From positions 1 through 64,000 of IMG/VR virus record IMGVR_UViG_3300032213_000542: a stretch of 64,000 bases of DNA; one strand, written 5' to 3'. The notes beneath the pieces are model-generated. The model did no database searches. It saw nothing but the letters and a program-made list of their open reading frames with translations, and was not told the DNA's origin. The position numbers and the translations under genes were made by a program. The DNA comes from a virus. Below are positions 1-64,000 of the stretch, piece by piece; the stretch's first letter is position 1; every line of letters begins with the position of its first letter.

Positions 1-2
1 AC

Positions 3-1247
3 TCCACAGTTGCTGGCGGTAACGGAAACGTAGGTGCTGGCTCATACTGTTTTATTGGCGGTGGATTAGCAAACAGCACAAGCGGTCAGGCATACTCGTC
101 TGCTGTAGGCGGTCAATCTAATACATCTGCTGGCTATTACAACTTTGTTGGCGGTGGTTTCACAAACTCAGCAACATCAAGTTCAGCCGTAACAACTCAA
201 AGCGGCACTATGAACGGAACGACAGCGGTCACGTTGTCAGGTTCTAACGCTTCAATTAAGGTTGGTCAGTACATCACGGGAACAAGCATTGCTGGTGATA
301 CTTATGTTGCGGCAATTAGCGGCACATCTCTTACGTTGTCAAAGAACGCAAGCGGTTCATCTACAAGCACGTTAAGTTTTCTCACCCCTCACGGAGTAGT
401 AGTAGGTGGAGGTAACAACCAAGCCACAGGCTCTTACAGTTTCATCGGTGGTGGTGGTGACGCTGGTACTGCTGCGAATAGGAACGTGGCTAGTGGGGAT
501 TGGTCTGTTGTTGTAGGCGGTATTAAAAATACTTCTAGTGGTTCCGCATCTGTTGTAGTTGGCGGTGGAAGTTTTGGCAGCGGTTTTGCTGCTAATACAG
601 CGTCAGGCACATCTTCATTTATTGGGGCGGGTTATCTAAACAATGCTTCAGGATTTGCTTCTGTCATTGGTGGCGGTTCAGGTAACACTACAAATAATAA
701 CAGTGCATTTGTTGGTGGTGGAAATGCAAATATAGCAAATTCTGATTCTGGTTCAATTGCTGGAGGACAATACGGTACAACTAGGTCAATAAACGGCAAT
801 GCAGTTTTCCCAGCTCATGTCAATCCTATTGCTCAATCGGCTGGTGTTTCTCAAGCTGCTTTATTAATTCTTGGTGTTCAGACAACAGACGCTACAGCAA
901 CTGTTCTTCGTTCAAGCACAGCAGCCGCAGGAACAATCAACCAAGTAATCCTACCCAACAACTCAGCCTATTATTTCAGAGGAACTGTGGTTGCTGGTGT
1001 AACTGGTGGTGGAAACACTAAAGGCTGGACAATCGAAGGTGTCATCAAACGTGGCGCTAACGCTGCTTCTACAACACTTGTTGGTTCTACAGTAATGTCC
1101 TCTTATGCTGACGTAGGCGCGGCTACATGGACAATAGCACTTTCAGCAGATACTACCAATGGTGGATTGGCAGTAACATTCACAGGTCAGGCAGCTACGA
1201 CTATTCGTGCCGTCTGTTCTATAAACACCACCGAAATGACTTACTAA
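3..1247 (+). CDS. Tail fibre with YadA-head-like repeats, 3' part only
   Basis: The frame is open from the window edge, so the 5' end is missing. The first ~260 codons are Gly/Ser/Asn-rich repeats of about 14-18 residues of the type GGG-x-N-x-A-x-G-x-S-x-V/I, the pattern of the left-handed beta-roll heads of trimeric YadA-type adhesins. The repeats are broken by a ~75-residue insert (codons near 200-385). The last ~140 residues lose the repeat and probably form a C-terminal trimer or receptor-binding domain. The fibre most likely binds the host surface. It shares the repeat-plus-insert module with the fibre gene at the right end of the window and may be its missing 3' end if the genome closes there. 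Confidence 0.8.
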   Translation, partial: STVAGGNGNVGAGSYCFIGGGLANSTSGQAYSSAVGGQSNTSAGYYNFVGGGFTNSATSSSAVTTQSGTMNGTTAVTLSGSNASIKVGQYITGTSIAGDTYVAAISGTSLTLSKNASGSSTSTLSFLTPHGVVVGGGNNQATGSYSFIGGGGDAGTAANRNVASGDWSVVVGGIKNTSSGSASVVVGGGSFGSGFAANTASGTSSFIGAGYLNNASGFASVIGGGSGNTTNNNSAFVGGGNANIANSDSGSIAGGQYGTTRSINGNAVFPAHVNPIAQSAGVSQAALLILGVQTTDATATVLRSSTAAAGTINQVILPNNSAYYFRGTVVAGVTGGGNTKGWTIEGVIKRGANAASTTLVGSTVMSSYADVGAATWTIALSADTTNGGLAVTFTGQAATTIRAVCSINTTEMTY

Positions 1248-1258
1248 GGAGAAACCCT

Positions 1259-1528
1259 ATGGCGCTCGTAATTCAGGCTGTGAACAACACAAACGGCCAA
1301 ACCGAAACCGCTGCATACGCACGGATCACCAACTTCTTTGGTACAAAAGACCAAATCCAAGTTCAAGTGGAAGTCCACGCTACTGAGCAAGCCCGTCAAT
1401 CTGGCTGGCCTTCAGTTGCCCAGCACGCCCACTACATCAACATGGAAGACCTGCAAGGCGACCTGATCCCAGCGATTTACGGCGTTCTGAAGACATTGAC
1501 TCCATACGCTGGCGCAGAGGACATCTAA
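1259..1528 (+). CDS. Small conserved-looking tail-region protein
   Basis: An 89-residue protein that starts at ATG 1259 behind AAGGAG, 11 bp after the fibre stop. An in-frame ATG further upstream would overlap the fibre and is rejected. No signal peptide, membrane segment or catalytic motif is visible. It contains Gln/Val-rich beta-prone segments followed by an acidic C-terminus. It lies in a fibre operon, so an accessory or assembly role in the fibre is plausible, but no function can be assigned. Confidence 0.65.
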   Translation: MALVIQAVNNTNGQTETAAYARITNFFGTKDQIQVQVEVHATEQARQSGWPSVAQHAHYINMEDLQGDLIPAIYGVLKTLTPYAGAEDI

Positions 1529-1529
1529 C

Positions 1530-1691
1530 ATGCAACTCGAACTGACCAAAGAAGAGATCGACTTCATCCAACAGGTTCTGGGTGAACTACCAAGCAAAAC
1601 TGGCGCGTTTTTGGTGATGAACAACATCGCCAAGCAAGTCCATGAGCAAACACCTCAAGAACCTCAAACCCTACCAGCCCCACAGGAGTAA
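1530..1691 (+). CDS. Very small hypothetical protein
   Basis: A 53-residue protein that follows the previous stop by one base. It has a Leu/Glu/Gln-rich, probably helical N-terminal half and a Pro/Gln-rich tail. Tight spacing within the fibre operon supports it; no function is recognised. Confidence 0.55.
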   Translation: MQLELTKEEIDFIQQVLGELPSKTGAFLVMNNIAKQVHEQTPQEPQTLPAPQE

Positions 1692-1694
1692 GTC

Positions 1695-1994
1695 ATGTCA
1701 TATACATGGACCGTAAATAGCCTTCAAGTTATGAATACGCCTGAACCACAGACCGTGGTGATGAGCAACTTCACCATCGCCAAGGATGGCCAGCAAGTGA
1801 ACTACTCGGTAAACCTGCTTCCCGCAGACCCAGAAAACTTCACGCCCTATAACGAGATCACCCAAGCTCAGGCTTTGGAGTGGACTCAAGCAGCCCTTGG
1901 CCCAGACCGCGTTGCAGCTATGGAGAACGAGGTTGACATGCTGATTGCACAGGCAGCTATCCCAACGCCACAGCCAGCACCACTGCCTTGGTAA
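1695..1994 (+). CDS. Small tail-fibre-associated protein
   Basis: A 99-residue protein that starts 3 bp after the preceding stop. The N-terminal half is beta-rich and begins with a Ser-Tyr-Thr-Trp-x-Val pattern. The C-terminal half is helical and ends in a Pro/Gln-rich tail. Short proteins with this start are common beside fibre genes of environmental phages, so I infer a fibre accessory protein; its biochemical role is unknown. Confidence 0.6.
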   Translation: MSYTWTVNSLQVMNTPEPQTVVMSNFTIAKDGQQVNYSVNLLPADPENFTPYNEITQAQALEWTQAALGPDRVAAMENEVDMLIAQAAIPTPQPAPLPW

Positions 1995-2005
1995 TTTAAG
2001 CCGCC

Positions 2006-2800
2006 ATGTTTGGCCTCAACCCAGTATCGTCAACGTCGTTTTCAACGGTAGGGGAGTTTCTTTACCCGTTTATTGTTGAATCCGCTACGGCGACTGATAC
2101 TGTGGCTGTTGCCTCCAGTGCGTTTGCTGCACAAGCCGTCGAATCTGCCTCGGCTAATGATGCTGTTTTTGGGGTACCCCTCTTTAGCACGCAGGTTGTT
2201 GAGGCTGTTTTGGCTGCGGATGCAGCGCTTGTTGCGGCCAGTACGTTTTCGGCAATAAGCCTTGAAACTGCCCTAGCGACGGAAACAGTTGCCTCTTTGG
2301 GGGTGTTAAACGCGGCCCTTGCCGAAACTGCCACAGGTTCAGAAACCACCGCTGCGCAGCTAGATTTACCAGCCACCATTACCGAGTCTGCCGCAGGGTC
2401 AGAGACAAACGTATCTACGATTGGTTTTGCTGCCACAATTTTGGAATCTGCACTCGGTGCCGACTCCGTTGCGGTTGCGCCGTCCATTTTTGGTGCTGCT
2501 GTAGAAGAGGTTGCCAATGCGCTCGATACGCTGGTTGCGGCTGCGGTCTTCCTAGCTTCCGTTTCTGAGAACTCTCAGGGTGCCGATGCAATTTTGGCTC
2601 GCTTCCTGTGGGAAGTTATTGATGACAGCCAGACCGCCGCGTGGCAAAATATCGACGACGCACAAACTCCAGCATGGGCTTTGATCAACACTGCGCAATT
2701 TACGCCGTGGCAAACCATAGATAACGCGCAAAGCTCAGGCTGGACAAACATTGACGACTCACAAGCTCCGGGGTGGGGCGACATCCCAACCGCTGAATAA
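2006..2800 (+). CDS. Two-zone repeat protein (Ala-rich repeats plus 11-residue Trp repeats)
   Basis: A 264-residue protein made almost entirely of repeats. Residues ~20-200 contain about seven degenerate repeats of 25-30 residues centred on E-[ST]-A-x-[AG]-x-[ED]-[TS]-V. Residues 202-264 are five and a half tandem 11-residue units of the form W-x2-I-[DN]-[DNT]-[SA]-Q-x3, with Trp every 11 residues. No enzyme motif is present. Its position among fibre genes suggests a structural fibre, spacer or decoration protein. The start has only a weak ribosome binding site. Confidence 0.7.
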   Translation: MFGLNPVSSTSFSTVGEFLYPFIVESATATDTVAVASSAFAAQAVESASANDAVFGVPLFSTQVVEAVLAADAALVAASTFSAISLETALATETVASLGVLNAALAETATGSETTAAQLDLPATITESAAGSETNVSTIGFAATILESALGADSVAVAPSIFGAAVEEVANALDTLVAAAVFLASVSENSQGADAILARFLWEVIDDSQTAAWQNIDDAQTPAWALINTAQFTPWQTIDNAQSSGWTNIDDSQAPGWGDIPTAE

Positions 2801-2809
2801 GGACTAAAA

Positions 2810-3400
2810 ATGTCATCTTCATACACCACGCTGCTCGGGCTTGTTCTACCAGTTCAGGGCGAACTTGTTGACACTTGGGGCGATACCGTTAACGCACAAC
2901 TGACGCAGTTGTTGGAAGACTCCATTGCGGGGTACGTCACAGAAAGCGTTACTGCTGGCAACTGGACGCTAACCTCTACAGGCTCAGGCGCACCCAACCA
3001 AGCACGCTACGCCATCCTGATTGCAACCGGCACCCCCGGCACTACGCGCTATATCTACGCGCCCAAGCAAAGCAAGAGCTACGTTGTCATCAACAACTCA
3101 GACAGTACGATCTACGTCAGCGGTGGGCCCGTATCCCCCACAACAGGAACACCCATCACAGCAGGCGACTCCGCACTTGTGACTTGGGACACTACCCTGT
3201 CGGACTACATCAAGATTGCTGGTGGTGGTGGCGGAGCAACGGGCGGTGGCGGAGACCAAGTGTTTTTTGAAAACGACCTTACCGTCACGCAAAACTACAC
3301 CATTGGCGCTACCAAGAACGCAGGAACTTTTGGCCCCGTGTCTATCGCCAGCGGCGTAACCGTAACAATACCAAGCACTAGCGTGTGGTCCATCGTCTAA
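2810..3400 (+). CDS. Phage tail-fibre-type structural protein
   Basis: A 196-residue protein behind AAGGAC. The N-terminus (LGLVLPxxGELxDTWGDTVN) is a pattern often seen at the head of phage fibre or structural proteins. A central Gly-rich linker (about residues 140-155) leads to a C-terminal beta segment with the ExDLTVTxNYTI...GVTVTIPxxSVW pattern seen at fibre ends. I infer a trimeric beta-structured virion protein. Confidence 0.7.
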   Translation: MSSSYTTLLGLVLPVQGELVDTWGDTVNAQLTQLLEDSIAGYVTESVTAGNWTLTSTGSGAPNQARYAILIATGTPGTTRYIYAPKQSKSYVVINNSDSTIYVSGGPVSPTTGTPITAGDSALVTWDTTLSDYIKIAGGGGGATGGGGDQVFFENDLTVTQNYTIGATKNAGTFGPVSIASGVTVTIPSTSVWSIV

Positions 3401-3409
3401 GGAAACAAC

Positions 3410-3943
3410 ATGAGCACCTTAAAAGTCCAAGGTAATGCCAGCGGTTCTGGGGCAATGACCCTGATTGCGCCAAACACAAATTCCATGCAGACAATATATC
3501 TGCCTGATACGTCAGGCACATTGCTGTTTCAAAACGCGTACAACTCGCTGCCAACAACGTCGATTCTTGAGACTGCAACGATCACCGCGTCCGCTCCGGC
3601 ATCTACGACAAACTTTGATGTTGTTACACAATCTGTTCAGTACTACACAACCAACAACGCCAACAACTGGACACTGAACGTGCGCGGCAACAGCGCAACT
3701 ACGTTGAACACAGTAATGTCTATTGGCCAGTCTTTGACTATTGCCATGCTGACCACCAACGGCGTTACGCCTTACTACATGACAGCCATCCAAGTTGACG
3801 GCATAGGTCAAACAATCCGTTGGCAAGGCGGCGCTGCGCCTTCTTCTGGCAACGCTAGTTCAGTAGATGTATACGGCGTGACCATCATTAAAACAGCGGT
3901 TTCTACATACACCGTGCTGGCATCTCAAACCCAGTTCAGGTAA
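3410..3943 (+). CDS. Tail-fibre-like structural protein
   Basis: A 177-residue protein behind AAGGAAA. The N-terminus (GSGAMTLIAPNT then LPDTSGTLL) is a common beta-prism-like module in phage fibres. The remainder is Thr/Ser/Asn-rich beta sequence. It lies in series with other fibre genes at 8-10 bp spacing, which suggests co-transcription. Assigned as structural from composition and context; receptor unknown. Confidence 0.65.
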   Translation: MSTLKVQGNASGSGAMTLIAPNTNSMQTIYLPDTSGTLLFQNAYNSLPTTSILETATITASAPASTTNFDVVTQSVQYYTTNNANNWTLNVRGNSATTLNTVMSIGQSLTIAMLTTNGVTPYYMTAIQVDGIGQTIRWQGGAAPSSGNASSVDVYGVTIIKTAVSTYTVLASQTQFR

Positions 3944-3951
3944 GGACTGCC

Positions 3952-4770
3952 ATGCCTACACTTGGAACTTTCGGCGCGGCATCTGCAAGGGGCTTTGGTT
4001 TGACCTCTGGCGGGGCGTTTTTACTCGCGATTTCAAGCAACCAGACGAATGCCAATTTGCGTACTCTTGCAGTTGCTGCCGGGTGGAATCAAAACTCTCC
4101 TGTTCTTGCCACGATTAACTCAGGCATTTTTGTAAGCTCAACAAGCACAGGAACACCGGCGCTCACAATTAACGGCAGCTTCCCCGGCGGCGTAACGCTC
4201 GTCAACAGCGGCACTATTCAGGGTATGGGGGGCGCAGGCGGTCTTGGCGGTGCTGGAAATGGAACTGCCCCAAACTTTATTGGCGCTGCTGGTAGTTCTG
4301 GTGGTTTGGCTTTGAGTGTTTCTGTTCCAGTGAGCATCAACAACTTGAATCGAATTGCTGGCGGGGGTGGCGGTGGCGGTGGTGGCGGTGGATCGCAGTA
4401 CAACGCAGGCAAGAGCGGACTTTGGTCATCTGGCGGTGGTGGCGGCGGCGGTGGTCTTGGTGGTACTGGTGGCGCTGCTGGTGGCGGTAGAGCAGGCGGC
4501 GCTGGTTCTAGCAGTACAGGTGCATCAGGTACCGCTGGCACGCAGACAACCAATGGCAACGGCGGCGCTGGCGGCTCTGGTGGTGGAATTGCTGGCGGTA
4601 GTGGTGGTGCTGGTGGCTCTTATGGAGCTAACGGAAGCGGTGGTGGGTCTGGCTCACCAAGTAGCGGTTGGGGTGTTGGTGGAGGCGGCGGAGCCGCTGG
4701 TGGTGCAGTGACAGGAAACTCCAACATTACATGGATTGCGACAGGAACACGTAACGGAGGCATTTCTTAA
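3952..4770 (+). CDS. Polyglycine-rich putative tail-tip adhesin
   Basis: A 272-residue protein. After ~100 ordinary residues, residues ~85-265 are dominated by Gly runs (up to 10-11 consecutive) broken by Ala/Ser/Asn. This resembles the glycine-rich adhesins of T-even-like phages (for example S16 gp38), whose polyglycine type II helices pack at the fibre tip and recognise the receptor. That fold is inferred from composition only. Its stop overlaps the next start (TAATG), so the two are translationally coupled. Confidence 0.65.
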   Translation: MPTLGTFGAASARGFGLTSGGAFLLAISSNQTNANLRTLAVAAGWNQNSPVLATINSGIFVSSTSTGTPALTINGSFPGGVTLVNSGTIQGMGGAGGLGGAGNGTAPNFIGAAGSSGGLALSVSVPVSINNLNRIAGGGGGGGGGGGSQYNAGKSGLWSSGGGGGGGGLGGTGGAAGGGRAGGAGSSSTGASGTAGTQTTNGNGGAGGSGGGIAGGSGGAGGSYGANGSGGGSGSPSSGWGVGGGGGAAGGAVTGNSNITWIATGTRNGGIS

Positions 4771-5156
4771 TGGATTATCAAATCATTCGCGCAACGCCGG
4801 AGATTGGGCAAATAGAAGTGTTGTACAAGGAAGGCGACAAGTCCGTTGCTGCTTACGCTATTGACGTCCCAGTGGTAGATGGCGCGTTCCTGACTGGTGA
4901 TGCGCTTCACAATGAAATCATGCACCGCGCCCCAACATGGGTAAGCCAACGAGCGCAAGAAGTTGCAACGGCAACTGGCTTTGACCAAATTACTGCGCTT
5001 GTGCAACCCCTACCAGTGGACGAACTGACATCTGAACAACAAGCAAACGCAGCTATGTGGGCGCAAATTGAGTTTGATAAAAAGGCGGCTAAATCACTTG
5101 TAAGATTTGGTTTGCTTGAGTCAGACCCTACTGAAATTGGCGTGACTCAACTATGA
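4770..5156 (+). CDS. Fibre-associated hypothetical protein
   Basis: A 128-residue acidic protein that starts inside the previous stop (TAATG). The N-terminal half is beta-strand-like, the C-terminal half helical with Gln/Ala runs. Small proteins directly downstream of fibre genes are often fibre-assembly chaperones; that role is possible here but no diagnostic motif is visible. Confidence 0.6.
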   Translation: MDYQIIRATPEIGQIEVLYKEGDKSVAAYAIDVPVVDGAFLTGDALHNEIMHRAPTWVSQRAQEVATATGFDQITALVQPLPVDELTSEQQANAAMWAQIEFDKKAAKSLVRFGLLESDPTEIGVTQL

Positions 5157-5512
5157 GCTTTCCAGAAACAAAAATGGCCTGCGTGAGTAACCTGTGGTTA
5201 CGCCAGATGCACTTTGTCAAAGCCGGTGACCGCAACGAAGGCCATGTGCACAACTTCGACCATATGACGTTGCTTTCCAAGGGTAGCGTTACGGTTGACG
5301 TTGAAGGCCAATTGACGGAGTTCACAGCCCCGCACATGATTTACATCGCCGCAGGCAAGCGCCATTTCTTGATTGCTAAAGAGGACGACACAGTGGCATA
5401 CTGCGTCCATGCCCTGCGCACAGGCGAGCGCGAAGAAGACATCCTTGACCCAGCTATGATTCCGGCTGGCGTTGATAATCCGTTGGCCGCTGGGCTAGCG
5501 CAACCCCTGTAA
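5153..5512 (+). CDS. Cupin-fold protein
   Basis: A 119-residue single-domain cupin. The first motif (HVHNFDHMTLLxKGSVTVDV, residues ~28-49) supplies His and Asp/Glu-type metal ligands, and the second follows as APHMIYIxAGKRHFLIA (~61-77). It starts at ATG overlapping the preceding TGA. Cupins bind metal or small ligands and may be enzymes or purely structural. In a fibre operon it may decorate a fibre or modify a surface glycan, but no substrate can be inferred. Confidence 0.75.
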   Translation: MSFPETKMACVSNLWLRQMHFVKAGDRNEGHVHNFDHMTLLSKGSVTVDVEGQLTEFTAPHMIYIAAGKRHFLIAKEDDTVAYCVHALRTGEREEDILDPAMIPAGVDNPLAAGLAQPL

Positions 5513-5521
5513 GGAAACAGC

Positions 5522-6376
5522 ATGACTGTAAAAATTGACGGCTCAAATGGCCTTCTCGCAAACTACGATTTCCAGACACCGACGACTGGTTTCTCGTATA
5601 CGTTCACCACATACAACGTGTTGTTTGCTGTCCCTGCCGGTACGCTGGCTACGGGCACTGTGACTATGTCTGCCACTCCAGTGGACGGCACGATGTTGAC
5701 GATTAACTCAACACAGCAGATTACCTCACTGACCATCAACGCCAACACAGGCCAGTCAATCATCGGCGGTGGTGCAGTTCAATTAAACGCAAACACAAGC
5801 CGCCAGTACATGTACCGCGCAGCCAACACAACTTGGTATCTCATCAACGTAGCTGCGGGCAACGTGGTGGCTTCGGTAAACGGTGCAACGGGAATTGTCA
5901 CGGGGGTAATTGTCAGTGGAACTTCTGTCGCCTCTACGTCAGGTACGTCCATCGACTTCACAGGTATCCCTTCTTGGGCAAAGCGTGTTACTTTGATGTT
6001 CAACGGGGTAAGTACCAATGGAACCGCAAATACTCGCGTTCAGTTGGGTGTGTCTGGTGGAGTAGAAACCACTGGTTACAACTGTACAGCGGGATGGATT
6101 GGTGCAAGCTCTGCCGCTGTTCAATCTACTACTGGCTTTGACAGCTATGGAGACTCTGGCGCTCCATGTGCAAGACATGGAACATACGTTTTTACTTTAA
6201 TTGGGTCAAACACTTGGACAATGACAGGTTCTTTCATGGGCGTTAGCGGCGGAAATTTTATATTTTGTATCGCTGGCTCAAAAGCACTTGCAGCCACTCT
6301 CGACCGTGTTCGCATCACAACCACCAACGGCACAGACACCTTTGATGCTGGTTCTATTAACATTCTTTACGAGTAA
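5522..6376 (+). CDS. Tail-fibre-like structural protein
   Basis: A 284-residue protein behind AAGGAAA. The N-terminal ~100 residues are beta-rich (Thr/Ser/Ala). Residues ~120-140 carry VNGATGIVTGV, a common phage-fibre linker. The C-terminal ~145 residues include four Cys and resemble a compact beta-sandwich ending in xINILYE. I infer a fibre with a distal receptor-binding domain. Confidence 0.65.
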   Translation: MTVKIDGSNGLLANYDFQTPTTGFSYTFTTYNVLFAVPAGTLATGTVTMSATPVDGTMLTINSTQQITSLTINANTGQSIIGGGAVQLNANTSRQYMYRAANTTWYLINVAAGNVVASVNGATGIVTGVIVSGTSVASTSGTSIDFTGIPSWAKRVTLMFNGVSTNGTANTRVQLGVSGGVETTGYNCTAGWIGASSAAVQSTTGFDSYGDSGAPCARHGTYVFTLIGSNTWTMTGSFMGVSGGNFIFCIAGSKALAATLDRVRITTTNGTDTFDAGSINILYE

Positions 6377-6381
6377 ATACC

Positions 6382-6519
6382 ATGCCTACCAAAATCATTG
6401 TTGACCTTGCCACTGGTGAAGTAACTGAAGTCGAACTTGAAGGCGCGGAGTTAGAGGCGTACAACGCGTCATTGGCTGCTCAAGCAGCACAAGCAGCGCA
6501 AACTGAAGAAGGAGCATAA
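6382..6519 (+). CDS. Very small acidic hypothetical protein
   Basis: A 45-residue protein with a beta N-terminus followed by a helical Ala/Gln/Glu tail. It sits between two fibre genes (gaps of 5 and 2 bp), and its last codons contain the AGGAG binding site of the next gene. No function recognised. Confidence 0.6.
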   Translation: MPTKIIVDLATGEVTEVELEGAELEAYNASLAAQAAQAAQTEEGA

Positions 6520-6521
6520 CC

Positions 6522-6995
6522 ATGCCAGTATCAATTAGCGGAACAACCGGCTATGCCGGACCCCTTGGGGCAATCACGGTAGACACCGGCTCTATCGTCA
6601 ACAACGCTGTAACTCCAGCAAAGATGTCGCGCTCAGGCACTTCGGGCCAAGTGTTGACTTCTGGCGGCGCGGGTGCAGACCCTTCATATCAGTCTTTGCC
6701 TTCTGGCGTAACTTCCGCAGCCGCAGGTAACGGTATTGCTGTCTCTGCCTCGACAGGCGCTGTGACGTTTAGTGCTGCTGCGCCTACGTTTAACTCTGTT
6801 GGAAGCTACGCAAATGCCATTCTTGTTGCAAGCTCTATAAGTTCAGGTTCCACTTATTCTGCGGGCGCAAACTTACTTTCAACCGATTTTTTTAATTTTC
6901 AAACTACAAATAACCTTTCAGGCACGTGGCGATGGATGGGCGCAACTCAAAGTGGAGTAAGCAACATCGCTGGAGTTTTTGTTCGCACTGTGTAA
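6522..6995 (+). CDS. Tail-fibre-like structural protein
   Basis: A 157-residue protein. The N-terminus (VSISGTTGYAGPLGAITVDTG) and the SGxxGQVLTSGGxGADPSYQ element (about residues 40-58) are recognisable modules of phage fibre proteins. The rest is Ser/Ala/Thr-rich beta sequence ending in a Trp-containing segment. It belongs to the same series of short fibre genes. Confidence 0.7.
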   Translation: MPVSISGTTGYAGPLGAITVDTGSIVNNAVTPAKMSRSGTSGQVLTSGGAGADPSYQSLPSGVTSAAAGNGIAVSASTGAVTFSAAAPTFNSVGSYANAILVASSISSGSTYSAGANLLSTDFFNFQTTNNLSGTWRWMGATQSGVSNIAGVFVRTV

Positions 6996-7004
6996 GGAAA
7001 AATC

Positions 7005-7250
7005 ATGGTAACTATTGAATCAGCAACAAATCCTGTTTACGCAAACGCAGATGGAACGTGTATTACTCTTCAAGTTAAGTTTGAAGAGTTTGCCGAGGTG
7101 ATGCCTTTTGGCGCTACTCCATTTGACCCAATGCCTTACGGTGTTGAGTTATACAACCGCGCATTGGCCGGTGAGTTTGGGGCTATTGAACCTTTTGTTG
7201 CTCCGGCGGAACCAGTACAGCCAACAACACAAAGCGCTCAAACCCTATGA
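7005..7250 (+). CDS. Small fibre-region hypothetical protein
   Basis: An 81-residue protein behind AAGGAAAAA. It has an N-terminal beta region, a Phe/Pro-rich centre and a Pro/Gln/Thr-rich tail. The stop overlaps the next start (ATGA). No family recognised. Confidence 0.55.
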   Translation: MVTIESATNPVYANADGTCITLQVKFEEFAEVMPFGATPFDPMPYGVELYNRALAGEFGAIEPFVAPAEPVQPTTQSAQTL

Positions 7251-7390
7251 TTTACCCCGGCTCTGTCCCAGAGTTTCGTGTGCTTGTAAAAGCAGACGGC
7301 GCACAAGTTTTGCAAGTGCGCTACATCAACTCGACTCAAGGGTACACGGGTAAATGGCAAGACGTACCGGTGGTACAAGAGCAAACCTAA
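7247..7390 (+). CDS. Very small hypothetical protein
   Basis: A 47-residue protein starting at ATG that overlaps the previous TGA. It is beta-rich, with a YINSTQGYTGKW segment. Supported by the coupled start and by the absence of any other frame here; function unknown. Confidence 0.5.
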   Translation: MIYPGSVPEFRVLVKADGAQVLQVRYINSTQGYTGKWQDVPVVQEQT

Positions 7391-7393
7391 GAT

Positions 7394-8128
7394 GTGGACC
7401 CAATCAGCCTTCTTCTTATGGCTCAGAGTGCAGTGGGTGCTATTCGCGCCGGTTGCCAAATGCTTTCAGAAGGGAAGGCTGAAATTGGAAAATTCAAAAA
7501 ACAAGTTGAAGGCGGAATTGCGGACGCTAAAGCAATCTATAAAGAAGTCACTGGGTTCTGGGGATGGATTACAGGTCTATTCGGAGCGCCTGCTAAACAT
7601 ACTGGAAGCCCTAGTGCCAAGCAAACCCAAGTCGCCGAAGCTTCCAAGCCAGCAAAAAAAACTAAACGAGAGCCAGAACCCGAACTGACCTTTGAGGAGT
7701 TTCAAGCGCGTGCGGTGCATGACATCTGCGAAAACTTAAAAATTTACTTTGAGGCTATGCGCCAGCTCAAAGCACACTGCCGGGAACTAGACGAGTTGGC
7801 ACTGACCACCGACAAAGTTGCCGATAGTGCGATTGACCGAATTGAGATTCAATGGCAGATGAATCAACTGTCCGCGCAGTTGAAGCAGGCCATGATCTAC
7901 GGTACGCCAGAGTCCTTGGGGCTAGGGTCGATGTACAAAGAGTTTCTTGTCAAGTACGACGAGATTTTGGAGGAGCAGGAAGTTGCTCGCGAACTCAAAG
8001 CAAAGAGGGAACGGGATAACCGATGGCGACTAGAGCACCGCAGAGAAATCCTGATCGCCAAAGTGACCTACGTGGTGGCAGTGGCGCTGGGGGCGCTGCA
8101 ACTGATTGGAATGTATTTCACTCTATGA
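7394..8128 (+). CDS. Lysis-region protein with C-terminal membrane segment
   Basis: A 244-residue protein with a GTG start at 7394; the ATG two bases upstream lies in another frame that soon closes. It has an amphipathic N-terminus, a Lys/Pro-rich linker (residues ~72-98), a long helical middle, and one strong membrane segment (residues ~222-242). It begins a run of overlapping genes that ends in the endolysin, so a role in lysis or membrane anchoring is plausible. No known holin family is obvious. Confidence 0.65.
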   Translation: MDPISLLLMAQSAVGAIRAGCQMLSEGKAEIGKFKKQVEGGIADAKAIYKEVTGFWGWITGLFGAPAKHTGSPSAKQTQVAEASKPAKKTKREPEPELTFEEFQARAVHDICENLKIYFEAMRQLKAHCRELDELALTTDKVADSAIDRIEIQWQMNQLSAQLKQAMIYGTPESLGLGSMYKEFLVKYDEILEEQEVARELKAKRERDNRWRLEHRREILIAKVTYVVAVALGALQLIGMYFTL

Positions 8129-8301
8129 AGGAATTTTGGTTCTGGGTAGCCATCGTCACGCTGATCATCTTTTGCTTGATGGGACTGTCCTTTGCCATAA
8201 TCCACGTAAACAAGCAGATCACCAAGGCTGAAGTTATTTTGCAACGCGCCGAGCAACTGGAGAAAAAGCGCTCGAAGCTCGAACCTAAGAAGGACGAATA
8301 A
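8125..8301 (+). CDS. Small membrane protein of the lysis cassette
   Basis: A 58-residue protein. Residues ~4-26 form one membrane helix, followed by a charged Lys/Glu-rich helix predicted to be soluble. Its start overlaps the previous stop (ATGA) and its stop overlaps the next start (TAATG). The N-in single-pass shape with a coiled-coil-like tail resembles inner-membrane spanins or small antiholins; which one cannot be told from sequence. Confidence 0.65.
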   Translation: MKEFWFWVAIVTLIIFCLMGLSFAIIHVNKQITKAEVILQRAEQLEKKRSKLEPKKDE

Positions 8302-8783
8302 TGTTACCCATCATTGCAGGCATCGTAGCCAACCTCATCAACAACGGGATGCACAAGGTAGCCGACGAGGTTATTGAAAAGGGTGTTGACGCCGTTCAGC
8401 AAAAACTTGGTATGGAACTTAAACCCGAAGGCGAAGCCACCCCCGAGTACAACGCCAAGCTGCAAGAAGAGGCCAACCGCCACAGCGAGTTCATGGCTGC
8501 GCTTGACGAGAAGTCCACCCAGCGTGCAACTGACATGTACATGGCCGACCCCAGCACGCGAGCGTTCACCCAGCACTACGCTTGGTTCTTGACCTTTGTG
8601 TCGTTCCTGTATTTCTTCTTGGTGTCATTCATGCCGATTGACAACCACAACCGCGACTTCATCAACATCATCTTGGGTTTCCTGATCGGCACCGCGGTGA
8701 ACTCCCTCATCCGCTTCTTCTACGGCAGCAGCAACAAGAGCCAAGAGGCTGTTGACCAAAAGCAAAAGGAACAACAACCATGA
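8301..8783 (+). CDS. Putative holin-like membrane protein
   Basis: A 160-residue protein. The N-terminal ~90 residues are amphipathic and helical. Two strong membrane segments follow (residues ~93-111 and ~121-142), then a short charged tail. Its position directly before the endolysin (ATGA overlap) suggests it forms the hole or controls endolysin access. The length and late placement of the membrane helices resemble the three-helix gene-transfer-type holins, but this is inference. Confidence 0.65.
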   Translation: MLPIIAGIVANLINNGMHKVADEVIEKGVDAVQQKLGMELKPEGEATPEYNAKLQEEANRHSEFMAALDEKSTQRATDMYMADPSTRAFTQHYAWFLTFVSFLYFFLVSFMPIDNHNRDFINIILGFLIGTAVNSLIRFFYGSSNKSQEAVDQKQKEQQP

Positions 8784-9436
8784 AGCCAGAAAGCCCACTG
8801 CTTGTCGCGGCTGGGGTGAAGGACCCCGCCAAATGGTTGGACGCTGTGGTTGAGACCTGCGTTGAGTTCGAGATCAACACGCCACAACGCGTTGCCGCGT
8901 TCCTAGCGCAAACTAGCCACGAGTCCGGCGGCTACACCATGCTGACCGAGAACCTGAACTACCGCGCCGCTACGCTAGCCGCGTGCTGGCCCAACCGCTT
9001 CGCTGTCCTTGGTGCTGACAAAAAACCCATCAAAGAAAACGGTAAGTTAGTACCCACTGCTGTGGCAAACAGCATAGCAGGTAAGCCGGAGCTTATTGCC
9101 AACTTGGTTTACAGCTCACGTATGGGCAACGGCCCTGCCGAATCTGGTGAGGGGTGGCTGTACCGCGGCAGGGGTCTGAAGCAATTGACCGGCAAGGACA
9201 ACTACACTAGGTGCGGGGCAGGGCTTGGTGTTGACCTTGTAAGTACGCCTGACAAGTTGCTTGAGCCTATGTACGCTGCACGCTCGGCTGGCTGGTTCTG
9301 GAAAACAAACAAGCTGTCTGACTATGCAGACCGTGGCGACCTTGAAGGCATGACCAAACGCATCAACGGCGGGCTGATAGGCTACGCCGAGCGCAAAGCT
9401 AAGTACGACAAGGTGCTTGCCGCTATCAACGCTTAA
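8780..9436 (+). CDS. GH19 chitinase-like endolysin
   Basis: A 218-residue protein of glycoside hydrolase family 19, the chitinase-like class many phages use to cut peptidoglycan glycan strands. The catalytic region TSHESGG lies at residues 45-51 (Glu48 as general acid), followed by the conserved YRGRGLKQLTG segment (128-138) and an NY motif. No signal peptide is seen, so release probably depends on the holin encoded just upstream. The start overlaps the previous stop. Confidence 0.92.
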   Translation: MKPESPLLVAAGVKDPAKWLDAVVETCVEFEINTPQRVAAFLAQTSHESGGYTMLTENLNYRAATLAACWPNRFAVLGADKKPIKENGKLVPTAVANSIAGKPELIANLVYSSRMGNGPAESGEGWLYRGRGLKQLTGKDNYTRCGAGLGVDLVSTPDKLLEPMYAARSAGWFWKTNKLSDYADRGDLEGMTKRINGGLIGYAERKAKYDKVLAAINA

Positions 9437-9451
9437 TGAGAAAATGCCGTC

Positions 9452-11794
9452 ATGCCTTTACAAAAAATTGTCCTCAAGCCCGGTATCAACCGCGAAAATA
9501 CCCGCTACACCGCTGAGGGCGGTTGGTACGAGTCCGAGAAGATTCGTTTCCGTCAAGGCACGCCTGAGAAATTAGGCGGCTGGCAGGCTATTTCGTCTTA
9601 CACCTACGAAGGTGTTTGCCGCTCATTGTGGAATTGGTCGCTGCTTACTGGTACACCTTTGATTGGCGTGGGTACAAACCTGAAGTTCTACATTGAACAG
9701 GGGTTGCGCTATTACGACATTACCCCGATTGCATCCTCTGCCACGCTAAGTGGGCCTTTTGCCGCTACTACAGGCTCAGCGGTTATCACAGTCACCGATG
9801 TCGCGCACGGTGCCGCTACTGGAGATTTTGTAACTATTTCTGGGGCCGTGGGACTCAGCACCCAGACCTACACAGTCAACACCGGCACAGAGTATTTAAC
9901 ATTTACAACAGCACTTGCAGCAAACACACCCGTTAACCTGTTTACCACTGGCACTTACCCCGGAGGTTTGACAAGCAATTTCACGTACTACGTGGTCAAT
10001 CAGATTGGCGCTACTTGTCAATTAGCCAACGTGCCCGGCGGAACACCTGTCAACATCACCACTGCTGGCACAGGCACCCAGACGCTTTGCGTGGCCAACG
10101 GCATTACCGCTTCGGTGTTAAACCGTACACACCAGATTACCAGACTAACAGCAAACACATACACGTTTGTTGCCTCAACTACTGCAACGGTTTATGACAC
10201 AGGGACAGGCGGAACTGCCTACGCTGCTTATGAAATTGGGGTTGGCCCAGCTATTACTTCGCCGCTCGGCGGTTGGGGTGCTGGTCCGTGGGGCTCGGGC
10301 GCTTGGGGGTTAGGCACAACTTCAACGGATGCACTACGTATTTGGAACCAAAACAACTGGGGACAAAACTTAGTCTACGGCCCGGTCGGTGGCGCTATCT
10401 ACTACTGGAACGCAGATATTGGTGTTTCCAACAGAACCTTTACGGTGACCATTGCTAGCCCTGCTGTGGTAACTTGTAGCACAACGTCAGTACCTCTTGT
10501 AAACGGCACGGCTATTGTTTTTAACACGACTGGTGCACTTCCAACAGGCTTAACCGTAGGCACGGTTTATTACGTCGTCAACGCCTCTGGTTCTACGTTT
10601 AACGTATCGGCTACCGCGGGCGGCTCTGCTATTACAACGACTGGCACACAGTCCGGCACACATAGCATCTCCCCAAGGGGCATCCCAATTTCAGCATTAG
10701 CTGGCGCTGGGTCAGACTACCCGTTGATTCAGAACTTTATGATGGTCTCCGACGCTAGCCGCTTCTTGCTGGTGTTTGGCACAAACGATACGCTGTCCAC
10801 CACATTCGACCCGATGTTGATTCGTTGGAGCGATCAAGAGTCTTTGACCGAGTGGACGCCATCCATCACAAACCAAGCTGGTAGTGTGCGCTTGTCTCAC
10901 GGCTCAGCCATCATCACCGCCTTGCAAGTGCGTCAAGAAATTGTGGTGTGGACTGACACAGCGCTGTACTCTTTGCAGTACTTGGGCGCTCCATATGTTT
11001 GGAGTACTCAACTCTTAGCCGATAACATTTCCGTGATTAGCCCTAAATGTGCCGCGCTGGCATCAGGCGTTGTGTACTGGATGAGCGTGGATAAGTTCTA
11101 TCGTTACGACGGTCGAGTCAGTACTTTGCGTTGTGACTTGCGCCAGTACATTTTTGATGACATCAACACAGAACAATATTTGCAAGTTTTTGCAGGTACA
11201 AACGAGGGTTTCAACGAAGTCTGGTGGTTCTACTGTTCGACAAACTCTACGGTTATTGATAAGTACGTGATTTACAACTATGCTGAAGACATCTGGTACT
11301 ACGGCAGTATGGGCCGCACGGCTTGGTTAGACTCCTCGCTCGATAACTACCCTGTAGCTGCCTCTTACTACAACAACCTTGTCTACCACGAGTACGGACT
11401 CAATGACGCAGCAAGCGGCACAGCGCAGCCTATGAACTGCTCAATCACATCGTCCCAATATGACATTGGGGATGGCCACAACTTTGGTTTTGTATGGCGC
11501 TTGCTTCCTGATGTGACGTTCCGTGGTTCAACCACCGCCAGCCCGCAAGTAACCATGACGCTGTTACCCCTACAAAACTCAGGCTCTGGGTACAATAACC
11601 CGCAATCTGTAGGCGGCTCAAGCAATGCTCCAGTCGTAGGCACAGCCATCGTCCCTGTTGACCGGTTCACAGGGCAAGTCAATATCCGCGTGCGCGGTCG
11701 CCAGATGTCTATGAAAATTGAGTCAAACCAGCTCGATATGCAGTGGCAGCTTGGTGCTCCGCGTGTTGACATCAAACCAGATGGACGTCGTTAA
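9452..11794 (+). CDS. Tail nozzle / DNA-stabilisation-like structural protein
   Basis: A 780-residue protein. The N-terminus (LKPGINRENTRYxAEGGWYES then IRFRQGxPEKLGGW) matches a pattern widespread in podovirus structural proteins related to P22 gp10-like stabilisation or T7 gp12-like nozzle proteins. Thr/Gly-rich beta inserts occur around residues 95-235 and 325-405. The C-terminal ~330 residues are Trp/Tyr-rich and propeller-like. It probably closes the tail below the portal. The exact family is uncertain. Confidence 0.65.
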   Translation: MPLQKIVLKPGINRENTRYTAEGGWYESEKIRFRQGTPEKLGGWQAISSYTYEGVCRSLWNWSLLTGTPLIGVGTNLKFYIEQGLRYYDITPIASSATLSGPFAATTGSAVITVTDVAHGAATGDFVTISGAVGLSTQTYTVNTGTEYLTFTTALAANTPVNLFTTGTYPGGLTSNFTYYVVNQIGATCQLANVPGGTPVNITTAGTGTQTLCVANGITASVLNRTHQITRLTANTYTFVASTTATVYDTGTGGTAYAAYEIGVGPAITSPLGGWGAGPWGSGAWGLGTTSTDALRIWNQNNWGQNLVYGPVGGAIYYWNADIGVSNRTFTVTIASPAVVTCSTTSVPLVNGTAIVFNTTGALPTGLTVGTVYYVVNASGSTFNVSATAGGSAITTTGTQSGTHSISPRGIPISALAGAGSDYPLIQNFMMVSDASRFLLVFGTNDTLSTTFDPMLIRWSDQESLTEWTPSITNQAGSVRLSHGSAIITALQVRQEIVVWTDTALYSLQYLGAPYVWSTQLLADNISVISPKCAALASGVVYWMSVDKFYRYDGRVSTLRCDLRQYIFDDINTEQYLQVFAGTNEGFNEVWWFYCSTNSTVIDKYVIYNYAEDIWYYGSMGRTAWLDSSLDNYPVAASYYNNLVYHEYGLNDAASGTAQPMNCSITSSQYDIGDGHNFGFVWRLLPDVTFRGSTTASPQVTMTLLPLQNSGSGYNNPQSVGGSSNAPVVGTAIVPVDRFTGQVNIRVRGRQMSMKIESNQLDMQWQLGAPRVDIKPDGRR

Positions 11795-12057
11795 TGTCTC
11801 AGTTGAATGCAACCCCACCAAACCTGCCCTTGGCTCCGGGGCAGTATGCGCCGCAATATCAAGAACAGCTCAACAACGTCTTGCGTTTGTTTTTTAACCA
11901 ACTGACAAACCCCGGGCCGGTGGGCGCTACTTCCCTGAACTTTGATATTACGCGTTTGCCCAATGACACCGATTTTGCCAACCTTCGATCAGGCGATGTC
12001 TACTACGACACTTCAGGTGGCGTAGCCACTAGCTACCCGCTTCGTATCAAGGCATAA
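11794..12057 (+). CDS. Small conserved-looking phage protein
   Basis: An 87-residue protein starting inside the previous stop (TAATG). It has a Pro-rich N-terminus, an LNNVLRLFFNQL helix and a C-terminal beta segment (YYDTSGGxA...LRIKA). Its place between the nozzle-like gene and the internal-protein genes suggests a minor virion component; no function assigned. Confidence 0.6.
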   Translation: MSQLNATPPNLPLAPGQYAPQYQEQLNNVLRLFFNQLTNPGPVGATSLNFDITRLPNDTDFANLRSGDVYYDTSGGVATSYPLRIKA

Positions 12058-12087
12058 TATGTTCAACCCCCATTTTACGAGGCACCC

Positions 12088-13185
12088 ATGAGCCTACATG
12101 ACGCTGCACAACACCTAGCCGCCCAAGGTCGTGGGCCAGATAACACACTTGTCCACATGTCGAAAGACGAAGTGGCGGGGCTTCAAGCTATCGCCATGAT
12201 GAAGGGCGGTTCGCTAACCATCAACCCCGAGACAGGTATGGCCGAAGCAGGGTTCTTGGATGACATAATGCCAACGCTTGTTGGTGCAGCCGGTATGTAT
12301 TTTGGTATCGACCCAATGACCACTGCGGCCATCATGGGCGGTGGTACAGCGCTGCAAACGGGCGACTTAAGCAAAGGTCTAATGGCCGGTCTTGGCGCGT
12401 ATGGCGGCGGTAGTTTGATGGGCGGCACGATGGAAGCCGGTGCCGGTGCTTTAGGTGCGGATGTGGCTCCTTTCGCAAGTAACGCAGACAAGCTGTCTGC
12501 TGGTTTTGGCGCGGTGACTAGCCCCGGTGGTTTAAGCACACTGCAAGCAGGTATGCCAATTGGCGGAACATCCGCGTTAAAAGCAGCAGGCATGGCCGCA
12601 GCGCCAGCAATTATGGGCGCACTTCAACCCCAAGCGGGTTCTTCAGCGCCCGGCACACCCCAGATGATCCGTCCCTACACGTTTGCCGCCAACAAGCAAA
12701 CGCCAGAAAATATGGTGGGCTCAGAGTACCAGCCCGGCCAAGACACAAGCGAGCGCCAGTGGTTCCAGCCTTCGTACACAGCGTTGCAACCTTATCGAGC
12801 CGCGCAGGGCGGTTTGGCCGATCTGACAAGAATTGTTACCGGCGAGGACGTAATGCCGTCCGAACGCCAAGAAGAAAAAATGGCTGCTGGCGGGGGCGTT
12901 TCTTCATTGGGCGGCTACGCTGCTGGCGGCAACCCTCGTTTGCTCAAGGGCCCCGGTGACGGTATGTCTGACAACATCCCCGCAATGATTGGCGCTAAGC
13001 AACCCGCACGTCTTGCCGACGGCGAGTTTGTGGTTCCTGCCGATGTAGTGTCGCATCTAGGCAATGGTTCGACTGACGCTGGTGCCAAGCAGTTGTACAA
13101 GATGATGGACAGAATCCGTCAGAAACGCACAGGCAAAAAGAAGCAAGCGCCGCAAGTCAACCCAGCACGGGCTATGCCTGCATGA
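12088..13185 (+). CDS. Putative internal/ejected virion protein
   Basis: A 365-residue protein. Residues ~50-185 are Gly/Ala/Met-rich, membrane-compatible sequence. The C-terminus carries LLKGPGDGMSDNIPAMIG then ADGEFVVPADVVSHLGNGS (~285-330), a motif that recurs in phage internal and tape-measure-like proteins, before a Lys-rich tail. In a podovirus this order suggests a protein ejected with the DNA. Ribosome binding site GAGG; the stop overlaps the next start. Confidence 0.65.
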   Translation: MSLHDAAQHLAAQGRGPDNTLVHMSKDEVAGLQAIAMMKGGSLTINPETGMAEAGFLDDIMPTLVGAAGMYFGIDPMTTAAIMGGGTALQTGDLSKGLMAGLGAYGGGSLMGGTMEAGAGALGADVAPFASNADKLSAGFGAVTSPGGLSTLQAGMPIGGTSALKAAGMAAAPAIMGALQPQAGSSAPGTPQMIRPYTFAANKQTPENMVGSEYQPGQDTSERQWFQPSYTALQPYRAAQGGLADLTRIVTGEDVMPSERQEEKMAAGGGVSSLGGYAAGGNPRLLKGPGDGMSDNIPAMIGAKQPARLADGEFVVPADVVSHLGNGSTDAGAKQLYKMMDRIRQKRTGKKKQAPQVNPARAMPA

Positions 13186-13583
13186 ACGTTCAACGCGTCC
13201 CGATCAACCTAGTGCCGCAGGTGTTGCCTGTGGTGCGTCCGCACATCGAGCGCGGGTTGGAGTTCACGGATAGTTGCAATGTTGACCATGCTTGCGCGTA
13301 TCTTGTGACAGGGGCATGGACGTTATTGGTGGCGGTAGTGGACGACGCAATTCAAGGCGCGTACGTGTTGTCATTTAGCAACACGCCGACTGAGCGCACA
13401 GCGCTTATCGTGTCTGCTGCCGGTGCTGGCTTGGCCAGCCAAGATGCGTTTGATCAGGTCAAGACCATAGCGCGGGAGCAAGGCGCTACACAGATTCAAG
13501 TACTTGCGCGAGAATCCGCGGCAAGGTTGTACAAACGGGTTGGGCTTACCGAAAAGGCCACTTTGATGGAGATTAAATTATGA
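13182..13583 (+). CDS. GNAT-like acetyltransferase-fold protein
   Basis: A 133-residue protein with a GNAT-like arrangement: strand-helix N-terminus, a central beta hairpin (TLLVAVVDDAIQGAYVLSF), and a C-terminal part ending RLYKRVGLTEKATLMEIKL, like the last helix and strand of GNAT domains. The usual acetyl-CoA loop (Q/RxxGxG/A) is not clear, so activity is doubtful. It overlaps both neighbours by 4 bp inside the internal-virion gene run, where such GNAT-like genes are commonly found. Confidence 0.55.
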   Translation: MNVQRVPINLVPQVLPVVRPHIERGLEFTDSCNVDHACAYLVTGAWTLLVAVVDDAIQGAYVLSFSNTPTERTALIVSAAGAGLASQDAFDQVKTIAREQGATQIQVLARESAARLYKRVGLTEKATLMEIKL

Positions 13584-14392
13584 GCGGACTATTCGGCGGT
13601 GGTGGAGGTGGTAGCCAAGCCCCAGCAAACCAAACAGTTAAACAAGAAAACGCAGTCTCGTCATTTGCCGCTCCGTATGTGGAGAACATGCTTGGCCAAG
13701 CCCAAGCACTGACTGCACAACCGTACCAGAACTATGGTGGTCAACGCACCGCTGACTTTACTGGTTTGCAAAATCAAGCGTTCAACATGGCCGCAGGGCC
13801 ACAAGGCTTTTCGCAAAACATCGGCGGCTACATGTCGCCGTACATGCAGAACGTGGTGGACATCCAGAAGCGCGAAGCTGCGCGGCAGTCCGGTATCGCA
13901 GGTCTTGGCCAGCAAGCACAGGCAGTGCAGGCAGGTGGCTTTGGTGGTTCCCGTGATGCCATCATGCGTGCTGAGCGCGAGCGAAACCTGAATACCCAGA
14001 TGAACGATATCCAAGCGCAGGGCTTGCAGTCCGCGTTTGCCAACGCCCAGAACCAGTTCAACACCAACCTTGGCCAGATGGCGCAGTTCGGTGGCCAGCA
14101 ACAGCAGCAACAACAAAACATCTTGAACCAACAGTATCAAGATTTTCTAACGCAAAAGCAAAACCCATACAACCAATTGAGCTTTATGCAAAGCATGTTG
14201 TCCGGCGTGCCGTTAGCGTCATCGACACAGAACGTGTACTCCAACCCATCAATGCTGAACCAAGTGGCTGGTCTGGGTTTGACAGGCGCAGCGATGAGCC
14301 GTGCCGGCATGTTTGCCAAAGGCGGCAAGATTAAAGAAGACACTGGTCGCCCTGCTGGGCTGGCTGAGCTGGCTATCCATAAAATGGCGTAA
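13580..14392 (+). CDS. Putative internal virion protein (Gln/Gly-rich)
   Basis: A 270-residue protein. It begins with a poly-Gly stretch, then a long Gln/Ala/Asn-rich helical region (residues ~20-200) with a run of seven Gln near residue 175. The C-terminal part is short and Gly/Lys-rich. Composition and position before the transglycosylase gene match T7-like internal core proteins that are ejected to build the periplasmic channel. Inferred from context. Confidence 0.65.
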   Translation: MSGLFGGGGGGSQAPANQTVKQENAVSSFAAPYVENMLGQAQALTAQPYQNYGGQRTADFTGLQNQAFNMAAGPQGFSQNIGGYMSPYMQNVVDIQKREAARQSGIAGLGQQAQAVQAGGFGGSRDAIMRAERERNLNTQMNDIQAQGLQSAFANAQNQFNTNLGQMAQFGGQQQQQQQNILNQQYQDFLTQKQNPYNQLSFMQSMLSGVPLASSTQNVYSNPSMLNQVAGLGLTGAAMSRAGMFAKGGKIKEDTGRPAGLAELAIHKMA

Positions 14393-14401
14393 GGGAAAAC
14401 C

Positions 14402-16447
14402 ATGATTAACGTCAATCAAATCACGTCGCAACTGGCCAAGATGCCCGACCCTGCGTTGCAGCAGTACGCTGCCATGCACAAGAATGACCCATACACCGTG
14501 GCGTTGGCATTGGCTGAGTCCAATCGCCGTAAACAAATGCGCACGGGCGCTCAGATGGACCCCGGCCAACAGCCCAAAGTGGTTGACCAAGAGATTGCTA
14601 GTATCGTTGCGCCCCAACAGCAGATGCTCCCTGAAGACACGGGCATTGCCCAACTCCCTGCTCAGAACATCCAAGGTATGGCCGGCGGCGGCATCGTTGC
14701 GTTTGATGAGGGTGGCGAAGTCCCTCGTTTCCAAAACCGAGGCCAAGTTGAAGACCCATTTAAAAACGTTTCACGCGACCTCAAAGAAATGGTTTTGGCC
14801 GCTGCGGCTAAGTACGACATTGACCCCGACATTGCTATGCGTTTGGTGCAGCAGGAATCAAAGTTTGACCCTACTGTAACGTCGAAAAAAGGCGCAGTAG
14901 GCTTGACGCAACTGATGCCAGACGCATCCAAAGAAATGGGCCTTGACCCAGACGAGCGTACTAATCCAGCCAAAAACGTAGACGCTGGGTTTGGTTATTT
15001 ACGCAAACAGTTGAACAAGTATGGTAACGACTACTCCAAAGCGTTGTCTGCGTACAACTGGGGCGGCGGCAATGTGGACAAGCACTTGGAAAAGAATGAG
15101 GGCAAGATTAGCCCTGTTGGTTTGCCTAAAGAAACTGCAAACTATCTGACAAAGATTCTGCCAATGGGCGCGGCAGAAGCTGCAACCAAACAAGAAGCGC
15201 CAAAAGACACTACTAAAGCCGCGCCGACTCAAGACAGAGCTTGGTATGACCGTTACCGCGACCTGATGACAAGCGGTCAAGGCCAACGCGCTATGTTGCA
15301 AGGTGTGCAAGATGTGCCAGCCGCGTTGCTTGGCGCTCCGGTAGACATAGCAACAGCGGCTATGCGTCCGTTTGGTTACAAAAACGAAGCGCCCATAATG
15401 GGTAGCAAGTTTTTAAAAGAAAAATTGACAAACATGGGGTTGCGTGAAGCGGACTCAGCGAACCCAGACTTGCAGACTATTCGTTCTGGCACAGAAGGTA
15501 TCGCATCCCTATACAGCCCTGTAAAAACAGGCGTAACCCAGCCACGCTCCGCGATTGCTGGCGATGCCGCACGCCAAGAAGCTATTGCCGCCGAAGCTCG
15601 CGCTGCGGTAGCAAACCCCCGTTTGGCAGGCCCGACAACGTCAACAACTATGGCGCAAAAGCCCGGCTACGCCCCTGTGGTTAACAGCCCTGCTAAGGCC
15701 TTGGAAGTTGCCGACAAAGAACGCGCTATTGCAGAAACAGAACGTGCCGCGCTCCTAGCTAAAGAAGCTGTTGCTGCAAAAGCACCTTCGTTGTACAGCC
15801 CCGGCGTTAATCGTGTTGGTGCAATGGGCACAGCCTCAGCAGCCGCCCCCGGCGTTGCTAGTTTGCTAAGCAGCGACCAAGCAGCACCCCTTACTATGGG
15901 CGACGATACGTTCAACCCAGATGTAACACGGGTGCCTACTCCCGATGGGTTGGATAAAAAGACCCTCCCAGAATCCGCAGCAGCCGCCAAAGGTGGTATT
16001 GGTGACTTGTTCAAGGACCCAATGCTTCAAATGGGCCTGCAACTGATGGCGTCTCAAAACCCAAGGTTCCTCAGTGGCGTTGGCGAAGCAGGTATTGCCA
16101 CAGCAGGTATGCAAGCCGCGCAGCGCAAAGACGAAGCCGAGCAAGCCTACAAGGCAGCATTGGCCAAAAACTACGGTGTCGATCCTTTGCTCCAGCGTTT
16201 GAACGCCTTGCAAGACCCAAAGACAGCCGCTGCGTACGCCAAGATGAAAGAAATGGATCGCGAACCAGTCACAAAAGCTGCGCTGTTCAAAGAGTTCTTG
16301 GCATCTCCTGCCGGTATGGCCGTGTCTATGAAACCAGATGAAATTGGACCAGCGTTCTCAAACTATGTAAAATCCTACGAAAGCGTGATGGGACCACTGG
16401 GTGGAACCGGAGCGGGATTTAAAGTGTTGGGTAGCAGACCCGGCTAA
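14402..16447 (+). CDS. Internal virion protein with lytic transglycosylase domain
   Basis: A 681-residue protein. Residues ~125-235 form an SLT domain: catalytic Glu152 in QQESKFDP, GAVGLTQLMP (164-173) and AYNWG (217-221). This cuts peptidoglycan glycan strands with anhydro-sugar formation, presumably during DNA entry, as in T7 gp16. A long Ala-rich helical region follows, then a C-terminal segment (~525-640) resembling other internal proteins. RBS AAGGGAAAA. No secretion signal, consistent with delivery from the virion. Confidence 0.85.
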   Translation: MINVNQITSQLAKMPDPALQQYAAMHKNDPYTVALALAESNRRKQMRTGAQMDPGQQPKVVDQEIASIVAPQQQMLPEDTGIAQLPAQNIQGMAGGGIVAFDEGGEVPRFQNRGQVEDPFKNVSRDLKEMVLAAAAKYDIDPDIAMRLVQQESKFDPTVTSKKGAVGLTQLMPDASKEMGLDPDERTNPAKNVDAGFGYLRKQLNKYGNDYSKALSAYNWGGGNVDKHLEKNEGKISPVGLPKETANYLTKILPMGAAEAATKQEAPKDTTKAAPTQDRAWYDRYRDLMTSGQGQRAMLQGVQDVPAALLGAPVDIATAAMRPFGYKNEAPIMGSKFLKEKLTNMGLREADSANPDLQTIRSGTEGIASLYSPVKTGVTQPRSAIAGDAARQEAIAAEARAAVANPRLAGPTTSTTMAQKPGYAPVVNSPAKALEVADKERAIAETERAALLAKEAVAAKAPSLYSPGVNRVGAMGTASAAAPGVASLLSSDQAAPLTMGDDTFNPDVTRVPTPDGLDKKTLPESAAAAKGGIGDLFKDPMLQMGLQLMASQNPRFLSGVGEAGIATAGMQAAQRKDEAEQAYKAALAKNYGVDPLLQRLNALQDPKTAAAYAKMKEMDREPVTKAALFKEFLASPAGMAVSMKPDEIGPAFSNYVKSYESVMGPLGGTGAGFKVLGSRPG

Positions 16448-16467
16448 CATAATTTGGAAACACAGCA

Positions 16468-19400
16468 ATGGCAATCTACAGCGTACAAGGCCCTGACGGA
16501 CGTATTTACGATGTGGAGGGTCCCGAAGGCGCAGCCGAAGCTGATGTCATTGCTGCTGTTCAACGCCAGCTAGCGGTTGTTGAAAAACCGAAACCAAAAA
16601 CTGAAGAGCCTACCTTTGGCGGGCAAGTAAAAGAGTTTGCCAAAGGCATCATCCCCGGCGCTATCGGCATGGGCCAAACGGCCCTGACTGGTATCTCGGC
16701 ACTCCTCCCAGAAGAAACAGAGAAAAGCGCTCGGCAGTACATTGACCGTGGCGCTGCTGCGCTCAAGGCTCCGTTTGCTGCTGCCCCCGGCTACGAAGAA
16801 ACTGTTGGCCGCAAGTTTGGTGAATCTGTCGGTTCCATCGGGCCGTTAATTGCTATGGGCCCGTTGGGTGCCGCAGGCCGTGTTGGTATGACCGCACTTG
16901 CGGGTGGAGCCGGTGCTGGCGAGGCACGTCTTGGAGCCGAACAAGAAGGAGCTACTGCTGAACAGCGTGCAACCGCAACAGGCTTGGGCATCATCCCCGG
17001 TTTGGCCGAAGTGTTTGCGCCGATGCGAATCCTTAGCCGGTTGTCCGCGCCAATCCAAGCAGGCATCACGAACAGAATTCAACGTGCTTTGGTCGCCGGT
17101 GGCGAAGAAGCTGCACAAGAAGCCGCGTCACAGATTGCCCAGAACCTGATTGCCAAGGGCGTCTACAAACCAGATAAAGCCATCATTGATCAAGTTGGTG
17201 AGTCCGCCGCGTACGGCGGTGCTACGGGTGCTTTGGTGCAGGGCATTTTGGACATGGCCATCGGTCGCCGTGCTAAGTCAACTACGCAACCCCAAGGCCG
17301 ACCTGCCGAACAAAAACTCCAGACTCCAGTACCGGCACCAGAAACGGCTCCGATCGCTGAACCTACTGTTCGTGGTGAAGAGCCTGCGCTGGAAACGCCT
17401 GAAGAAATTGCTGCTGGCCCAACCAAAGCCGCACAACGCAAAGCACTGGCAGAACAAAACGCATATCTCAAACAGTACGAGAAGCTGCAAAAACAGCGTG
17501 AAGAACAAGCCGCAGAGTACGAGCGCATCAAAGCACTGACCCCTGAAGAATACGCGCTGGAGCAAATGCAGGGCCGCGGCAAAACGGTTAAGAACAAATA
17601 TGATCCCGCCGTCCAAGAGGCGCTCAACGCGCAGCTTGCCGAACTTGGCTACCAGAACGCACCAGCAGAAACAGTTAAGCCTGAAGTAGAGTACGCTGCC
17701 GCGCAAATGGCGCTGGTCAAAGACCGTGAGCTTCAGCCTAACCTGAATACATACGCTGATTACTTGTTGGCTGACCCACAGGCAGCAGCAAAGCTGGTGG
17801 CAAATAAGACACTGATCCCCGGTTTGCCTGAATCTCAGAGCTACGCGGTGTTGAACATTATGAGCAAGCGCTTGCAAAAGGCAGCGCAGGATGAAGCCGC
17901 CCAGACACAGCAACGCCAGACTGCCGCACAAGATCGTGCCCGTGGTTTGTTTGAGCAGCAAGGTCAAGACCAGACTTCTGACCTGTTGGCAGGTGCCCGT
18001 GAGCAAGTGGGCAACGCTGTTGTTCGTCCTGAGATTCAAGCGTTGCAGCGCATTGGCGCTCGTCCAAATCCTTTGCTGACTACCAACCGCGACATCGAGG
18101 CTAAGCGTGCCGAAGAAGAATTGATCGGTAAGTTAGTTGACACTCTCCCCCAAACTAACGGTCGTATTACGCCCGGCGATGTATACCTCGGCCTTGGTAC
18201 AAAGAAGCAAGACATGCGGGACTTGCAGGCGCAATTGGCTGTCGCTCGTTTGACCGGCAACAAAACTCTGCAAGCAGAAATAAAGCGCCAGCTTGATGCG
18301 CAGCGTGCTATTCCCACTGAAGGCGGCTTGGGCACCGAAGCCGGCAAGTACGCTGCTGAATTTATTAGCCGTAGCAAAGTTCCTGCACTGCGCGAAGGCG
18401 AAGCCGAAGGCGACAAGTTTGCTGCTGAACAGCGCAGCACGTTGTTGGGCATGGCCCGTCTGCTGAACTCTACGCAAATTATGTTGCCGGGTAAACGCGC
18501 AGCGTTGCTAAGCGAGGCCAAAGAAAAGTACGTGGCGCAGCACGCCGCAGAAATTGAAGCACGCCGAAAAGCGTTTGACTTGCCGCCTATGGCAGATTGG
18601 GAGCGAGCAGAAGCCCGTGCCCGTGCGCTTGAAGGACTGAACACGCTGACCAACAACTGGGGCACGTTTGAAGACCCTGTGATCAGCGTCAAAGCCTTAC
18701 AAAACATTACACGCGAGTCCGTGTACCAGAACTTGTACAAGGCAACCCAACGCCGCGCTGATACGGAGAAGCAAGACTTAGCCGAAAAAACAGGCACACC
18801 AGCGCAAAAGTATTTCTATGAAGATGCAGAAGGCAACCGCATCGAAGGCAAAGAGATGGAAGTCCCTCGTCAAACTGGTGCGCGTGTTGCCGCGCCTGAC
18901 GAACTGTCTTTAAAGAACCGCCCCAACATTGCCGCGACAGATGCCGATGCTGCTCAGCAGTTTATTGAGCAGGTGCTTAGCCAGATTGAAACCAAAGGCC
19001 GTAGCCGCGTTGAGCCAACCATTGAGAAAGCGCCTCCTAAGCAAGTCAGTGACATGGCATCGTTGGCACAGTTGTTCAAGAAAGCCGAGACCGGTGGTCG
19101 TACTGCTGAAATTGACGCGGCTACGATTGCTTTGTTGGAAAACTTGCGCGGTCAGTTGCGTACCAACACCGATCCTGAGTTTGTAAGTCTTGCACGCGAG
19201 ACCGCCCAGAAGGTTGCAGAAGGCAACCTGCCCAACGCATTTGATGTGCGTGATCTTGGCGAAATGATGAAGGCCCACGAAATTGCTGGCCGAAGCGAGA
19301 CCCGTCCCGGTGCTACCCCAGAGGAGCTGCAACGCACCAGCGCTCAGCCCCAGAAAGACTTGTTCCCTGAAGCTGCGGTGCAGATTCAACGTGCAAACCC

Positions 19401-22400
19401 TGCCAACTTCCAAAAGATGTTGGACTCCAAGAACATCCAAGGTATGCGCGATGCGCTGGCTAAGCAACGGGCCGACAACATTGCGGCATTGCAGGCAGCA
19501 GGCAAGGCACTCCCCACGCTTAAAAACAAACTGGCCAAAGCCGAAGAAAAATACAAGCGCACGCAAAAACGGGCGCAGGCTGCTGGCACTGAAGCGTCTG
19601 CTTATGTAACAGAGTACAAGACGGCGCTCGAAGACGCGCAGGATTTGGTTGTTGTCTTGCGTGACGAACTGGTGCTTTTGGAAAACCAACTCAAAGACGT
19701 TGAGTTGACAAAAGAAGTGTTGGCCAACGAGCCGACAGACATGCGTTTCTTGATCAACGCACCAACAATGTTGGCCACAGAAAAGCCCCTACGCAACAGC
19801 ATTAAGCTGATGGAGTTTGAGATTGCCAACGCTCAAAACCTTGTTGCATCCATTGAAGCCAGCTACCAAGCACAACAAACGCTGGTAGTTCCTGCCCAAA
19901 AGCGTGCGGAAAAAACTGCCAAAGAGCTGGAAGAGGCGCAAGCGGAATTGTCAACGGCTAAGAACGAAGCCAACGCCGCTGCCAAACGCGCCGAGCGTTT
20001 GGAGCAAGCCGACAAAGAAGCCAAGGCAAAAGCAGAAGCCGACATTGGTACGCCTAAAGAAGTTTTTAAAGCCTCGGCTCAAGCTGGCCGTGAAGGACTG
20101 AACCTGCCCGGCATCCGTCTGGAAAAAGACACAACGCGCATGAAGGAGACCATTGCCAACATGCGTCGCGCTATGGGTTCGCTAGACGAACAAATTGCCA
20201 ACGAAAAAGACGAGACCAAACTGGCTGATTTCAAAGCCCAACGCGCAGAGTACGAGCGCAAGTTGGAAACCGTCTACGCGGATGCCCCGTCCGTCAAAAC
20301 GGTGTTGCAGTCAAAGGCTTCCGAAAAAGCAGAGCAAGAGTACGAAGACGCGCAGAAGGCTGGCTTTGACCAAATGATGGCCAAGCGCCGCAAACGTGCT
20401 GGTGAAAAAGCGCCTCGCTTGGAAAAAATTGAGCAGGTGCCGGTCTATCGCTCCGCTAAAACTACGCGCATCGTGCAGCCATACCGCACTGCTCGGATTG
20501 CAGAAACAGCTTCGGCCATTACCGACAGGCTCATCACAGCGCGTAGTGACTTGACGGAAGTAAACCGTCGCATAGATTTCTTACGCGCCAACGGCAAAGA
20601 CAAGGTTAAGAACCGTTTGACCGACACGTTTAAAAAGCTGCAAGAGGAGCAGACCAAGCTCAAAGAACGTATTGATTCTTTGGACACTCGCCAAAAACGA
20701 ATTATTGCCCTTGAAAGCAAAGCCGAGTACGAGACCCCCCGCGCCAAAGAACTGCGTGAAGCACGGGAAGTGCAAGCAGAAAACGATCAGTTCAAGATGC
20801 GTGAGGCCAGCGAAGAATTCAACGCCCCCTCGTTAACCTTCGTGAAGAAAGACATTGCTGAAGCTGTGCGTGATGGCCGCATCTTGGATGCGCTTGATGG
20901 CATTGCCGAGACAGGCTCGACAGAGTTTGTTCGTAACTTGGCAGAGCGCCTGCGCCCGTTGTTGATGCGTACAAAGCTGCGTACCGAGCCGGGCTTTATG
21001 GTGGGCGGCAAGCAAGCCACTGGCGTGTACATGCCGAAGACAAACGAAATTGTCATCGACGACAACTACATCACGCAAGAAAACTTGATGCACGAGTTTG
21101 TGCACGCCGCGACTGACCGCGTACTGAACACGCCTGATGCTGACCTTACTCCTAGCCAGCGCAAAGCTAAGGCAGAGCTAAACGCATTGTTTGACCAAGT
21201 TAAAAACAACCCTGCGCTGGTCAAAGAGTACGGCTTGACGGACATCGACGAGTTTGCTTCTGAAGCTATGTCGAACGAAGTGTTCCAGAAAAAACTTGAG
21301 CAAATTAAGACTGAAGGTAAGTCCGGCTGGCAGCGCTTTAAAGAAGCAGTCATGCGTTTGTTCGGCGTGGACATTAGAAGCAATGCCTTTAAAGACGCCC
21401 AAGAAGCAATTGATCAGATTTTTATGCCATCCCGTAAGGCTGCTGGCACAGCTAAACCAGCCTTGTTCCGTCAAGAAGCAAAGGCTGCTGGCTTTGAGGA
21501 CGAGCTGAATACGGCGGCTGACATGATTGCGTCGCCCAAGACCGTGCGCGAAAAGGTTGAGGCCAACCTCGGCTTGGCGTTCCGTACGCAAGTGCTGGAC
21601 CGTTTGGCCCCCTTGGAAAAAGTAGCGAACGAACAGATGGACGCGTTCAAGGGTATGCAGATGATGTACTACCTGCGTATGGCTGACCAGAAGATGTCGT
21701 TTGTGCAGCAGTCTGTTGGCCGTGGTGTTCCTCAGTTGGTTGAGAAGCAACGCGCTGACGGCAAAGTCGAGCGCCTCATTGAAAGCCAGAACGGACCAAA
21801 CTTGGTTAACGTGGTGAACACCCTAAAAGAAGCGCCGGGCATGAACGCCCAAGCTGCGAACCAGTTGTTTACCCTGTACTTGGCGGCTAAGCGTGCTGAC
21901 CGTGTTGGCTACGATGTGCTGAACTTTGGTCAGTCCGAGGCCAAGATCAAGTCTGCTGTGTCCAAGATTGAGTCGAACGAAGAACTACGCAACGTGTTTG
22001 AAAAAGCACGCGAGCAGTACAACGACTACAACCGAGACTTAGTTAAGTTCTTGGAAGACACCGGCTCCATCACACCAGAAGAAGCCGCACGCTTGGCTAA
22101 GACCAACGACTACATCCCATACTACCGCGAACAAAACGGCAACGCCGTGCTGGTGATTGGCGGTGAGGGCACGTTCAAGGTCGGCAACCTGACTGACCAG
22201 CCACAGTTGCGCCAGCTTATTGGCGGCAACGAAAAGATTTTGGATTTCTTAACATCGAGCGTTCAGAACACATCCATGATCATGGACATGGGGCTACGTA
22301 ACCAAGCAGCCAAGAACGCGATGTTTGAGTTAGCTAACTTGGATATGGCGCAGTTCCTTGGTGGTTCGCCATCCGGCCCCGACATCGTGCGCTTTAAGGA

Positions 22401-23991
22401 CAAGGGCGTCGAGAAGTTTGTGCGTATCGACACCTCTGCTGCGGGCATCCCTGCCGATCTTTTGGTCAAGGGTATGGAAGGCATCCCTGTCAACAACTCC
22501 GCGATCGTCAAGGTCATGGGCGGGTTTGCTACGTTGCTGCGTCGCTCAATCACGGTCAGCCCGTTGTACTCTGCACGCCAAGTCTTCCGTGACTCGGTTG
22601 CTGCTCCTCTGTTGTCAGGTGCAAACTTTACCCCTGTGGTTGGAGCGCTCAAGCAGATCGGCAACTCCGCCACACGCGAGAAGTTGGAAGCCCGAGGCAT
22701 TGTTGGCGGTCAGATTTTGACTGGCACAAACGAAGACTTGACCCGCATTTTGGGCGAGCTGCAATCCGGCAAGATGGGTGTTGGCCAGTTCATTGCCAAG
22801 GCTGAAGCCCTAGCGATGGAAGCCGATGCGCTTACCCGCCGCGCTCAGTACGACTCGTACATCGAGCAGGGCTTGTCGGAGATGGAAGCCACCCTGATGT
22901 CGTTGGAGTCTATGAACTTTAACCGCAAGGGCCTTTCACCATCGGCACGGTTTGCGACTACCGTCATCCCGTTCTTCAACGCACAGTTGCAGAGTTTGGA
23001 CGTTTTGTACCGCTCCATGACAGGCAAGATGCCGATGAGCGAGCGTCTGGACATCCAAGGCAAACTGCTGCGCCGTGGCTCGTTGCTGGCCGGTACCGCC
23101 GTGGCTTACGCTTTGATGATGCAGGACGACGAGACCTACAAGAACGCCAACCCTGACGAGAAGTACAACAACTTCTTCGTGCATGTGCCCGGCATCAAGG
23201 AAGCCGTCCGTGTACCGATTCCATTTGAAATTGGTTACATCTTCAAGAGCTTGCCTGAAGCCATCGTCAATACGATGAACAGCGAGAAGGGCAGCGAAGA
23301 AGCGTACAAGGCGTTCAAGAACATCGCCATCCAGACTGTGCCCGGCGGCACATCCTTGTTCTTGCCTGCGGCGGTCAAGCCAATCGTGGAAGGCGTCACC
23401 AACTACTCGTTCTTTACGGGCCGTTCGTTGGAGACCAAGCGCGAGCAAATGCAGCAAGCTGAGTACCGCTACCGCGACAACACGTCGGAGCTTGCCAAGC
23501 AAGTTGGCGCAATGACAGGCACATCGCCCATCAAGATCGAAAACTTGATCCGAGGCTATACCGGCGGCATGGGCGTTGCGCTGGTGCAGTCGTTTAACTT
23601 TGCGATGCCGACCAATGGCACGCCAGAGCAAGCCGCAAAACGTCTGTCAGATGCAGCAGTGATTGGCCCGTTGTTCCAACCAGCAGACGCTGGCGGTATT
23701 GTTGGTGCTGTCTACGATCGCGTTTCAACTATTACTGAGACCAAGCGCACCTACGACAACTTGCTCAAATCTGGTCAACGTGCCGAGGCGATGGAGTTCT
23801 TGCAACGCAATATGGATGACTACGCTAAGTCCGCCATCGCTGGCAATGTGCAGCAGCAGTTGGGCAAGGTCACCCAAGCCATCAATGCGGTCAAAGCATC
23901 CAGCATGTCTCCTGAAGATAAGCGCGAAAGCCTTGACCGTTTACAGCAGTTGCGAATCAACCTTGCATCTAGTGTGCGCGGGGTACTCTAA
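16468..23991 (+). CDS. Giant polyvalent ejected protein with HExxH peptidase motif
   Basis: A 2,507-residue protein, the largest gene in the window. The N-terminus (~1-260) has Gly/Ala-rich membrane-like segments. Residues ~290-1500 are mostly charged coiled coil. HEFVH at 1542-1546 is a zinc-metallopeptidase motif. Residues ~1690-2110 carry the conserved tail region (around SPLYSARQVFRDS, ~2030) seen in large polyvalent proteins. Such proteins travel in the capsid and enter the host with the DNA; the peptidase may process itself or host targets. It is the last gene of the virion run and its 3' end overlaps the convergent gene. Confidence 0.8.
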   Translation: MAIYSVQGPDGRIYDVEGPEGAAEADVIAAVQRQLAVVEKPKPKTEEPTFGGQVKEFAKGIIPGAIGMGQTALTGISALLPEETEKSARQYIDRGAAALKAPFAAAPGYEETVGRKFGESVGSIGPLIAMGPLGAAGRVGMTALAGGAGAGEARLGAEQEGATAEQRATATGLGIIPGLAEVFAPMRILSRLSAPIQAGITNRIQRALVAGGEEAAQEAASQIAQNLIAKGVYKPDKAIIDQVGESAAYGGATGALVQGILDMAIGRRAKSTTQPQGRPAEQKLQTPVPAPETAPIAEPTVRGEEPALETPEEIAAGPTKAAQRKALAEQNAYLKQYEKLQKQREEQAAEYERIKALTPEEYALEQMQGRGKTVKNKYDPAVQEALNAQLAELGYQNAPAETVKPEVEYAAAQMALVKDRELQPNLNTYADYLLADPQAAAKLVANKTLIPGLPESQSYAVLNIMSKRLQKAAQDEAAQTQQRQTAAQDRARGLFEQQGQDQTSDLLAGAREQVGNAVVRPEIQALQRIGARPNPLLTTNRDIEAKRAEEELIGKLVDTLPQTNGRITPGDVYLGLGTKKQDMRDLQAQLAVARLTGNKTLQAEIKRQLDAQRAIPTEGGLGTEAGKYAAEFISRSKVPALREGEAEGDKFAAEQRSTLLGMARLLNSTQIMLPGKRAALLSEAKEKYVAQHAAEIEARRKAFDLPPMADWERAEARARALEGLNTLTNNWGTFEDPVISVKALQNITRESVYQNLYKATQRRADTEKQDLAEKTGTPAQKYFYEDAEGNRIEGKEMEVPRQTGARVAAPDELSLKNRPNIAATDADAAQQFIEQVLSQIETKGRSRVEPTIEKAPPKQVSDMASLAQLFKKAETGGRTAEIDAATIALLENLRGQLRTNTDPEFVSLARETAQKVAEGNLPNAFDVRDLGEMMKAHEIAGRSETRPGATPEELQRTSAQPQKDLFPEAAVQIQRANPANFQKMLDSKNIQGMRDALAKQRADNIAALQAAGKALPTLKNKLAKAEEKYKRTQKRAQAAGTEASAYVTEYKTALEDAQDLVVVLRDELVLLENQLKDVELTKEVLANEPTDMRFLINAPTMLATEKPLRNSIKLMEFEIANAQNLVASIEASYQAQQTLVVPAQKRAEKTAKELEEAQAELSTAKNEANAAAKRAERLEQADKEAKAKAEADIGTPKEVFKASAQAGREGLNLPGIRLEKDTTRMKETIANMRRAMGSLDEQIANEKDETKLADFKAQRAEYERKLETVYADAPSVKTVLQSKASEKAEQEYEDAQKAGFDQMMAKRRKRAGEKAPRLEKIEQVPVYRSAKTTRIVQPYRTARIAETASAITDRLITARSDLTEVNRRIDFLRANGKDKVKNRLTDTFKKLQEEQTKLKERIDSLDTRQKRIIALESKAEYETPRAKELREAREVQAENDQFKMREASEEFNAPSLTFVKKDIAEAVRDGRILDALDGIAETGSTEFVRNLAERLRPLLMRTKLRTEPGFMVGGKQATGVYMPKTNEIVIDDNYITQENLMHEFVHAATDRVLNTPDADLTPSQRKAKAELNALFDQVKNNPALVKEYGLTDIDEFASEAMSNEVFQKKLEQIKTEGKSGWQRFKEAVMRLFGVDIRSNAFKDAQEAIDQIFMPSRKAAGTAKPALFRQEAKAAGFEDELNTAADMIASPKTVREKVEANLGLAFRTQVLDRLAPLEKVANEQMDAFKGMQMMYYLRMADQKMSFVQQSVGRGVPQLVEKQRADGKVERLIESQNGPNLVNVVNTLKEAPGMNAQAANQLFTLYLAAKRADRVGYDVLNFGQSEAKIKSAVSKIESNEELRNVFEKAREQYNDYNRDLVKFLEDTGSITPEEAARLAKTNDYIPYYREQNGNAVLVIGGEGTFKVGNLTDQPQLRQLIGGNEKILDFLTSSVQNTSMIMDMGLRNQAAKNAMFELANLDMAQFLGGSPSGPDIVRFKDKGVEKFVRIDTSAAGIPADLLVKGMEGIPVNNSAIVKVMGGFATLLRRSITVSPLYSARQVFRDSVAAPLLSGANFTPVVGALKQIGNSATREKLEARGIVGGQILTGTNEDLTRILGELQSGKMGVGQFIAKAEALAMEADALTRRAQYDSYIEQGLSEMEATLMSLESMNFNRKGLSPSARFATTVIPFFNAQLQSLDVLYRSMTGKMPMSERLDIQGKLLRRGSLLAGTAVAYALMMQDDETYKNANPDEKYNNFFVHVPGIKEAVRVPIPFEIGYIFKSLPEAIVNTMNSEKGSEEAYKAFKNIAIQTVPGGTSLFLPAAVKPIVEGVTNYSFFTGRSLETKREQMQQAEYRYRDNTSELAKQVGAMTGTSPIKIENLIRGYTGGMGVALVQSFNFAMPTNGTPEQAAKRLSDAAVIGPLFQPADAGGIVGAVYDRVSTITETKRTYDNLLKSGQRAEAMEFLQRNMDDYAKSAIAGNVQQQLGKVTQAINAVKASSMSPEDKRESLDRLQQLRINLASSVRGVL

Positions 23992-24169
23992 AGAACCAGA
24001 CCCCCATGAAGCCGTTGCGGATGCCGGGCGTAGCCCGAGCGTCCAGCAACCTTAGCTTGACGGCTTGTTTGAGTCCTTCTTCACGGACGGCAGCGGTATC
24101 TAGGCAGGGGATGAAAAACCCCTGCCCCTTCTCAGTCTGCTCCCAAGGATAGTGAATCGCGAGTTTCAT
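23969..24169 (-). CDS. Small conserved-looking protein at the end of the early operon
   Basis: A 66-residue protein. The sequence EKGQGFFIPCLDTAAVREEG followed by a Lys/Arg-rich helix and GFMGVWFFRV looks like a real small globular domain rather than a shadow. Start at ATG 24169 overlaps the end of the primase-helicase gene by 38 bp; a further upstream ATG would overlap more. Its 3' end overlaps the 3' end of the convergent giant gene by 23 bp. Function unknown. Confidence 0.6.
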   Translation of the reverse strand: MKLAIHYPWEQTEKGQGFFIPCLDTAAVREEGLKQAVKLRLLDARATPGIRNGFMGVWFFRVPRAH

Positions 24170-27032
24170 CGTCCATGTCCGATATACGGCAGCTAATCTT
24201 GAGCACACTCACGCGCATCTGTGGGCCCTGCGTCCGCGCAGTCATGTTCTTTTTAGCCACATGCGACACGGTAAACACGGCGGCGAGCTGGCGCTTGAAG
24301 TCAGCATACCCGAAACTCATTGAAGAACAATACGCTTTGAGCAACGCTTCCTCAATAAAGAAGTCAACGTGGTCAGGCGTAAAGCCGTGCTCCACACGCC
24401 CCATGATCTGAGAACGCGTTGTGGACTTGTCCACCTCACCGCCTCGGCCAAGCTCGGCCAGCACCGTACCAGCAGTCTCCCGCACCACGATGAAGTGGCC
24501 GTAGTGTTCGCGTGTAAAGGCGTTCAGGACATCTTCCGCACCACGGGCGCTGGCCTTGATGTTGCCGCGCATAGCCGTGACCACACGCTTGAAGCAAGCC
24601 AGAATCTGCTTCATGGGCAGCGTGACGATGCCAGCCTTGTTGAAGATCACGCCAGCGTAGACGATAGCGCCAATACCTGCCATCCAGAAACGCTCGTCGT
24701 TGGTGGCACCGAACTCTTTGTACATCTGGGCAACAGCATCGGGCACAGCAGTCTTGAGTTCGCCCACGTTGTCAACCATGTACTGCGCCATCATGTGGCC
24801 AGCTACCGCGTAGTTGTGCTGCAAGGACTTGATGATCTCAATCTCGTGCGGTTCCCATTCACAGGTCTTGGTCAGGATGAATTCCAGCAAGCGGCGCAGC
24901 TCGCCCTCGGATGAGTGCTTGCGCCCACCAGTCAGGCCATCGACTACGTGCGTGTTGGAAGACATGATCGCGCAGGTCATCCATGTGGACAGGTTGATAC
25001 GCTCCTTGTTGGCACCGGACTCCATACGCTCCTTGCCACGACCCTCGGTCATGTCCAGCAGGAACTCAGGCAACCACTCAAAGTTAGCGCGGTTCTTGCT
25101 GGTCAGCTCGTCCGTGATCAGGGGGTGGCTGTTGAGCAGGCCAAGGCGTTGCTGCATAGCAACAGGTGATGTGCTCTTGCCCGTGCGGTAGTGAACAGGG
25201 TGGCCCCACACAGATGCGGCGGCTTCCAAGGCTAGGGATTTACCCGTACCTGACTCGGTTGAACCGCAGTGGTAGGTCATGCCGTAGATGCCAGTGAAGC
25301 GCATGAGCGGAGCCGAAGCGCCAGCCAGCATGATGGCCAAGTGCTCAAACATTTCCTTCTTGACGAGGAGTTGCATGAACGAGCGCCATGCTTCGATGGT
25401 GCCTGTTGGCTTGGTGTTGGCTACGATGTTCTCAAGGCCGGGCATGGGTACGGTGACTGGGGGTTTACCCGCAGAGAAAATCTTGCCTGCAAACACGTAG
25501 GTGTCGTCGTGCTGCCAGCCATAGTTCGATGGGACTTTAACGGGAGCCCGCCCTGTACTTGCTTGTTCCACTGATGCTCTCACATAATCAAATAAGTTTT
25601 TGTCGTTGCCAGAGCCGTAGGCGGCTATGACGTTTTGGTTGGCCAGCGCCTTGACGGTTTCGTCTTTGCTGACGATGGCCTTTTGGGACATGGTGATCGT
25701 CTCCGCGCCTTCAGGCCGGATGCTCAACATGTGTACGGTGTGTTCACCGTTGTGCTTCAGGATGTCCACCACGAACAGGTCGTGGGGCAGGAGCATGATC
25801 TGGCGCTTGGTCTTGTTGCCTTCGCTGTCCTCGTCTTCCTTCTCCATGAAGATGCCACCACGCGCACCGTAGGCGTAGCCCTTGGGCGGTGTTGGGCGCA
25901 GTACTTTGAACACGTCTTCCTTGATCGTCTCTGACTCGGAAGGCATGTGGACTTCGATCTCTTTGGCTTCGGTCTCGACCATGACCTCGCGACCCAAGGC
26001 GAGTGGGTTGGTGATCTTGCCAAAATGTGGACACCCGTCACAAAGGCCGGGGTTCTCGCTATCGAACTTCACGCACGCATAGGGGCCCTTGATCTCGGCC
26101 AGCTTCTGGTGCATACGGGATTGGGGGTAGGGGTGCAGATCGCTCAGCCAGATGGCTGCTTTCATGCCATCCGAGCAGGGCTTGGCGATACTCAGCCACG
26201 CACGCCACAGGGGTTCCATCCCGTCATCGCTTGCGTTTTCAACGTAGTGGCGCAGTTGGGCGCATCCGTTGCCAGCCTTGGTCGCTTGGAAGATTTTCTT
26301 GAACGACGTGGTGCTGTTCTCCATGAGCTTCACACCAGTAGCGGTTGCAGGCGCGTTGGATGGGCGCTGGCCGGGCAAGCTCAATGCTGTCGATGCCGGT
26401 GCTGCCACGGGCGCAATAGTCTTGAGCAGGCTCACCACATGAGCCTTCAGTGTCTCGAAGTCGAACGTGTCGCCCTCGATGAGCAACGTCACGGGGCGTG
26501 GCTCTGGGTACTTGGGTTTGAAGTTGAATGTGTCAGGGATGCGTAAGACTCGGGCAGAGTCGGCAGTCACCGTCATGTCGATCGTCAGCTTCTGTTGTTT
26601 GCACAGGCGCTTGAAGTTCTCAGCCAGCGGCTTCCACTCCTCGATCTCGATGTCTTGGGTGAATGGCCAGTAGCAGTGCAGCCCACCGCCTGAACCCACG
26701 ATGTAGGGTGAGCCGAGCAAGTCCAGCCCAGTCTCGGCAAGGAACGCTTTGAGCGCGAACGCTGCCTTCTTCTTGGATTCATAGCCGTCCATGTCAATGA
26801 ACAGCGAGCGCACGTACAGGGCGTTCTCTGCCTTGCGCTTGCCCTTGTCGTCGAATGTTGCCAGTGCGAAATATGCGTCAGTCTTTTGCTCGACCCAAGT
26901 GTCAACCTTGGGGTATATGTCCTCCAAATTTTCTACGAACAGGTGTTCTTTTTTCTTCGTCAGCTCTGCCGCGCAGTACGCCCCGTGACCCGGAGACGGC
27001 AAAACCACCGCTAGGAATTCAAGCGGATTCAT
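24132..27032 (-). CDS. Primase-helicase (AEP-type primase fused to DUF927-like ATPase)
   Basis: A 966-residue fusion. The N-terminal domain has archaeo-eukaryotic primase features: FIDMDG (78-83) for metal binding and SGGGLHCYW (114-122) for nucleotide binding. A Cys-containing linker (C320, C331, C334) follows. The C-terminal half has a Walker A motif GSTESGTGKS (590-599) and an acidic Walker B-like LITDEL (638-643), as in DUF927-type helicases. It should lay primers and unwind DNA at the replication fork, working with the polymerase encoded upstream in the same operon. Confidence 0.82.
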   Translation of the reverse strand: MNPLEFLAVVLPSPGHGAYCAAELTKKKEHLFVENLEDIYPKVDTWVEQKTDAYFALATFDDKGKRKAENALYVRSLFIDMDGYESKKKAAFALKAFLAETGLDLLGSPYIVGSGGGLHCYWPFTQDIEIEEWKPLAENFKRLCKQQKLTIDMTVTADSARVLRIPDTFNFKPKYPEPRPVTLLIEGDTFDFETLKAHVVSLLKTIAPVAAPASTALSLPGQRPSNAPATATGVKLMENSTTSFKKIFQATKAGNGCAQLRHYVENASDDGMEPLWRAWLSIAKPCSDGMKAAIWLSDLHPYPQSRMHQKLAEIKGPYACVKFDSENPGLCDGCPHFGKITNPLALGREVMVETEAKEIEVHMPSESETIKEDVFKVLRPTPPKGYAYGARGGIFMEKEDEDSEGNKTKRQIMLLPHDLFVVDILKHNGEHTVHMLSIRPEGAETITMSQKAIVSKDETVKALANQNVIAAYGSGNDKNLFDYVRASVEQASTGRAPVKVPSNYGWQHDDTYVFAGKIFSAGKPPVTVPMPGLENIVANTKPTGTIEAWRSFMQLLVKKEMFEHLAIMLAGASAPLMRFTGIYGMTYHCGSTESGTGKSLALEAAASVWGHPVHYRTGKSTSPVAMQQRLGLLNSHPLITDELTSKNRANFEWLPEFLLDMTEGRGKERMESGANKERINLSTWMTCAIMSSNTHVVDGLTGGRKHSSEGELRRLLEFILTKTCEWEPHEIEIIKSLQHNYAVAGHMMAQYMVDNVGELKTAVPDAVAQMYKEFGATNDERFWMAGIGAIVYAGVIFNKAGIVTLPMKQILACFKRVVTAMRGNIKASARGAEDVLNAFTREHYGHFIVVRETAGTVLAELGRGGEVDKSTTRSQIMGRVEHGFTPDHVDFFIEEALLKAYCSSMSFGYADFKRQLAAVFTVSHVAKKNMTARTQGPQMRVSVLKISCRISDMDDETRDSLSLGAD

Positions 27033-27046
27033 GTGAGTCCTTGGTT

Positions 27047-27241
27047 TTATTTGGTGTCGAGGAAAAGGTCGAGCTGCTTGGGGTCAACAGACGGGAACTC
27101 ATCAAGCGGTGCAAGTGCAGTGAAGCGGCGCAGCAGTTCAATCTGGTAGGCCGTGGGAAGTTCGTTCACTTCGTCCATGAGGCTGGCGCAATGGTTGATG
27201 AGTTCCGTGTTGCTCAAGGTGCGAGGTTGTATAACTTGCAT
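27047..27241 (-). CDS. Small hypothetical protein
   Basis: A 64-residue mostly helical acidic protein. I chose ATG 27241 because GGAG lies 8 bp before it; ATG 27253 would add four residues and a poorer site. It overlaps the HTH gene upstream by 28 bp and ends 14 bp before the primase-helicase start. No family recognised. Confidence 0.55.
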   Translation of the reverse strand: MQVIQPRTLSNTELINHCASLMDEVNELPTAYQIELLRRFTALAPLDEFPSVDPKQLDLFLDTK

Positions 27242-27492
27242 ATTTTTCTCCATGCGTCATCCGCACTGTGTGCGTGTTGTAATATTTTTAAAAGGGTTTC
27301 GGCACGGTCTTGGTACGCAGGGAAGATGTCCTTGCCCAAGAACCAGTTATAGACAGTCTGCCGTGTCACGCCCAACGCTTTGGATACGCGCACCACAGAG
27401 AAGTCATGGTAGATGCACCACCGTCCGAGCTGGTTGCCCAGCGTCTTCGGGGTGTCACCCACGTCGTTAATCATTTTTTGTGAATATGGCAT
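27214..27492 (-). CDS. HTH DNA-binding protein
   Basis: A 92-residue protein. Residues ~30-50 (VVRVSKALGVTRQTVYNWF) fit a Cro/C1-type helix-turn-helix, followed by a helical dimerisation-like tail. It is a candidate transcription regulator and could bind the palindromes found upstream of leftward units (inference). The start has no good ribosome binding site and lies just past a GGGGGC-TTCG-GCCCCC hairpin, so its translation may be controlled separately from the SSB-like gene upstream. Confidence 0.7.
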   Translation of the reverse strand: MPYSQKMINDVGDTPKTLGNQLGRWCIYHDFSVVRVSKALGVTRQTVYNWFLGKDIFPAYQDRAETLLKILQHAHSADDAWRKICKLYNLAP

Positions 27493-27500
27493 GGCTAGTA

Positions 27501-27516
27501 GGGGGCCGAAGCCCCC
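27501..27516 (-). terminator. GC hairpin with TTCG loop after the SSB-like gene
   Basis: The minus-strand RNA would form a 6-bp GGGGGC/GCCCCC stem with a stable UUCG loop, 9 bp after the SSB-like stop and 8 bp before the next start. No U-tract follows, so it may stabilise the upstream mRNA 3' end or attenuate the next gene rather than terminate fully. Confidence 0.5.
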
Positions 27517-27524
27517 ATCCCTAC

Positions 27525-28493
27525 TTAGTCTTCGTCATCCCAGCCACCGACCACATCGGCCAACGACTTCTTGCCGGGCACTGCGCTTGGCTTCTTCTCA
27601 GCCTTGCGAACTTCTGGCTCGGCTTCGTCATCGTCTTCAGCCACAGGTGCTGGCTTGGCCTTGGCTTTGGCCTTGGGTGCTGGCGCGGGGGCTTCGTCTT
27701 CTTCCTCTGGCTCAGGTGCTGGCGCTGCTTTGGCCTTGGGTGCTGCACCCTTCAGGGCGTCTGCTGGCTTGGCGTTGTCCACCGCACCGACTGACATCGT
27801 TACCGCCTTGGTAGCGTCATCGGTTTTGCCTTGCTCACCGGCTTGGGTGAACTCGTCATCGGTCAACCAGCGCATCGCTTTGAAGTGAATCTTGGGAGCC
27901 TCGGCCTTGGTGTCGAACTTCATGCGGGTCACGACCATGCTTGGGTCAACTGACTGCGCGACCAACCAACGAGCGTACGCTTGCAGTGGGCGGTTCTCGC
28001 CTTCTTCCTTACCGAAGATGGATGTTGCTGGCAAGGCCAGTTGCATCACGTCACCCTCGATGTTGTTGGCCAAGACCACAGCCAAGCGCTGTTGGTAACG
28101 GCAAGCGCGGCTCTGACCATTGCCTGAACCAGCGATGTTTTGTGGGCAGCTCTCGCATGTAGCCGACTGCTTGTTGGCTGACTTGGCATCGGGCTTGTCA
28201 CCATCGGGCGACCAGCAATCAGGTTGTGCTGCGGTTTCGCCATCGTACTTGGCTGCGTAGAAGATGCGCGACACTTTGGGTGCGGCCTTCACGATCACCA
28301 CGTCGAGGAAACGCTCGTCAATAGCGGCGACTTCTTTGCCAGCAGACATCAAACGAAACACGCCGCCCTTGATAGAGATGCGTTTGCCACCGCCTGCACC
28401 GCCACCGGCCAGAGCCTTAGCGATGTCAGACAGTTCGCCACTACGAGCGAAGGCGGGAAGTTGTGCGGGGTTGAATAAAGCTACGTTGCTCAT
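27525..28493 (-). CDS. SSB-like protein with acidic tail
   Basis: A 322-residue protein. The N-terminal ~220 residues are beta-rich and include four spaced Cys (one near residue 106, then C-x2-C and C-x13-C to about residue 150), possibly a zinc site. The last ~100 residues alternate Ala/Pro/Lys with Glu/Asp and end in GGWDDED, the kind of acidic tip used by phage single-stranded-DNA-binding proteins (T7 gp2.5, T4 gp32) to recruit partners. Assigned from this architecture and the replication neighbours; no sequence search done. Confidence 0.6.
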   Translation of the reverse strand: MSNVALFNPAQLPAFARSGELSDIAKALAGGGAGGGKRISIKGGVFRLMSAGKEVAAIDERFLDVVIVKAAPKVSRIFYAAKYDGETAAQPDCWSPDGDKPDAKSANKQSATCESCPQNIAGSGNGQSRACRYQQRLAVVLANNIEGDVMQLALPATSIFGKEEGENRPLQAYARWLVAQSVDPSMVVTRMKFDTKAEAPKIHFKAMRWLTDDEFTQAGEQGKTDDATKAVTMSVGAVDNAKPADALKGAAPKAKAAPAPEPEEEDEAPAPAPKAKAKAKPAPVAEDDDEAEPEVRKAEKKPSAVPGKKSLADVVGGWDDED

Positions 28494-28702
28494 TTGTAAT
28501 CTCCTGTGATGAAATTTAAAAATACAGTCGCAGTGCCTACGACTTGTTGAGGTTGGGACATGCCGCCGTTGTTCTTGTGGAACGTGATGGCAAACTCCAG
28601 TGCAGTTTGACGCTGCCAGTGGTTACTGGGCTCAGCCGCTGGTCCGGCGACGAGCGTGTCGTCAATCTCTGACACGTCTGTGGTTTGTGGTTTCTTTGTC
28701 AT
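28490..28702 (-). CDS. Small hypothetical protein
   Basis: A 70-residue protein. It has an acidic N-terminus, a central NHWQRQTALEFAITFHKNN segment and a beta-like C-terminus. The stop overlaps the SSB-like start (ATGA), suggesting coupled expression. No function recognised. Confidence 0.6.
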   Translation of the reverse strand: MTKKPQTTDVSEIDDTLVAGPAAEPSNHWQRQTALEFAITFHKNNGGMSQPQQVVGTATVFLNFITGDYK

Positions 28703-28705
28703 TGC

Positions 28706-29116
28706 TTACTTAGCTGAAGGTTTGCGTACCGAAATGTCATACTCCGCATTGGAGTTGAGGCCGGGCGGTACGACCCCGGGGTTTTCTTCAAGGAACTGCT
28801 TCATGTTGGTCTGCGCGATGCGCTTCTCAAACAAGTCCAGCGCGTCATGTTCCATGACGAAAGACTTGAAGCTGTCCCAATCGGATGTGGAGTAGCGCGT
28901 CTTGACAGACAGCACCACGGTGCCTTGGTCAGTGCGAACAGATGTCACGCCAAGCGCCTGCATCTGTTCCTTCATCGCGGCTGCGATCTCTGCTTGCTGA
29001 GCCTTGATAGTCTCGACTTCGGTGTCGTACTCACGGGTCAGTTCAGATACGCGGTCACGCATCTTACGGTAGATTTTGGCCAGCTTATCCAGCGGCACTA
29101 CGTCTTCTTTTTCCAT
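28706..29116 (-). CDS. Conserved-looking phage protein with N-terminal coiled coil
   Basis: A 136-residue protein. Residues ~5-55 form a coiled coil, followed by a compact domain (SVRTDQGTVVLSVKTRYSTSDW, then a helix, then a C-terminal beta segment). Proteins with this layout are widespread next to phage replication genes and remain uncharacterised. The start is preceded by TAGGAGAAGCAA, and a palindromic operator-like site lies 30 bp upstream. Confidence 0.7.
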   Translation of the reverse strand: MEKEDVVPLDKLAKIYRKMRDRVSELTREYDTEVETIKAQQAEIAAAMKEQMQALGVTSVRTDQGTVVLSVKTRYSTSDWDSFKSFVMEHDALDLFEKRIAQTNMKQFLEENPGVVPPGLNSNAEYDISVRKPSAK

Positions 29117-29145
29117 TTGCTTCTCCTATGAAGTGGTTTATTGTT

Positions 29146-29161
29146 TGTCTAAGGTTGGACA
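29146..29161. promoter_or_regulatory. Operator-like palindrome O1
   Basis: TGTCTAAGGTTGGACA is a near-perfect 16-bp palindrome in the 79-bp gap upstream of the leftward gene that starts at 29116. A GTGTACAC palindrome overlaps its right edge. It matches two other sites (at 39781 and 46606), both overlapping putative promoters. Confidence 0.5.
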
Positions 29162-29195
29162 GTGTACACACATTTTTAAATTTGTTTTGCTCCTT

Positions 29196-30758
29196 TCAAG
29201 ATTTAATTTCTGTATCAAACATTTGGGTTAACAGTGAGTGGTCACTAACTTTCATTTCTAATGCTTTAAACATCTTCTTCTCAATTGGCGACCCCTGAAT
29301 GTGGATGACGGTCACCTTGTCTGAGGTCTGCCCCTTGCGGTCAGCACGCGCACAACACTGCACATACTGCTCAACAGACATCAACGGGCCATAGAACACC
29401 ACGGTGTCAGCGGCTGTCAGGGTAATACCGTGAGCAGATGCTTGGGGCTGCATCACCAGCACGCGAGGGTCAGGCTCGTTCTGGAACCTGCGGATGATGT
29501 CCCCACGCTTGGATGCAGGCACGTCACCACGGATCATCTCGGCGCTGATACCTTTCTTCAACAGGTAGTTGTGGATGTTGTCGATGCTGCTGGTGAACAA
29601 CGCGAAGATGATGACCTTGCGTGAGGTCTCGTCCAAGATTTCCTCCAGTACCGACAAGCGAGGCGCGGCATCAAACTCAACCACCTCACCGCTCTCGGTG
29701 TAGGCAGCGCCGCAACTGATCTGCAACAACTTGGATACACCAGCGGCAGCGTTGACTGCGGTGATCGTCTCGCCTGCGGCTTGGATGAGCATACGTTCTT
29801 TGAGCAAGTCGTAGTACTTCTTTTGCTGCGGGGTCATCGGCACTTCGCGTGTCATCGTAATCACTGGTGGCAAGTCCAAGCACTCGGCCTTGGTGAAACG
29901 AATCGCTGGTTGCAACGCTTCATGTACGAGATCAGGTGCGTTGGACTTCGGTGCCCACTTGAACATCGTGATCTTGTTCATCACCTTGTCGCGCCATGCT
30001 GTGAAAAACTTGGGCACGTTGTTGGGGTTGACGAGCTTGGCCAGACCAAACGCATCAGCAGGTGACTGCGATGCAGGCGTACCAGTCATCATCCACAACA
30101 AGGTCTCAGGTTTGATGATGGAGTTCAACGACTTCCAGCGGCGTGTGGTGATGGTCTTGTATGCGTTCGCTTCGTCAACGATGATCAGATCGAACTTGCC
30201 GTTGGCCTTCACCTCGTCGGCTATCAGGTTCAAGCCTTCGTAGTTGGTGATGACAAACTCATAGTTCTTTTGAACCATCTCAATGCGACGCGATGCTTGT
30301 GGGTGGTGGGCGATGACCGCGCTGCGATGGATGATGGATGCGTTCAAGTCCTGCATCCACGCCGACTGCATGATCGACAAGGGGCACAGGATGAGAACAC
30401 GTCGCACCTCACCACGCGTCATCAGATAGTCAGCCGCCCACAGTGCAGAGAGTGTCTTACCAGTGCCGGGCTCGCTGAACACGAATGCTTTGCGATTGAG
30501 CGTTAGGAAAGATGCTGTCTGAACTTGGTGTGCCATTGGCTTGTGACGGCCCGGCCAGTTGTAGCGTCGTGTGATTGGTGAAGGGACATCCTTCACGCCT
30601 AAGTTTTTGAGTACACGGGCTTCGTCAAGTCCCCAGAAGACAGCAACTTCCGCAGAACCATCGGCGTATTGCTCGACGACTTTGCTGCGGGGGATGACGC
30701 TGTATTTTTCTGGGTTTCTTGTGCGAAGTAGTAGTGCCTTATCTTCGATTATTTCCAT
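29196..30758 (-). CDS. SNF2-type DEAD/DEAH helicase
   Basis: A 520-residue superfamily 2 helicase. Walker A SEPGTGKT is at 95-102; motif II reads DEAN (195-198) instead of DEAH/DEAD; TGTPxxxSP follows as motif III-like; the C-terminal lobe has QCCARADRKGQ (motif VI). SNF2-type enzymes move along double-stranded DNA or remodel bound proteins, so roles in replication, recombination or fork restart are likely. Start is behind GAGAAGCA. Confidence 0.88.
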   Translation of the reverse strand: MEIIEDKALLLRTRNPEKYSVIPRSKVVEQYADGSAEVAVFWGLDEARVLKNLGVKDVPSPITRRYNWPGRHKPMAHQVQTASFLTLNRKAFVFSEPGTGKTLSALWAADYLMTRGEVRRVLILCPLSIMQSAWMQDLNASIIHRSAVIAHHPQASRRIEMVQKNYEFVITNYEGLNLIADEVKANGKFDLIIVDEANAYKTITTRRWKSLNSIIKPETLLWMMTGTPASQSPADAFGLAKLVNPNNVPKFFTAWRDKVMNKITMFKWAPKSNAPDLVHEALQPAIRFTKAECLDLPPVITMTREVPMTPQQKKYYDLLKERMLIQAAGETITAVNAAAGVSKLLQISCGAAYTESGEVVEFDAAPRLSVLEEILDETSRKVIIFALFTSSIDNIHNYLLKKGISAEMIRGDVPASKRGDIIRRFQNEPDPRVLVMQPQASAHGITLTAADTVVFYGPLMSVEQYVQCCARADRKGQTSDKVTVIHIQGSPIEKKMFKALEMKVSDHSLLTQMFDTEIKS

Positions 30759-30771
30759 TGCTTCTCACTTG

Positions 30772-31008
30772 TTATTTGTTGTCGCCTTGGTTAGCGCTCT
30801 TATCTCTCAATCGCAGGTTGCCCGGTGTAGTCTTGCCGCCTTTACGCAGCGGAACTTTGTGGTCAATATCTTTACCTGATCGGTCTATTTTTTTCTTGTC
30901 GTACAAGCGTCGTGCTTTCTGGCGCTCGATCTGGTCTTCTGTTTCGCCAGTTTTCTTCTGGAGTTTGTAGGCGTGTTTGTAGTCACGCTTGCCGTTGGTC
31001 TGAGTCAT
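30772..31008 (-). CDS. Small HNH-motif protein
   Basis: A 78-residue Lys/Arg-rich protein. The C-terminal half contains DIDHKVPLRKGGKTTPGNLRL and a final Asn-rich end, matching the core of HNH nucleases (DH...P...N), though shorter than typical family members. Start chosen at ATG 31008 behind GAGG; a longer reading would overlap the exonuclease gene. It may be a minimal nicking nuclease or a remnant. Confidence 0.7.
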   Translation of the reverse strand: MTQTNGKRDYKHAYKLQKKTGETEDQIERQKARRLYDKKKIDRSGKDIDHKVPLRKGGKTTPGNLRLRDKSANQGDNK

Positions 31009-31015
31009 AGTTACC

Positions 31016-31681
31016 TCAATGCTTTTTGTGAAACTCACAGCCAGTGCATGGGCACCAGCCGCAGAGCGGGGTACGGGTTGGGTTCCATACATCGTTGTCG
31101 ATGCAGGATGCGATACGGCTGACGCGCTCACGATACTTCCACCATTCGGCATCCATTTCGTCAACGTTCATGCTGTGCTTAACCATATCATTCTTGACCA
31201 CAAAGAGCAACGCGGAGTTGACCTTGCGGATGTGCGGGAAGTGTTTGAACACCATGATGGACATGAGGCGCAACTGATCACGGTCAGGGTACTTGTTGTT
31301 GCCCGTCTTGTAGTCCACCACCCATGCTGTCAGGTTGTCGTCATCAATGATGAGCAAGTCGGCAACGCCCCTTACCCATGCGTCTTTGGCGAACCATTCA
31401 GTAGGCGTGAGGTCTTCACGCAACGTCATCTTGTACTCGGCCAGCTTACGACCGGGCTTCTTGATGAGCGCATCAAGCGTCTCTTGGATGTATTCAAATT
31501 GCTTGGGCAGGGGTGTGCCGTCAGCTACGTAGAGTTCGGCTGCTTTGTGTAGCTCGTTGCCGTAGCGCGTAGCCTCGGTCTCCACGAACGGATACATCTT
31601 CAGAATCTTTACCTGATGGTAGCGACGAGCGCAACCTTCAAAGTCTTTCAAGGAGCTGTGGCTCCACGTTACCTTGGCCAT
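31016..31681 (-). CDS. PD-(D/E)XK exonuclease, RecB/Cas4-like
   Basis: A 221-residue protein. The active-site pattern is GVADLL (Asp108) and VDYKTG (Asp123, Lys125). The N-terminal Cys17 (SxSSLKDFEGCARRYH) plus the C-terminal CGWCPCTGC cluster match the four-Cys iron-sulphur arrangement of Cas4/AddB-like nucleases. It probably resects DNA ends during replication-linked recombination. It starts in a TAATG overlap with the upstream metalloprotease-like gene. Confidence 0.85.
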   Translation of the reverse strand: MAKVTWSHSSLKDFEGCARRYHQVKILKMYPFVETEATRYGNELHKAAELYVADGTPLPKQFEYIQETLDALIKKPGRKLAEYKMTLREDLTPTEWFAKDAWVRGVADLLIIDDDNLTAWVVDYKTGNNKYPDRDQLRLMSIMVFKHFPHIRKVNSALLFVVKNDMVKHSMNVDEMDAEWWKYRERVSRIASCIDNDVWNPTRTPLCGWCPCTGCEFHKKH

Positions 31682-31983
31682 TAAAACCTCGCAGTCTGGA
31701 TTGCTTTGGTCAGTCGGTTGGCAAAGCCAGTGACAAACTTCTCGTCGTTGTTCAGGTCGTGCATCCCCATGTCGGCAAGGATGGCGTGCGTCAGCTCGTG
31801 CCAGAACGTATCTTCTACGTCCGTGATCTTGAACTTGCGACCTGTGACGTTGCTGCGCTGGCCGATGGTGATGCGCTTGCGGTCATGGTTCACATCCCCC
31901 ATGCGCCCGCGCTGGGCCATAGCCTCAACGATCTCAACCGAGTAGTGCTTGTTGCCCACTCGTACTTTACGTGGTAGTTTCAT
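31681..31983 (-). CDS. SprT-like zinc metallopeptidase-fold protein
   Basis: A 100-residue protein with HELTH (62-66) followed by an acidic helix, the zincin motif seen in SprT/Spartan-like and ImmA-like proteins. There is no C-terminal zinc ribbon, so this is a minimal version. Spartan-type enzymes cut proteins crosslinked to DNA; that role would fit the replication context but is inference. Start behind GGAGAAAGCAA. Confidence 0.7.
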   Translation of the reverse strand: MKLPRKVRVGNKHYSVEIVEAMAQRGRMGDVNHDRKRITIGQRSNVTGRKFKITDVEDTFWHELTHAILADMGMHDLNNDEKFVTGFANRLTKAIQTARF

Positions 31984-32143
31984 TTGCTTTCTCCTTTGGT
32001 CCGTTAAATAGCGCCATGCCCAGTTGACCTAGCATCACTGCTTTCAACTCCTCACGTTCTTCTTCTGGGTATTCGGCAGCAACCTCGTCCATGATTTTCA
32101 TGATGCTTGCCGCTACGTCTTTGGCTGGAATTATTTTGCTCAT
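31967..32143 (-). CDS. Small helical hypothetical protein
   Basis: A 58-residue protein. ATG 32143 is preferred because AAGGAGAAGCG directly precedes it and it overlaps the upstream stop (ATGA); a longer frame lacks such a site. It is a single helical domain rich in Glu/Lys/Met. Function unknown. Confidence 0.6.
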   Translation of the reverse strand: MSKIIPAKDVAASIMKIMDEVAAEYPEEEREELKAVMLGQLGMALFNGPKEKANETTT

Positions 32144-32370
32144 CGCTTCTCCTTCTGCTGTGTGCACATTGCTCTCAACACATCTTCTACCGGAATACCG
32201 GCCCCGCTCCCCGTCCACGAATCCCACATGGCCAGTCGTTTCTGGTTAATGGTCAGGTCACCATCAGGGCTGTCCCGCAACAACTCCCCCATCTCACGGC
32301 AACTTGCTGTGAAAGTTTTTGGGGCCTCTTGGTCGGGGCATATCGTGTATGTGTAAGGTAATTTAGCCAT
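32140..32370 (-). CDS. Small hypothetical protein
   Basis: A 76-residue protein with a beta N-terminus (LPYTYTICPDQ) and a helical C-terminus. It sits 10 bp downstream of the polymerase and overlaps the next gene by 4 bp. No family recognised. Confidence 0.6.
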   Translation of the reverse strand: MAKLPYTYTICPDQEAPKTFTASCREMGELLRDSPDGDLTINQKRLAMWDSWTGSGAGIPVEDVLRAMCTQQKEKR

Positions 32371-32380
32371 CGTCTTCTCC

Positions 32381-34369
32381 TTAGTTCTTTGCTAACCCGT
32401 ATCGTCTATGTGCGCCACCGTCAGCGTCGAGCGGTATGCCCGGCAAATACTTTGGCTCCATAGTCATCTGCGCCAAGACCCAAGTCTTAGCGTCATCCAC
32501 CTCTGCATCGGGCACAACCACGATCTGTTCATCATGCACTGTTCCCGCCACGAAGTACTTCTTCGCGGTTCTCAACATACCATCTGTCATCACGCATCTC
32601 GCTACGCCCTGCGTGACGTTGTTGGTAATTTTTCCTGCGTACAGTTTAGTCGAATCCGCACCGTATGTCCACTGCACCCTACCTTTTTCATCCTTATCCC
32701 GCTTCAAGTCAGGATACAGCAGGCTCATGCCAGAGGGCAGCACGATCTCACCCTTCTTAAATGTCAGGCACTTGTAGGTGTATTCCTTACCCCCGTACAG
32801 GCTGGTCTCGATAAGCTGGCCGCACAGGTTCCAGAAGTCCACCACAGGCTGAGCAGTCTTACGGTACTTCTCGATGATGGCCTTGGCCGCGAGGCAGTGG
32901 ATGAGCAACTCCTGCTTGGTGCAGATGTGCGGTATCTCCATCATCTTCTTAACGTAGTCCTCGTTGTCCAAGAACTTCTCAACATCTTCCGCAGTGACGC
33001 CCAAGGCTTTCGCGAACTTGCGCTCGTACCGTACAGGAGGCGCACCCAAGAAGCCGACCAATAGCTGGGATGCAAATGATGCCCATCCCAAACCGTAGCC
33101 AGCGCCGAGTAGAGCGGACTTAGCCGACTGCCGAAGGTCGGGGTGCGACTCTTTTGTGAGGCCCGGGATGTTGAACATCTGAGCGCCGAACTGTGCGTAG
33201 GGGTCACCACCTGCGACGAAGATGCGTAGGAGTTCGTCATAGTCCGCCAGCCACGCAAGGACGCGTGGTTCAATCTGAGACAGATCGCCCACGACGAGTT
33301 GATAACCCTTTGGAGCCATGATAGCTTTGCGGAGAAACGAACCACGCTTGAGGTTTTGCATGTTGATGGCCGAACCTTTCGAGGCTGTCCACCGTCCCGT
33401 CGCAGCACCATAGTACGAGAGCGGTACAGGTAGCGTGCCCCGTCCGGCGATGTCAAGGAAACGCTGTGCGCGAGTCCTCTCCGTGGTCGATTTAACTTTG
33501 AGCCGCGCTTCGCATAGTGCTGCAACATCTTCGTTGTCTCCGTTCAACATGGCTTGGAACATAGCGTCTGTCTTAGCGAACGCAAAGTTCACACCGACAG
33601 GGTTCGGTGTCTTTGCTGTGGGTTTCTTCTTCTTGGTAGGCGGCTCAACGCCCACGTTACGCAAGGCTTCGGCGAAGTGTGCATTGCTGGCCAGCACGCT
33701 GTCCGTCAACCCGAGGCGCTCAAGCAGGGCCTCACGCTTTTCCTTCTCGTCATGCAACGCATCGGTGAGCATGTTGGCATCTAGCTCCAGCACCGGTTGC
33801 GTGTACATCTTGAGCGTCATGTCGATCAGCCTAAGCTCTTTAGTCGGGTAGCCAACAGCGAGACGCTTGAAAATTTCTTCGCAGAGATATACGTCATGCT
33901 TGCAGTAATCCGCGAGTTCCTTCTCCATCTCCCACGATAGTTCTTCGACACCATTGGTGTTGTACACCGCGTTCCCCTTATCCGGCAGGCCGAAGGCTTG
34001 GGCAAGTCTTGCGAGGGAATTTCCCACTTCGACCCCCCTAAGAGCGCGAGCCATACTAAGACTGTCAAGAATAAAAGCAGGTCGGACGCCGTAGACCCAC
34101 GATAGGATGGAGACGTCAAACTGAGCGTTGTGTGCGAGCACAGCAGTAGTAGACCAATCATAAGTGGCCAGAATCTTGGGTAGTTCCTCGGCCCTGTACC
34201 ACTGGGTGATCTTGTCTGTGCCGAACTCGTGCAAGCACGCGCCGAAGGCTTTGAATCTTTCATGTCGGATGTACTCCTCTGTGGTCATTTTTTGTAAAGT
34301 ATACCCTGTTGCGGCGTCCCAAAAAGTTTCAAAATCTATGCAGATAATCTGTTTGTATGGTGCGCTCAT
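32381..34369 (-). CDS. Family A DNA polymerase with 3'-5' exonuclease
   Basis: A 662-residue replicative polymerase. The DEDD exonuclease motifs are IDFET (11-15), LAHNAQFD (78-85) and DYCKHD (154-159). Polymerase motif A is GDLSQIEPR (361-369), motif B spans R413-K417 and GYGLG (424-428), and motif C is VHDE near the C-terminus. No 5'-3' exonuclease domain. ATG 34369 is chosen for AAAGGAAACACC and because it overlaps the stop of the homing endonuclease upstream (ATGA). A second, decayed copy of its first codons lies 0.6 kb upstream. Confidence 0.95.
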   Translation of the reverse strand: MSAPYKQIICIDFETFWDAATGYTLQKMTTEEYIRHERFKAFGACLHEFGTDKITQWYRAEELPKILATYDWSTTAVLAHNAQFDVSILSWVYGVRPAFILDSLSMARALRGVEVGNSLARLAQAFGLPDKGNAVYNTNGVEELSWEMEKELADYCKHDVYLCEEIFKRLAVGYPTKELRLIDMTLKMYTQPVLELDANMLTDALHDEKEKREALLERLGLTDSVLASNAHFAEALRNVGVEPPTKKKKPTAKTPNPVGVNFAFAKTDAMFQAMLNGDNEDVAALCEARLKVKSTTERTRAQRFLDIAGRGTLPVPLSYYGAATGRWTASKGSAINMQNLKRGSFLRKAIMAPKGYQLVVGDLSQIEPRVLAWLADYDELLRIFVAGGDPYAQFGAQMFNIPGLTKESHPDLRQSAKSALLGAGYGLGWASFASQLLVGFLGAPPVRYERKFAKALGVTAEDVEKFLDNEDYVKKMMEIPHICTKQELLIHCLAAKAIIEKYRKTAQPVVDFWNLCGQLIETSLYGGKEYTYKCLTFKKGEIVLPSGMSLLYPDLKRDKDEKGRVQWTYGADSTKLYAGKITNNVTQGVARCVMTDGMLRTAKKYFVAGTVHDEQIVVVPDAEVDDAKTWVLAQMTMEPKYLPGIPLDADGGAHRRYGLAKN

Positions 34370-34968
34370 GGTGTTTCCTTTAAAACCCACTCCGCAAAAG
34401 TGCGGAGTTGTTTGGGTGTTGCGTTTCTTTTCATGCAGTTAGCCAGCATACTGATAACCTGTATGTTGCCGGGCACATACCCTTTCTTTGGGTCGATCTT
34501 GTCAATACTTGGAGACCAGTTACTAAACCCCGCGCCTCGCTCTACAAACCGCTGCTTGAATACAGGGCAGTTGTTGGGCTTGATACTTATCACATACGCC
34601 GCCAAAGCAGCAACATTTGAAAAGCCTAGCTTCACGCCTTTCTTTTTTGCCGCATAAAACACACCCGCCGCACGCTTGTACCAAACACTGTCCGAAGAAA
34701 CATAGTTGTTGCCGCTGAGCGCTATGCTTGCCTTCGCTCTCGGATTATTTTTTCCTGTGAAGTCGCGCCGTTTAGCGTAGGTCGGACGCAGTTCGTCCCG
34801 CAAGCAGCCGCATGAAGATGTGTGCCCAGATCGCAGGTTTGAGCCTGACACTATAAGATACGTTCCGCAATCACACGCACAGTCCCACATTGTTTGGTAT
34901 GTTCTATTTGCCTTGCTCAAGACGACTAGCCGTCCAAAACGTTTCCCCATAAGGTTAATCAGTTTCAT
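34366..34968 (-). CDS. HNH homing endonuclease inserted at the polymerase start
   Basis: A 200-residue protein. The N-terminal zinc-ribbon-like region (WDCACDCG ... SSCGC, residues ~29-54) is typical of phage free-standing homing endonucleases. The C-terminal part has SPSIDKIDPKKGYVPGNIQ and an Asn-rich end, an HNH core with Asp in place of the first His. Its ribosome binding site (GGAGGAGTAC) lies in the polymerase-derived sequence upstream, and its last codons supply the binding site for the intact polymerase. Confidence 0.82.
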   Translation of the reverse strand: MKLINLMGKRFGRLVVLSKANRTYQTMWDCACDCGTYLIVSGSNLRSGHTSSCGCLRDELRPTYAKRRDFTGKNNPRAKASIALSGNNYVSSDSVWYKRAAGVFYAAKKKGVKLGFSNVAALAAYVISIKPNNCPVFKQRFVERGAGFSNWSPSIDKIDPKKGYVPGNIQVISMLANCMKRNATPKQLRTFAEWVLKETP

Positions 34969-35044
34969 GTACTCCTCCGTTGTGTATTTTATATTCTACA
35001 GCAGTGAAGTCGATGCAGACGATGTGTTTAAATGGTGCGCTCAT
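34955..35044 (-). pseudogene. Relic of the DNA polymerase 5' end
   Basis: This 29-codon frame begins MSAPFKHIVCIDF, matching the intact polymerase start MSAPYKQIICIDF at 10 of 13 residues. After about 36 missing bases the similarity resumes (GGAGGAGTACAT against GAGGAGTACAT of polymerase codons ~30-34) out of frame, and the reading soon stops. It overlaps the upstream gene's stop (ATGA), as an original polymerase start would. Best read as the residual start left by the endonuclease insertion. Confidence 0.75.
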
Positions 35045-35247
35045 GCTTCACCTCTTGCTCGGATGGCTGTTGCAACATCGTCATAGGGCAGTCCCAAGGT
35101 ATAGGCGGCTTCAACAGCCTTTGCACACGCCTCACGCTCTTTAGCTGCTACCAGTTTGGCAAAGGCTTCAAAAGCAGCGGTGGAAAGCCAAAGCTTTGGG
35201 TCAAGCCCCGCCTGTTCAGCCATCTCAATGATTTCATCTTGTTTCAA
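35041..35247 (-). CDS. Small helical hypothetical protein
   Basis: A 68-residue Ala/Glu-rich helical protein. Its stop overlaps the relic polymerase start and its own start overlaps the next gene's stop by 4 bp. Function unknown. Confidence 0.6.
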   Translation of the reverse strand: MKQDEIIEMAEQAGLDPKLWLSTAAFEAFAKLVAAKEREACAKAVEAAYTLGLPYDDVATAIRARGEA

Positions 35248-35525
35248 TTCAATAACTCCTTGGGCGGGGCTTGGTCCGCGTTGATGTCGATGAACATCTC
35301 ATGCAAGCGGCTGAGTACAACGGCTGCTTCAAGTTCGTCACAGTTGATAGTCAGCAGTGTGGCCAGCTCGGTCTTGTCGTTGCCGATCACGATCACGCCG
35401 TGCTTGTCGTCGCTGAGGTAGCAGTCGATGATCTTCTCAACCACGGTACGCATGTGATCTCGTTGCTGTGGGTCGAGCAGGGCAATCTTCTCCATGAACT
35501 CGATGCTGTCTTTAGTCTGTCTCAC
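35244..35525 (-). CDS. Small hypothetical protein, GTG start
   Basis: A 93-residue protein. GTG 35525 is preferred because GGAGAAGCAAC stands directly before it, the same binding-site form used elsewhere in the operon. A TTG 30 bp upstream has no site. It is helical with a hydrophobic middle (HGVIVIGNDKTELATLLTI). No family recognised. Confidence 0.55.
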   Translation of the reverse strand: MRQTKDSIEFMEKIALLDPQQRDHMRTVVEKIIDCYLSDDKHGVIVIGNDKTELATLLTINCDELEAAVVLSRLHEMFIDINADQAPPKELLN

Positions 35526-35820
35526 GTTGCTTCTCCATTCGTAGTAGTTCTTCAACGTGGTCTACGTTGAGTTCGCTGATCACAAACGCCCAGCCTTTGG
35601 CCGCTTGGATGTTGTGTATTTCGCGCTCTTGCAATGCCGTAGTCCGTCCGCCGTTTGCTTTGCACTCGAACGCAACGAACTGTCCGTTGTAGCAGCCCAC
35701 GATGTCAGGGATACCCGCACGACCGAAGCCGTTAGCAGGCGGCATGAAGTGGTAGATGCCCAACTGGTTGAGGTACTTGCGTAGCTTGTCTTTGACTTTC
35801 TTCTCGGGCGTATCAGCCAT
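35512..35820 (-). CDS. VRR-NUC nuclease
   Basis: A 102-residue protein of the PD-(D/E)XK VRR-NUC type: GRAGIPDIVGCYNGQFVAFECKA contains the catalytic Asp and the ExK motif, followed by the Gln helix (LQEREIHNIQAAKGW). Stand-alone phage VRR-NUC proteins are thought to resolve branched DNA such as Holliday junctions. Start behind GAGGAGATTACAA. Confidence 0.85.
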   Translation of the reverse strand: MADTPEKKVKDKLRKYLNQLGIYHFMPPANGFGRAGIPDIVGCYNGQFVAFECKANGGRTTALQEREIHNIQAAKGWAFVISELNVDHVEELLRMEKQRETD

Positions 35821-36142
35821 TTGTAATCTCCTCGTATGTCATTTCAAAAATATCTGGCTTGCATGGGTAGTGCTCGCCCTTCACACCAGTGATGATCCAG
35901 TCGCCGGGGCAAACAATATGTCCACCCTCAAGCGTGTCCACCCATCCGTGGTTGTAAAAAACATCACGGCAGTGCTCGCAATTTAAGTTTGATTGGTACT
36001 TCGGATGCCGGAAGTAGCGCACCACCTGCCCCTCATACCCGATGCGCTGTTCTTCTGCTGTGTTGTAGTCAAGCGGGTGGTCGCCGTTCTTGAACCACTG
36101 CGTAGCCTCGATGACCACGGGCTTCTTGCGGTACTTAGCCAT
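35813..36142 (-). CDS. Conserved-looking phage protein
   Basis: A 109-residue protein. The end GGHIVCPGDWIITGVKGEHYPCKPDIF is a pattern seen in many phage early proteins of unknown function. Two Cys near residue 55 (CEHC) may bind metal. It overlaps the flanking genes by 8 bp on each side. No biochemical role known. Confidence 0.65.
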   Translation of the reverse strand: MAKYRKKPVVIEATQWFKNGDHPLDYNTAEEQRIGYEGQVVRYFRHPKYQSNLNCEHCRDVFYNHGWVDTLEGGHIVCPGDWIITGVKGEHYPCKPDIFEMTYEEITNG

Positions 36143-36407
36143 TGGTCACCTCGCTTAGTTTCTGTATGTAGTGCTTGGCCTTGCCTCCATCATCACTGCC
36201 GTCCTTGCGCCCAGCCCTCATGCTGTACTTGATGATGTTGCCTTTGAGGAACCCACGGAACTCCTCTGGTGTGAGCACCGCCTCCATCACAGCCCAAGGC
36301 TGCACAGGCATCTCTTTGTAGTGGGTGCCACTGATCTGCAAGTCATCAGCAGTCAGGCCGTTCAAGCTGCGCTCGAACAGTTCTTTTTGGTTTTTAGTAG
36401 GTATCAT
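36135..36407 (-). CDS. DUF3310 protein (T7 gp1.7-like)
   Basis: A 90-residue protein. The pattern HYKEMPVQPWAVME ... FLKGNIIKYSMRAGRKDG ... KAKHYIQKL is characteristic of DUF3310. In T7 the member gp1.7 is a nucleotide kinase, so a nucleotide-metabolism role is possible. Start behind AAGGAGAAAGTAA, overlapping the upstream gene. Confidence 0.8.
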   Translation of the reverse strand: MIPTKNQKELFERSLNGLTADDLQISGTHYKEMPVQPWAVMEAVLTPEEFRGFLKGNIIKYSMRAGRKDGSDDGGKAKHYIQKLSEVTNG

Positions 36408-36885
36408 TTACTTTCTCCTTAGTTACTATAGGTCTCATTAGTTTGTTTTGAAACTCGATGTTGATGATGTCCATCGCTTTCTCCATGTCGCGCACAGTCG
36501 AGATGTCCAACTGCTGATCGTGCAACTCCATGACGAGGTTGATGGCTTGTAGTTCGCTGGCCTTCAGGATGAACCGACCTGACTCAACACCCCGCCTAGC
36601 CACGGCATAGAGCGCGTCTTGCCCTGCACGAATCTCCTCAGCCCAATCAATACCAAACTCAGGGCGTAGTCTTGTGTAGGCTTCGGTCATGTTGAACATG
36701 CCGATCAGTACGTCGATGTCGTCACGCGTTGCGTCCCCCTTTCGTAGCGTGTCCATCGCTGCGTGGTTCTTGATACGCAGGTCAGTTGTCAGGGATATGG
36801 CGTTCATCGGTTTGAGTCCCGCCAGTACCCAGTTCACCATGTCTAAGCGCACACCTTTTGGCCTGTACTTGCTTCTCTTTTTCAT
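36394..36885 (-). CDS. Helical hypothetical protein
   Basis: A 163-residue Lys/Arg-rich N-terminus followed by long helices with no membrane segment. It looks like a small all-helical cytoplasmic protein. The start overlaps the upstream stop (ATGA). Function unknown. Confidence 0.65.
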   Translation of the reverse strand: MKKRSKYRPKGVRLDMVNWVLAGLKPMNAISLTTDLRIKNHAAMDTLRKGDATRDDIDVLIGMFNMTEAYTRLRPEFGIDWAEEIRAGQDALYAVARRGVESGRFILKASELQAINLVMELHDQQLDISTVRDMEKAMDIINIEFQNKLMRPIVTKEKVNDTY

Positions 36886-37040
36886 TTTCTTACCATTGTT
36901 GCGCGGTCTAGTTTACGGATGATGTCCTCAAGCTGGCGCACCCTAGCCTCAAGTTCTTCAATGCGCCGCTCTAGGTGTGCGCGTATCTGCTCAGGGCTAC
37001 GATGCGGCACGCTCAGGCCGATGGGTTTTCTTTCTGGCAT
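36882..37040 (-). CDS. Small coiled-coil protein
   Basis: A 52-residue protein. Residues ~15-45 form a strong coiled coil (HLERRIEELEARVRQLEDII). The start at ATG 37040 overlaps the gene upstream by 28 bp and the stop overlaps the next start (ATGA). The coupling and the heptad pattern support a real gene; it may oligomerise with another early protein. Confidence 0.6.
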   Translation of the reverse strand: MPERKPIGLSVPHRSPEQIRAHLERRIEELEARVRQLEDIIRKLDRATMVRK

Positions 37041-37189
37041 GGTCGCTCCCGTTGCTCGCGTTCGATACGCTCGAACTCATCGTCCTCTGCCTTGGCGTCG
37101 TCGCTTCTAAAGATAGCGTCAAAGTTTTCAGCAAAAGATTTGTAGTTTGTTGGGCGTTGCTTGTCGCCCTTGCCTGCTTCGTGTGTCAT
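37013..37189 (-). CDS. Small charged hypothetical protein
   Basis: A 58-residue protein. ATG 37189 follows AAGGAGAAGACGC. The N-terminus HEAGKGDKQRPT is a motif seen in several small phage proteins; the rest is highly acidic/basic and probably disordered or helical. Function unknown. Confidence 0.6.
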   Translation of the reverse strand: MTHEAGKGDKQRPTNYKSFAENFDAIFRSDDAKAEDDEFERIEREQRERPCQKENPSA

Positions 37190-37200
37190 GCGTCTTCTCC

Positions 37201-37272
37201 TTATCGAAATATTGCCCATACCCAAAAGGCAAACATCAGCACTATGAAAGCATCGTTCAAAGCATCAATCAT
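37201..37272 (-). CDS. Tiny single-span membrane protein
   Basis: A 23-residue protein, almost all one hydrophobic helix (AFIVLMFAFWVWAIF). The start overlaps the upstream stop (ATGA) and its stop abuts the next gene's AAGGAG site. This arrangement is repeated across the operon, which makes expression credible despite the size. Confidence 0.45.
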   Translation of the reverse strand: MIDALNDAFIVLMFAFWVWAIFR

Positions 37273-37457
37273 TTCTTCATGCTCCTTACAAATGCTGCAA
37301 AACTGTCCACTGTGTCCTGACCAAACGCAAACTCAAAGCGCTTCAATTCATCAGCCACCTCAAGCAAGGTCTCGTTACGCACAGCCTTGGCAAACTCTTT
37401 CACGTTGTCGTAGCCAGCGTCAGCCAGCAGTTGGTTGAGTCTCTCGTTCATTTCCAT
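37269..37457 (-). CDS. Small hypothetical protein
   Basis: A 62-residue helical protein with an NERLNQLLADAGYDNVKEFA start, a pattern common in small phage early proteins. It overlaps its neighbours at both ends. Function unknown. Confidence 0.6.
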   Translation of the reverse strand: MEMNERLNQLLADAGYDNVKEFAKAVRNETLLEVADELKRFEFAFGQDTVDSFAAFVRSMKK

Positions 37458-37717
37458 ACTCCTGCTCTGCTATACACATGGAACGTGGTGATCTTGAGCA
37501 TCTCTGCCTTGACCTCGGCCATCGTCATGCGTTGGTTGGTCTTACTGTTGATGTGCCCCTGCTTGGGCACCTTGACGGACACCTTGGCACGCTGGACTAT
37601 CTTGCGTGGCTTTGCAGCATCACGCGCTACTTGGTTGGCCTCGACTGTACGAAAGTCTGTCATGAAGTCAGGGTGGTACGTCTTCATGTAGTCGGGGTGA
37701 AAGGCATTGATGATCAT
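37448..37717 (-). CDS. Basic hypothetical protein
   Basis: An 89-residue protein. ATG 37717 follows CCGGAGAGCCCACT and overlaps the stop of the 34-residue gene upstream (ATGA). A longer in-frame reading would run across that gene and lacks a site. The protein has a Pro/Tyr-rich N-terminus and a Lys-rich middle. No family recognised. Confidence 0.6.
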   Translation of the reverse strand: MIINAFHPDYMKTYHPDFMTDFRTVEANQVARDAAKPRKIVQRAKVSVKVPKQGHINSKTNQRMTMAEVKAEMLKITTFHVYSRAGVWK

Positions 37718-37818
37718 AGTGGGCTCTCCGGTAGTTGTTGTCGTTGTTGCTTCTCGTATTCCCGTATCTGCTTGGGCGTCCACGGGATTGGTGGTTGTGT
37801 CGGGAAGGGCCATGTCAC
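37714..37818 (-). CDS. Tiny Pro/Gln-rich protein, GTG start
   Basis: A 34-residue protein that begins WPFPTQPPIPWTP after the GTG and ends in a Gln/Glu/Arg helix. It starts in a GTGA overlap with the previous stop behind GGGAG, and ends in an ATGA overlap with the next start. The double coupling is the main support. Confidence 0.5.
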   Translation of the reverse strand: MTWPFPTQPPIPWTPKQIREYEKQQRQQLPESPL

Positions 37819-38051
37819 TGCAACTCCCGCAGTTGGTCAAACAGTTTCCAGAACTTCTGCGTGTGCTCATCGCTCTCGCCACCGTCAAAATAGTTGACGA
37901 CGCTTTGTGCTTCGTCTACCACCTTACGCAGTATCTCTGCCGCCGCAGCACCTTGCTCGAAGCCCAGCTCGTAGGCATTACTCATTGCTGTGACGGTGTT
38001 CTCGTCACAGTTCACGCTACGCAGTAGCGTGACCATCTCATGTTTAGTCAT
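37815..38051 (-). CDS. Small helical hypothetical protein
   Basis: A 78-residue acidic, helical protein with no motif recognised. It overlaps neighbours at both ends, as is usual in this operon. Confidence 0.6.
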   Translation of the reverse strand: MTKHEMVTLLRSVNCDENTVTAMSNAYELGFEQGAAAAEILRKVVDEAQSVVNYFDGGESDEHTQKFWKLFDQLRELQ

Positions 38052-38157
38052 CTTGCACCTCGAAAAAATAAATTAAACCTACCAGCACCGACCACGTTGC
38101 GCCTACACCCAGCACCATGAGCGTTACGATAAGCGTGACGTTTTCTATAAAGTCCAT
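38044..38157 (-). CDS. Tiny membrane protein
   Basis: A 37-residue protein with one long membrane helix (residues ~6-32, VTLIVTLMVLGVGATWSVL). ATG 38157 follows GGGGAAACCAAC. It overlaps both flanking genes. Possibly alters the host membrane or blocks superinfection, but that is speculation. Confidence 0.5.
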   Translation of the reverse strand: MDFIENVTLIVTLMVLGVGATWSVLVGLIYFFEVQDD

Positions 38158-38345
38158 GTTGGTTTCCCCAGTTCTTTCAGTATACGTAGGCGCAGGGCGA
38201 AGCCCCACACCAAGCCCCACAGTACCCAAAGGAATCGTATGTCACGCGTCCAGTTGGCAGGGTCTTTGTCCCACTGCACCAGACCAACCAGCACATACAC
38301 GGCGGCGATCATGATGGGGTACGCAATCAAGTCAATGTATTTCAT
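38145..38345 (-). CDS. Small two-span membrane protein
   Basis: A 66-residue protein. Membrane segments are at ~4-22 and ~40-57, joined by a short charged loop. ATG 38345 follows AAAGGAGAAGAACGC and overlaps the upstream stop. Function unknown. Confidence 0.6.
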   Translation of the reverse strand: MKYIDLIAYPIMIAAVYVLVGLVQWDKDPANWTRDIRFLWVLWGLVWGFALRLRILKELGKPTWTL

Positions 38346-38593
38346 GCGTTCTTCTCCTTTTTTATTTTCCAAATCCAGCCATCTTGTGGGGGGCTGTAAC
38401 GCTCGTCATGCGCCAATTCACGGGCTCTCTCCAAGGTAATCTCGGGTAGCAGCCTGCGTGTCCAAAGAGCGCGAGCGTCAATCGCACCCCGATGCGACTC
38501 GGCCAACTTGCCGAACCAGTAAATGTCCATGTCTCTCTTTCGCATACCAGACTTGACATAAAGCCAGTACAAAAACTTCTGTATGTGTTTCAT
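38342..38593 (-). CDS. Small basic hypothetical protein
   Basis: An 83-residue protein. ATG 38593 follows TGGAGGGTGGT and overlaps the previous stop. It contains a Trp/Tyr-rich N-terminus and a charged C-terminus ending in a Lys-rich tail. No family recognised. Confidence 0.55.
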   Translation of the reverse strand: MKHIQKFLYWLYVKSGMRKRDMDIYWFGKLAESHRGAIDARALWTRRLLPEITLERARELAHDERYSPPQDGWIWKIKKEKNA

Positions 38594-38784
38594 ACCACCC
38601 TCCAAAAGTAAACAGCCAACCCCACCCACAAGATCACGCCTGTCCAAAACATCAAGCGGTCTTGCCATGTTTTCTCAGGTGGGAACCACCACTGTGCGTT
38701 GTCCACATCTTCCCTGAACGCCTCGTTGGTTGAACGAGCAAAGCGCCGTGTCGTGGGCCAGTCTTGGTAATCATTGTTTTGCAT
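38590..38784 (-). CDS. Small C-tail membrane protein
   Basis: A 64-residue protein with a soluble charged N-terminal part and one C-terminal membrane helix (~45-62). It is one of at least four adjacent small membrane genes. Function unknown. Confidence 0.55.
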   Translation of the reverse strand: MQNNDYQDWPTTRRFARSTNEAFREDVDNAQWWFPPEKTWQDRLMFWTGVILWVGLAVYFWRVV

Positions 38785-38971
38785 TGCGTGCCTCCATCAT
38801 TGCGTCTGCTATTGCATAACTGCACTTAGTTAGGCGTTCTTGTTGTGTTTCCCATCCTGTACAAGCAGCCAACATACCCTGCATAGCCTTGGCCGCAAAG
38901 TAATCGCGCAGTGTCATGCCTGTCTCGTTGGTCAGGTGTGGGTTGGGAAATGCTTTCTCTTGAATAGTCAT
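38771..38971 (-). CDS. Small hypothetical protein
   Basis: A 66-residue protein. Start at ATG 38971, which shares a base with the stop of the gene upstream (TGATG). It is helical, Ala/Met-rich, with two Cys. The longer frame has no ribosome binding site. Confidence 0.55.
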   Translation of the reverse strand: MTIQEKAFPNPHLTNETGMTLRDYFAAKAMQGMLAACTGWETQQERLTKCSYAIADAMMEARNAKQ

Positions 38972-39750
38972 CACAGTGCTCCAAAAAGTTTCTGTAAGTA
39001 GGCGTGCACAGCCTTGGCTTGCACGAGCGTGAGTTGATCGACAGTATCTTCGGGACGCCAAGGGCGTGGTCGCGCTTGCAAAGGTTGCTCTGCGCTCACA
39101 GTCAACGCCCCGATACCGACACTGGTCGCGTCATGCGCGGATGCAGCTTCACCGCTTGTCTTGCGCTTAACGATAACGATCTTGCGTGCAGGTGGTGCTG
39201 TGCGTGCCACCTCCTCTGCCCTGCGTGCTTGCATCTTCTCTCTGCGTATCTTGCCGATGTTGTACGGGATGAACGCAGGCACGATTGTGTGAAAGCCACT
39301 TGTGTTCTCGTCTTTACGAATCATGTCAGCCATCACCATCTGATAGACCAGTGATGAGACTGTTGTCTCCTTGTGTTGTTGCAACCCTTTCCTAATCTCC
39401 GCGATGCGCTGGCCGGGGTTGTCGCGCACGTAGTTGAACGTATCACGCGAGGCGTTATTAGTCACGCCGAATAGGTGTTTGGCTTGTGTGTTAGTTGTCA
39501 TGAGTTCTCCTTTGATTTGTTTCTGTTCGTCTTGATCCCACGCATTGAGCGTGTTGTTTAATGATTCGCGCTTGGATGCTTCGTCTAGCTTCTCGCGCAG
39601 TTGCTCGCCTATCGTCTTTGCTATTTTCATTTCACTCTCCTTTGGTAGTGGTGGATTTCTTAATACCTGACCATGCAACAGCAGGTCAACTTGATCTGGC
39701 AAAAGCGCAATGCGCCTCGCCGCATGGAACATATGTGCTCGTTTTCCCAT
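38971..39750 (-). CDS. Putative winged-helix-like DNA-binding protein
   Basis: A 259-residue protein starting at ATG 39750 behind AAAGGAGAAGCGT. Two internal ATGs (39630 and 39501) also have good sites, so shorter products are possible. Residues ~85-150 read like a winged-helix domain (a NPGQRIAEIRKGLQQHKETTV recognition-like segment then a short beta wing). The C-terminal part is Lys/Arg-rich and extended. It is the first gene after a promoter with an overlapping operator palindrome, so it may be a regulator. Confidence 0.55.
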   Translation of the reverse strand: MGKRAHMFHAARRIALLPDQVDLLLHGQVLRNPPLPKESEMKIAKTIGEQLREKLDEASKRESLNNTLNAWDQDEQKQIKGELMTTNTQAKHLFGVTNNASRDTFNYVRDNPGQRIAEIRKGLQQHKETTVSSLVYQMVMADMIRKDENTSGFHTIVPAFIPYNIGKIRREKMQARRAEEVARTAPPARKIVIVKRKTSGEAASAHDATSVGIGALTVSAEQPLQARPRPWRPEDTVDQLTLVQAKAVHAYLQKLFGAL

Positions 39751-39768
39751 ACGCTTCTCCTTTCCTTC

Positions 39769-39800
39769 AGTATAGCAACTTGTCCAACGCTGGACAAGTT
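39769..39800 (-). promoter_or_regulatory. Leftward promoter overlapped by operator palindrome O2
   Basis: On the minus strand TTGTCC (39797-39792) and TATACT (39774-39769) are 17 bp apart, a good sigma-70-type promoter. A perfect inverted repeat with 10-bp arms (AACTTGTCCA / TGGACAAGTT, 39777-39800) covers the -35 and spacer, as a repressor operator would. The core TGTCCAACGCTGGACA matches O1 and O3. Confidence 0.6.
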
Positions 39801-39808
39801 AGTGGCTA

Positions 39809-40075
39809 CTACGCTTGTTCTCCTTTCGTATAAACGCGGTTCAATGTGTTCGATGGTTGGTACACCAAGCGAACCTCTTTCCTCTCGACCATGTAGTCGA
39901 GCGCGGCCATCATCAGCCATGTGTCACCCTTGATGATGCGTGTGACCTTCTCAAACGTATACGCACCCGCTTGGAACAATAGCTTGCTCGAATGGTCACG
40001 CATCTGCATGAGAAGCTCTACGCCCTCCTCGCTGAATAACTCTGGTCGCATGTCTTCGTAGTTGTAGTTGCTCAT
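39809..40075 (-). CDS. Hypothetical early protein
   Basis: An 88-residue helical protein with TFEKVTRIIKGDTWLMMAALDYMVERKEV, which resembles a small winged-helix or adaptor fold. It is the last gene before the O2 promoter. Its start overlaps the preceding stop. Function unknown. Confidence 0.6.
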   Translation of the reverse strand: MSNYNYEDMRPELFSEEGVELLMQMRDHSSKLLFQAGAYTFEKVTRIIKGDTWLMMAALDYMVERKEVRLVYQPSNTLNRVYTKGEQA

Positions 40076-40224
40076 TTCTTTTCCTCGATTGCTTGTTGAA
40101 ACGCTATAAAGAATAGCGCGTGGGCGCAGGTCATCATGTAGTTCTCTTGTGCAAGGCCCTGCACAGAACCGATCAAACAGTACATGCCCATCGCTAGGTT
40201 CAGGTAGTTAATCCATGTGTTCAT
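40072..40224 (-). CDS. Very small membrane-like protein
   Basis: A 50-residue mostly hydrophobic protein (LAMGMYCLIGSVQGL then CAHALFFIAF). Start near AGGAAAT; stop overlaps the next start (ATGA). One of several tiny proteins in this operon. Confidence 0.5.
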   Translation of the reverse strand: MNTWINYLNLAMGMYCLIGSVQGLAQENYMMTCAHALFFIAFQQAIEEKK

Positions 40225-40235
40225 CTAATTTCCTT

Positions 40236-40361
40236 TCAAGGTTTGTATCCTGCCCAGAGGAACAGGGTGTAGTACATCTGCTTTTGCCAGTTCAGTTCAG
40301 GATAGTGTCGGTTCGCTTCAAATATCCACTCGGCTCGTTGCAATAGCTGTTGCTTTGTCAT
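40236..40361 (-). CDS. Tiny hypothetical protein
   Basis: A 41-residue aromatic-rich protein (WIFEANRHYPELNWQKQMYY). The start overlaps the upstream stop (ATGA) behind AAGGAAATCAA. Supported by coupling and spacing only. Confidence 0.5.
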   Translation of the reverse strand: MTKQQLLQRAEWIFEANRHYPELNWQKQMYYTLFLWAGYKP

Positions 40362-40537
40362 TTGATTTCCTTTATTTCATCTACTCGTTCAATTTTCCAA
40401 TCGTCATTGTTCCACTTGTCAGTGAATGACGCACCATCCATGTCACGCGCTATCGCGTAGGCTGTCGCCTCGTTTACCGCTTCGATTTCGGCTGAGCAGT
40501 ATGTCACATAGGACGCGATTACTTTGTATCTTTTCAT
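40358..40537 (-). CDS. Small hypothetical protein
   Basis: A 59-residue protein with an N-terminal beta pattern (MKRYKVIASYVTYCSAEIEA) and a helical acidic C-terminus, like a small ferredoxin-like alpha/beta fold. It starts behind AAAGGAGAAAGCT, just after a terminator-like hairpin. Function unknown. Confidence 0.55.
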   Translation of the reverse strand: MKRYKVIASYVTYCSAEIEAVNEATAYAIARDMDGASFTDKWNNDDWKIERVDEIKEIK

Positions 40538-40550
40538 AGCTTTCTCCTTT

Positions 40551-40575
40551 TAAAAACGCAGGGGAATTCCCCTGC
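40551..40575 (-). terminator. Rho-independent-like terminator
   Basis: On the minus strand GCAGGGGAATTCCCCTGC (a perfect 18-bp palindrome) is followed by GTTTTTA. It lies 16 bp after the peptidase-gene stop and would end or reduce the leftward transcript before the small genes downstream. Confidence 0.65.
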
Positions 40576-40591
40576 AAAACGCATACACCCG

Positions 40592-41674
40592 TCACTCGCG
40601 GTACAGAGTGTCGAACACAGTGCACAACAATGTGTTGGCATCGTAGGTCTTGGTCAAGTCCATGAACTTGTCGATCAACTCGTCCGTCAACAGTTTAGCG
40701 TCAAGGAACTTGACCGCCATCTCAGGGTCTTCAGGCCACACAGACTCACCGACTAGATAGAACAGCTCGTCAACATACCCCTTACGCGCATCATGCAACG
40801 CATAGCAGATGTCATCAATGGCAAAGTCGAACGGCTCGTCATAGTCCATGCCGTAGCCTTGCCAGTTGTATGCGCTGACACCATACGTCTTGACCTCTTG
40901 CACCTTGGGGTCACGCTCAACAGGCAGGGCATCCCAGTCGAACTTGAGCACAGCGGCGGCTAAGCGTTGCAGGTGGTTGACATCGAGGTGCTCACGCTCA
41001 CCATGCTCAGAGTAGTAGCCGATCGAGATGTTGGTGCACTCAGGGATGTTGTCAACAAACTCTGCGGTATCGGTATACACACCGCTGTCATCGGTCGAAT
41101 ACATCAGCGCCATGTCATCGTCATTGAGCGCATTGGCAAGCGCTTGACCGAACACATCCGAACAGCAACGACCCCAACCTTGATGCGTGATCACGCTGTC
41201 TGTACCACGACGGTCAAAGGCAATGGCACGATCAAAACAATCGAGCAACTCAGGGTAGTACTTAGCGATGTGCTTAGCACCAATGCCGCCACACTCCTCG
41301 CCTTGCGTGAAGATGTAGTAACCAGCGATACCGCCGTGCATCATGTGCATGAGCATAGCCACACCAGCACCATCATCAGCACCGAGGCAGGACGCAGGCG
41401 TAGCGTGCCACTCATGCACCGCCTTGTTCTTAACCTTGCGTATCGGATTCTTACCCTCGACACGATGCACAGTATCAACGTGCGCCACGAACAACGTGCG
41501 GTGGTTGTCATTGGTACGCGCATCAACGTGCAGGTTGCCACAGGTATCAATGAACGTCATCTCTTGCAGGTGCTCAGGCACAGCAGTCGCCAGCCATTGC
41601 GTGAACGCTTGCACACCCAAGCCAGCATGAGGGCGCTTGACAGTCAAAGCGCGGGTCAGTGTAGTCATCAACAT
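40592..41674 (-). CDS. M28/M42-like zinc aminopeptidase
   Basis: A 360-residue protein. The ligand pattern of co-catalytic zinc peptidases is present: AHVDT (His65, Asp67), CLGADDGAG (Asp100 and neighbour) and TQGEECGGIGA (catalytic Glu126 and Glu127), followed by AFDRRGTDxVITH. Glu126/127 with the two-metal site points to an M28/M42-type exopeptidase acting in the cytoplasm (no signal peptide). It lies 2 bp from the Cys/Asp-rich gene upstream, so the two are likely co-expressed. Start behind TGGAGAATAATT. Confidence 0.78.
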   Translation of the reverse strand: MLMTTLTRALTVKRPHAGLGVQAFTQWLATAVPEHLQEMTFIDTCGNLHVDARTNDNHRTLFVAHVDTVHRVEGKNPIRKVKNKAVHEWHATPASCLGADDGAGVAMLMHMMHGGIAGYYIFTQGEECGGIGAKHIAKYYPELLDCFDRAIAFDRRGTDSVITHQGWGRCCSDVFGQALANALNDDDMALMYSTDDSGVYTDTAEFVDNIPECTNISIGYYSEHGEREHLDVNHLQRLAAAVLKFDWDALPVERDPKVQEVKTYGVSAYNWQGYGMDYDEPFDFAIDDICYALHDARKGYVDELFYLVGESVWPEDPEMAVKFLDAKLLTDELIDKFMDLTKTYDANTLLCTVFDTLYRE

Positions 41675-41676
41675 AA

Positions 41677-43161
41677 TTATTCTCCAGTAGTTTCGGTTGT
41701 TTCATCTTCATCGGTCACAGGCACGTAGTCCTTGTGATACGTCGTGCCGTCAATCTCAACACGATCATCGCTGTCGTTGTCGCTGTACCAACCATCGGTT
41801 GCCTCGCATTGCCATGCGTCATCCTCGTGGCACATCGAACCATCAACTAGCTCGACACAGTTCTCACGCATCTCGTACTGGCTGTTGTAGTCGTCGTAGC
41901 AGATGTCATCGTCATCGCACTCGTAGTACTCATCAACCGACTCGATGTACACAGCGTTGTCGCTGTGGCAGTACTCGCCGTCATGCAACCGAACGATGTT
42001 GTTGTCAGACAGATAGTCCTCGTCATACGCCTCGTCACCGACATGCACTACGTTGTCGCAATACACATAGTACTGATTACCACGGCGGCCATACGCATAG
42101 TAGTAATTGTGGTCGCAGCATGACTGACAAACATACTCGTCCTCGGCAGCATTGACCCAGTACCCATCGCCATCGTCAACGTTGGTACCGCAGTCGTTGC
42201 AAGTCTCGCAGTCCTCGTTGTCAGAGCACGAGCCGTCTTGGTTCTCGCAGTGATACTGACCGCCGCTTGTAACGCGCAAGTACTTGTTGCCCTCACGCGT
42301 GATGACATCGACATCCTTGAGATCGCCGTCAAGATACGGAGCGAGTGGTCTGTCGTAATGACCATCGTAGTAACGCAACAGGCAACCCTCCCAATTACCA
42401 TCGTGCGAATACCCTTGGTCACGCAACCACGCATTGAGACTGTCGTCAGCGTGTGAGAAGCTGGATGAACTGGATGCACGCTGATAGGTACGCACGAACC
42501 GCTTGATGCCGTCACGCTCATACACCAGCGCACGACCGACGATCTCGCCACCCTCCTCACGCACAGCCATACCCCAACCGAGGCGAGGGTCGTAGCATTT
42601 GTAAGGATGATTGTCGAGGTTGCAGTTGCGCCAGTTGTTACTCATGCACGATGAAGGCCCGTCCATCAGCACTCGAAGCATCTCGGCAGTGGTGTACACA
42701 ACCTTGCAACCGACAACGCTATACGATGCGACTGTGTTGCGTATCTCATGGTCAGGCAGTTGCGGGAAGTGGCGCGTTAAGTACTTGCCAAGAGACGTGA
42801 CAGTCTGAAGGTTGGCCTCACCCTTGCGCTCGTTCTGTGTGTACGCCACACGATTGCGATCTGACTCGGCTTGATGTGGGTACTCAAGCACAAGCTGTTG
42901 CCAGTCAAGTGGGCGATAGTCAGCGAGTAACTTATCTACCGCAGGGTGCAAGCGAAAGCGTGACTGCAAGTCGCCGTGCCAATCACGAGCGTACAAGGTG
43001 CGCCCCGTATAGCTGTCGTTGTACGCATCCATGCGTCCGTTGGTGTCGATGTATGCCCTGAGTCGGCGGTGTTGCGACACCTTGCCCTCACGCAGTAAAC
43101 GCAAGGCGATGTGGATGTTGGTCTGCACGTTGAGTGCGTCTGTCTTTGAATCGTATGTCAT
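41677..43161 (-). CDS. Large Cys/Asp/Tyr-rich protein of unknown function
   Basis: A 494-residue protein. Residues 1-~280 look globular. Residues ~300-480 are dense in Asp/Glu/Tyr with many CxxC-like pairs and recurring YC-x2-DN/D-x-V units, suggesting several small zinc-ribbon-like repeats in an acidic context. The combination looks like a metal-binding scaffold or DNA mimic. It is not obviously related to a known enzyme. The gene starts behind TAGGAGTAAGCAA. Confidence 0.65.
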   Translation of the reverse strand: MTYDSKTDALNVQTNIHIALRLLREGKVSQHRRLRAYIDTNGRMDAYNDSYTGRTLYARDWHGDLQSRFRLHPAVDKLLADYRPLDWQQLVLEYPHQAESDRNRVAYTQNERKGEANLQTVTSLGKYLTRHFPQLPDHEIRNTVASYSVVGCKVVYTTAEMLRVLMDGPSSCMSNNWRNCNLDNHPYKCYDPRLGWGMAVREEGGEIVGRALVYERDGIKRFVRTYQRASSSSSFSHADDSLNAWLRDQGYSHDGNWEGCLLRYYDGHYDRPLAPYLDGDLKDVDVITREGNKYLRVTSGGQYHCENQDGSCSDNEDCETCNDCGTNVDDGDGYWVNAAEDEYVCQSCCDHNYYYAYGRRGNQYYVYCDNVVHVGDEAYDEDYLSDNNIVRLHDGEYCHSDNAVYIESVDEYYECDDDDICYDDYNSQYEMRENCVELVDGSMCHEDDAWQCEATDGWYSDNDSDDRVEIDGTTYHKDYVPVTDEDETTETTGE

Positions 43162-43194
43162 TTGCTTACTCCTAAGTTACATAAAAAATGTCGG

Positions 43195-43210
43195 GGACAT
43201 ATGTCCCCAA
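43195..43210. repeat. Intergenic palindrome family, copy 1
   Basis: GGGGACATATGTCCCC, a perfect 16-bp palindrome 13 bp after the stop of the leftward gene that starts at 43481. On the minus strand it is followed by GACATTTTTTA, so this copy could terminate. Four related palindromes lie between 43.7 and 46.4 kb. Confidence 0.6.
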
Positions 43211-43223
43211 CGGGTTGCGCTGA

Positions 43224-43481
43224 TTACTCAGCGGGTTCAAAGTAGCCGAGCCATTGAGTGCCCTCGACTTGTGGTTGAAAAAAGCTGATGTCGTAGTTCG
43301 TATCGAAACTAACTGGCACAAGGAACAAGTTGTACCCACGCCCCTGCTCTGTCATGTGCTTGATGAGCGCAGGTAGATCGCGCGCAGGTGTTGTCGTTGC
43401 CCAGTCCCATGTACTTGCGGCAAAGAAATGTTGGTTAGCTTGTCGCTCTTGCTTTGATTTGTAGCCTGTCATCTGTGTCAT
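43224..43481 (-). CDS. Small hypothetical protein
   Basis: An 85-residue protein. ATG 43481 follows AAGGAGAGACAGC; an upstream in-frame ATG lacks a site. It reads as a small globular protein with Trp-rich and beta segments. Function unknown. Confidence 0.55.
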   Translation of the reverse strand: MTQMTGYKSKQERQANQHFFAASTWDWATTTPARDLPALIKHMTEQGRGYNLFLVPVSFDTNYDISFFQPQVEGTQWLGYFEPAE

Positions 43482-43669
43482 GCTGTCTCTCCTTGTGTTG
43501 CCCACTTGCGGTAGGCTGTTGTGAACAGGTCACCGAACGCGCCCTCGATGCGGCGCTGATTGGTCAGGTCTGCTTTCAAATACGCATCGGCTAGTGCCGA
43601 GGCAAAGCTGCCCTCGCGGGGCAGGTAGCGCACAGCTATCGTGTGCAGTTCATCTTGTGTAAATGTCAT
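43478..43669 (-). CDS. Small hypothetical protein
   Basis: A 63-residue helical protein. ATG 43669 follows GGAGAAATGAT; a longer frame would read through the palindrome. It overlaps the downstream gene by 4 bp. No family recognised. Confidence 0.55.
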   Translation of the reverse strand: MTFTQDELHTIAVRYLPREGSFASALADAYLKADLTNQRRIEGAFGDLFTTAYRKWATQGETA

Positions 43670-43730
43670 ATCATTTCTCCATCGGCCAGTACAGGGAAGG
43701 TGCGCGGCGTGGCCAGAACCATGCACCCTT

Positions 43731-43746
43731 GGGGAGATATCTCCCC
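43731..43746. repeat. Intergenic palindrome family, copy 2
   Basis: GGGGAGATATCTCCCC, a perfect palindrome in the gap between leftward genes (stop at 43783, next start at 43669). An A-tract follows on the plus strand, so it is not an ordinary leftward terminator. Confidence 0.6.
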
Positions 43747-43782
43747 GAAAAAAAATAGACACCCGACAAACGACACTGGTCG

Positions 43783-44025
43783 TCAACGATAGAACGCTTC
43801 ACGATACGCAAGCTCTGCCGCTGTTTTGTCATGCCCTTCGTAGACACTCGTGCCTTTGTGCAACACGTAGTAGGTGTCGTCATCGGGGTGTCTGCCCCAA
43901 TCGTTTTCTTTGTAGCCGACCCACATGATGGCGTCTTCGCCATAACGCACGATGGTCAACATAACGCCCTCCGTCGGTGGTGTCCACACCACATCTCCGT
44001 TATCTAGCAGTGTTTGTTTTGCCAT
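43783..44025 (-). CDS. Small hypothetical protein
   Basis: An 80-residue protein, beta-rich in its first half (WTPPTEGVMLTIVRYGEDAIMWVGY) with a helical C-terminus; it looks like a compact single domain. It lies 2 bp from the gene upstream. Function unknown. Confidence 0.6.
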   Translation of the reverse strand: MAKQTLLDNGDVVWTPPTEGVMLTIVRYGEDAIMWVGYKENDWGRHPDDDTYYVLHKGTSVYEGHDKTAAELAYREAFYR

Positions 44026-44027
44026 GA

Positions 44028-44759
44028 TTAAACCCCTTCGTCTGTATTAAAAAACCCGTGCCATGTAACAGGCAGGGCTTCGCCAACCTTTGCCTCATCT
44101 ATCCATACAAGAGCTTGTGTAATGTTGGATACCCTTGTGTTTGCTTTGTTTATTTTCTCGGTGTTGCCTTCCATTTCGGCGATAGTGCATTTACTCTTGG
44201 CAACCTCTAACTCTTTCTCGGTGCGTGTCTTAAGGCGTCCATGCAGCTTTAACCACAGGGGCTTAGGCACAGTGCGCTCGAACGGCGTTTTCTTTTTGGC
44301 CTTCAACTTGTAGGGTATGGCCTCGAACAGTGCAGAGATGGCGAGTTTCTTTGACGGGCTAACCCAATCGACCCAGTGAATTCCTTTATTCGGGCGCATC
44401 GCCGCCTTTGCTATTTCGTAGGGTGTGAACTGTTGGCCGCGTTGTTGCAAGGTCATCTTGCTTAGTTCTTTATCAAGGCACGCAACGTATGCTTCCAAGG
44501 CGATGCGCCGTTCTTCCGATGCGTGGTACTTGAGCAAACCTTTGGCGGTTTTGAGTTCGTACTTGAGCGGGGTCATGAGTTCTTCCCACATTCGTGTGTG
44601 CTGGTATGCCTTTGGTCTTGATTTGACCAGCGGTTCTTTTTGTTCAGCAACCACACGCATGATTTCCTGCATGGCATGGGGGTGCATCTTGCGCTTTTGC
44701 AAGCGGTTGAGAAGTTCGTTCTCGGTGAGTTTCATGTAGTGTCGATAACGCATTGGCAT
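44028..44759 (-). CDS. Basic hypothetical protein
   Basis: A 243-residue Lys/Arg-rich helical protein. ATG 44759 follows AGGAAGATTAATC. The open frame continues 288 bp upstream, but that part is AT-rich, would encode an implausible Ile/Tyr-rich membrane leader and has no binding site. High basic charge and helical make-up would suit nucleic-acid binding, but no motif is clear. Confidence 0.6.
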   Translation of the reverse strand: MPMRYRHYMKLTENELLNRLQKRKMHPHAMQEIMRVVAEQKEPLVKSRPKAYQHTRMWEELMTPLKYELKTAKGLLKYHASEERRIALEAYVACLDKELSKMTLQQRGQQFTPYEIAKAAMRPNKGIHWVDWVSPSKKLAISALFEAIPYKLKAKKKTPFERTVPKPLWLKLHGRLKTRTEKELEVAKSKCTIAEMEGNTEKINKANTRVSNITQALVWIDEAKVGEALPVTWHGFFNTDEGV

Positions 44760-44815
44760 GATTAATCTTCCTAAAAAACAAGGTGAGGACATTGTAGCAT
44801 GTAAAAGGGCATGAA

Positions 44816-44834
44816 TAATCTCAGTCGCTACAAA
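44816..44834. repeat. Left arm of 19-bp inverted repeat
   Basis: TAATCTCAGTCGCTACAAA, whose exact reverse complement is at 45069-45087. Confidence 0.8.
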
Positions 44835-45068
44835 GTGAGACGCTCGGTAAGCCTTATGCGGCGGTGCTTTCGTGGTAGTCAGGCCTAGGTGTCTATCGTT
44901 TTTGAAAAGTGCCAAAAGGCAAACCCTAAAAGCAATGTCTTCGTGCAAGAAAATTTGGGTACACATATAAATATGCAGGCTAGTATATATAAGTATTTCT
45001 ATAAAGATATATATATAGGACGGTTTTGGGCGAAACGCCCTGTTCATGCGGGTTTGCAGATGTCTGAG

Positions 45069-45087
45069 TTTGTAGCGACTGAGATTA
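45069..45087. repeat. Right arm of 19-bp inverted repeat
   Basis: TTTGTAGCGACTGAGATTA, exact reverse complement of 44816-44834; the arms are separated by 234 bp of AT-rich sequence. Confidence 0.8.
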
Positions 45088-45127
45088 ATCTTGGACTATG
45101 CAAGAACAGGGTGTGATTCTTCCACTT

Positions 45128-45143
45128 GGGGAGATATCTCCCC
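45128..45143. repeat. Intergenic palindrome family, copy 3
   Basis: GGGGAGATATCTCCCC, identical to the copy at 43731, 5 bp after the stop of the leftward gene starting at 45337. No U-tract follows on either strand. Confidence 0.6.
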
Positions 45144-45148
45144 GCACA

Positions 45149-45337
45149 TCACTTGAATAATCTTCCTTGGCGCAGGGGTTTGATGCCTAGCTTGACCATC
45201 TCCCATGTCGTCTCGGCTTGCTCTGCGTTGCGTATAGCCTTGGCCTTGCGCTCGTTGTTACGGGCTTGTTTTGCGAACTCGTCACGCAGGATGCGTAGCT
45301 TGGCGAGGTTGACTTCTTTGATTGATGTGTGACGCAT
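45149..45337 (-). CDS. Small basic helical protein
   Basis: A 62-residue Arg/Lys/Ala-rich helical protein. It could bind nucleic acid but no fold is evident. It follows the upstream gene by 5 bp. Confidence 0.6.
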   Translation of the reverse strand: MRHTSIKEVNLAKLRILRDEFAKQARNNERKAKAIRNAEQAETTWEMVKLGIKPLRQGRLFK

Positions 45338-45342
45338 GATGT

Positions 45343-45525
45343 TTATTCCTTAAATGATGTGACGATGAGGGTGCATTGGATGCCGATGAGCAGGGGAGAG
45401 CCGATGACCATGATCTCCCACAGATAGCCGCCGCCGTTTTCTTCTGCGCCAGCAAGCCCGATGAGTGTGGTCAAGACGAGCAGGGAGAAAGCGGCCATGT
45501 TGCCGAGGATGAGTACTGGTTTCAT
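45343..45525 (-). CDS. Small two-span membrane protein
   Basis: A 60-residue protein. The hydrophobic segments are ~3-22 and ~37-57 with a short GAEENGG loop between. ATG 45525 follows CGGAGAGTAACC. Function unknown. Confidence 0.6.
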   Translation of the reverse strand: MKPVLILGNMAAFSLLVLTTLIGLAGAEENGGGYLWEIMVIGSPLLIGIQCTLIVTSFKE

Positions 45526-45527
45526 GG

Positions 45528-45788
45528 TTACTCTCCGAGGTTGAGGTTGTGGAACAGTTCGCAAGCGAGGTTGAACACTTCGGGGTTCTTGCCGTTGCCA
45601 GCCTTGCTAATCGCAAACTCAAGAACAGCGCCGAGTGCGGCGATCTGTTCACGACTCAATGTCTGAGGTTGCAGGACTGCCTGTTGCCACGCCCAAAGGT
45701 CTGTGGTTTTTTGCATGGCAGGCCCAAAGGTTTGCCCGTTAATGGCGGATTGCCAACCGAGGTTGACGTTGTTTGTGGAAAGTTTCAT
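45528..45788 (-). CDS. Small hypothetical protein
   Basis: An 86-residue mostly helical protein with a Trp-rich segment (TTDLWAWQQAVLQ). It starts near AAAGAAATCAA (weak site). A TGTCTAAC half-site similar to the operators lies ~35 bp upstream. Function unknown. Confidence 0.6.
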   Translation of the reverse strand: MKLSTNNVNLGWQSAINGQTFGPAMQKTTDLWAWQQAVLQPQTLSREQIAALGAVLEFAISKAGNGKNPEVFNLACELFHNLNLGE

Positions 45789-45869
45789 TTGATTTCTTTC
45801 AGAGTTTAGAAGTTAGACAGGTTTTGGAACACCGCACGACCCTCGCTTGCAGAGTCGCACGGAGAATTT

Positions 45870-45885
45870 GGGGAGAAATCTCCCC
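45870..45885. repeat. Intergenic palindrome family, copy 4
   Basis: GGGGAGAAATCTCCCC, one mismatch from a perfect palindrome, 2 bp after the stop of the first gene of the leftward operon. Confidence 0.6.
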
Positions 45886-45887
45886 GA

Positions 45888-46328
45888 TCACTCGAACACG
45901 ACCGAATCGCGCACCGCTTTGAGCAACGCATCGAACTCGGCTTTGGTCAAACCATCAGCCAGCGCAATGATCGCCTTGACCTTTGATGCGTTGACGCGCA
46001 CGACCTTCGCCTCGCTCTTGGCTTGCTCTGGTTTGAAGTCGCGCACGAGGTGATGTGCGGCCTTCTTGCTCGCCGCGTTGACGGCTCGCTCGTGCTCTGC
46101 GCTACGTTGTGAGCGTGGTTGCTCAATGATCTTCTCTGCCTTCTCGCGTGTGATGTGCAGTTTGCCCATGACGTAGTTCAGGACAGCGCGTTGACGTAAG
46201 TCTGTACGTTGCTCAGGTGTCGCGTTGACGTATGCCTTGTGCAATGGGAGCGATGCTTCCAAGGTGAGGCGGTCAACTGAGCCGAGGTTGAAGAAGAAGT
46301 CGTTATGTGAAAGTACTGTGTGTGCCAT
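45888..46328 (-). CDS. First gene of the leftward early operon
   Basis: A 146-residue protein. ATG 46328 follows CGGAGGCCAT; the longer frame would run through the palindrome and promoter. The N-terminal half is helical, the C-terminal half Lys/Glu-rich with two helices. As first in the operon it may be an immediate-early host-takeover protein, but nothing in the sequence specifies its target. Confidence 0.6.
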   Translation of the reverse strand: MAHTVLSHNDFFFNLGSVDRLTLEASLPLHKAYVNATPEQRTDLRQRAVLNYVMGKLHITREKAEKIIEQPRSQRSAEHERAVNAASKKAAHHLVRDFKPEQAKSEAKVVRVNASKVKAIIALADGLTKAEFDALLKAVRDSVVFE

Positions 46329-46345
46329 ATGGCCTCCGTTGATGT

Positions 46346-46361
46346 GGGGAGATGTCTCCCC
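46346..46361. repeat. Intergenic palindrome family, copy 5
   Basis: GGGGAGATGTCTCCCC, one mismatch from a perfect palindrome, in the 5' leader of the leftward operon about 18 bp upstream of the first start. Confidence 0.6.
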
Positions 46362-46398
46362 GATTGATGCGGCTAAGAACTCCCTAACCGCTGAGGCT

Positions 46399-46407
46399 AT
46401 TATAACA
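46399..46407 (-). promoter_or_regulatory. Extended -10 promoter for the leftward operon
   Basis: On the minus strand TGTTATAAT is an exact extended -10 element (TGn plus TATAAT), about 70 bp before the first leftward start. No clear -35 lies 17 bp upstream, which extended -10 promoters do not need. Confidence 0.6.
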
Positions 46408-46581
46408 CGAGGGTACATCCGAAGCATTACTGGGCGGCGTTGCGGTGTTGAAAACTGAGAACTATTGACCCCACCCTAGGGGCATCCCCCGATATTGGCG
46501 GACCGCGGTGGCCATGACGTGAACACTGTTCCGTAACCATCTTCACAATTTCTGTAATTCTTTATACCTACCCCAAAAATT

Positions 46582-46621
46582 TTTATAAAAATTTCCAAGA
46601 AACCTTGTCTAACGTTGTACA
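46582..46621 (-). promoter_or_regulatory. Second leftward promoter with operator palindrome O3
   Basis: On the minus strand TAGACA (46611-46606) and TATAAA (46587-46582) are 18 bp apart. The imperfect palindrome TGTCTAACGTTGTACA (46606-46621) covers the -35. The core resembles O1 and O2, suggesting common control. Confidence 0.5.
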
Positions 46622-46716
46622 CTGTGGGGACTTGGCCGGTGTTGCTCTGCGGCGCTGTCAAGAAGCCCGTGACGATTCGGGACCAAAGCATCCGGGGGAG
46701 GGCGACCCGGAGCCAA

Positions 46717-46749
46717 ATAAAAAAACCCCAGCCATTGCTGACTGGGGTT
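46717..46749 (-). terminator. Intrinsic terminator, leftward
   Basis: The minus strand has an 8-bp stem AACCCCAG/CTGGGGTT with a 10-base loop followed by TTTTTATT. It is a textbook rho-independent terminator. No coding gene is read leftward into it, so it must end a short transcript that begins between here and 46.9 kb, or insulate the early promoters. Confidence 0.75.
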
Positions 46750-46840
46750 GAAAGAAGGCCGGAGCCCCCATAGGAGAAGCAATGGAGCGACAGCTCCTTT
46801 GGCCAGAGGCCAAAGGTGGCAACTGCTTGCACCACTACCG
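46717..46840 (-). ncRNA. Candidate structured small RNA
   Basis: A leftward transcript from the putative promoter at 46847-46876 would be about 120 nt. It would contain a GGTGCAA/TTGCCACC hairpin (near 46815-46833), a 9-bp CCTTTGGCC/GGCCAAAGG hairpin (46796-46816), a GGAGC/GCTCC hairpin (46784-46797), a single-stranded-like stretch reading CCATTGCTTCTCCTATG (46769-46785) and the terminator. That stretch is complementary to ribosome binding sites of the early operon. It could instead be the antisense of a small plus-strand ORF. Confidence 0.4.
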
Positions 46841-46871
46841 GAAGTTAGTGTACACTGACAGCATCGGGTAA
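46782..46871 (+). CDS. Possible 29-residue leader ORF
   Basis: ATG 46782 is preceded by TAGGAGAAGCA, the operon-typical binding site; the frame ends at TAA 46871, 25 bp before the terminase small subunit. It would need a promoter upstream of 46782, which I could not find, and it lies across the strong hairpins. A competing explanation of the same bases is the leftward small RNA. Confidence 0.3.
   Translation: MERQLLWPEAKGGNCLHHYRKLVYTDSIG
46827..46856 (+). promoter_or_regulatory. Putative rightward late promoter
   Basis: TTGCAC (46827-46832) and TACACT (46851-46856) lie 18 bp apart, ~45 bp before the terminase small subunit start. The -10 is half of the palindrome AGTGTACACT (46847-46856), which also supplies TACACT for the opposite strand. 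Confidence 0.4.
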
Positions 46872-46876
46872 CGCAA
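46847..46876 (-). promoter_or_regulatory. Putative divergent leftward promoter
   Basis: On the minus strand TTGCGT (46876-46871) and TACACT (46852-46847) are 18 bp apart and share the AGTGTACACT palindrome with the rightward promoter. Transcription would run into the terminator at 46749-46717. Confidence 0.35.
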
Positions 46877-46896
46877 CCCGCCCCCAATAGGACAAA

Positions 46897-47541
46897 ATGC
46901 TGGACCACTTGTTAGATTTCGAGCCCCCTGTGCACGAGCACACGGCGAAGGCTGTTAAGCCCTTGGAGAAAACTTCCACGGACGAGACACTCAACGCTCA
47001 AATCAACACAACCGCATGGCTTGAAAAGCTAGGCGTAGACGATGACGATAAGGCGCTCAAAGAAGCCAACGCCAAGGCAGCACAGACAGTTTTCACAGCG
47101 CTCGCGTCCAACGCGCCGCTGACCGAAACTAAAAATCAGCTCACCCAGATCAAGACGCCAGAGGCTGTACGCCACTTGGTGGCTATGCTGTCAGCATACG
47201 ACTGGGAGTTTGTAGAGCAAGCCAAAAACTTGCGCGGCATGGCCGTGGCCAAAATCTTGGAAGAGACCAACCACCCTGATGCACGCATCCGGTTGAAAGC
47301 GTTGGACATGCTCGGGCGCATCACGGAAGTGGCGCTGTTCACCGAACGCATCGAGGTCAAGAAGACAGACATGTCGGACCACGAGATCGACGCCAAGATC
47401 AAAGAAAAGCTCAACCGCTTCATGGGCGTGGTGGATGTTGAAGACATCTCCGAAATAGACACACCACCCCCAGAAGTTAGTGAGTCCTCACTTAACACAC
47501 CCACGCCAGATGAACCTGAGCAGCCTCAACCTAACGCCTAA
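46897..47541 (+). CDS. Putative terminase small subunit
   Basis: A 214-residue helical protein. The central region (~85-165) resembles the helical core of small terminase subunits, with an acidic Pro-rich tail. It stands directly before and overlaps the large-subunit gene, and is the first gene after the putative late promoter. Assigned largely from position; the DNA-recognition domain is not obvious. Confidence 0.65.
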   Translation: MLDHLLDFEPPVHEHTAKAVKPLEKTSTDETLNAQINTTAWLEKLGVDDDDKALKEANAKAAQTVFTALASNAPLTETKNQLTQIKTPEAVRHLVAMLSAYDWEFVEQAKNLRGMAVAKILEETNHPDARIRLKALDMLGRITEVALFTERIEVKKTDMSDHEIDAKIKEKLNRFMGVVDVEDISEIDTPPPEVSESSLNTPTPDEPEQPQPNA

Positions 47542-49048
47542 AGAGGCCAAGGCCCTTCAGCTCGCACTCCCGACCATGACGGTCAAGGAGAAGATGGAGT
47601 TGATGGACATGCTCGAAGAGCGCGAACGCCGCGCCTCGATGTACGAAGCACGCACCAACATGTTGGACTTTGCCAAGCATGTGTACCCCGGATTCAAGGT
47701 GGGGCCCCAGCACAGGAAGCTGGCCAAGATATTCCAAGACGTGGTTGAGGGCAAGAAAAAGCGCGTGATCATCAACATCGCGCCACGTATGGGTAAGTCC
47801 GAGTTCAGCTCGTACCTGTTCCCAGCGTTCTTTCTAGGTAACTTCCCCAATAAGAAGATCATCATGGGCACGCATACTGCAGGTCTGTCCGAAGACTTTG
47901 GTCGTCGGGTACGTAACTTGCTCGATATGGAGGAGTACCGTGAAGTCTTTCCAAGCACTCAAATTGCGGCTGATCAATCGGCTGCTGGCAAATGGTCCAC
48001 TAGCGCAGGCGGTCAGTACTACGCTGCTGGTGTCGGCGGTGCTCTTGCTGGTAGGGGCGCTGATTTATTCGTTATTGATGATCCCCACTCTGAGCAGGAC
48101 GTAAAAATAAATTCGCGTCTAGCGTTTGACACGGCGTGGAACTGGTTCCAAACAGGCCCGTTGCAGCGTCTGATGCCCGGCGGTGCGATCATCGTCATCA
48201 TGACGCGGTGGTCAAAGCTGGACCTGACTGGCCGCTTACTGGACTACCAGACCAAAAACGAGGGCTCCGTGCCGTGGGAGATTGTTGAACTCCCAGCCAT
48301 CCTGAACGAAGGTACGGACAAAGAGAAATCCCTCTGGCCGGAGCAGTGGCCCCTTGAGACGCTTAAGTCCACCAAGGCGTCGATTGACCCAAGGTTTTGG
48401 AACGCGCAGTACATGCAGCAGCCCACGGCTGACACCTCGGCAATCATCTCTAGGAACTCATGGCGCATCTGGCAGTCGGACGAACCCCCAGTCTGTGACT
48501 ACATCATCCAGTCATGGGACACGGCGTTTGAGACCAAGAACAACTCTGACTACTCCGCGTGCACAACGTGGGGCGTGTTCTACAACGAGGAAGAGGGCAA
48601 CGCGCCGCAGGTCATCCTGCTCGATGCGTTTAAAGACCGCATGGCCTTCCCCGAGCTGAAACAAATCGCCCTCAAGCACTGGAAGGAGTGGGACCCAGAT
48701 GCGTTCATCGTGGAAAAGAAGGCGGCTGGAGCGCCGCTGATTCAAGAACTACGCAACATGGGCATCCCTGTCCAAGAGTTCAGCCCGTCCCGCGGCAACG
48801 ACAAAATGGTCCGTGTGAACGCCGTGGCGGACCTGTTCAGCTCAGGTACAGTGTGGGCTCCCGACACAAGATGGGCGCGTGAAGTCATTGAGGAAGTAGC
48901 ATCCTTCCCTGTTGGCGAGCACGACGACTACGTGGACACGACCTCCCAAGCCCTACTAAGGTTTAGACAAGGGGGCTTCATTTCTTTAGAATCCGACGAG
49001 CCGGACGAGCCAAAGTTCTTCCGCCGTAAGACTCACGCCTACTATTAA
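47510..49048 (+). CDS. Terminase large subunit
   Basis: A 512-residue packaging motor. The ATPase has the Walker A motif APRMGKS (91-97) and Walker B FVIDDPHSE (187-195). The C-terminal nuclease has acidic residues in QSWDTAFE, a VEKKAAG segment and HDDYVDT, as in RNase H-like terminase nucleases. ATG 47510 is preferred; GTG 47480 is an alternative. It overlaps the small subunit by 32 bp. Confidence 0.95.
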   Translation: MNLSSLNLTPKEAKALQLALPTMTVKEKMELMDMLEERERRASMYEARTNMLDFAKHVYPGFKVGPQHRKLAKIFQDVVEGKKKRVIINIAPRMGKSEFSSYLFPAFFLGNFPNKKIIMGTHTAGLSEDFGRRVRNLLDMEEYREVFPSTQIAADQSAAGKWSTSAGGQYYAAGVGGALAGRGADLFVIDDPHSEQDVKINSRLAFDTAWNWFQTGPLQRLMPGGAIIVIMTRWSKLDLTGRLLDYQTKNEGSVPWEIVELPAILNEGTDKEKSLWPEQWPLETLKSTKASIDPRFWNAQYMQQPTADTSAIISRNSWRIWQSDEPPVCDYIIQSWDTAFETKNNSDYSACTTWGVFYNEEEGNAPQVILLDAFKDRMAFPELKQIALKHWKEWDPDAFIVEKKAAGAPLIQELRNMGIPVQEFSPSRGNDKMVRVNAVADLFSSGTVWAPDTRWAREVIEEVASFPVGEHDDYVDTTSQALLRFRQGGFISLESDEPDEPKFFRRKTHAYY

Positions 49049-49056
49049 GGACCAAC

Positions 49057-51639
49057 ATGGCCATCGACAAATCCCTGTACCAAGCCCCTGTGGGTATTGA
49101 CGCCCTCGCCCAAGACGAGGAAGCTGTTGAAATCGAGATCGTTGATCCCGAAGAAGTCAACATCCACGCCGGCGACCTCGACATTAGTATCCGCCCCGGT
49201 GAGGATGAGGAAGGCTTTGGCGACAACTTGGCCGAGTACATGGACGAAGGCGCGATGCAGTCATTGGCTGGAGAGCTGTCCAGCGCCATCGACCAAGACA
49301 AGGCCAGCCGCAAGGACTGGGAAAAAGCCTACACAGAAGGTCTGAAGCTCTTGGGCCTCCAGTACGAGGAGCGCACTGAGCCTTGGAACGGCGCATCTGG
49401 CGTGTTCCACCCCATGATCACAGAGGCTGTGGTTCGCTTCCAGAGCGAGACCATCACCGAGATGTTCCCCGCAGCCGGCCCCGTGCGCACAAAGATCGTT
49501 GGCAAAGAGACTCCTGAGAAGAAGGATGCCGCGCAGCGCGTTGAGGAAGACTTGAACTACGAGCTGACTGAAGTCATGCGCGAGTTCCGCCCAGAGCAAG
49601 AGCGCATGTTGTGGTCCCTGCCGGCCACCGGCTCTGCGTTCAAGAAGGTCTACTACGATCCCAATTTGGGACGTCAGGTGTCGATGTTTGTCCCAGCAGA
49701 AGACATCATCCTGCCTTACGGCACGACCGATATGGACACTTGCTACCGCCTGACCCACGTCATGCGCAAGACCGAGAACGAGATCAAGAAGCTCCAGCAG
49801 GCTGGGTTTTACCTCGACTGCGAACTGGGCGAGCCTACGAAAGAAAGCACCGACATCCAGAAGGCCAAGGACAAAGAGACCGGCTTCAGCGACATTGACG
49901 ACGATCGTTACACGCTCTTGGAGATTCACGTTGACTTGGACCTCGATGGGTTTAAGGACACGACCAAGGGCGACGACAGTGAAGAGACAGGCATCGCGCT
50001 GCCTTACGTGGTGACGATGGTCAAGGGCACAAACGAGATTTTGGCAATCCGCCGCAACTGGAGAGAAGATGACAACCTCCGCCTCAAGCGCCAGCACTTC
50101 GTACACTATCAGTACATCCCCGGTTTTGGGGCGTATGGCTTCGGTTTGTTCCATCTCATCGGAGGCTTCGCCAAGTCAGCGACGTCAATCATGCGTCAAT
50201 TGGTGGACGCTGGAACGCTGTCTAACCTGCCCGGCGGTCTCAAGTCACGGGGACTTCGCATCAAGGGTGATGACACTCCGATTGCTCCGGGCGAGTGGCG
50301 CGACGTAGACGTCGGCTCTGGCAACATGCGCGACAGCATCTTGCCGCTCCCATACAAAGAGCCAAGCATCGTGTTGTCTGGCTTACTGGACAAGATTGTC
50401 GAAGAAGGCCGTCGTTTTGCGGCTTCCGCAGACATGAAAGTGTCGGACATGAGCGCACAAGCGCCCGTGGGCACGACTTTGGCCATCCTTGAGCGCCAAT
50501 TGAAGGTCATGACAGCGGTGCAAGCCCGTCTGCACTACGCTTTCAAGCAAGAATTGCGTTTGTTGGCCGCGATCATCCGCGACTACACCGACCCAGATTA
50601 CGACTTTGAGCCAGAAGAAGGCAAGCGCACGGCCAAACAGTCCGATTACGCGGCCTGTGACATCATCCCAGTGAGCGATCCCAACGCTGCGACCATGTCT
50701 CAGCGGGTTGTGCAATACCAAGCGGTCATTCAGATGGCCCAAATGGCCCCTGACATCTACGATTTACCCCAGTTGCACCGCAATATGCTGGAAGTCTTGG
50801 GCATCAAGAACGCTGACAAGCTGATTCCGCTCGAAGAAGACATGAAACCGAAGGACCCTGTGTCCGAAAACCAAGATGTTTTGAACTGTGCGCCCCTCAA
50901 GGCGTTCATGCACCAAGACCACGAGGCCCATATCAAGGTGCACATGGCGATGGTGCAAGACCCACTGGTGCAGCAGTTGGTTGGCCAGAACCCCAAGGCC
51001 CCACAGATGCAAGCAGCCCTCATGGCACACATCTCCGAGCACGTTGGATACGCCTACCGCCAGAAAATCGAGCAGCAACTGGGTATGCCCCTGCCGCCCG
51101 AAGACGAAAAGATGCCTCCGCAGGTCGAATTGGCGCTCTCGGCCATGATGGCCCAAGCTGCGAACCAAGTTTTGCAGCAAAGCCAAGCGCAAGCGGCCCA
51201 ACAGCAAGCTCAACAACAGCAACAAGACCCTGTTGTACAAATGCAACAGCAAGAATTGCAGATCAAAGCACGCGAAGTGGCCATCAAGGAGAAAAAACTC
51301 CAAGTCGATGCCGCCGCGCAAGCCGACAAGCTCAAATTGGAAGAAAAGAAGCTGGCTGTGGACGCTGCGGCCAAGGCAGACCAGCTACGTGCTCAAAATA
51401 AAGGCAGTGACCCCGAAACTGAAGCAATCCGTGCACAAACCCAACTGGCCGCGGACCAGCAACGTGCTCAGTTTCAAGCAGCAGCCGATCAAGCGCGAGC
51501 ACTCATGGCCGCGCAACAACACAACCAGAGCCTGACTCACAAAGAGCAGGTTCATGAGCAGAACTTGAGGCACCAACGTGCACAAGCAAAGGCCCGCCTT
51601 GAAGCGGCAAAAAAACCACAGGAGAAGCCAACTAAATGA
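49057..51639 (+). CDS. Portal protein
   Basis: An 860-residue protein. It has an acidic N-terminal region, a conserved core with WEKAYTEGLKLLGLQYEERTEPWNGASG (~90-115) typical of large podovirus portals, and a Gln-rich coiled-coil C-terminus (~680-860) that probably forms the extended barrel inside the capsid. It should form the dodecameric DNA gate and bind the terminase encoded just upstream. The start follows AAGGACCAAC. Confidence 0.88.
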   Translation: MAIDKSLYQAPVGIDALAQDEEAVEIEIVDPEEVNIHAGDLDISIRPGEDEEGFGDNLAEYMDEGAMQSLAGELSSAIDQDKASRKDWEKAYTEGLKLLGLQYEERTEPWNGASGVFHPMITEAVVRFQSETITEMFPAAGPVRTKIVGKETPEKKDAAQRVEEDLNYELTEVMREFRPEQERMLWSLPATGSAFKKVYYDPNLGRQVSMFVPAEDIILPYGTTDMDTCYRLTHVMRKTENEIKKLQQAGFYLDCELGEPTKESTDIQKAKDKETGFSDIDDDRYTLLEIHVDLDLDGFKDTTKGDDSEETGIALPYVVTMVKGTNEILAIRRNWREDDNLRLKRQHFVHYQYIPGFGAYGFGLFHLIGGFAKSATSIMRQLVDAGTLSNLPGGLKSRGLRIKGDDTPIAPGEWRDVDVGSGNMRDSILPLPYKEPSIVLSGLLDKIVEEGRRFAASADMKVSDMSAQAPVGTTLAILERQLKVMTAVQARLHYAFKQELRLLAAIIRDYTDPDYDFEPEEGKRTAKQSDYAACDIIPVSDPNAATMSQRVVQYQAVIQMAQMAPDIYDLPQLHRNMLEVLGIKNADKLIPLEEDMKPKDPVSENQDVLNCAPLKAFMHQDHEAHIKVHMAMVQDPLVQQLVGQNPKAPQMQAALMAHISEHVGYAYRQKIEQQLGMPLPPEDEKMPPQVELALSAMMAQAANQVLQQSQAQAAQQQAQQQQQDPVVQMQQQELQIKAREVAIKEKKLQVDAAAQADKLKLEEKKLAVDAAAKADQLRAQNKGSDPETEAIRAQTQLAADQQRAQFQAAADQARALMAAQQHNQSLTHKEQVHEQNLRHQRAQAKARLEAAKKPQEKPTK

Positions 51640-51830
51640 TTTCCGACTTCGCACGCGTATTGCGCGAACAAATACGCAACGATCTGAACAACTATGCTGA
51701 CGACCTCGCAGGCGGGGTTTGTCAAGATTTTGCCCAGTATCAAAAACTCTGCGGGATTATTCAGGGTCTAGCCCTTGCAGAGCGTTATTTACTTGACCTT
51801 GCCGAGAAAGTGGAGAAAGCAAATGAGTGA
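51636..51830 (+). CDS. Small hypothetical protein
   Basis: A 64-residue acidic helical protein. The start overlaps the portal stop (ATGA) and the stop overlaps the next gene. Function unknown; a minor head or assembly factor is possible. Confidence 0.6.
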   Translation: MISDFARVLREQIRNDLNNYADDLAGGVCQDFAQYQKLCGIIQGLALAERYLLDLAEKVEKANE

Positions 51831-52257
51831 AATCCTATTGCCCCCGGGCATAGCACTACCAGACCACATCCAGCCTGTCGATAAGCCAGACGAAGATGCG
51901 GACAACGAAACCAAAGCAGGTGCGCTGCCGACCCCCACAGGTTGGAAGCTGCTGTGCGTAGTACCAGAAGTCGACGAAAAGATTGCCGGTACATCGCTCG
52001 ATCTCGTCAGAGACACTGCATCCATGCGACAAGAAGAGCACGCCACAACCGTGTTGTTCGTACTTCGTGTGGGCCCAGACGCGTACAAAGACCCGACCAA
52101 GTTCCCCGCAGGCGCGTGGTGCAAGGAAGGCGACTTCGTGCTCGTGCGTACATATTCCGGTACGCGTTTCAAGATTTTCGGAAAAGAGTTCCGCCTGATC
52201 AATGACGATCAAGTGGATGCTGTTGTGCAAGACCCTCGTGGTTTAACCCGCGCATAA
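51823..52257 (+). CDS. GroES-like co-chaperonin
   Basis: A 144-residue protein. After a ~35-residue N-terminal extension the sequence follows the GroES/Cpn10 plan: TGWKLLCVVPEVDEKI (first strands), a mobile-loop region (~60-75), VLRVGPDAYKDPTKFPAGAWCKEGDFVLVRTYSGTRFKIFGKEFRLINDDQV with the late strands and the conserved xxDDxxAVV-type end. It sits among capsid genes, like T4 gp31, so it probably redirects host GroEL to fold the capsid protein. Start at ATG 51823 rather than a longer frame. Confidence 0.8.
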   Translation: MSEILLPPGIALPDHIQPVDKPDEDADNETKAGALPTPTGWKLLCVVPEVDEKIAGTSLDLVRDTASMRQEEHATTVLFVLRVGPDAYKDPTKFPAGAWCKEGDFVLVRTYSGTRFKIFGKEFRLINDDQVDAVVQDPRGLTRA

Positions 52258-52266
52258 GGAGTAGTG

Positions 52267-53211
52267 ATGCCGCCTGACGAATTTAAATTCCCCGACGAAG
52301 TCGAAGAAAAGAAGGTCGAAGTCACCACTGATGACGACATCGAAGTCGAAATAGTTGACGACACGCCTGAGAAGGACCGTGGCCGTAAACCTTTGGACCG
52401 TGAGGTCGAAGACCCAACAGATGAGGAGATCGAGAAGTACACACGCGGTGCTCAAGATCGAATCAAGGAACTCACACATGCTCGTCATGATGAGCGCCGT
52501 GCCAAAGAAGCTACTCTGCGCGAAAAGCAAGAACTTGAGCGTCTTACACAACAGTTGCTGGAGGAGAACAAAAAACTCCGCCAAAACGTCAACACAGGCA
52601 CTGAACAGTTTGTAGCCCAAGCCAAGACGCTGGCTGAGTCTGAGCTGGAAAAAGCACGCCGTGAGTACAAGGCCGCACAAGAGTCATTTGACTCCGATGC
52701 CATCCTTGCCGCTCAAGAGGCACTTCTCGACGCCAAGATGAAAATGGAGGCAGCGAAAAATTTTCGTCCAGCCCCTTTACAAGTCGATGAAGATGATGTA
52801 CAAACTAGCCATCGCGAACCCCAACGCGTACAACCGGACGAAAAAACCTTGCGCTGGCAAGCTAAAAACCAGTGGTTCGGAGCTGATGGGTTTGAGGAAG
52901 TTACCAGCTATGCACTAGGGCTGCACCAAAAGCTAGTGAACTCGGGGACCGACCCAAGGTCTGATGAGTACTTCGAGCAGATTGATGCTCGCGTGAAGTC
53001 AAAGTTTCCCGAAGTTTTCGGGGAAGTCGACAAGCCTTCGCACGGTGAGTCTTCAAGAAAACCTACGTCCGTCGTAGCTCCCGCCACAAGATCGTCGGGG
53101 GCTAAAAAAGTCCAACTGACGACAACACAGCTCGCGCTGGCTAAGAAGTTTGGATTGACACCGCAGCAATACGCTGCACAAGTAGCAAAATTGGAGAATC
53201 AAAATGGCTGA
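52267..53211 (+). CDS. Scaffolding-like capsid assembly protein
   Basis: A 314-residue protein. It has an acidic N-terminus, a long coiled coil (~75-150), and a C-terminal region ending in a Leu/Ala helix (TTTQLALAKKFGLTPQQYAAQVA). This arrangement and its place between the chaperone and capsid genes match a scaffold. ATG 52267 is preferred over GTG 52264 for distance from AAGGAG. Confidence 0.65.
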   Translation: MPPDEFKFPDEVEEKKVEVTTDDDIEVEIVDDTPEKDRGRKPLDREVEDPTDEEIEKYTRGAQDRIKELTHARHDERRAKEATLREKQELERLTQQLLEENKKLRQNVNTGTEQFVAQAKTLAESELEKARREYKAAQESFDSDAILAAQEALLDAKMKMEAAKNFRPAPLQVDEDDVQTSHREPQRVQPDEKTLRWQAKNQWFGADGFEEVTSYALGLHQKLVNSGTDPRSDEYFEQIDARVKSKFPEVFGEVDKPSHGESSRKPTSVVAPATRSSGAKKVQLTTTQLALAKKFGLTPQQYAAQVAKLENQNG

Positions 53212-53656
53212 AAACCGTACACCCCGTGACTTAGTTTCACGCGAAAAAAATGCTCGCGCAGTCTATGTACCGCCGACATCTCTGCCCGATCCGACACCTG
53301 AGCCCGGAGTTGTGTTTCGCTGGATTGCGACGCACGTTCTAGGACAGGCGGACCCCACCAACGTGTCTCGTAAGATGCGCGAAGGTTGGGAACCTGTGAA
53401 GGCAGAAGACCATCCGGAGTTGCAACTGTTCGGTAATGAAAAGACCGGGAACGTGGAAATTGGTGGCCTCATGTTATGCAAGATGTCCATCGAAAAAGCG
53501 CAAGCCCGTGATGATTATTACAACGCGCAGGCGCAAAATCAGATGGATTCAGTGGACAACCACTTCATGCGAAACAACGATCCTCGTATGCCTTTGTTCA
53601 GCGATCGCAAGTCAACGAACACTCGCGGAGGGGGTTTTGGTTCAGGTTCTAAGTAA
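53204..53656 (+). CDS. Minor capsid-region protein
   Basis: A 150-residue protein. It has a Pro-rich N-terminus, a central domain (FRWIATHVLGQADPTNVSRKMREGWEPV), and a Gly/Ser-rich end. It overlaps the scaffold by 8 bp. Its position before the capsid genes suggests a head component; function unknown. Confidence 0.6.
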   Translation: MAENRTPRDLVSREKNARAVYVPPTSLPDPTPEPGVVFRWIATHVLGQADPTNVSRKMREGWEPVKAEDHPELQLFGNEKTGNVEIGGLMLCKMSIEKAQARDDYYNAQAQNQMDSVDNHFMRNNDPRMPLFSDRKSTNTRGGGFGSGSK

Positions 53657-53671
53657 ACAAGGAGTCCTTAA

Positions 53672-54274
53672 ATGGCAACAACCGCTTCTCCCTACGGTCT
53701 AAAACCCGTAAATCGCGTTGATGGAATGCCTTATGCTGGTGCAACTCAGACTTTTCTGATTGACCCTGCTGGCGAAGCCACCAACATTTTTAACGGCCAA
53801 GTCGTTATCATTGGTGCAGATGGCTATTTGGCTATCTCTACTGCTACCGGCGCTGACATCACGACCAATAACCTCGGTGGTAACGGCGTGGGCGCTATCG
53901 GCGTGTTCGTTGGTTGCGAGTATGTGAATGCTCAAGGCCAAGTGATCAACAGCCAATACTATCCTTCGGGCACAACTGGTGTGGTCACTGCTAAGGTCGT
54001 TACTGACCCTAACGTCGTGTTCCAAGCTCAGTTGGACGGCTCTGCCGCTCAAACTGCTTTGGGTACCAACACCTTCTTTGCCGCTGTGCAGAGCACCAGC
54101 ACTGGTTCTACCACTACTGGCAACTCTACAAGTGCTTTGGAGTCTACTGTTGTGACAACCGCCGCCGCCTTCCGTATTGTTGGTTTTGCCTCCGGCCCCG
54201 GCGACAATTTCACAGACGTGTTGGTGAAGTTCAACCCAAGTGCTCACAGCTATTTGAACGCTGTTGGTCTGTAA
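53672..54274 (+). CDS. Capsid decoration-type protein
   Basis: A 200-residue Ser/Thr/Gly-rich beta protein starting SPYGLKPVNRVDGMPYAGATQT, a pattern often seen in proteins next to phage major capsid genes. It may stud the capsid surface. Start follows AAGGAG. Confidence 0.65.
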   Translation: MATTASPYGLKPVNRVDGMPYAGATQTFLIDPAGEATNIFNGQVVIIGADGYLAISTATGADITTNNLGGNGVGAIGVFVGCEYVNAQGQVINSQYYPSGTTGVVTAKVVTDPNVVFQAQLDGSAAQTALGTNTFFAAVQSTSTGSTTTGNSTSALESTVVTTAAAFRIVGFASGPGDNFTDVLVKFNPSAHSYLNAVGL

Positions 54275-54287
54275 GGAGTAATTAAAC

Positions 54288-55217
54288 ATGGCTATTTCAC
54301 GCGCACAACTGCTCAAAGAATTGCTGCCCGGCCTGAACGCTTTGTTCGGCATGGAGTACGCACGCTACGGCGAAGAGCACAAGGAAATCTACGAGACAGA
54401 GAAATCTGAGCGTAGCTTTGAAGAAGAAACCAAGTTGGCCGGCTTCGGTGCAGCTCCTGTTAAGAACGAAGGTTCTGCCATTGCTTATGACAATGCGCAA
54501 GAAGCGTTCACAGCACGCTACAACCACGAAACCATCGCCTTGGGCTTCTCGATCACTGAAGAAGCTGTTGAAGACAACTTGTACGACAGCCTGTCTGCTC
54601 GTTACACCAAGTCTTTGGCTCGCGCTATGGCTTACACCAAGCAAGTTAAAGCTGCCGCTGTTATCAACAACGGTTTCAGCCAGAACTACCTTGGCGGCGA
54701 CGGCGTGTCTTTGTTCGGTGTTAACTCCAGCGGCACTCGCGTCGGTCACCCACTGATCAACGGCGGCGTTAACTACAACAGCCCGACTGTTGCTGTTGAC
54801 TTGAACGAAACTTCGTTGGAAAACGCTGTGATTCAGATCGCTGCGTGGACTGATGAACGCGGTCTGTTGATCGCTGCTAAGCCTGTCAAGATGGTGATCC
54901 CACCAGCTTTGATGTTCGTGGCTAAGCGTTTGCTCGACACCGAGTTGCGCGTTTCTACTGCTGACAACGACATCAACGCGTTGAAGCAAATGGGCGCTAT
55001 CCCCGGTGGCTACACCGTCAACCACTTCTTGACCGACAGCAATGCTTGGTTCTTGACGACTGACGTGCCAAACGGCTTGAAGCACTTCGAGCGTTCGCCT
55101 TTGACTAACAGCATGGACGGTGACTTTGACACTGGCAACGTGCGTTACAAGGCTCGCGAGCGTTACAGCTTCGGCTGGTCTGATCCCCTCGGTATGTGGG
55201 GTTCTGCTGGCGCTTAA
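54288..55217 (+). CDS. Major capsid protein
   Basis: A 309-residue protein. An N-terminal helix (RAQLLKELLPGLNALF), an EEHKEIYETEKSERSFEEETKLAG extended region, and a body with HETIALGFSITEEAVEDNLYDSL are typical of HK97-fold capsid subunits. It is strongly codon-biased, as highly expressed phage genes are. It is the main shell protein, followed by a strong terminator. Confidence 0.88.
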   Translation: MAISRAQLLKELLPGLNALFGMEYARYGEEHKEIYETEKSERSFEEETKLAGFGAAPVKNEGSAIAYDNAQEAFTARYNHETIALGFSITEEAVEDNLYDSLSARYTKSLARAMAYTKQVKAAAVINNGFSQNYLGGDGVSLFGVNSSGTRVGHPLINGGVNYNSPTVAVDLNETSLENAVIQIAAWTDERGLLIAAKPVKMVIPPALMFVAKRLLDTELRVSTADNDINALKQMGAIPGGYTVNHFLTDSNAWFLTTDVPNGLKHFERSPLTNSMDGDFDTGNVRYKARERYSFGWSDPLGMWGSAGA

Positions 55218-55231
55218 TTGCACGGCACGAG

Positions 55232-55259
55232 AAAAGGAGCTTCGGCTCCTTTTCTTTTA
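55232..55259 (+). terminator. Terminator after the major capsid gene
   Basis: AAAAGGAGC/GCTCCTTTT stem with a TTCG tetraloop followed by CTTTT, 15 bp after the capsid stop. A strong rho-independent terminator or mRNA-stabilising end. Confidence 0.75.
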
Positions 55260-55260
55260 C

Positions 55261-55366
55261 TTAAATCAGGTGTATATTTGCACCATCTCGGGATTTCCGG
55301 GGCGTATGACTGACCGAGCAGACGACATGCAGACTACGCCCTTAACTTGCATGTAAGGACATTGAC
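55261..55366 (+). other. Short gap downstream of the capsid terminator
   Basis: This stretch has a short frame (MTDRADDMQTTPLTCM) reading into the next ribosome binding site, but no persuasive site of its own. It may hold a weak promoter for the next transcript; I cannot identify one reliably. Confidence 0.3.
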
Positions 55367-55906
55367 ATGGCACGCACTACTTTTCAAGGCCCAGTACGTT
55401 CATTGGGCGGCATCTATCAACAAGGCCCCGCCTCTGTTGTTGACATCACTTCTAGCACTACGTTGAACCCTGTGGATCACGGCGGTCGCATCCTCACAGT
55501 TGGCGGCTCTTTGGCCGCTGCTTTGACACTGACTTTGCCTTCGATCAACGTGAGCACCAACGCAGTGACTTCTGGCCCCGGCCAAGACCCCAACACTTTG
55601 AACAACGAAGGCGTTGTTTACACAATCTGGGTTCCAACAACCATCAGCACCAGCTCTTTGAAGATTGGTACAGACGGCACTGACAAGTTTGTCGGTTCTG
55701 TGATTTCTGTGGACACAGACACTTCCGGCGCTGTGGTGGGCTTTACTGCTGGCGCATCAAACGACTTCATCAACTTGAACGGCACCACAACTGGTGGCGT
55801 TGCAGGTACTTGGATTCAGATCGTTGCCGTGGCCGCAAACAAGTACATGGTGACAGGTACCGTGAACGGTTCCGGTATTGTTGCCACACCTTTTGCTGAC
55901 GCTTAA
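55367..55906 (+). CDS. Capsid-associated beta protein
   Basis: A 179-residue Thr/Ser/Gly/Val-rich beta protein (RSLGGIYQQGPASVVDI start). Composition and position suggest a head fibre or decoration protein. Its ribosome binding site is GTAAGGA. Confidence 0.6.
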   Translation: MARTTFQGPVRSLGGIYQQGPASVVDITSSTTLNPVDHGGRILTVGGSLAAALTLTLPSINVSTNAVTSGPGQDPNTLNNEGVVYTIWVPTTISTSSLKIGTDGTDKFVGSVISVDTDTSGAVVGFTAGASNDFINLNGTTTGGVAGTWIQIVAVAANKYMVTGTVNGSGIVATPFADA

Positions 55907-55914
55907 TTGATCTC

Positions 55915-55930
55915 GGGGGCTTCGGCCCCC
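55915..55930 (+). terminator. GC hairpin with TTCG loop
   Basis: GGGGGC-TTCG-GCCCCC after the stop at 55906, without a U-tract. It is the same hairpin type as at 27501; probably an mRNA 3' stabiliser or weak terminator. Confidence 0.45.
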
Positions 55931-55950
55931 ACTAAACAAGGAGATTTATT

Positions 55951-56460
55951 ATGACAATGCAAACCGACGTAAAACAGGCGCACTTAAACACGTCTGGTTT
56001 TTTAGTTCTTGGTAGAAACCGTGTTCGCGGAATTTCTTTTGTTGGCTCGGCGACCGCTGGGTATGTAACACTGTTTGACACAGCAACAGCCCCAGTTACT
56101 ACAGCGACTTACGGACGTTCGGGCACAACAATTACAGTTTCAGCAACTGGTCACGGGCTTTCAACAGGCGACCAGATCGGGGCTGACTTTGCTGCTGGTA
56201 CAGGCGGCACAGGCACTAACGGCAACTACATTGTTACCGTAACCAACGCAAACACTTTTACAGTGACCGACATTAACTCTGGCAGTATTACTGCTGGGGC
56301 GTCTATGGTTTACGCCAGCCGTTGGTTGTTGACGTATGACGTGGCTGCTAGCGACACATTTAACAACGCACCGTTTATTCCAGCAGAAGGTGTACTGGCG
56401 TTGAATGGTGTGTATGCGCAGGTTTCCAACGTAGTAGCAGTAAACATTTACTACGGCTAA
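55951..56460 (+). CDS. Structural protein with Ig-like beta segment
   Basis: A 169-residue protein. Residues ~50-110 (GTTITVSATGHGLSTGDQIGADFA ... YIVTVTNANTFTVTD) are an Ig-like or carbohydrate-binding beta motif frequently embedded in phage virion proteins. It lies in the late region between head and tail genes. Start behind AAGGAGATTTATT. Confidence 0.6.
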   Translation: MTMQTDVKQAHLNTSGFLVLGRNRVRGISFVGSATAGYVTLFDTATAPVTTATYGRSGTTITVSATGHGLSTGDQIGADFAAGTGGTGTNGNYIVTVTNANTFTVTDINSGSITAGASMVYASRWLLTYDVAASDTFNNAPFIPAEGVLALNGVYAQVSNVVAVNIYYG

Positions 56461-56463
56461 GTC

Positions 56464-56715
56464 ATGGAAACAATGGTCTGGAACCTCATCCTTTCAGCAG
56501 GCCTCGGCCTGCTGACGTGGGTATTGAAGGAGAAGTCCAATGAACTCGCTCGCGTCACGATCTTACTCAATCGCACAAGAGAAGAAATTGCGAAAGAGTA
56601 CGTCACCAAAATCGAAGTCCACGCCGACATTAACAGGGTCTTGGACCGGCTTGATCGCTTGGATGAAAAATTGGACAGACTTATGGAGAAGCGCGGTGCC
56701 CTCGGTCAGTCTTAA
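56464..56715 (+). CDS. Small membrane-anchored coiled-coil protein
   Basis: An 83-residue protein with one N-terminal membrane helix (~4-21) and a C-terminal coiled coil (~50-80, INRVLDRLDRLDEKLDRLME). This resembles XhlA-type or spanin-like lysis accessory proteins, but the gene is far from the lysis cassette. Function uncertain. Confidence 0.6.
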   Translation: METMVWNLILSAGLGLLTWVLKEKSNELARVTILLNRTREEIAKEYVTKIEVHADINRVLDRLDRLDEKLDRLMEKRGALGQS

Positions 56716-57034
56716 ACAAAAAAATTTGATGGATGCAGCGGCGCACAACCCTGCATTTGCCAAAAAGGTCGGCATCCCTTCAAAGGTTGCCAAAGAGTTC
56801 AGTACGGCCAGTAAAGGCCAAAAATTTTCAAAAGGTGGTGATACTATGGCAACAAAGAGCAACGGCATTATTAAAGCCAAAATGGGCGCAGTTCGTACAG
56901 CAGCCCCAAGCAAAGACGGCATCGCATCCAAGGGTAAAACCAAGGGCAAGATGATCACTATGGCCGGCGGCAAACCTCTGGGCATGAAGGCTGGCGGCAT
57001 GGCCAAAGGCATGAAGTACGGCGGTAAGTGCTAA
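56696..57034 (+). CDS. Lys/Gly-rich protein, apparent fusion of two small phage proteins
   Basis: A 112-residue protein with a GTG start at 56696 behind GGAGAAGCGCG. The N-terminal half (QKNLMDAAAHNPAFAKKVGIP) matches a widespread small phage motif (DUF3008-like). The C-terminal half (from ATG 56846, which has its own weak site) is rich in Lys/Gly/Met and ends GGMAKGMKYGGKC. They may be translated as one or two products. Confidence 0.55.
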   Translation: MPSVSLKQKNLMDAAAHNPAFAKKVGIPSKVAKEFSTASKGQKFSKGGDTMATKSNGIIKAKMGAVRTAAPSKDGIASKGKTKGKMITMAGGKPLGMKAGGMAKGMKYGGKC

Positions 57035-57037
57035 ATC

Positions 57038-57316
57038 ATGATGGCCAGCCGCGGTATGGGGGACATCTCCCCCTCTAAGATGCCCAAGGGCAAGAAGATT
57101 ACCCGCAAGGATAATCCGAACGAGGTCGAGATGTTCGCCGAAGGCGGCAAAGTCAATGCTGCCGGTAATTACACCAAACCCTCTCTTCGCAAGAAGATTG
57201 TGTCTCAGGTGAAAGCCGCGGCAACTCACGGCACTGGCGCAGGTCAGTGGTCTGCCCGTAAAAGCCAGCTTGTAGCTAAAAAATACAAAGCATCTGGTGG
57301 TGGATATCGTGACTAA
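57038..57316 (+). CDS. Small Lys-rich late protein
   Basis: A 92-residue basic protein (SRGMGDISPSKMPKGKK ... GKVNAAGNYTKPSLRKKIV ... GQWSARKSQLVAKKYKASGGGYRD). This pattern is common in small proteins next to phage adaptor genes and may be a minor virion component. Its end overlaps the nuclease gene by 8 bp. Confidence 0.65.
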   Translation: MMASRGMGDISPSKMPKGKKITRKDNPNEVEMFAEGGKVNAAGNYTKPSLRKKIVSQVKAAATHGTGAGQWSARKSQLVAKKYKASGGGYRD

Positions 57317-57767
57317 AGTTTGTACACAGTGCGCAGTGGATAAACCGTTGACTGACTTTTTCAGTCGCGGGGGAAAACTCGCGCATTTGTATAAATCAAA
57401 GTGCAAGCTCTGTATGCAGGCGCAGCGTCAGGAGTGGGCGGTACAAAACAAAGACCACCTAAATGACTGGCGTAGAAAAAATTGGGTGACGGCAGATCGT
57501 CGATTAAAACGTCGGGGGGCCACCCAAAAACTATATGACGAGCTTTACGAGGCTCAACGTGGGTGTTGCGCAATCTGCTCTGAGCCTGAAGAAAAGTTTA
57601 GCTGGCTATGTATTGACCACGACCACACCACTGGTAGGATACGTGGCTTGCTCTGCCCTAACTGCAATCGTGGGATTGGTTTGTTGAAAGACAGCGCTGA
57701 GCTGTTACAAAAAGCTCAACATTACTTAGAATCTGCTAAGGTAGAAGGGGTAGAACATGTCTCTTAA
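57309..57767 (+). CDS. Endonuclease VII-like HNH nuclease
   Basis: A 152-residue protein. CxxC-x-F (VCTQCAVDKPLTDFF) near the N-terminus; the C-terminal half has CCAIC ... LCIDHDHTTGRIRGLLCPNCNRGIGLLKDS, the recombination endonuclease VII pattern (zinc ligands and IDHDH). Probably a structure-specific or homing nuclease. GTG 57309 is preferred over upstream GTGs. It overlaps both neighbours slightly, suggesting an inserted mobile gene well adapted to the operon. Confidence 0.82.
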   Translation: MTKVCTQCAVDKPLTDFFSRGGKLAHLYKSKCKLCMQAQRQEWAVQNKDHLNDWRRKNWVTADRRLKRRGATQKLYDELYEAQRGCCAICSEPEEKFSWLCIDHDHTTGRIRGLLCPNCNRGIGLLKDSAELLQKAQHYLESAKVEGVEHVS

Positions 57768-57996
57768 AGCGCCGCAGAAATCCCTGAAGGATTGGGGCGA
57801 CCAGAAATGGAGAACCAAAAGTGGAAAACCGTCTAGCAAAACAGGTGAAAGATACCTTCCTGAAGCTGCGATCAAAAGCCTCAGCCCTGCTGAGTACGCT
57901 GCAACAACGCGTGCGAAACGCGCTGGCAAAAAAGCCGGAAAACAATTCGTAGCCCAACCAAAAACCGTGGCAAAGAAAACAGCGAGGTTCAGATAA
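57757..57996 (+). CDS. Small basic late protein
   Basis: A 79-residue Lys/Arg-rich protein (LKDWGDQKWRTKSGKPSSKTGERYLP) resembling a small family (DUF5872-like) found in many phages. It may bind nucleic acid or be a virion component. TAATG-type overlap with the next gene. Confidence 0.65.
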   Translation: MSLKAPQKSLKDWGDQKWRTKSGKPSSKTGERYLPEAAIKSLSPAEYAATTRAKRAGKKAGKQFVAQPKTVAKKTARFR

Positions 57997-58250
57997 TGGC
58001 TAAGTCACCAGCATGGCAACGTAAAGAAGGTAAGTCCGAAAAGGGCGGTTTGAACGCCAAAGGACGTGCGTCTTACAACAAGGCAAACCCCGGCAAGCCC
58101 GGTCTGAAGGCTCCACAGCCTGAAGGCGGACCCCGTAAAAAGTCCTTCTGTGCCCGTATGTCTGGCATGAAGGCCAAGCTGACTTCTGAGAAGACAGCCA
58201 AAGACCCGAACTCTCGGATCAACAAATCTTTAAGAGCTTGGAAATGCTAA
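57996..58250 (+). CDS. Small basic late protein (DUF6321-like)
   Basis: An 84-residue protein. KSPAWQRKEGKSEKGGLNAKGRAS is a recognisable motif of a widespread phage family. Strongly basic, with two Cys. Function unknown; one of five adjacent Lys-rich proteins. Confidence 0.7.
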   Translation: MAKSPAWQRKEGKSEKGGLNAKGRASYNKANPGKPGLKAPQPEGGPRKKSFCARMSGMKAKLTSEKTAKDPNSRINKSLRAWKC

Positions 58251-59174
58251 ATGGCAAACACCTCTGGATCAACAGGTTTTAACCTAGACCTCACCGAGCT
58301 GGTAGAGGAAGCGTTTGAGCGCGTCGGTTCAGAGATGCGCACAGGCTACGACCTGCGCACAGCGCGTCGGTCTTTGAATCTTTTGTTCGCCGATTGGGCC
58401 AACCGCGGCGTTAACATGTGGACGTTTGAGCAAGGCACAATTGATTTGGTTGCTGGCCAGAACACCTATGCACTGCCAAATGACACTGTGGATTTGCTTG
58501 AACATGTGATCCGCACGCAGGCTAACCAGACAGCCAACCAAGCTGACCTGACTATCACGCGTATTAGCGTTTCTACCTACGCTACGCTCCCAAACAAACT
58601 GCAACAAGCCCGTCCAATCCAAGTATGGGTGCAGCGTCTGGACGGTCAACAATCAGCTAACGGGGGCACACTTGCAACAACAATCACATCGACAAATACC
58701 ACGGTTACTGTTACCGACGCCTCTGGACTACCGTCAACCGGTTTTATCAAGATTGACAACGAGTACATCCAGTACGGTTACATCACGGGCAACACTTTGT
58801 ACAACTGTTTCCGTGGACAGAACAACTCAACCGCAGCCGCACACACCTCCGGTGCAACCGTCTACTGGGCCAAACTCCCAGCAATAACCGTGTGGCCAAC
58901 CCCTGACAACGCACAGCAGTATCAGTTCGTGTATTGGCGTATGCGTCGCGTGCAGGATGCTGGCGGCGGTGTGAACGTCATGGACGTGCCCTTCCGCTTT
59001 GTGCCTTGCATGACCGCAGGTCTGTCGTACTACTTGGCGCTCAAAGTCCCCGGTGGGCTTGACCGCTTACAAGTGCTTAAACAGCAGTACGACGAGGCTT
59101 GGGAGATTGCCGCAGGCGAGGACCAAGAGAAAGCCGCAGTACGATTTGTGCCGCGTCAACAGTTCATTGGCTAA
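58251..59174 (+). CDS. Head-tail adaptor/stabilisation-like protein
   Basis: A 307-residue protein. The N-terminal helical part (DLRTARRSLNLLFADWANRG) and the beta-rich body (IDLVAGQNTYALPNDTVDLLEHVI) resemble P22 gp4-like adaptors. A ~75-residue Thr/Ser-rich insert (~135-205) carries a TTITSTNTTVTVTDASGLP beta motif. It probably binds under the portal. Starts 1 bp after the preceding stop. Confidence 0.65.
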   Translation: MANTSGSTGFNLDLTELVEEAFERVGSEMRTGYDLRTARRSLNLLFADWANRGVNMWTFEQGTIDLVAGQNTYALPNDTVDLLEHVIRTQANQTANQADLTITRISVSTYATLPNKLQQARPIQVWVQRLDGQQSANGGTLATTITSTNTTVTVTDASGLPSTGFIKIDNEYIQYGYITGNTLYNCFRGQNNSTAAAHTSGATVYWAKLPAITVWPTPDNAQQYQFVYWRMRRVQDAGGGVNVMDVPFRFVPCMTAGLSYYLALKVPGGLDRLQVLKQQYDEAWEIAAGEDQEKAAVRFVPRQQFIG

Positions 59175-59178
59175 GCGT

Positions 59179-59637
59179 ATGAAAGACGAGCTTTTTCTAG
59201 CATGGGCGGCAGGTTTTTTTGACGGTGAAGGGTGCGTCCTTGTTTCTGAGCGAAAAAATCAAACTATTTATCAACTTTTTGTAAGCGTCACTCAACAAGA
59301 CCCGACCGCTTTACATCTTTTAAAACAACGTTTTGGTGGAAACGTGACCCCCGATAAAACGGCAGTGATTGGGTACGAGCGTAAACGCGGCGCGGTATTG
59401 TGTTGGCGTTGGAAATCAACAAGCAGTGTTGCGCATGACTTTTTAAAAGCAATCGAACCATACGTTGTGGTTAAAGCGGAACAAGTTCGAGTTGCATTGG
59501 CTTGGCCTACCCCCGGAAAAAAGTACAACGGTGTTGGGATGCCAGAAGAAATTCGAATTGCGCGACGTAAAATCATGCACGACTTACGAGCATTACGGCA
59601 GGCACACAAGGTGTTTTTGGAGGTTGCACATGGGTAA
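59179..59637 (+). CDS. LAGLIDADG-type homing endonuclease
   Basis: A 152-residue protein. LAWAAGFFDGEGCV (~8-21) is the LAGLIDADG helix with catalytic Asp/Glu, followed by a beta-rich DNA-contact region and a second helix. Probably a single-motif dimeric enzyme. It is free-standing between adaptor-region genes. Start at ATG 59179, 4 bp after the adaptor stop; a longer frame would overlap the adaptor. Confidence 0.78.
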   Translation: MKDELFLAWAAGFFDGEGCVLVSERKNQTIYQLFVSVTQQDPTALHLLKQRFGGNVTPDKTAVIGYERKRGAVLCWRWKSTSSVAHDFLKAIEPYVVVKAEQVRVALAWPTPGKKYNGVGMPEEIRIARRKIMHDLRALRQAHKVFLEVAHG

Positions 59638-60019
59638 CCGTTTTTCGTCCGGTAAGTATTCGATTGCGGAATGTGATCGTTGCGGGATGAGATTTAAACT
59701 GACAGACTTACGTCGTGAGGTCGTCAAGACCAAGAACTACGAGCTGCTGGTATGCGGCCCTTGCTGGGACCCTGACCACCCTCAGTTGCAACTGGGTATG
59801 TATCCGGTTGATGACCCTCAAGGCGTGCGTAACCCACGTCCTGATCGCAGCTACATAGCTTCTGGTTTGTTGGTGGACGGTCTTCCCGGTGAAGGCAGTA
59901 GAAACCTACAATGGGGCTGGGCACCGGTTGGCGGTGCTAGCTTTTTTGATGACGCCCTCACGCCAAACAACTTGGCATTGAGCGTAGAAATTGGTACAGT
60001 CAGTATCGTAACGACGTAA
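59630..60019 (+). CDS. Zinc-finger-like late protein
   Basis: A 129-residue protein. CDRCG (~15-19) and CGPCWDPDHPQLQ (~42-54) form a likely four-Cys zinc site. The rest is Gly/Asp/Arg-rich with a Thr/Val end. Small proteins with this CxxC pattern are often encoded near phage adaptor genes. Start ATG 59630 behind TTGGAGGTTGCAC. Confidence 0.65.
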   Translation: MGNRFSSGKYSIAECDRCGMRFKLTDLRREVVKTKNYELLVCGPCWDPDHPQLQLGMYPVDDPQGVRNPRPDRSYIASGLLVDGLPGEGSRNLQWGWAPVGGASFFDDALTPNNLALSVEIGTVSIVTT

Positions 60020-60029
60020 GGAGTCCCTC

Positions 60030-60221
60030 ATGGACAAGAAAGACTTAGCTCAGGACAAAAAGATGATCAAGACCGCTGTGGGCAAGCATGAGAAACACAT
60101 GCACCCCGGCAAGACACCTACCAAGCTGCGTGCTGGTGGCAAGACCAACAGCGACATGCTCAAGATGGGTCGTGGTCTGGCCAAGATTGCAAACCAAAAG
60201 TCCGCTGGACGTAAAGGCTAA
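60030..60221 (+). CDS. Small Lys-rich late protein
   Basis: A 63-residue strongly basic protein (KKDLAQDKKMIKTAVGKHEKHMHPGKTPTKL), a pattern seen in many phages. RBS AAGGAG. Probably a minor virion or DNA-associated protein; unproven. Confidence 0.65.
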   Translation: MDKKDLAQDKKMIKTAVGKHEKHMHPGKTPTKLRAGGKTNSDMLKMGRGLAKIANQKSAGRKG

Positions 60222-60223
60222 TC

Positions 60224-60469
60224 ATGGCAAAGATTAACAACAAACCTGCTTCGGCTTACGCCAAGCCTCACACAATGTCCGGCAAAACCGTGACTGCAAA
60301 AAGTGTTGCGGCTGGCGAGAGCGACAACAAGAAGTACATGCGCGAGATGAACGTCTCGGTGGCCAACAGCCACAGCAATGACTACAAGGGCACTAAGACT
60401 GACGGCATCAAAATCCGTGGTACTGGTGCAGCTACTAAGGGCGTGATGGCCCGTGGACCAATGGCCTAA
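60224..60469 (+). CDS. Small basic late protein
   Basis: An 81-residue protein. The C-terminus IKIRGTGAATKGVMARGPMA is a widely repeated small-phage-protein motif. It starts 2 bp after the preceding stop. Function unknown. Confidence 0.65.
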   Translation: MAKINNKPASAYAKPHTMSGKTVTAKSVAAGESDNKKYMREMNVSVANSHSNDYKGTKTDGIKIRGTGAATKGVMARGPMA

Positions 60470-60471
60470 AC

Positions 60472-61143
60472 ATGAACTACACTGAGCTTGTAACTGCCGT
60501 TTCCTCCTACACGGAGAACACGTTTCCCACTGCGGATATGAACACATTCATTGAGCAGGCGGAGCAGCGCATCTACAACTCGGTGCAGTTTCCATCGTTG
60601 CGTAAAAACGTAACAGGCACAACGTCAGCAAACAACAAATACCTGTCTTGCCCCGATGACTTCTTGGCCGCGTACTCGATGGCGGTTATTGATGCAACTG
60701 GCGCATACGAGTACTTGCTGAACAAGGATGTGAACTTTATCCGTCAGGCGTACCCACAGCCAACAGACACAGCCATCCCCAAGTACTACGCGCTGTTTGG
60801 CCCAACCACAGTGTCAGGCACGCCGCCTACATTGACAAACGAGCTGTCGTTTATTTTGGGTCCTACACCCGATGCGCTGTACTACGTAGAGCTGCACTAC
60901 TATTACTACCCAGAGTCCATCGTAACTGCTAACACAACGTGGCTTGGCGATAACTTTGATTCTGTTTTGTTGTACGGAACATTGGTTGAGGCCTACACAT
61001 ACATGAAGGGTGAAGCCGACATGATGGCCTTGTACAACGCAAAGTACCAAGAAGCGCTTGGTTTGGCTAAACGTCTGGGCGATGGTCTGGAGCGTGGCGA
61101 TGCGTATCGTGACGGCCAGACAAAGATTAAGGTCACTACATGA
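60472..61143 (+). CDS. Tail adaptor (gatekeeper)-like protein
   Basis: A 223-residue protein. The N-terminal helical region (FPTADMNTFIEQAEQRIYNSVQFPSLR) and the PSLR, DDFLAAYS and YYYYPESI elements match podovirus adaptor proteins of the T7 gp11 kind. It probably joins the portal to the nozzle. The stop overlaps the next start (ATGA). Confidence 0.7.
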   Translation: MNYTELVTAVSSYTENTFPTADMNTFIEQAEQRIYNSVQFPSLRKNVTGTTSANNKYLSCPDDFLAAYSMAVIDATGAYEYLLNKDVNFIRQAYPQPTDTAIPKYYALFGPTTVSGTPPTLTNELSFILGPTPDALYYVELHYYYYPESIVTANTTWLGDNFDSVLLYGTLVEAYTYMKGEADMMALYNAKYQEALGLAKRLGDGLERGDAYRDGQTKIKVTT

Positions 61144-61568
61144 CAATCGCTCAAGGCGCGACAAACACATTCAAGGTTGGACTGCCATCGGGTACGTTCA
61201 ACTTTAGCTCGGGCTCGTTTAAAATTGCGCTGTACACCGGCGCAGCGTCAATTGGCCCAGATACAACTGCGTACACCACAGACGGCGAAGTGGTGGCTTC
61301 AGGATATACCGCTGGTGGCAATGCACTCACAGTCACGCAAGTACCTACAATTGGCAGTCAGTCGGGCAACGCAACGGCGTATCTGTCGTTCAGTAATGTG
61401 ACTTGGACTTCTGCTTTAACCGCACGCGGCGCTTTGATTTATCAGGTGGGTGGGGGTAACCCTTCTGTCTGTGTGCTGGACTTCGGTGCAGACAAGACTT
61501 CGACCACAACTTTTACGGTGCAGTTCCCTGCTGCCACTGACACAGCGGCTATCATCCGCATCGCATAA
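61140..61568 (+). CDS. Conserved-looking tail structural protein
   Basis: A 142-residue beta-rich Thr/Ala/Gly protein with a KVGLPSGTFNF ... ALYTGAA start. Such proteins follow adaptor genes in many phages; a fibre-base or tail decoration role is likely. Start overlaps the previous stop. Confidence 0.65.
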   Translation: MTIAQGATNTFKVGLPSGTFNFSSGSFKIALYTGAASIGPDTTAYTTDGEVVASGYTAGGNALTVTQVPTIGSQSGNATAYLSFSNVTWTSALTARGALIYQVGGGNPSVCVLDFGADKTSTTTFTVQFPAATDTAAIIRIA

Positions 61569-61577
61569 GGAAAAAAC

Positions 61578-62096
61578 ATGTTGACCAATAAAGCAAAAGC
61601 CGGTGGTGTTTACACGATTGAGTGCCGCGATGAGCAGGGTAACCTGAAGTGGTCGCAAGCAACACCTAACCTCGTCGTAAACCAAGGTTTGCAGACGATG
61701 AACGCCACGTACTTTGCCAGCGCGGTGCAGGTTACGACTTGGTATGTTGGTTTGATTACTGGCCCCGGCTCAAGCACCACGATTGCTGCTGGTGACACGT
61801 TGGCTTCTCACGCAGGCTGGACTGAATTTACAAACTACACAGGCAACCGTAAAGCGGCTGTATTTGCTACGGCGACGACAGCAGACCCATCGGTGGTTAC
61901 AAACTCAGCGTCTCCTGCATCGTTCATCATTAGCGGTGGCGGCGGTACGGTGGCTGGTGCTTTCTTGTGTGCCGCGGCTACCGGCACATCTGGTACGCTG
62001 TTCTCAGCTTCTGACTTCCAATCTCCCGGCGACCGCGTGGTTGTTGCTGGTGACACTTTAAACGTTACGTACACATTCAGCCTCGATGCGGCATAA
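61578..62096 (+). CDS. Conserved-looking tail structural protein
   Basis: A 172-residue protein. Its N-terminus (KAGGVYTIECRDEQGNLKWSQATPNLVVNQG) is a well-represented phage virion motif. A Thr/Ala-rich beta body follows. It probably belongs to the tail or fibre attachment. RBS AAGGAAAAA. Confidence 0.68.
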   Translation: MLTNKAKAGGVYTIECRDEQGNLKWSQATPNLVVNQGLQTMNATYFASAVQVTTWYVGLITGPGSSTTIAAGDTLASHAGWTEFTNYTGNRKAAVFATATTADPSVVTNSASPASFIISGGGGTVAGAFLCAAATGTSGTLFSASDFQSPGDRVVVAGDTLNVTYTFSLDAA

Positions 62097-62107
62097 GGAG
62101 GGGCTAA

Positions 62108-64000
62108 ATGGCTCTAGTTCTTGCGGATCGGGTACGAGAGACCACGACAACCGTTGGCACGGGTAGTGTCACCCTTGCTGGAGCTTTAACCGGGTTCCAG
62201 ACGTTTTCTGCGGCTGTAGGTAACAGCAACACCACGTACTACGTCATTGCTGGTCAAGGCACTTCCGAGTGGGAAGTAGGTATTGGTACGTACACGTCCG
62301 CAGGCAACACACTCAGCCGCGACACAGTTTTATCGTCTTCAAACGGCGGCTCGCTGGTTAACTTCTCTGCTGGCACAAAAGACACATGGGTTGACTACGC
62401 CGCAGGTAAAGCTGTAACAACTGACACATTGGCCTACCCACCTGCCATCGGTGGAACAACCCCTGCTGCTGGTACGTTTACTACGTTGACTGCTCAGACA
62501 GAAGTACTGAAGGGTACTGGGCAGAACTATTTACTTCAATCGCAAGCGTTAGCAACTTCGCCTTGGAGCGCGGCAGGAGCTGGTGTTGTAACAAACAACG
62601 TAACGACAGCACCAGACGGAACAACAACTGCTGCAAAAATATCTGAAACAGCGGTTACAAACTTTTTTGCCGCGTCACAAAATCCAAGTTCATCTACCGT
62701 GACTTTGGCTGGTAGTCGAATGACGTTTTCGTTTTACGCAAAATCTGCTGAACGAACACAAATTAGCGTTTCATTTACTGTTAGCGTGGCTACGGTATTT
62801 TTTGATTTATCTGCTGGTACTGTTGTATCTAGTAGCGGTTCAAACTATGTTTCTTCTTCTATTACCAGCGTTGGAAGTGGCTGGTATCGTTGCAGCGTTG
62901 TCTTTACTGCATCTGGAAGTTCCAACCCGTTCTATTTTATTTTAGGCCCAGCAGTTGGAGGAACAGGCACTTACGCAGGAACTCTTGGCTCTGGTGTATA
63001 CGCTTGGGGAACTCAATTAGAGATTGGCTCTACAGCCAACACCTACGTCCCAACAACCACAACAGCAGTCTACGGAACTCCAACGCTGTCGTTCTCAGGC
63101 GTAGCAGGACTAGGCTTACAGTCAGATGGTTCTCTGTATGTCTCCCCTGCTGGTACTGGAGCTTTACAAGCACAGGCTACTACATCATCCACAGTTGGTG
63201 GTAACGCTCGCGGGGCTAACGCTGTTGATTGGCAGACTGCAAGAAGTTCTGCTTCACAAGTAGCAAACGGAACACTGAGTTTTATTGGTGGGGGCTATGG
63301 AAACACAGCGTCTCAATACAACTCAACCGTTGTTGGTGGGTATCAAAACAACGTTTCACAAGTTGCTTCGTTTATTGGCGCTGGTTCTTCAAACACAGCA
63401 AGTGGTTCTTATGGAGCGATTGTTTCTGGTGTAGGTAATACAACCGCTGGCTACATGAATTTTATTGGCGGCGGTTTTACGAATTCAGGAACATCTGGTT
63501 CTGCCGTGACTACGCAGTCAGGCACGATGAATGGAACTACAGCCGTTACATTATCTGGAAGCAATGCCAACATTAAGACTGGCCAGCTTGTTACTGGCAC
63601 TTCAATTGCTTCTGACACTTATGTATCTGGAATCAGCGGCACATCACTCACCCTGTCTAAGAACGCAAGCGGTTCATCCACAAGCACACTCAGCTTCTTC
63701 ACACCCCACGGTGTCGTTGTAGGCGGTGGCAATAACCAAGCAACTGGTTCGTATTCATTTATTGGCGGAGGCGGAGATGCTGGTACTGCTGCTAACCGAA
63801 ATGTGGCTTCTGGTGATTGGTCGTTTGTTGGTGGTGGTATTAGGAACCAAGCAACAGGATATGGCTCTGTCATTGTCGGCGGTGGCGGCTATGCTGGCGT
63901 AGTTATTCAAAATAACTCAACTGGTTCTTCTTCTTTTATTGGCGCAGGTTTTGGTAATAACAACTCTGCTTTTGCTGGCTTTCTGGGTGCAGGTTACGGA
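62108..64000 (+). CDS. Tail fibre with YadA-head-like repeats, 5' part only
   Basis: The frame stays open for 631 codons to the window edge. The N-terminus (ALVLADRVRETTTTVGTGSVTLAG, then TWVDYAAGKAV) is a typical fibre attachment module. Residues ~130-320 form a beta-sandwich. From ~390 onward YadA-like repeats (FIGGGxGNTAS...) appear, with a ~75-residue insert near residues 470-540 that is highly similar to the one in the left-edge fibre. The fibre may continue there if the genome is circular. RBS AAGGAGGGGC. Confidence 0.8.
   Translation, partial: MALVLADRVRETTTTVGTGSVTLAGALTGFQTFSAAVGNSNTTYYVIAGQGTSEWEVGIGTYTSAGNTLSRDTVLSSSNGGSLVNFSAGTKDTWVDYAAGKAVTTDTLAYPPAIGGTTPAAGTFTTLTAQTEVLKGTGQNYLLQSQALATSPWSAAGAGVVTNNVTTAPDGTTTAAKISETAVTNFFAASQNPSSSTVTLAGSRMTFSFYAKSAERTQISVSFTVSVATVFFDLSAGTVVSSSGSNYVSSSITSVGSGWYRCSVVFTASGSSNPFYFILGPAVGGTGTYAGTLGSGVYAWGTQLEIGSTANTYVPTTTTAVYGTPTLSFSGVAGLGLQSDGSLYVSPAGTGALQAQATTSSTVGGNARGANAVDWQTARSSASQVANGTLSFIGGGYGNTASQYNSTVVGGYQNNVSQVASFIGAGSSNTASGSYGAIVSGVGNTTAGYMNFIGGGFTNSGTSGSAVTTQSGTMNGTTAVTLSGSNANIKTGQLVTGTSIASDTYVSGISGTSLTLSKNASGSSTSTLSFFTPHGVVVGGGNNQATGSYSFIGGGGDAGTAANRNVASGDWSFVGGGIRNQATGYGSVIVGGGGYAGVVIQNNSTGSSSFIGAGFGNNNSAFAGFLGAGYG

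Follow-up and report, generated by a model that had tools for sequence, protein, structure and literature searches.

Several described groups of small RNAs (sRNAs) resemble the RNA considered here. The betaproteobacterial "toxic" sRNAs of the RF02278 type are short, expose a CU-rich segment directed against ribosome binding sites (anti-RBS), carry a hairpin and a U-tailed terminator, and pair at the RBSs of many mRNAs (PMC11722255, PMC5688073, PMC4603805). Bordetella S17 is an Hfq-dependent regulator (PMC11722255), and the Burkholderia RNAs (bdhR1/ncS27) are double-hairpin RNAs (PMC5688073). The streptococcal csRNAs consist of two stem-loops with a stretch complementary to the Shine-Dalgarno (SD) sequence and the start codon, and they end at a terminator (PMC4438229). 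They are encoded on the chromosome, transcribed from CiaR-dependent promoters, marked by the conserved nonamer [A/C]UCCUAAA[A/C], and present a CCUCCU motif in a loop. The alphaproteobacterial NfeR1/ar14 ("cuckoo") sRNAs, which belong to bacterial chromosomes, act in trans, expose anti-SD motifs (three CCUCCUCCC motifs) and have stems of variable sequence (PMC10746234).

Phages also encode RNAs that silence phage genes, such as OOP of lambda, sar of P22 and c4 of P1/P7, the last of which acts at an RBS (PMC12197685). These are single-locus antisense RNAs of temperate phages. Bacterial bidirectional promoters drive divergent starts from one symmetric -10 element, with 23 bp among the common start spacings (PMC12825309).

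The locus compared with these systems lies in an uncultured virus record of 65,965 bases, of which 64,000 were analysed (the window, to which all coordinates refer). Its predicted product shares the short length, the exposed CU-rich segment, the hairpin and the U-tailed terminator with the RF02278-type sRNAs, but it has an additional 5' hairpin and is phage-encoded. By analogy, a similar mode of action is plausible. RF02278 itself scores 24.3 bits in the window and 28.4 bits in the relative L071, against a gathering cut-off of 50, and the same search gives sub-cut-off matches in 11 of 14 control genomes as well. No Rfam 15 family reaches its gathering score anywhere in the window, and no description of this RNA was found among the open-licence papers searched. 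The likeness to the csRNAs is one of architecture, the only level on which they were compared, and the likeness to NfeR1/ar14 lies in the (here predicted) trans action, the exposed anti-SD motif and the variable stems. Like OOP, sar and c4, the RNA is phage-encoded and predicted to repress phage genes; unlike them, it seems to target several distant early genes at once. We rate it as a new RNA family and a variant of the anti-SD sRNAs.

Genomic setting and relatives

The leftward genes of the window (24132-46427) include those for a primase/helicase-like protein, a DNA polymerase, an SNF2 helicase, an exonuclease and an endonuclease VII. The rightward genes, from 46897 on, include a putative small terminase gene (terS, start 46897) and the large terminase, portal and capsid genes. 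Judged by this gene content, the leftward genes are taken as early and the rightward genes as late. The RNA locus lies between the leftward replication genes and the rightward late genes.

Relatives were gathered by TerL; 80 sequences of 77-89% identity were retrieved out of at least 600 matches. Genes were called in 28 genomes or large contigs, 22 of them RNA-bearing and six belonging to an RNA-less clade, with gene starts taken from an in-house caller whose score favours SD motifs (GGAG, without credit for the GC extension). Three of these six (G005, G054, G056) contain the terminase region with no RNA at the expected place, and three without a terminase region (G049, G052, G053) were assigned to the clade by their SNF2 sequence. 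A search for hosts gave four distant matches in metagenome-assembled genomes (MAGs) of mixed taxonomy. In the TerL regions of five of the isolate phages nearest by TerL, the covariance model described below has no match at E 0.1, and blastn against isolate phages returned nothing useful.

Structure and conservation of the small RNA

The predicted RNA (46718-46840, minus strand, about 123 nt) starts at 46840, 7 nt past its -10 element, and has its 3' end in a T-run, so that it ends in a U-rich tail. The predicted fold runs from hairpin 1 (the 5' stem, 46778-46839, minus) through a single-stranded UUCUCC linker and hairpin 2 (GGGGGCUCCGGCCUUC, 46754-46769, minus) to hairpin 3, which together with a U-run forms the intrinsic terminator (46717-46749, minus); its stem of 11 pairs extends from 46749 to 46724 and is followed by TTTTTATTTG. 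The seed UUGCUUCUCCUA (46771-46782, minus), an anti-SD segment complementary to early start regions, is the most conserved segment of the RNA, and the conserved UUGC preceding UUCUCC sits in the 3' arm of hairpin 1. In the window, hairpin 1 is enlarged by a GGCC hairpin (46796-46816), a perfect 9-bp stem of CCTTTGGCC and GGCCAAAGG around AGA, and has CAUUGC in its 3' arm; a GGAGC..GCTCC hairpin lies at 46784-46797. The hairpins, the 9-bp stem and the leftward terminator had been listed in a first-pass annotation of the sequence, and all of them stand in the sequence where it had put them.

At the tip of hairpin 1, the perfect GGCC hairpin forms an accessory insertion. It recurs at the same place, with different loops, in a minority of relatives (L006, L010, L015, L027 and L037, with a variant in L003).

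The covariance search that the annotation had proposed was carried out with a model, R1, built from ten relatives with the window excluded. R1 gives a single match in the window (46716-46840, minus, 41.8 bits, E 4.8e-10) and matches 63 of the 73 terminase-linked loci searched around terS (window counted), where the RNA is leftward and 75-125 nt long. Among 60 distinct sequences, 18 of 19 pairs show two-sided changes, including 8/8 model pairs of hairpin 1 and 5/5 of hairpin 2, and standard pairs fill 95.4% of the pair cells, as opposed to 43-53% with slid partners. A first MAFFT alignment of all RNAs had misaligned hairpin 1. Because the alignment used for covariation was fitted to the structure, hairpin 1 was also tested with free offsets against shuffled partners: its arms match their own partner with a mean run of 7.76, the mean over 1000 shuffles being 6.14 and the maximum 6.91.

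In the relatives, terminators of other sequence stand at the same place, and a simple parser detects a leftward one in 56 of 71 loci. The order of elements upstream of terS recurs too: an early promoter with an AT-rich -10, the leftward terminator, and face-to-face promoters with a common palindromic -10. Comparison thereby supports what the annotation had suggested for one genome: the large majority of relatives keep a predicted leftward RNA, about 120 nt long, which codes for no protein, ends at a terminator, contains an anti-RBS segment and has stems that covary. As is typical of a trans-acting sRNA, it has a predicted promoter and a predicted terminator of its own, no conserved open reading frame (ORF), and a structure whose conservation appears both in the covariation and in the separate arm test.

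One clade has lost the RNA (e.g. L052, L055, L066). In this clade (also L060, L063, L072 and L074), the late promoter lies so near terS that the late mRNA would have almost no leader.

A predicted promoter shared with the late operon

The palindromic -10 element AGTGTACACT at 46847-46856 is common to two predicted promoters. The leftward promoter of the small RNA (46847-46876, minus) has the -35 element TTGCGT (46876-46871), 18 bp spacing and the -10 element TACACT (46852-46847). The rightward late promoter (46827-46856, plus) combines TTGCAC (46827-46832) with TACACT (46851-46856), again over 18 bp, and has its predicted start at 46863. A generic sigma-70 scan reported no promoter in the interval, and both were recognised through conservation. 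Of 34 distinct relatives, 28 have the leftward TTG spaced at exactly 17 nt, even though the remaining hexamer positions vary, and 27 have the rightward TTG at 18 nt. The back-to-back promoter-like elements around AGTGTACACT noticed in the first-pass annotation are both in place.

The predicted starts, 46840 and 46863, are 23 bp apart, and almost every relative in which both promoters were called has the same offset. A symmetric -10 in common and divergent starts about 10, 18 or 23 bp apart characterise bacterial bidirectional promoters. What sets the promoter predicted here apart is that one of its products would be a conserved RNA regulator directed at the genes of the opposite class. In the short forms, the GCAA loop of hairpin 1 is the complement of the TTGC in the -35 of the late promoter, so that the RNA is written into that promoter. 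Since the promoter core is common with the late operon, synthesis of the RNA probably coincides with late promoter activity or else competes with it.

Just past the terminator lies a predicted leftward early promoter (46582-46611, minus; -35 TAGACA at 46611-46606, -10 TATAAA at 46587-46582), the most widely conserved block upstream of terS. A box resembling a palindrome (TGTCTAACGTTGTACA, 46606-46621) accompanies it. Palindromes of 16 bp similar to TGTCTAACGTTAGACA occur at 46606-46621, 29146-29161 and 39781-39796, with four sites at three mismatches or fewer where 0.27 are expected. These sites include the early promoter and a position upstream of gene 29116, the latter recurring in many relatives, and the palindrome is reminiscent of an operator bound by a phage regulator. 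Beside the box upstream of gene 29116, GTGTACACTG at 29160-29169 (minus) shows the same -10-like palindrome as at 46847 and possibly marks an internal early promoter. Most relatives share a second conserved block (46518-46570, GTGAACACTGTTCC...TAACC), placed after the early promoter and ahead of the first early gene.

Predicted targets and coevolution with the seed

Read on the plus strand, the complementary stretch is TAGGAGAAGCAATGG, a plain SD with a start codon. Its likeness to other gene starts might thus be trivial, and this was tested first.

In the window, TTGCTTCTCCTATG of the leftward RNA is complementary to an unbroken run of 14 bases where gene 29116 starts, and TCCATTGCTTCTC to one of 13 bases where the SNF2 gene 30758 starts. 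Both complementarities had been claimed before and were confirmed in the sequence. The corresponding predicted targets are the start of gene 28706-29116 (CATAGGAGAAGCAAAUG, 29113-29130, minus), whose product is Pam3 gp33-like with a Pfam score just under the cut-off, and the start of the SNF2 helicase gene 29196-30758 (UGAGAAGCAAUGGA, 30754-30767, minus), whose SD is weak by 16S pairing. A third, the start of gene 31681-31983 (AAGGAGAAAGCAAAUG, 31981-31996, minus), has the best binding energy of the window, and the start of gene 31967-32143 (AAGGAGAAGCGAUG, 32141-32155, minus; 9-nt complementarity, -11.8 kcal/mol) is a possible further target. In target prediction against the early mRNAs, another check the annotation had named, orthologs of 29116 are among the top five targets in 12 of 21 genomes, those of SNF2 in 11 of 22 and those of 31983 in 13 of 18. 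Several relatives do not have SNF2 among their predicted targets, and the fit is poorer for the seeds of G002, G003 and G058.

The window by itself shows only a weak contrast between early and late genes. Its start regions contain GGAGAA(A)GC in 4/42 early and 3/49 late cases, the p value for the difference in whole-RNA binding energy is 0.07-0.09, and late genes supply two of the three start regions with the best scores. TAAGGA serves as the SD in 13/49 late and 4/42 early start regions of the window, a class distinct from the early GGAG.

Across the RNA-bearing genomes, complementarity of at least 9 nt to the seed region of the genome's own RNA is found in 151 of 816 early but only 9 of 657 late start regions; in about 80% of early genes, strong complementarity is absent. 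In these genomes, GGAGAA(A)GC is present in 99/816 start regions of early genes and 11/657 of late genes; in the RNA-less clade, the early figure is 1/149. Where GGAG is present, AAGC or AAAG comes next at 110/511 early starts, 12/174 late starts and 1/64 early starts of the RNA-less clade. Early and late SDs differ in strength generally, the RNA-less clade included. Genomes with the seed GCUUCUCC prefer GGAGAAGC in their early start regions and those with GCUUUCUCC prefer GGAGAAAGC (42/13 vs 4/30). The P values for GGAGAA(A)GC (4e-16 early vs late, 6e-7 RNA-less vs RNA-bearing early) and for the seed preference (1.5e-9) are too small, because related genomes are not independent; the events are two seed changes and one loss. 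On the SNF2 tree, two origins of the GCUUUCUCC seed and one loss of the RNA are required, and the early SDs changed alongside.

The genome's own RNA also beats the RNAs of other genomes on ortholog start regions (permutation p 0.0016 for 29116, 5e-5 for SNF2 and 0.006 for 31983). Measured by RNA pairing, the orthologs of all three are among the higher-ranking early genes. Two of them rank as ordinary or weak by pairing with the 16S tail (mean percentile 0.56 for 29116 and 0.73 for SNF2), which argues against a mere RBS style. Motif counts, seed changes and the own-RNA test thus indicate by comparison that the seed coevolves with early gene starts, including those of 29116 and SNF2, as would be expected of a trans-acting sRNA.

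Proposed mode of action and alternative readings

We hold with good confidence that the interval encodes a trans-acting phage small RNA that masks early RBSs, and we infer its transcription, the repression by pairing and the timing from the features above. A sigma-70-type promoter with a palindromic -10 would fire both ways, producing the late mRNA rightward and the RNA of about 123 nt leftward. The latter would stop at its own terminator just ahead of the early promoter and present the anti-SD segment (UUGCUUCUCC) between two hairpins. This segment would pair in trans with the GGAGAA(A)GC-type RBSs of several early leftward mRNAs, chiefly those of gene 29116, the SNF2 helicase gene 30758 and gene 31983, and block their translation. 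Acting when the late promoter fires, the RNA would aid the early-to-late shift; it probably helps to turn some early genes down.

An unlikely alternative is that the RNA is real but mainly targets host mRNAs, mimicking host anti-SD sRNAs of the betaproteobacterial RF02278/S17 group, with the phage matches being secondary. The best weak Rfam matches, RF02278 and anti-hemB, are both betaproteobacterial sRNAs, UUCUCC would suit many host SDs, and a betaproteobacterial MAG contains one distant TerL relative. However, the early starts of the phages track the seed changes and the RNA-less clade has lost the matching sites, observations still compatible with additional host targets.

Far less probable is a cis-acting leader, in which another leftward early promoter would be coupled to an attenuator, and bypass of the terminator would carry transcription into the early operon. 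The terminator does lie directly upstream of the early promoter and in the same direction, but a strong early promoter follows it, and an attenuator leaves the coevolution with distant start regions unexplained. The switch between CCATTGC and GCAATGG in the terminator loop, suggested in the first-pass annotation, would suit such a leader; it pairs in the window but not across relatives (mean run 4.40, shuffled 4.36) and was rejected.

It is equally hard to credit a rightward reading, in which TAGGAGAAGCAATG is the RBS of a leader peptide or of a longer terminase protein in the usual RBS style of the phage, and the leftward terminator merely shields the early promoter from antisense transcription. 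In most relatives, the plus strand does present a good SD together with an ATG, and every genome has its own RBS style. Yet the ORF ranges from 9 to 40 codons in differing frames and lacks a start codon in nine relatives, the late promoter lies inside it, with the -10 and the start downstream of the SD-like sequence, the stems covary, and the 29116 and SNF2 starts match the RNA despite their ordinary or weak 16S pairing. A conserved rightward ORF at 46782-46871 was rejected, as its length, frame and start codon are not conserved, and an mRNA translating it, the outcome that would have spoken against the original proposal, is disfavoured.

An N4-like hairpin promoter for a virion RNA polymerase was dismissed, since the polymerase match is weak (a 2507-aa late protein at 16468-23991 with a Pfam LPD38 domain, matching virion RNA polymerase PHROG 2206 at E 3e-4 and giving no credible PDB match) and the GGCC hairpin is present here in a minority of relatives.

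Implications for the carrier phages

The carrier phages form a large uncultured group, with at least 600 TerL matches. The phage regulatory RNAs compared here mostly act on a single locus, whereas the small RNA proposed to mask early RBSs appears to address several early genes through their SDs and is physically tied to the late promoter. A wider reading, to which we give slightly less than even credence, starts from the two RBS classes, early GGAGAA(A)GC and late often UAAGGA: the RNA made by the late promoter firing backwards would silence the early class, and one symmetric promoter would hold a translational early-to-late switch. The RNA-less clade and the two seed changes provide a natural experiment on the coevolution of RBSs and a regulatory RNA.
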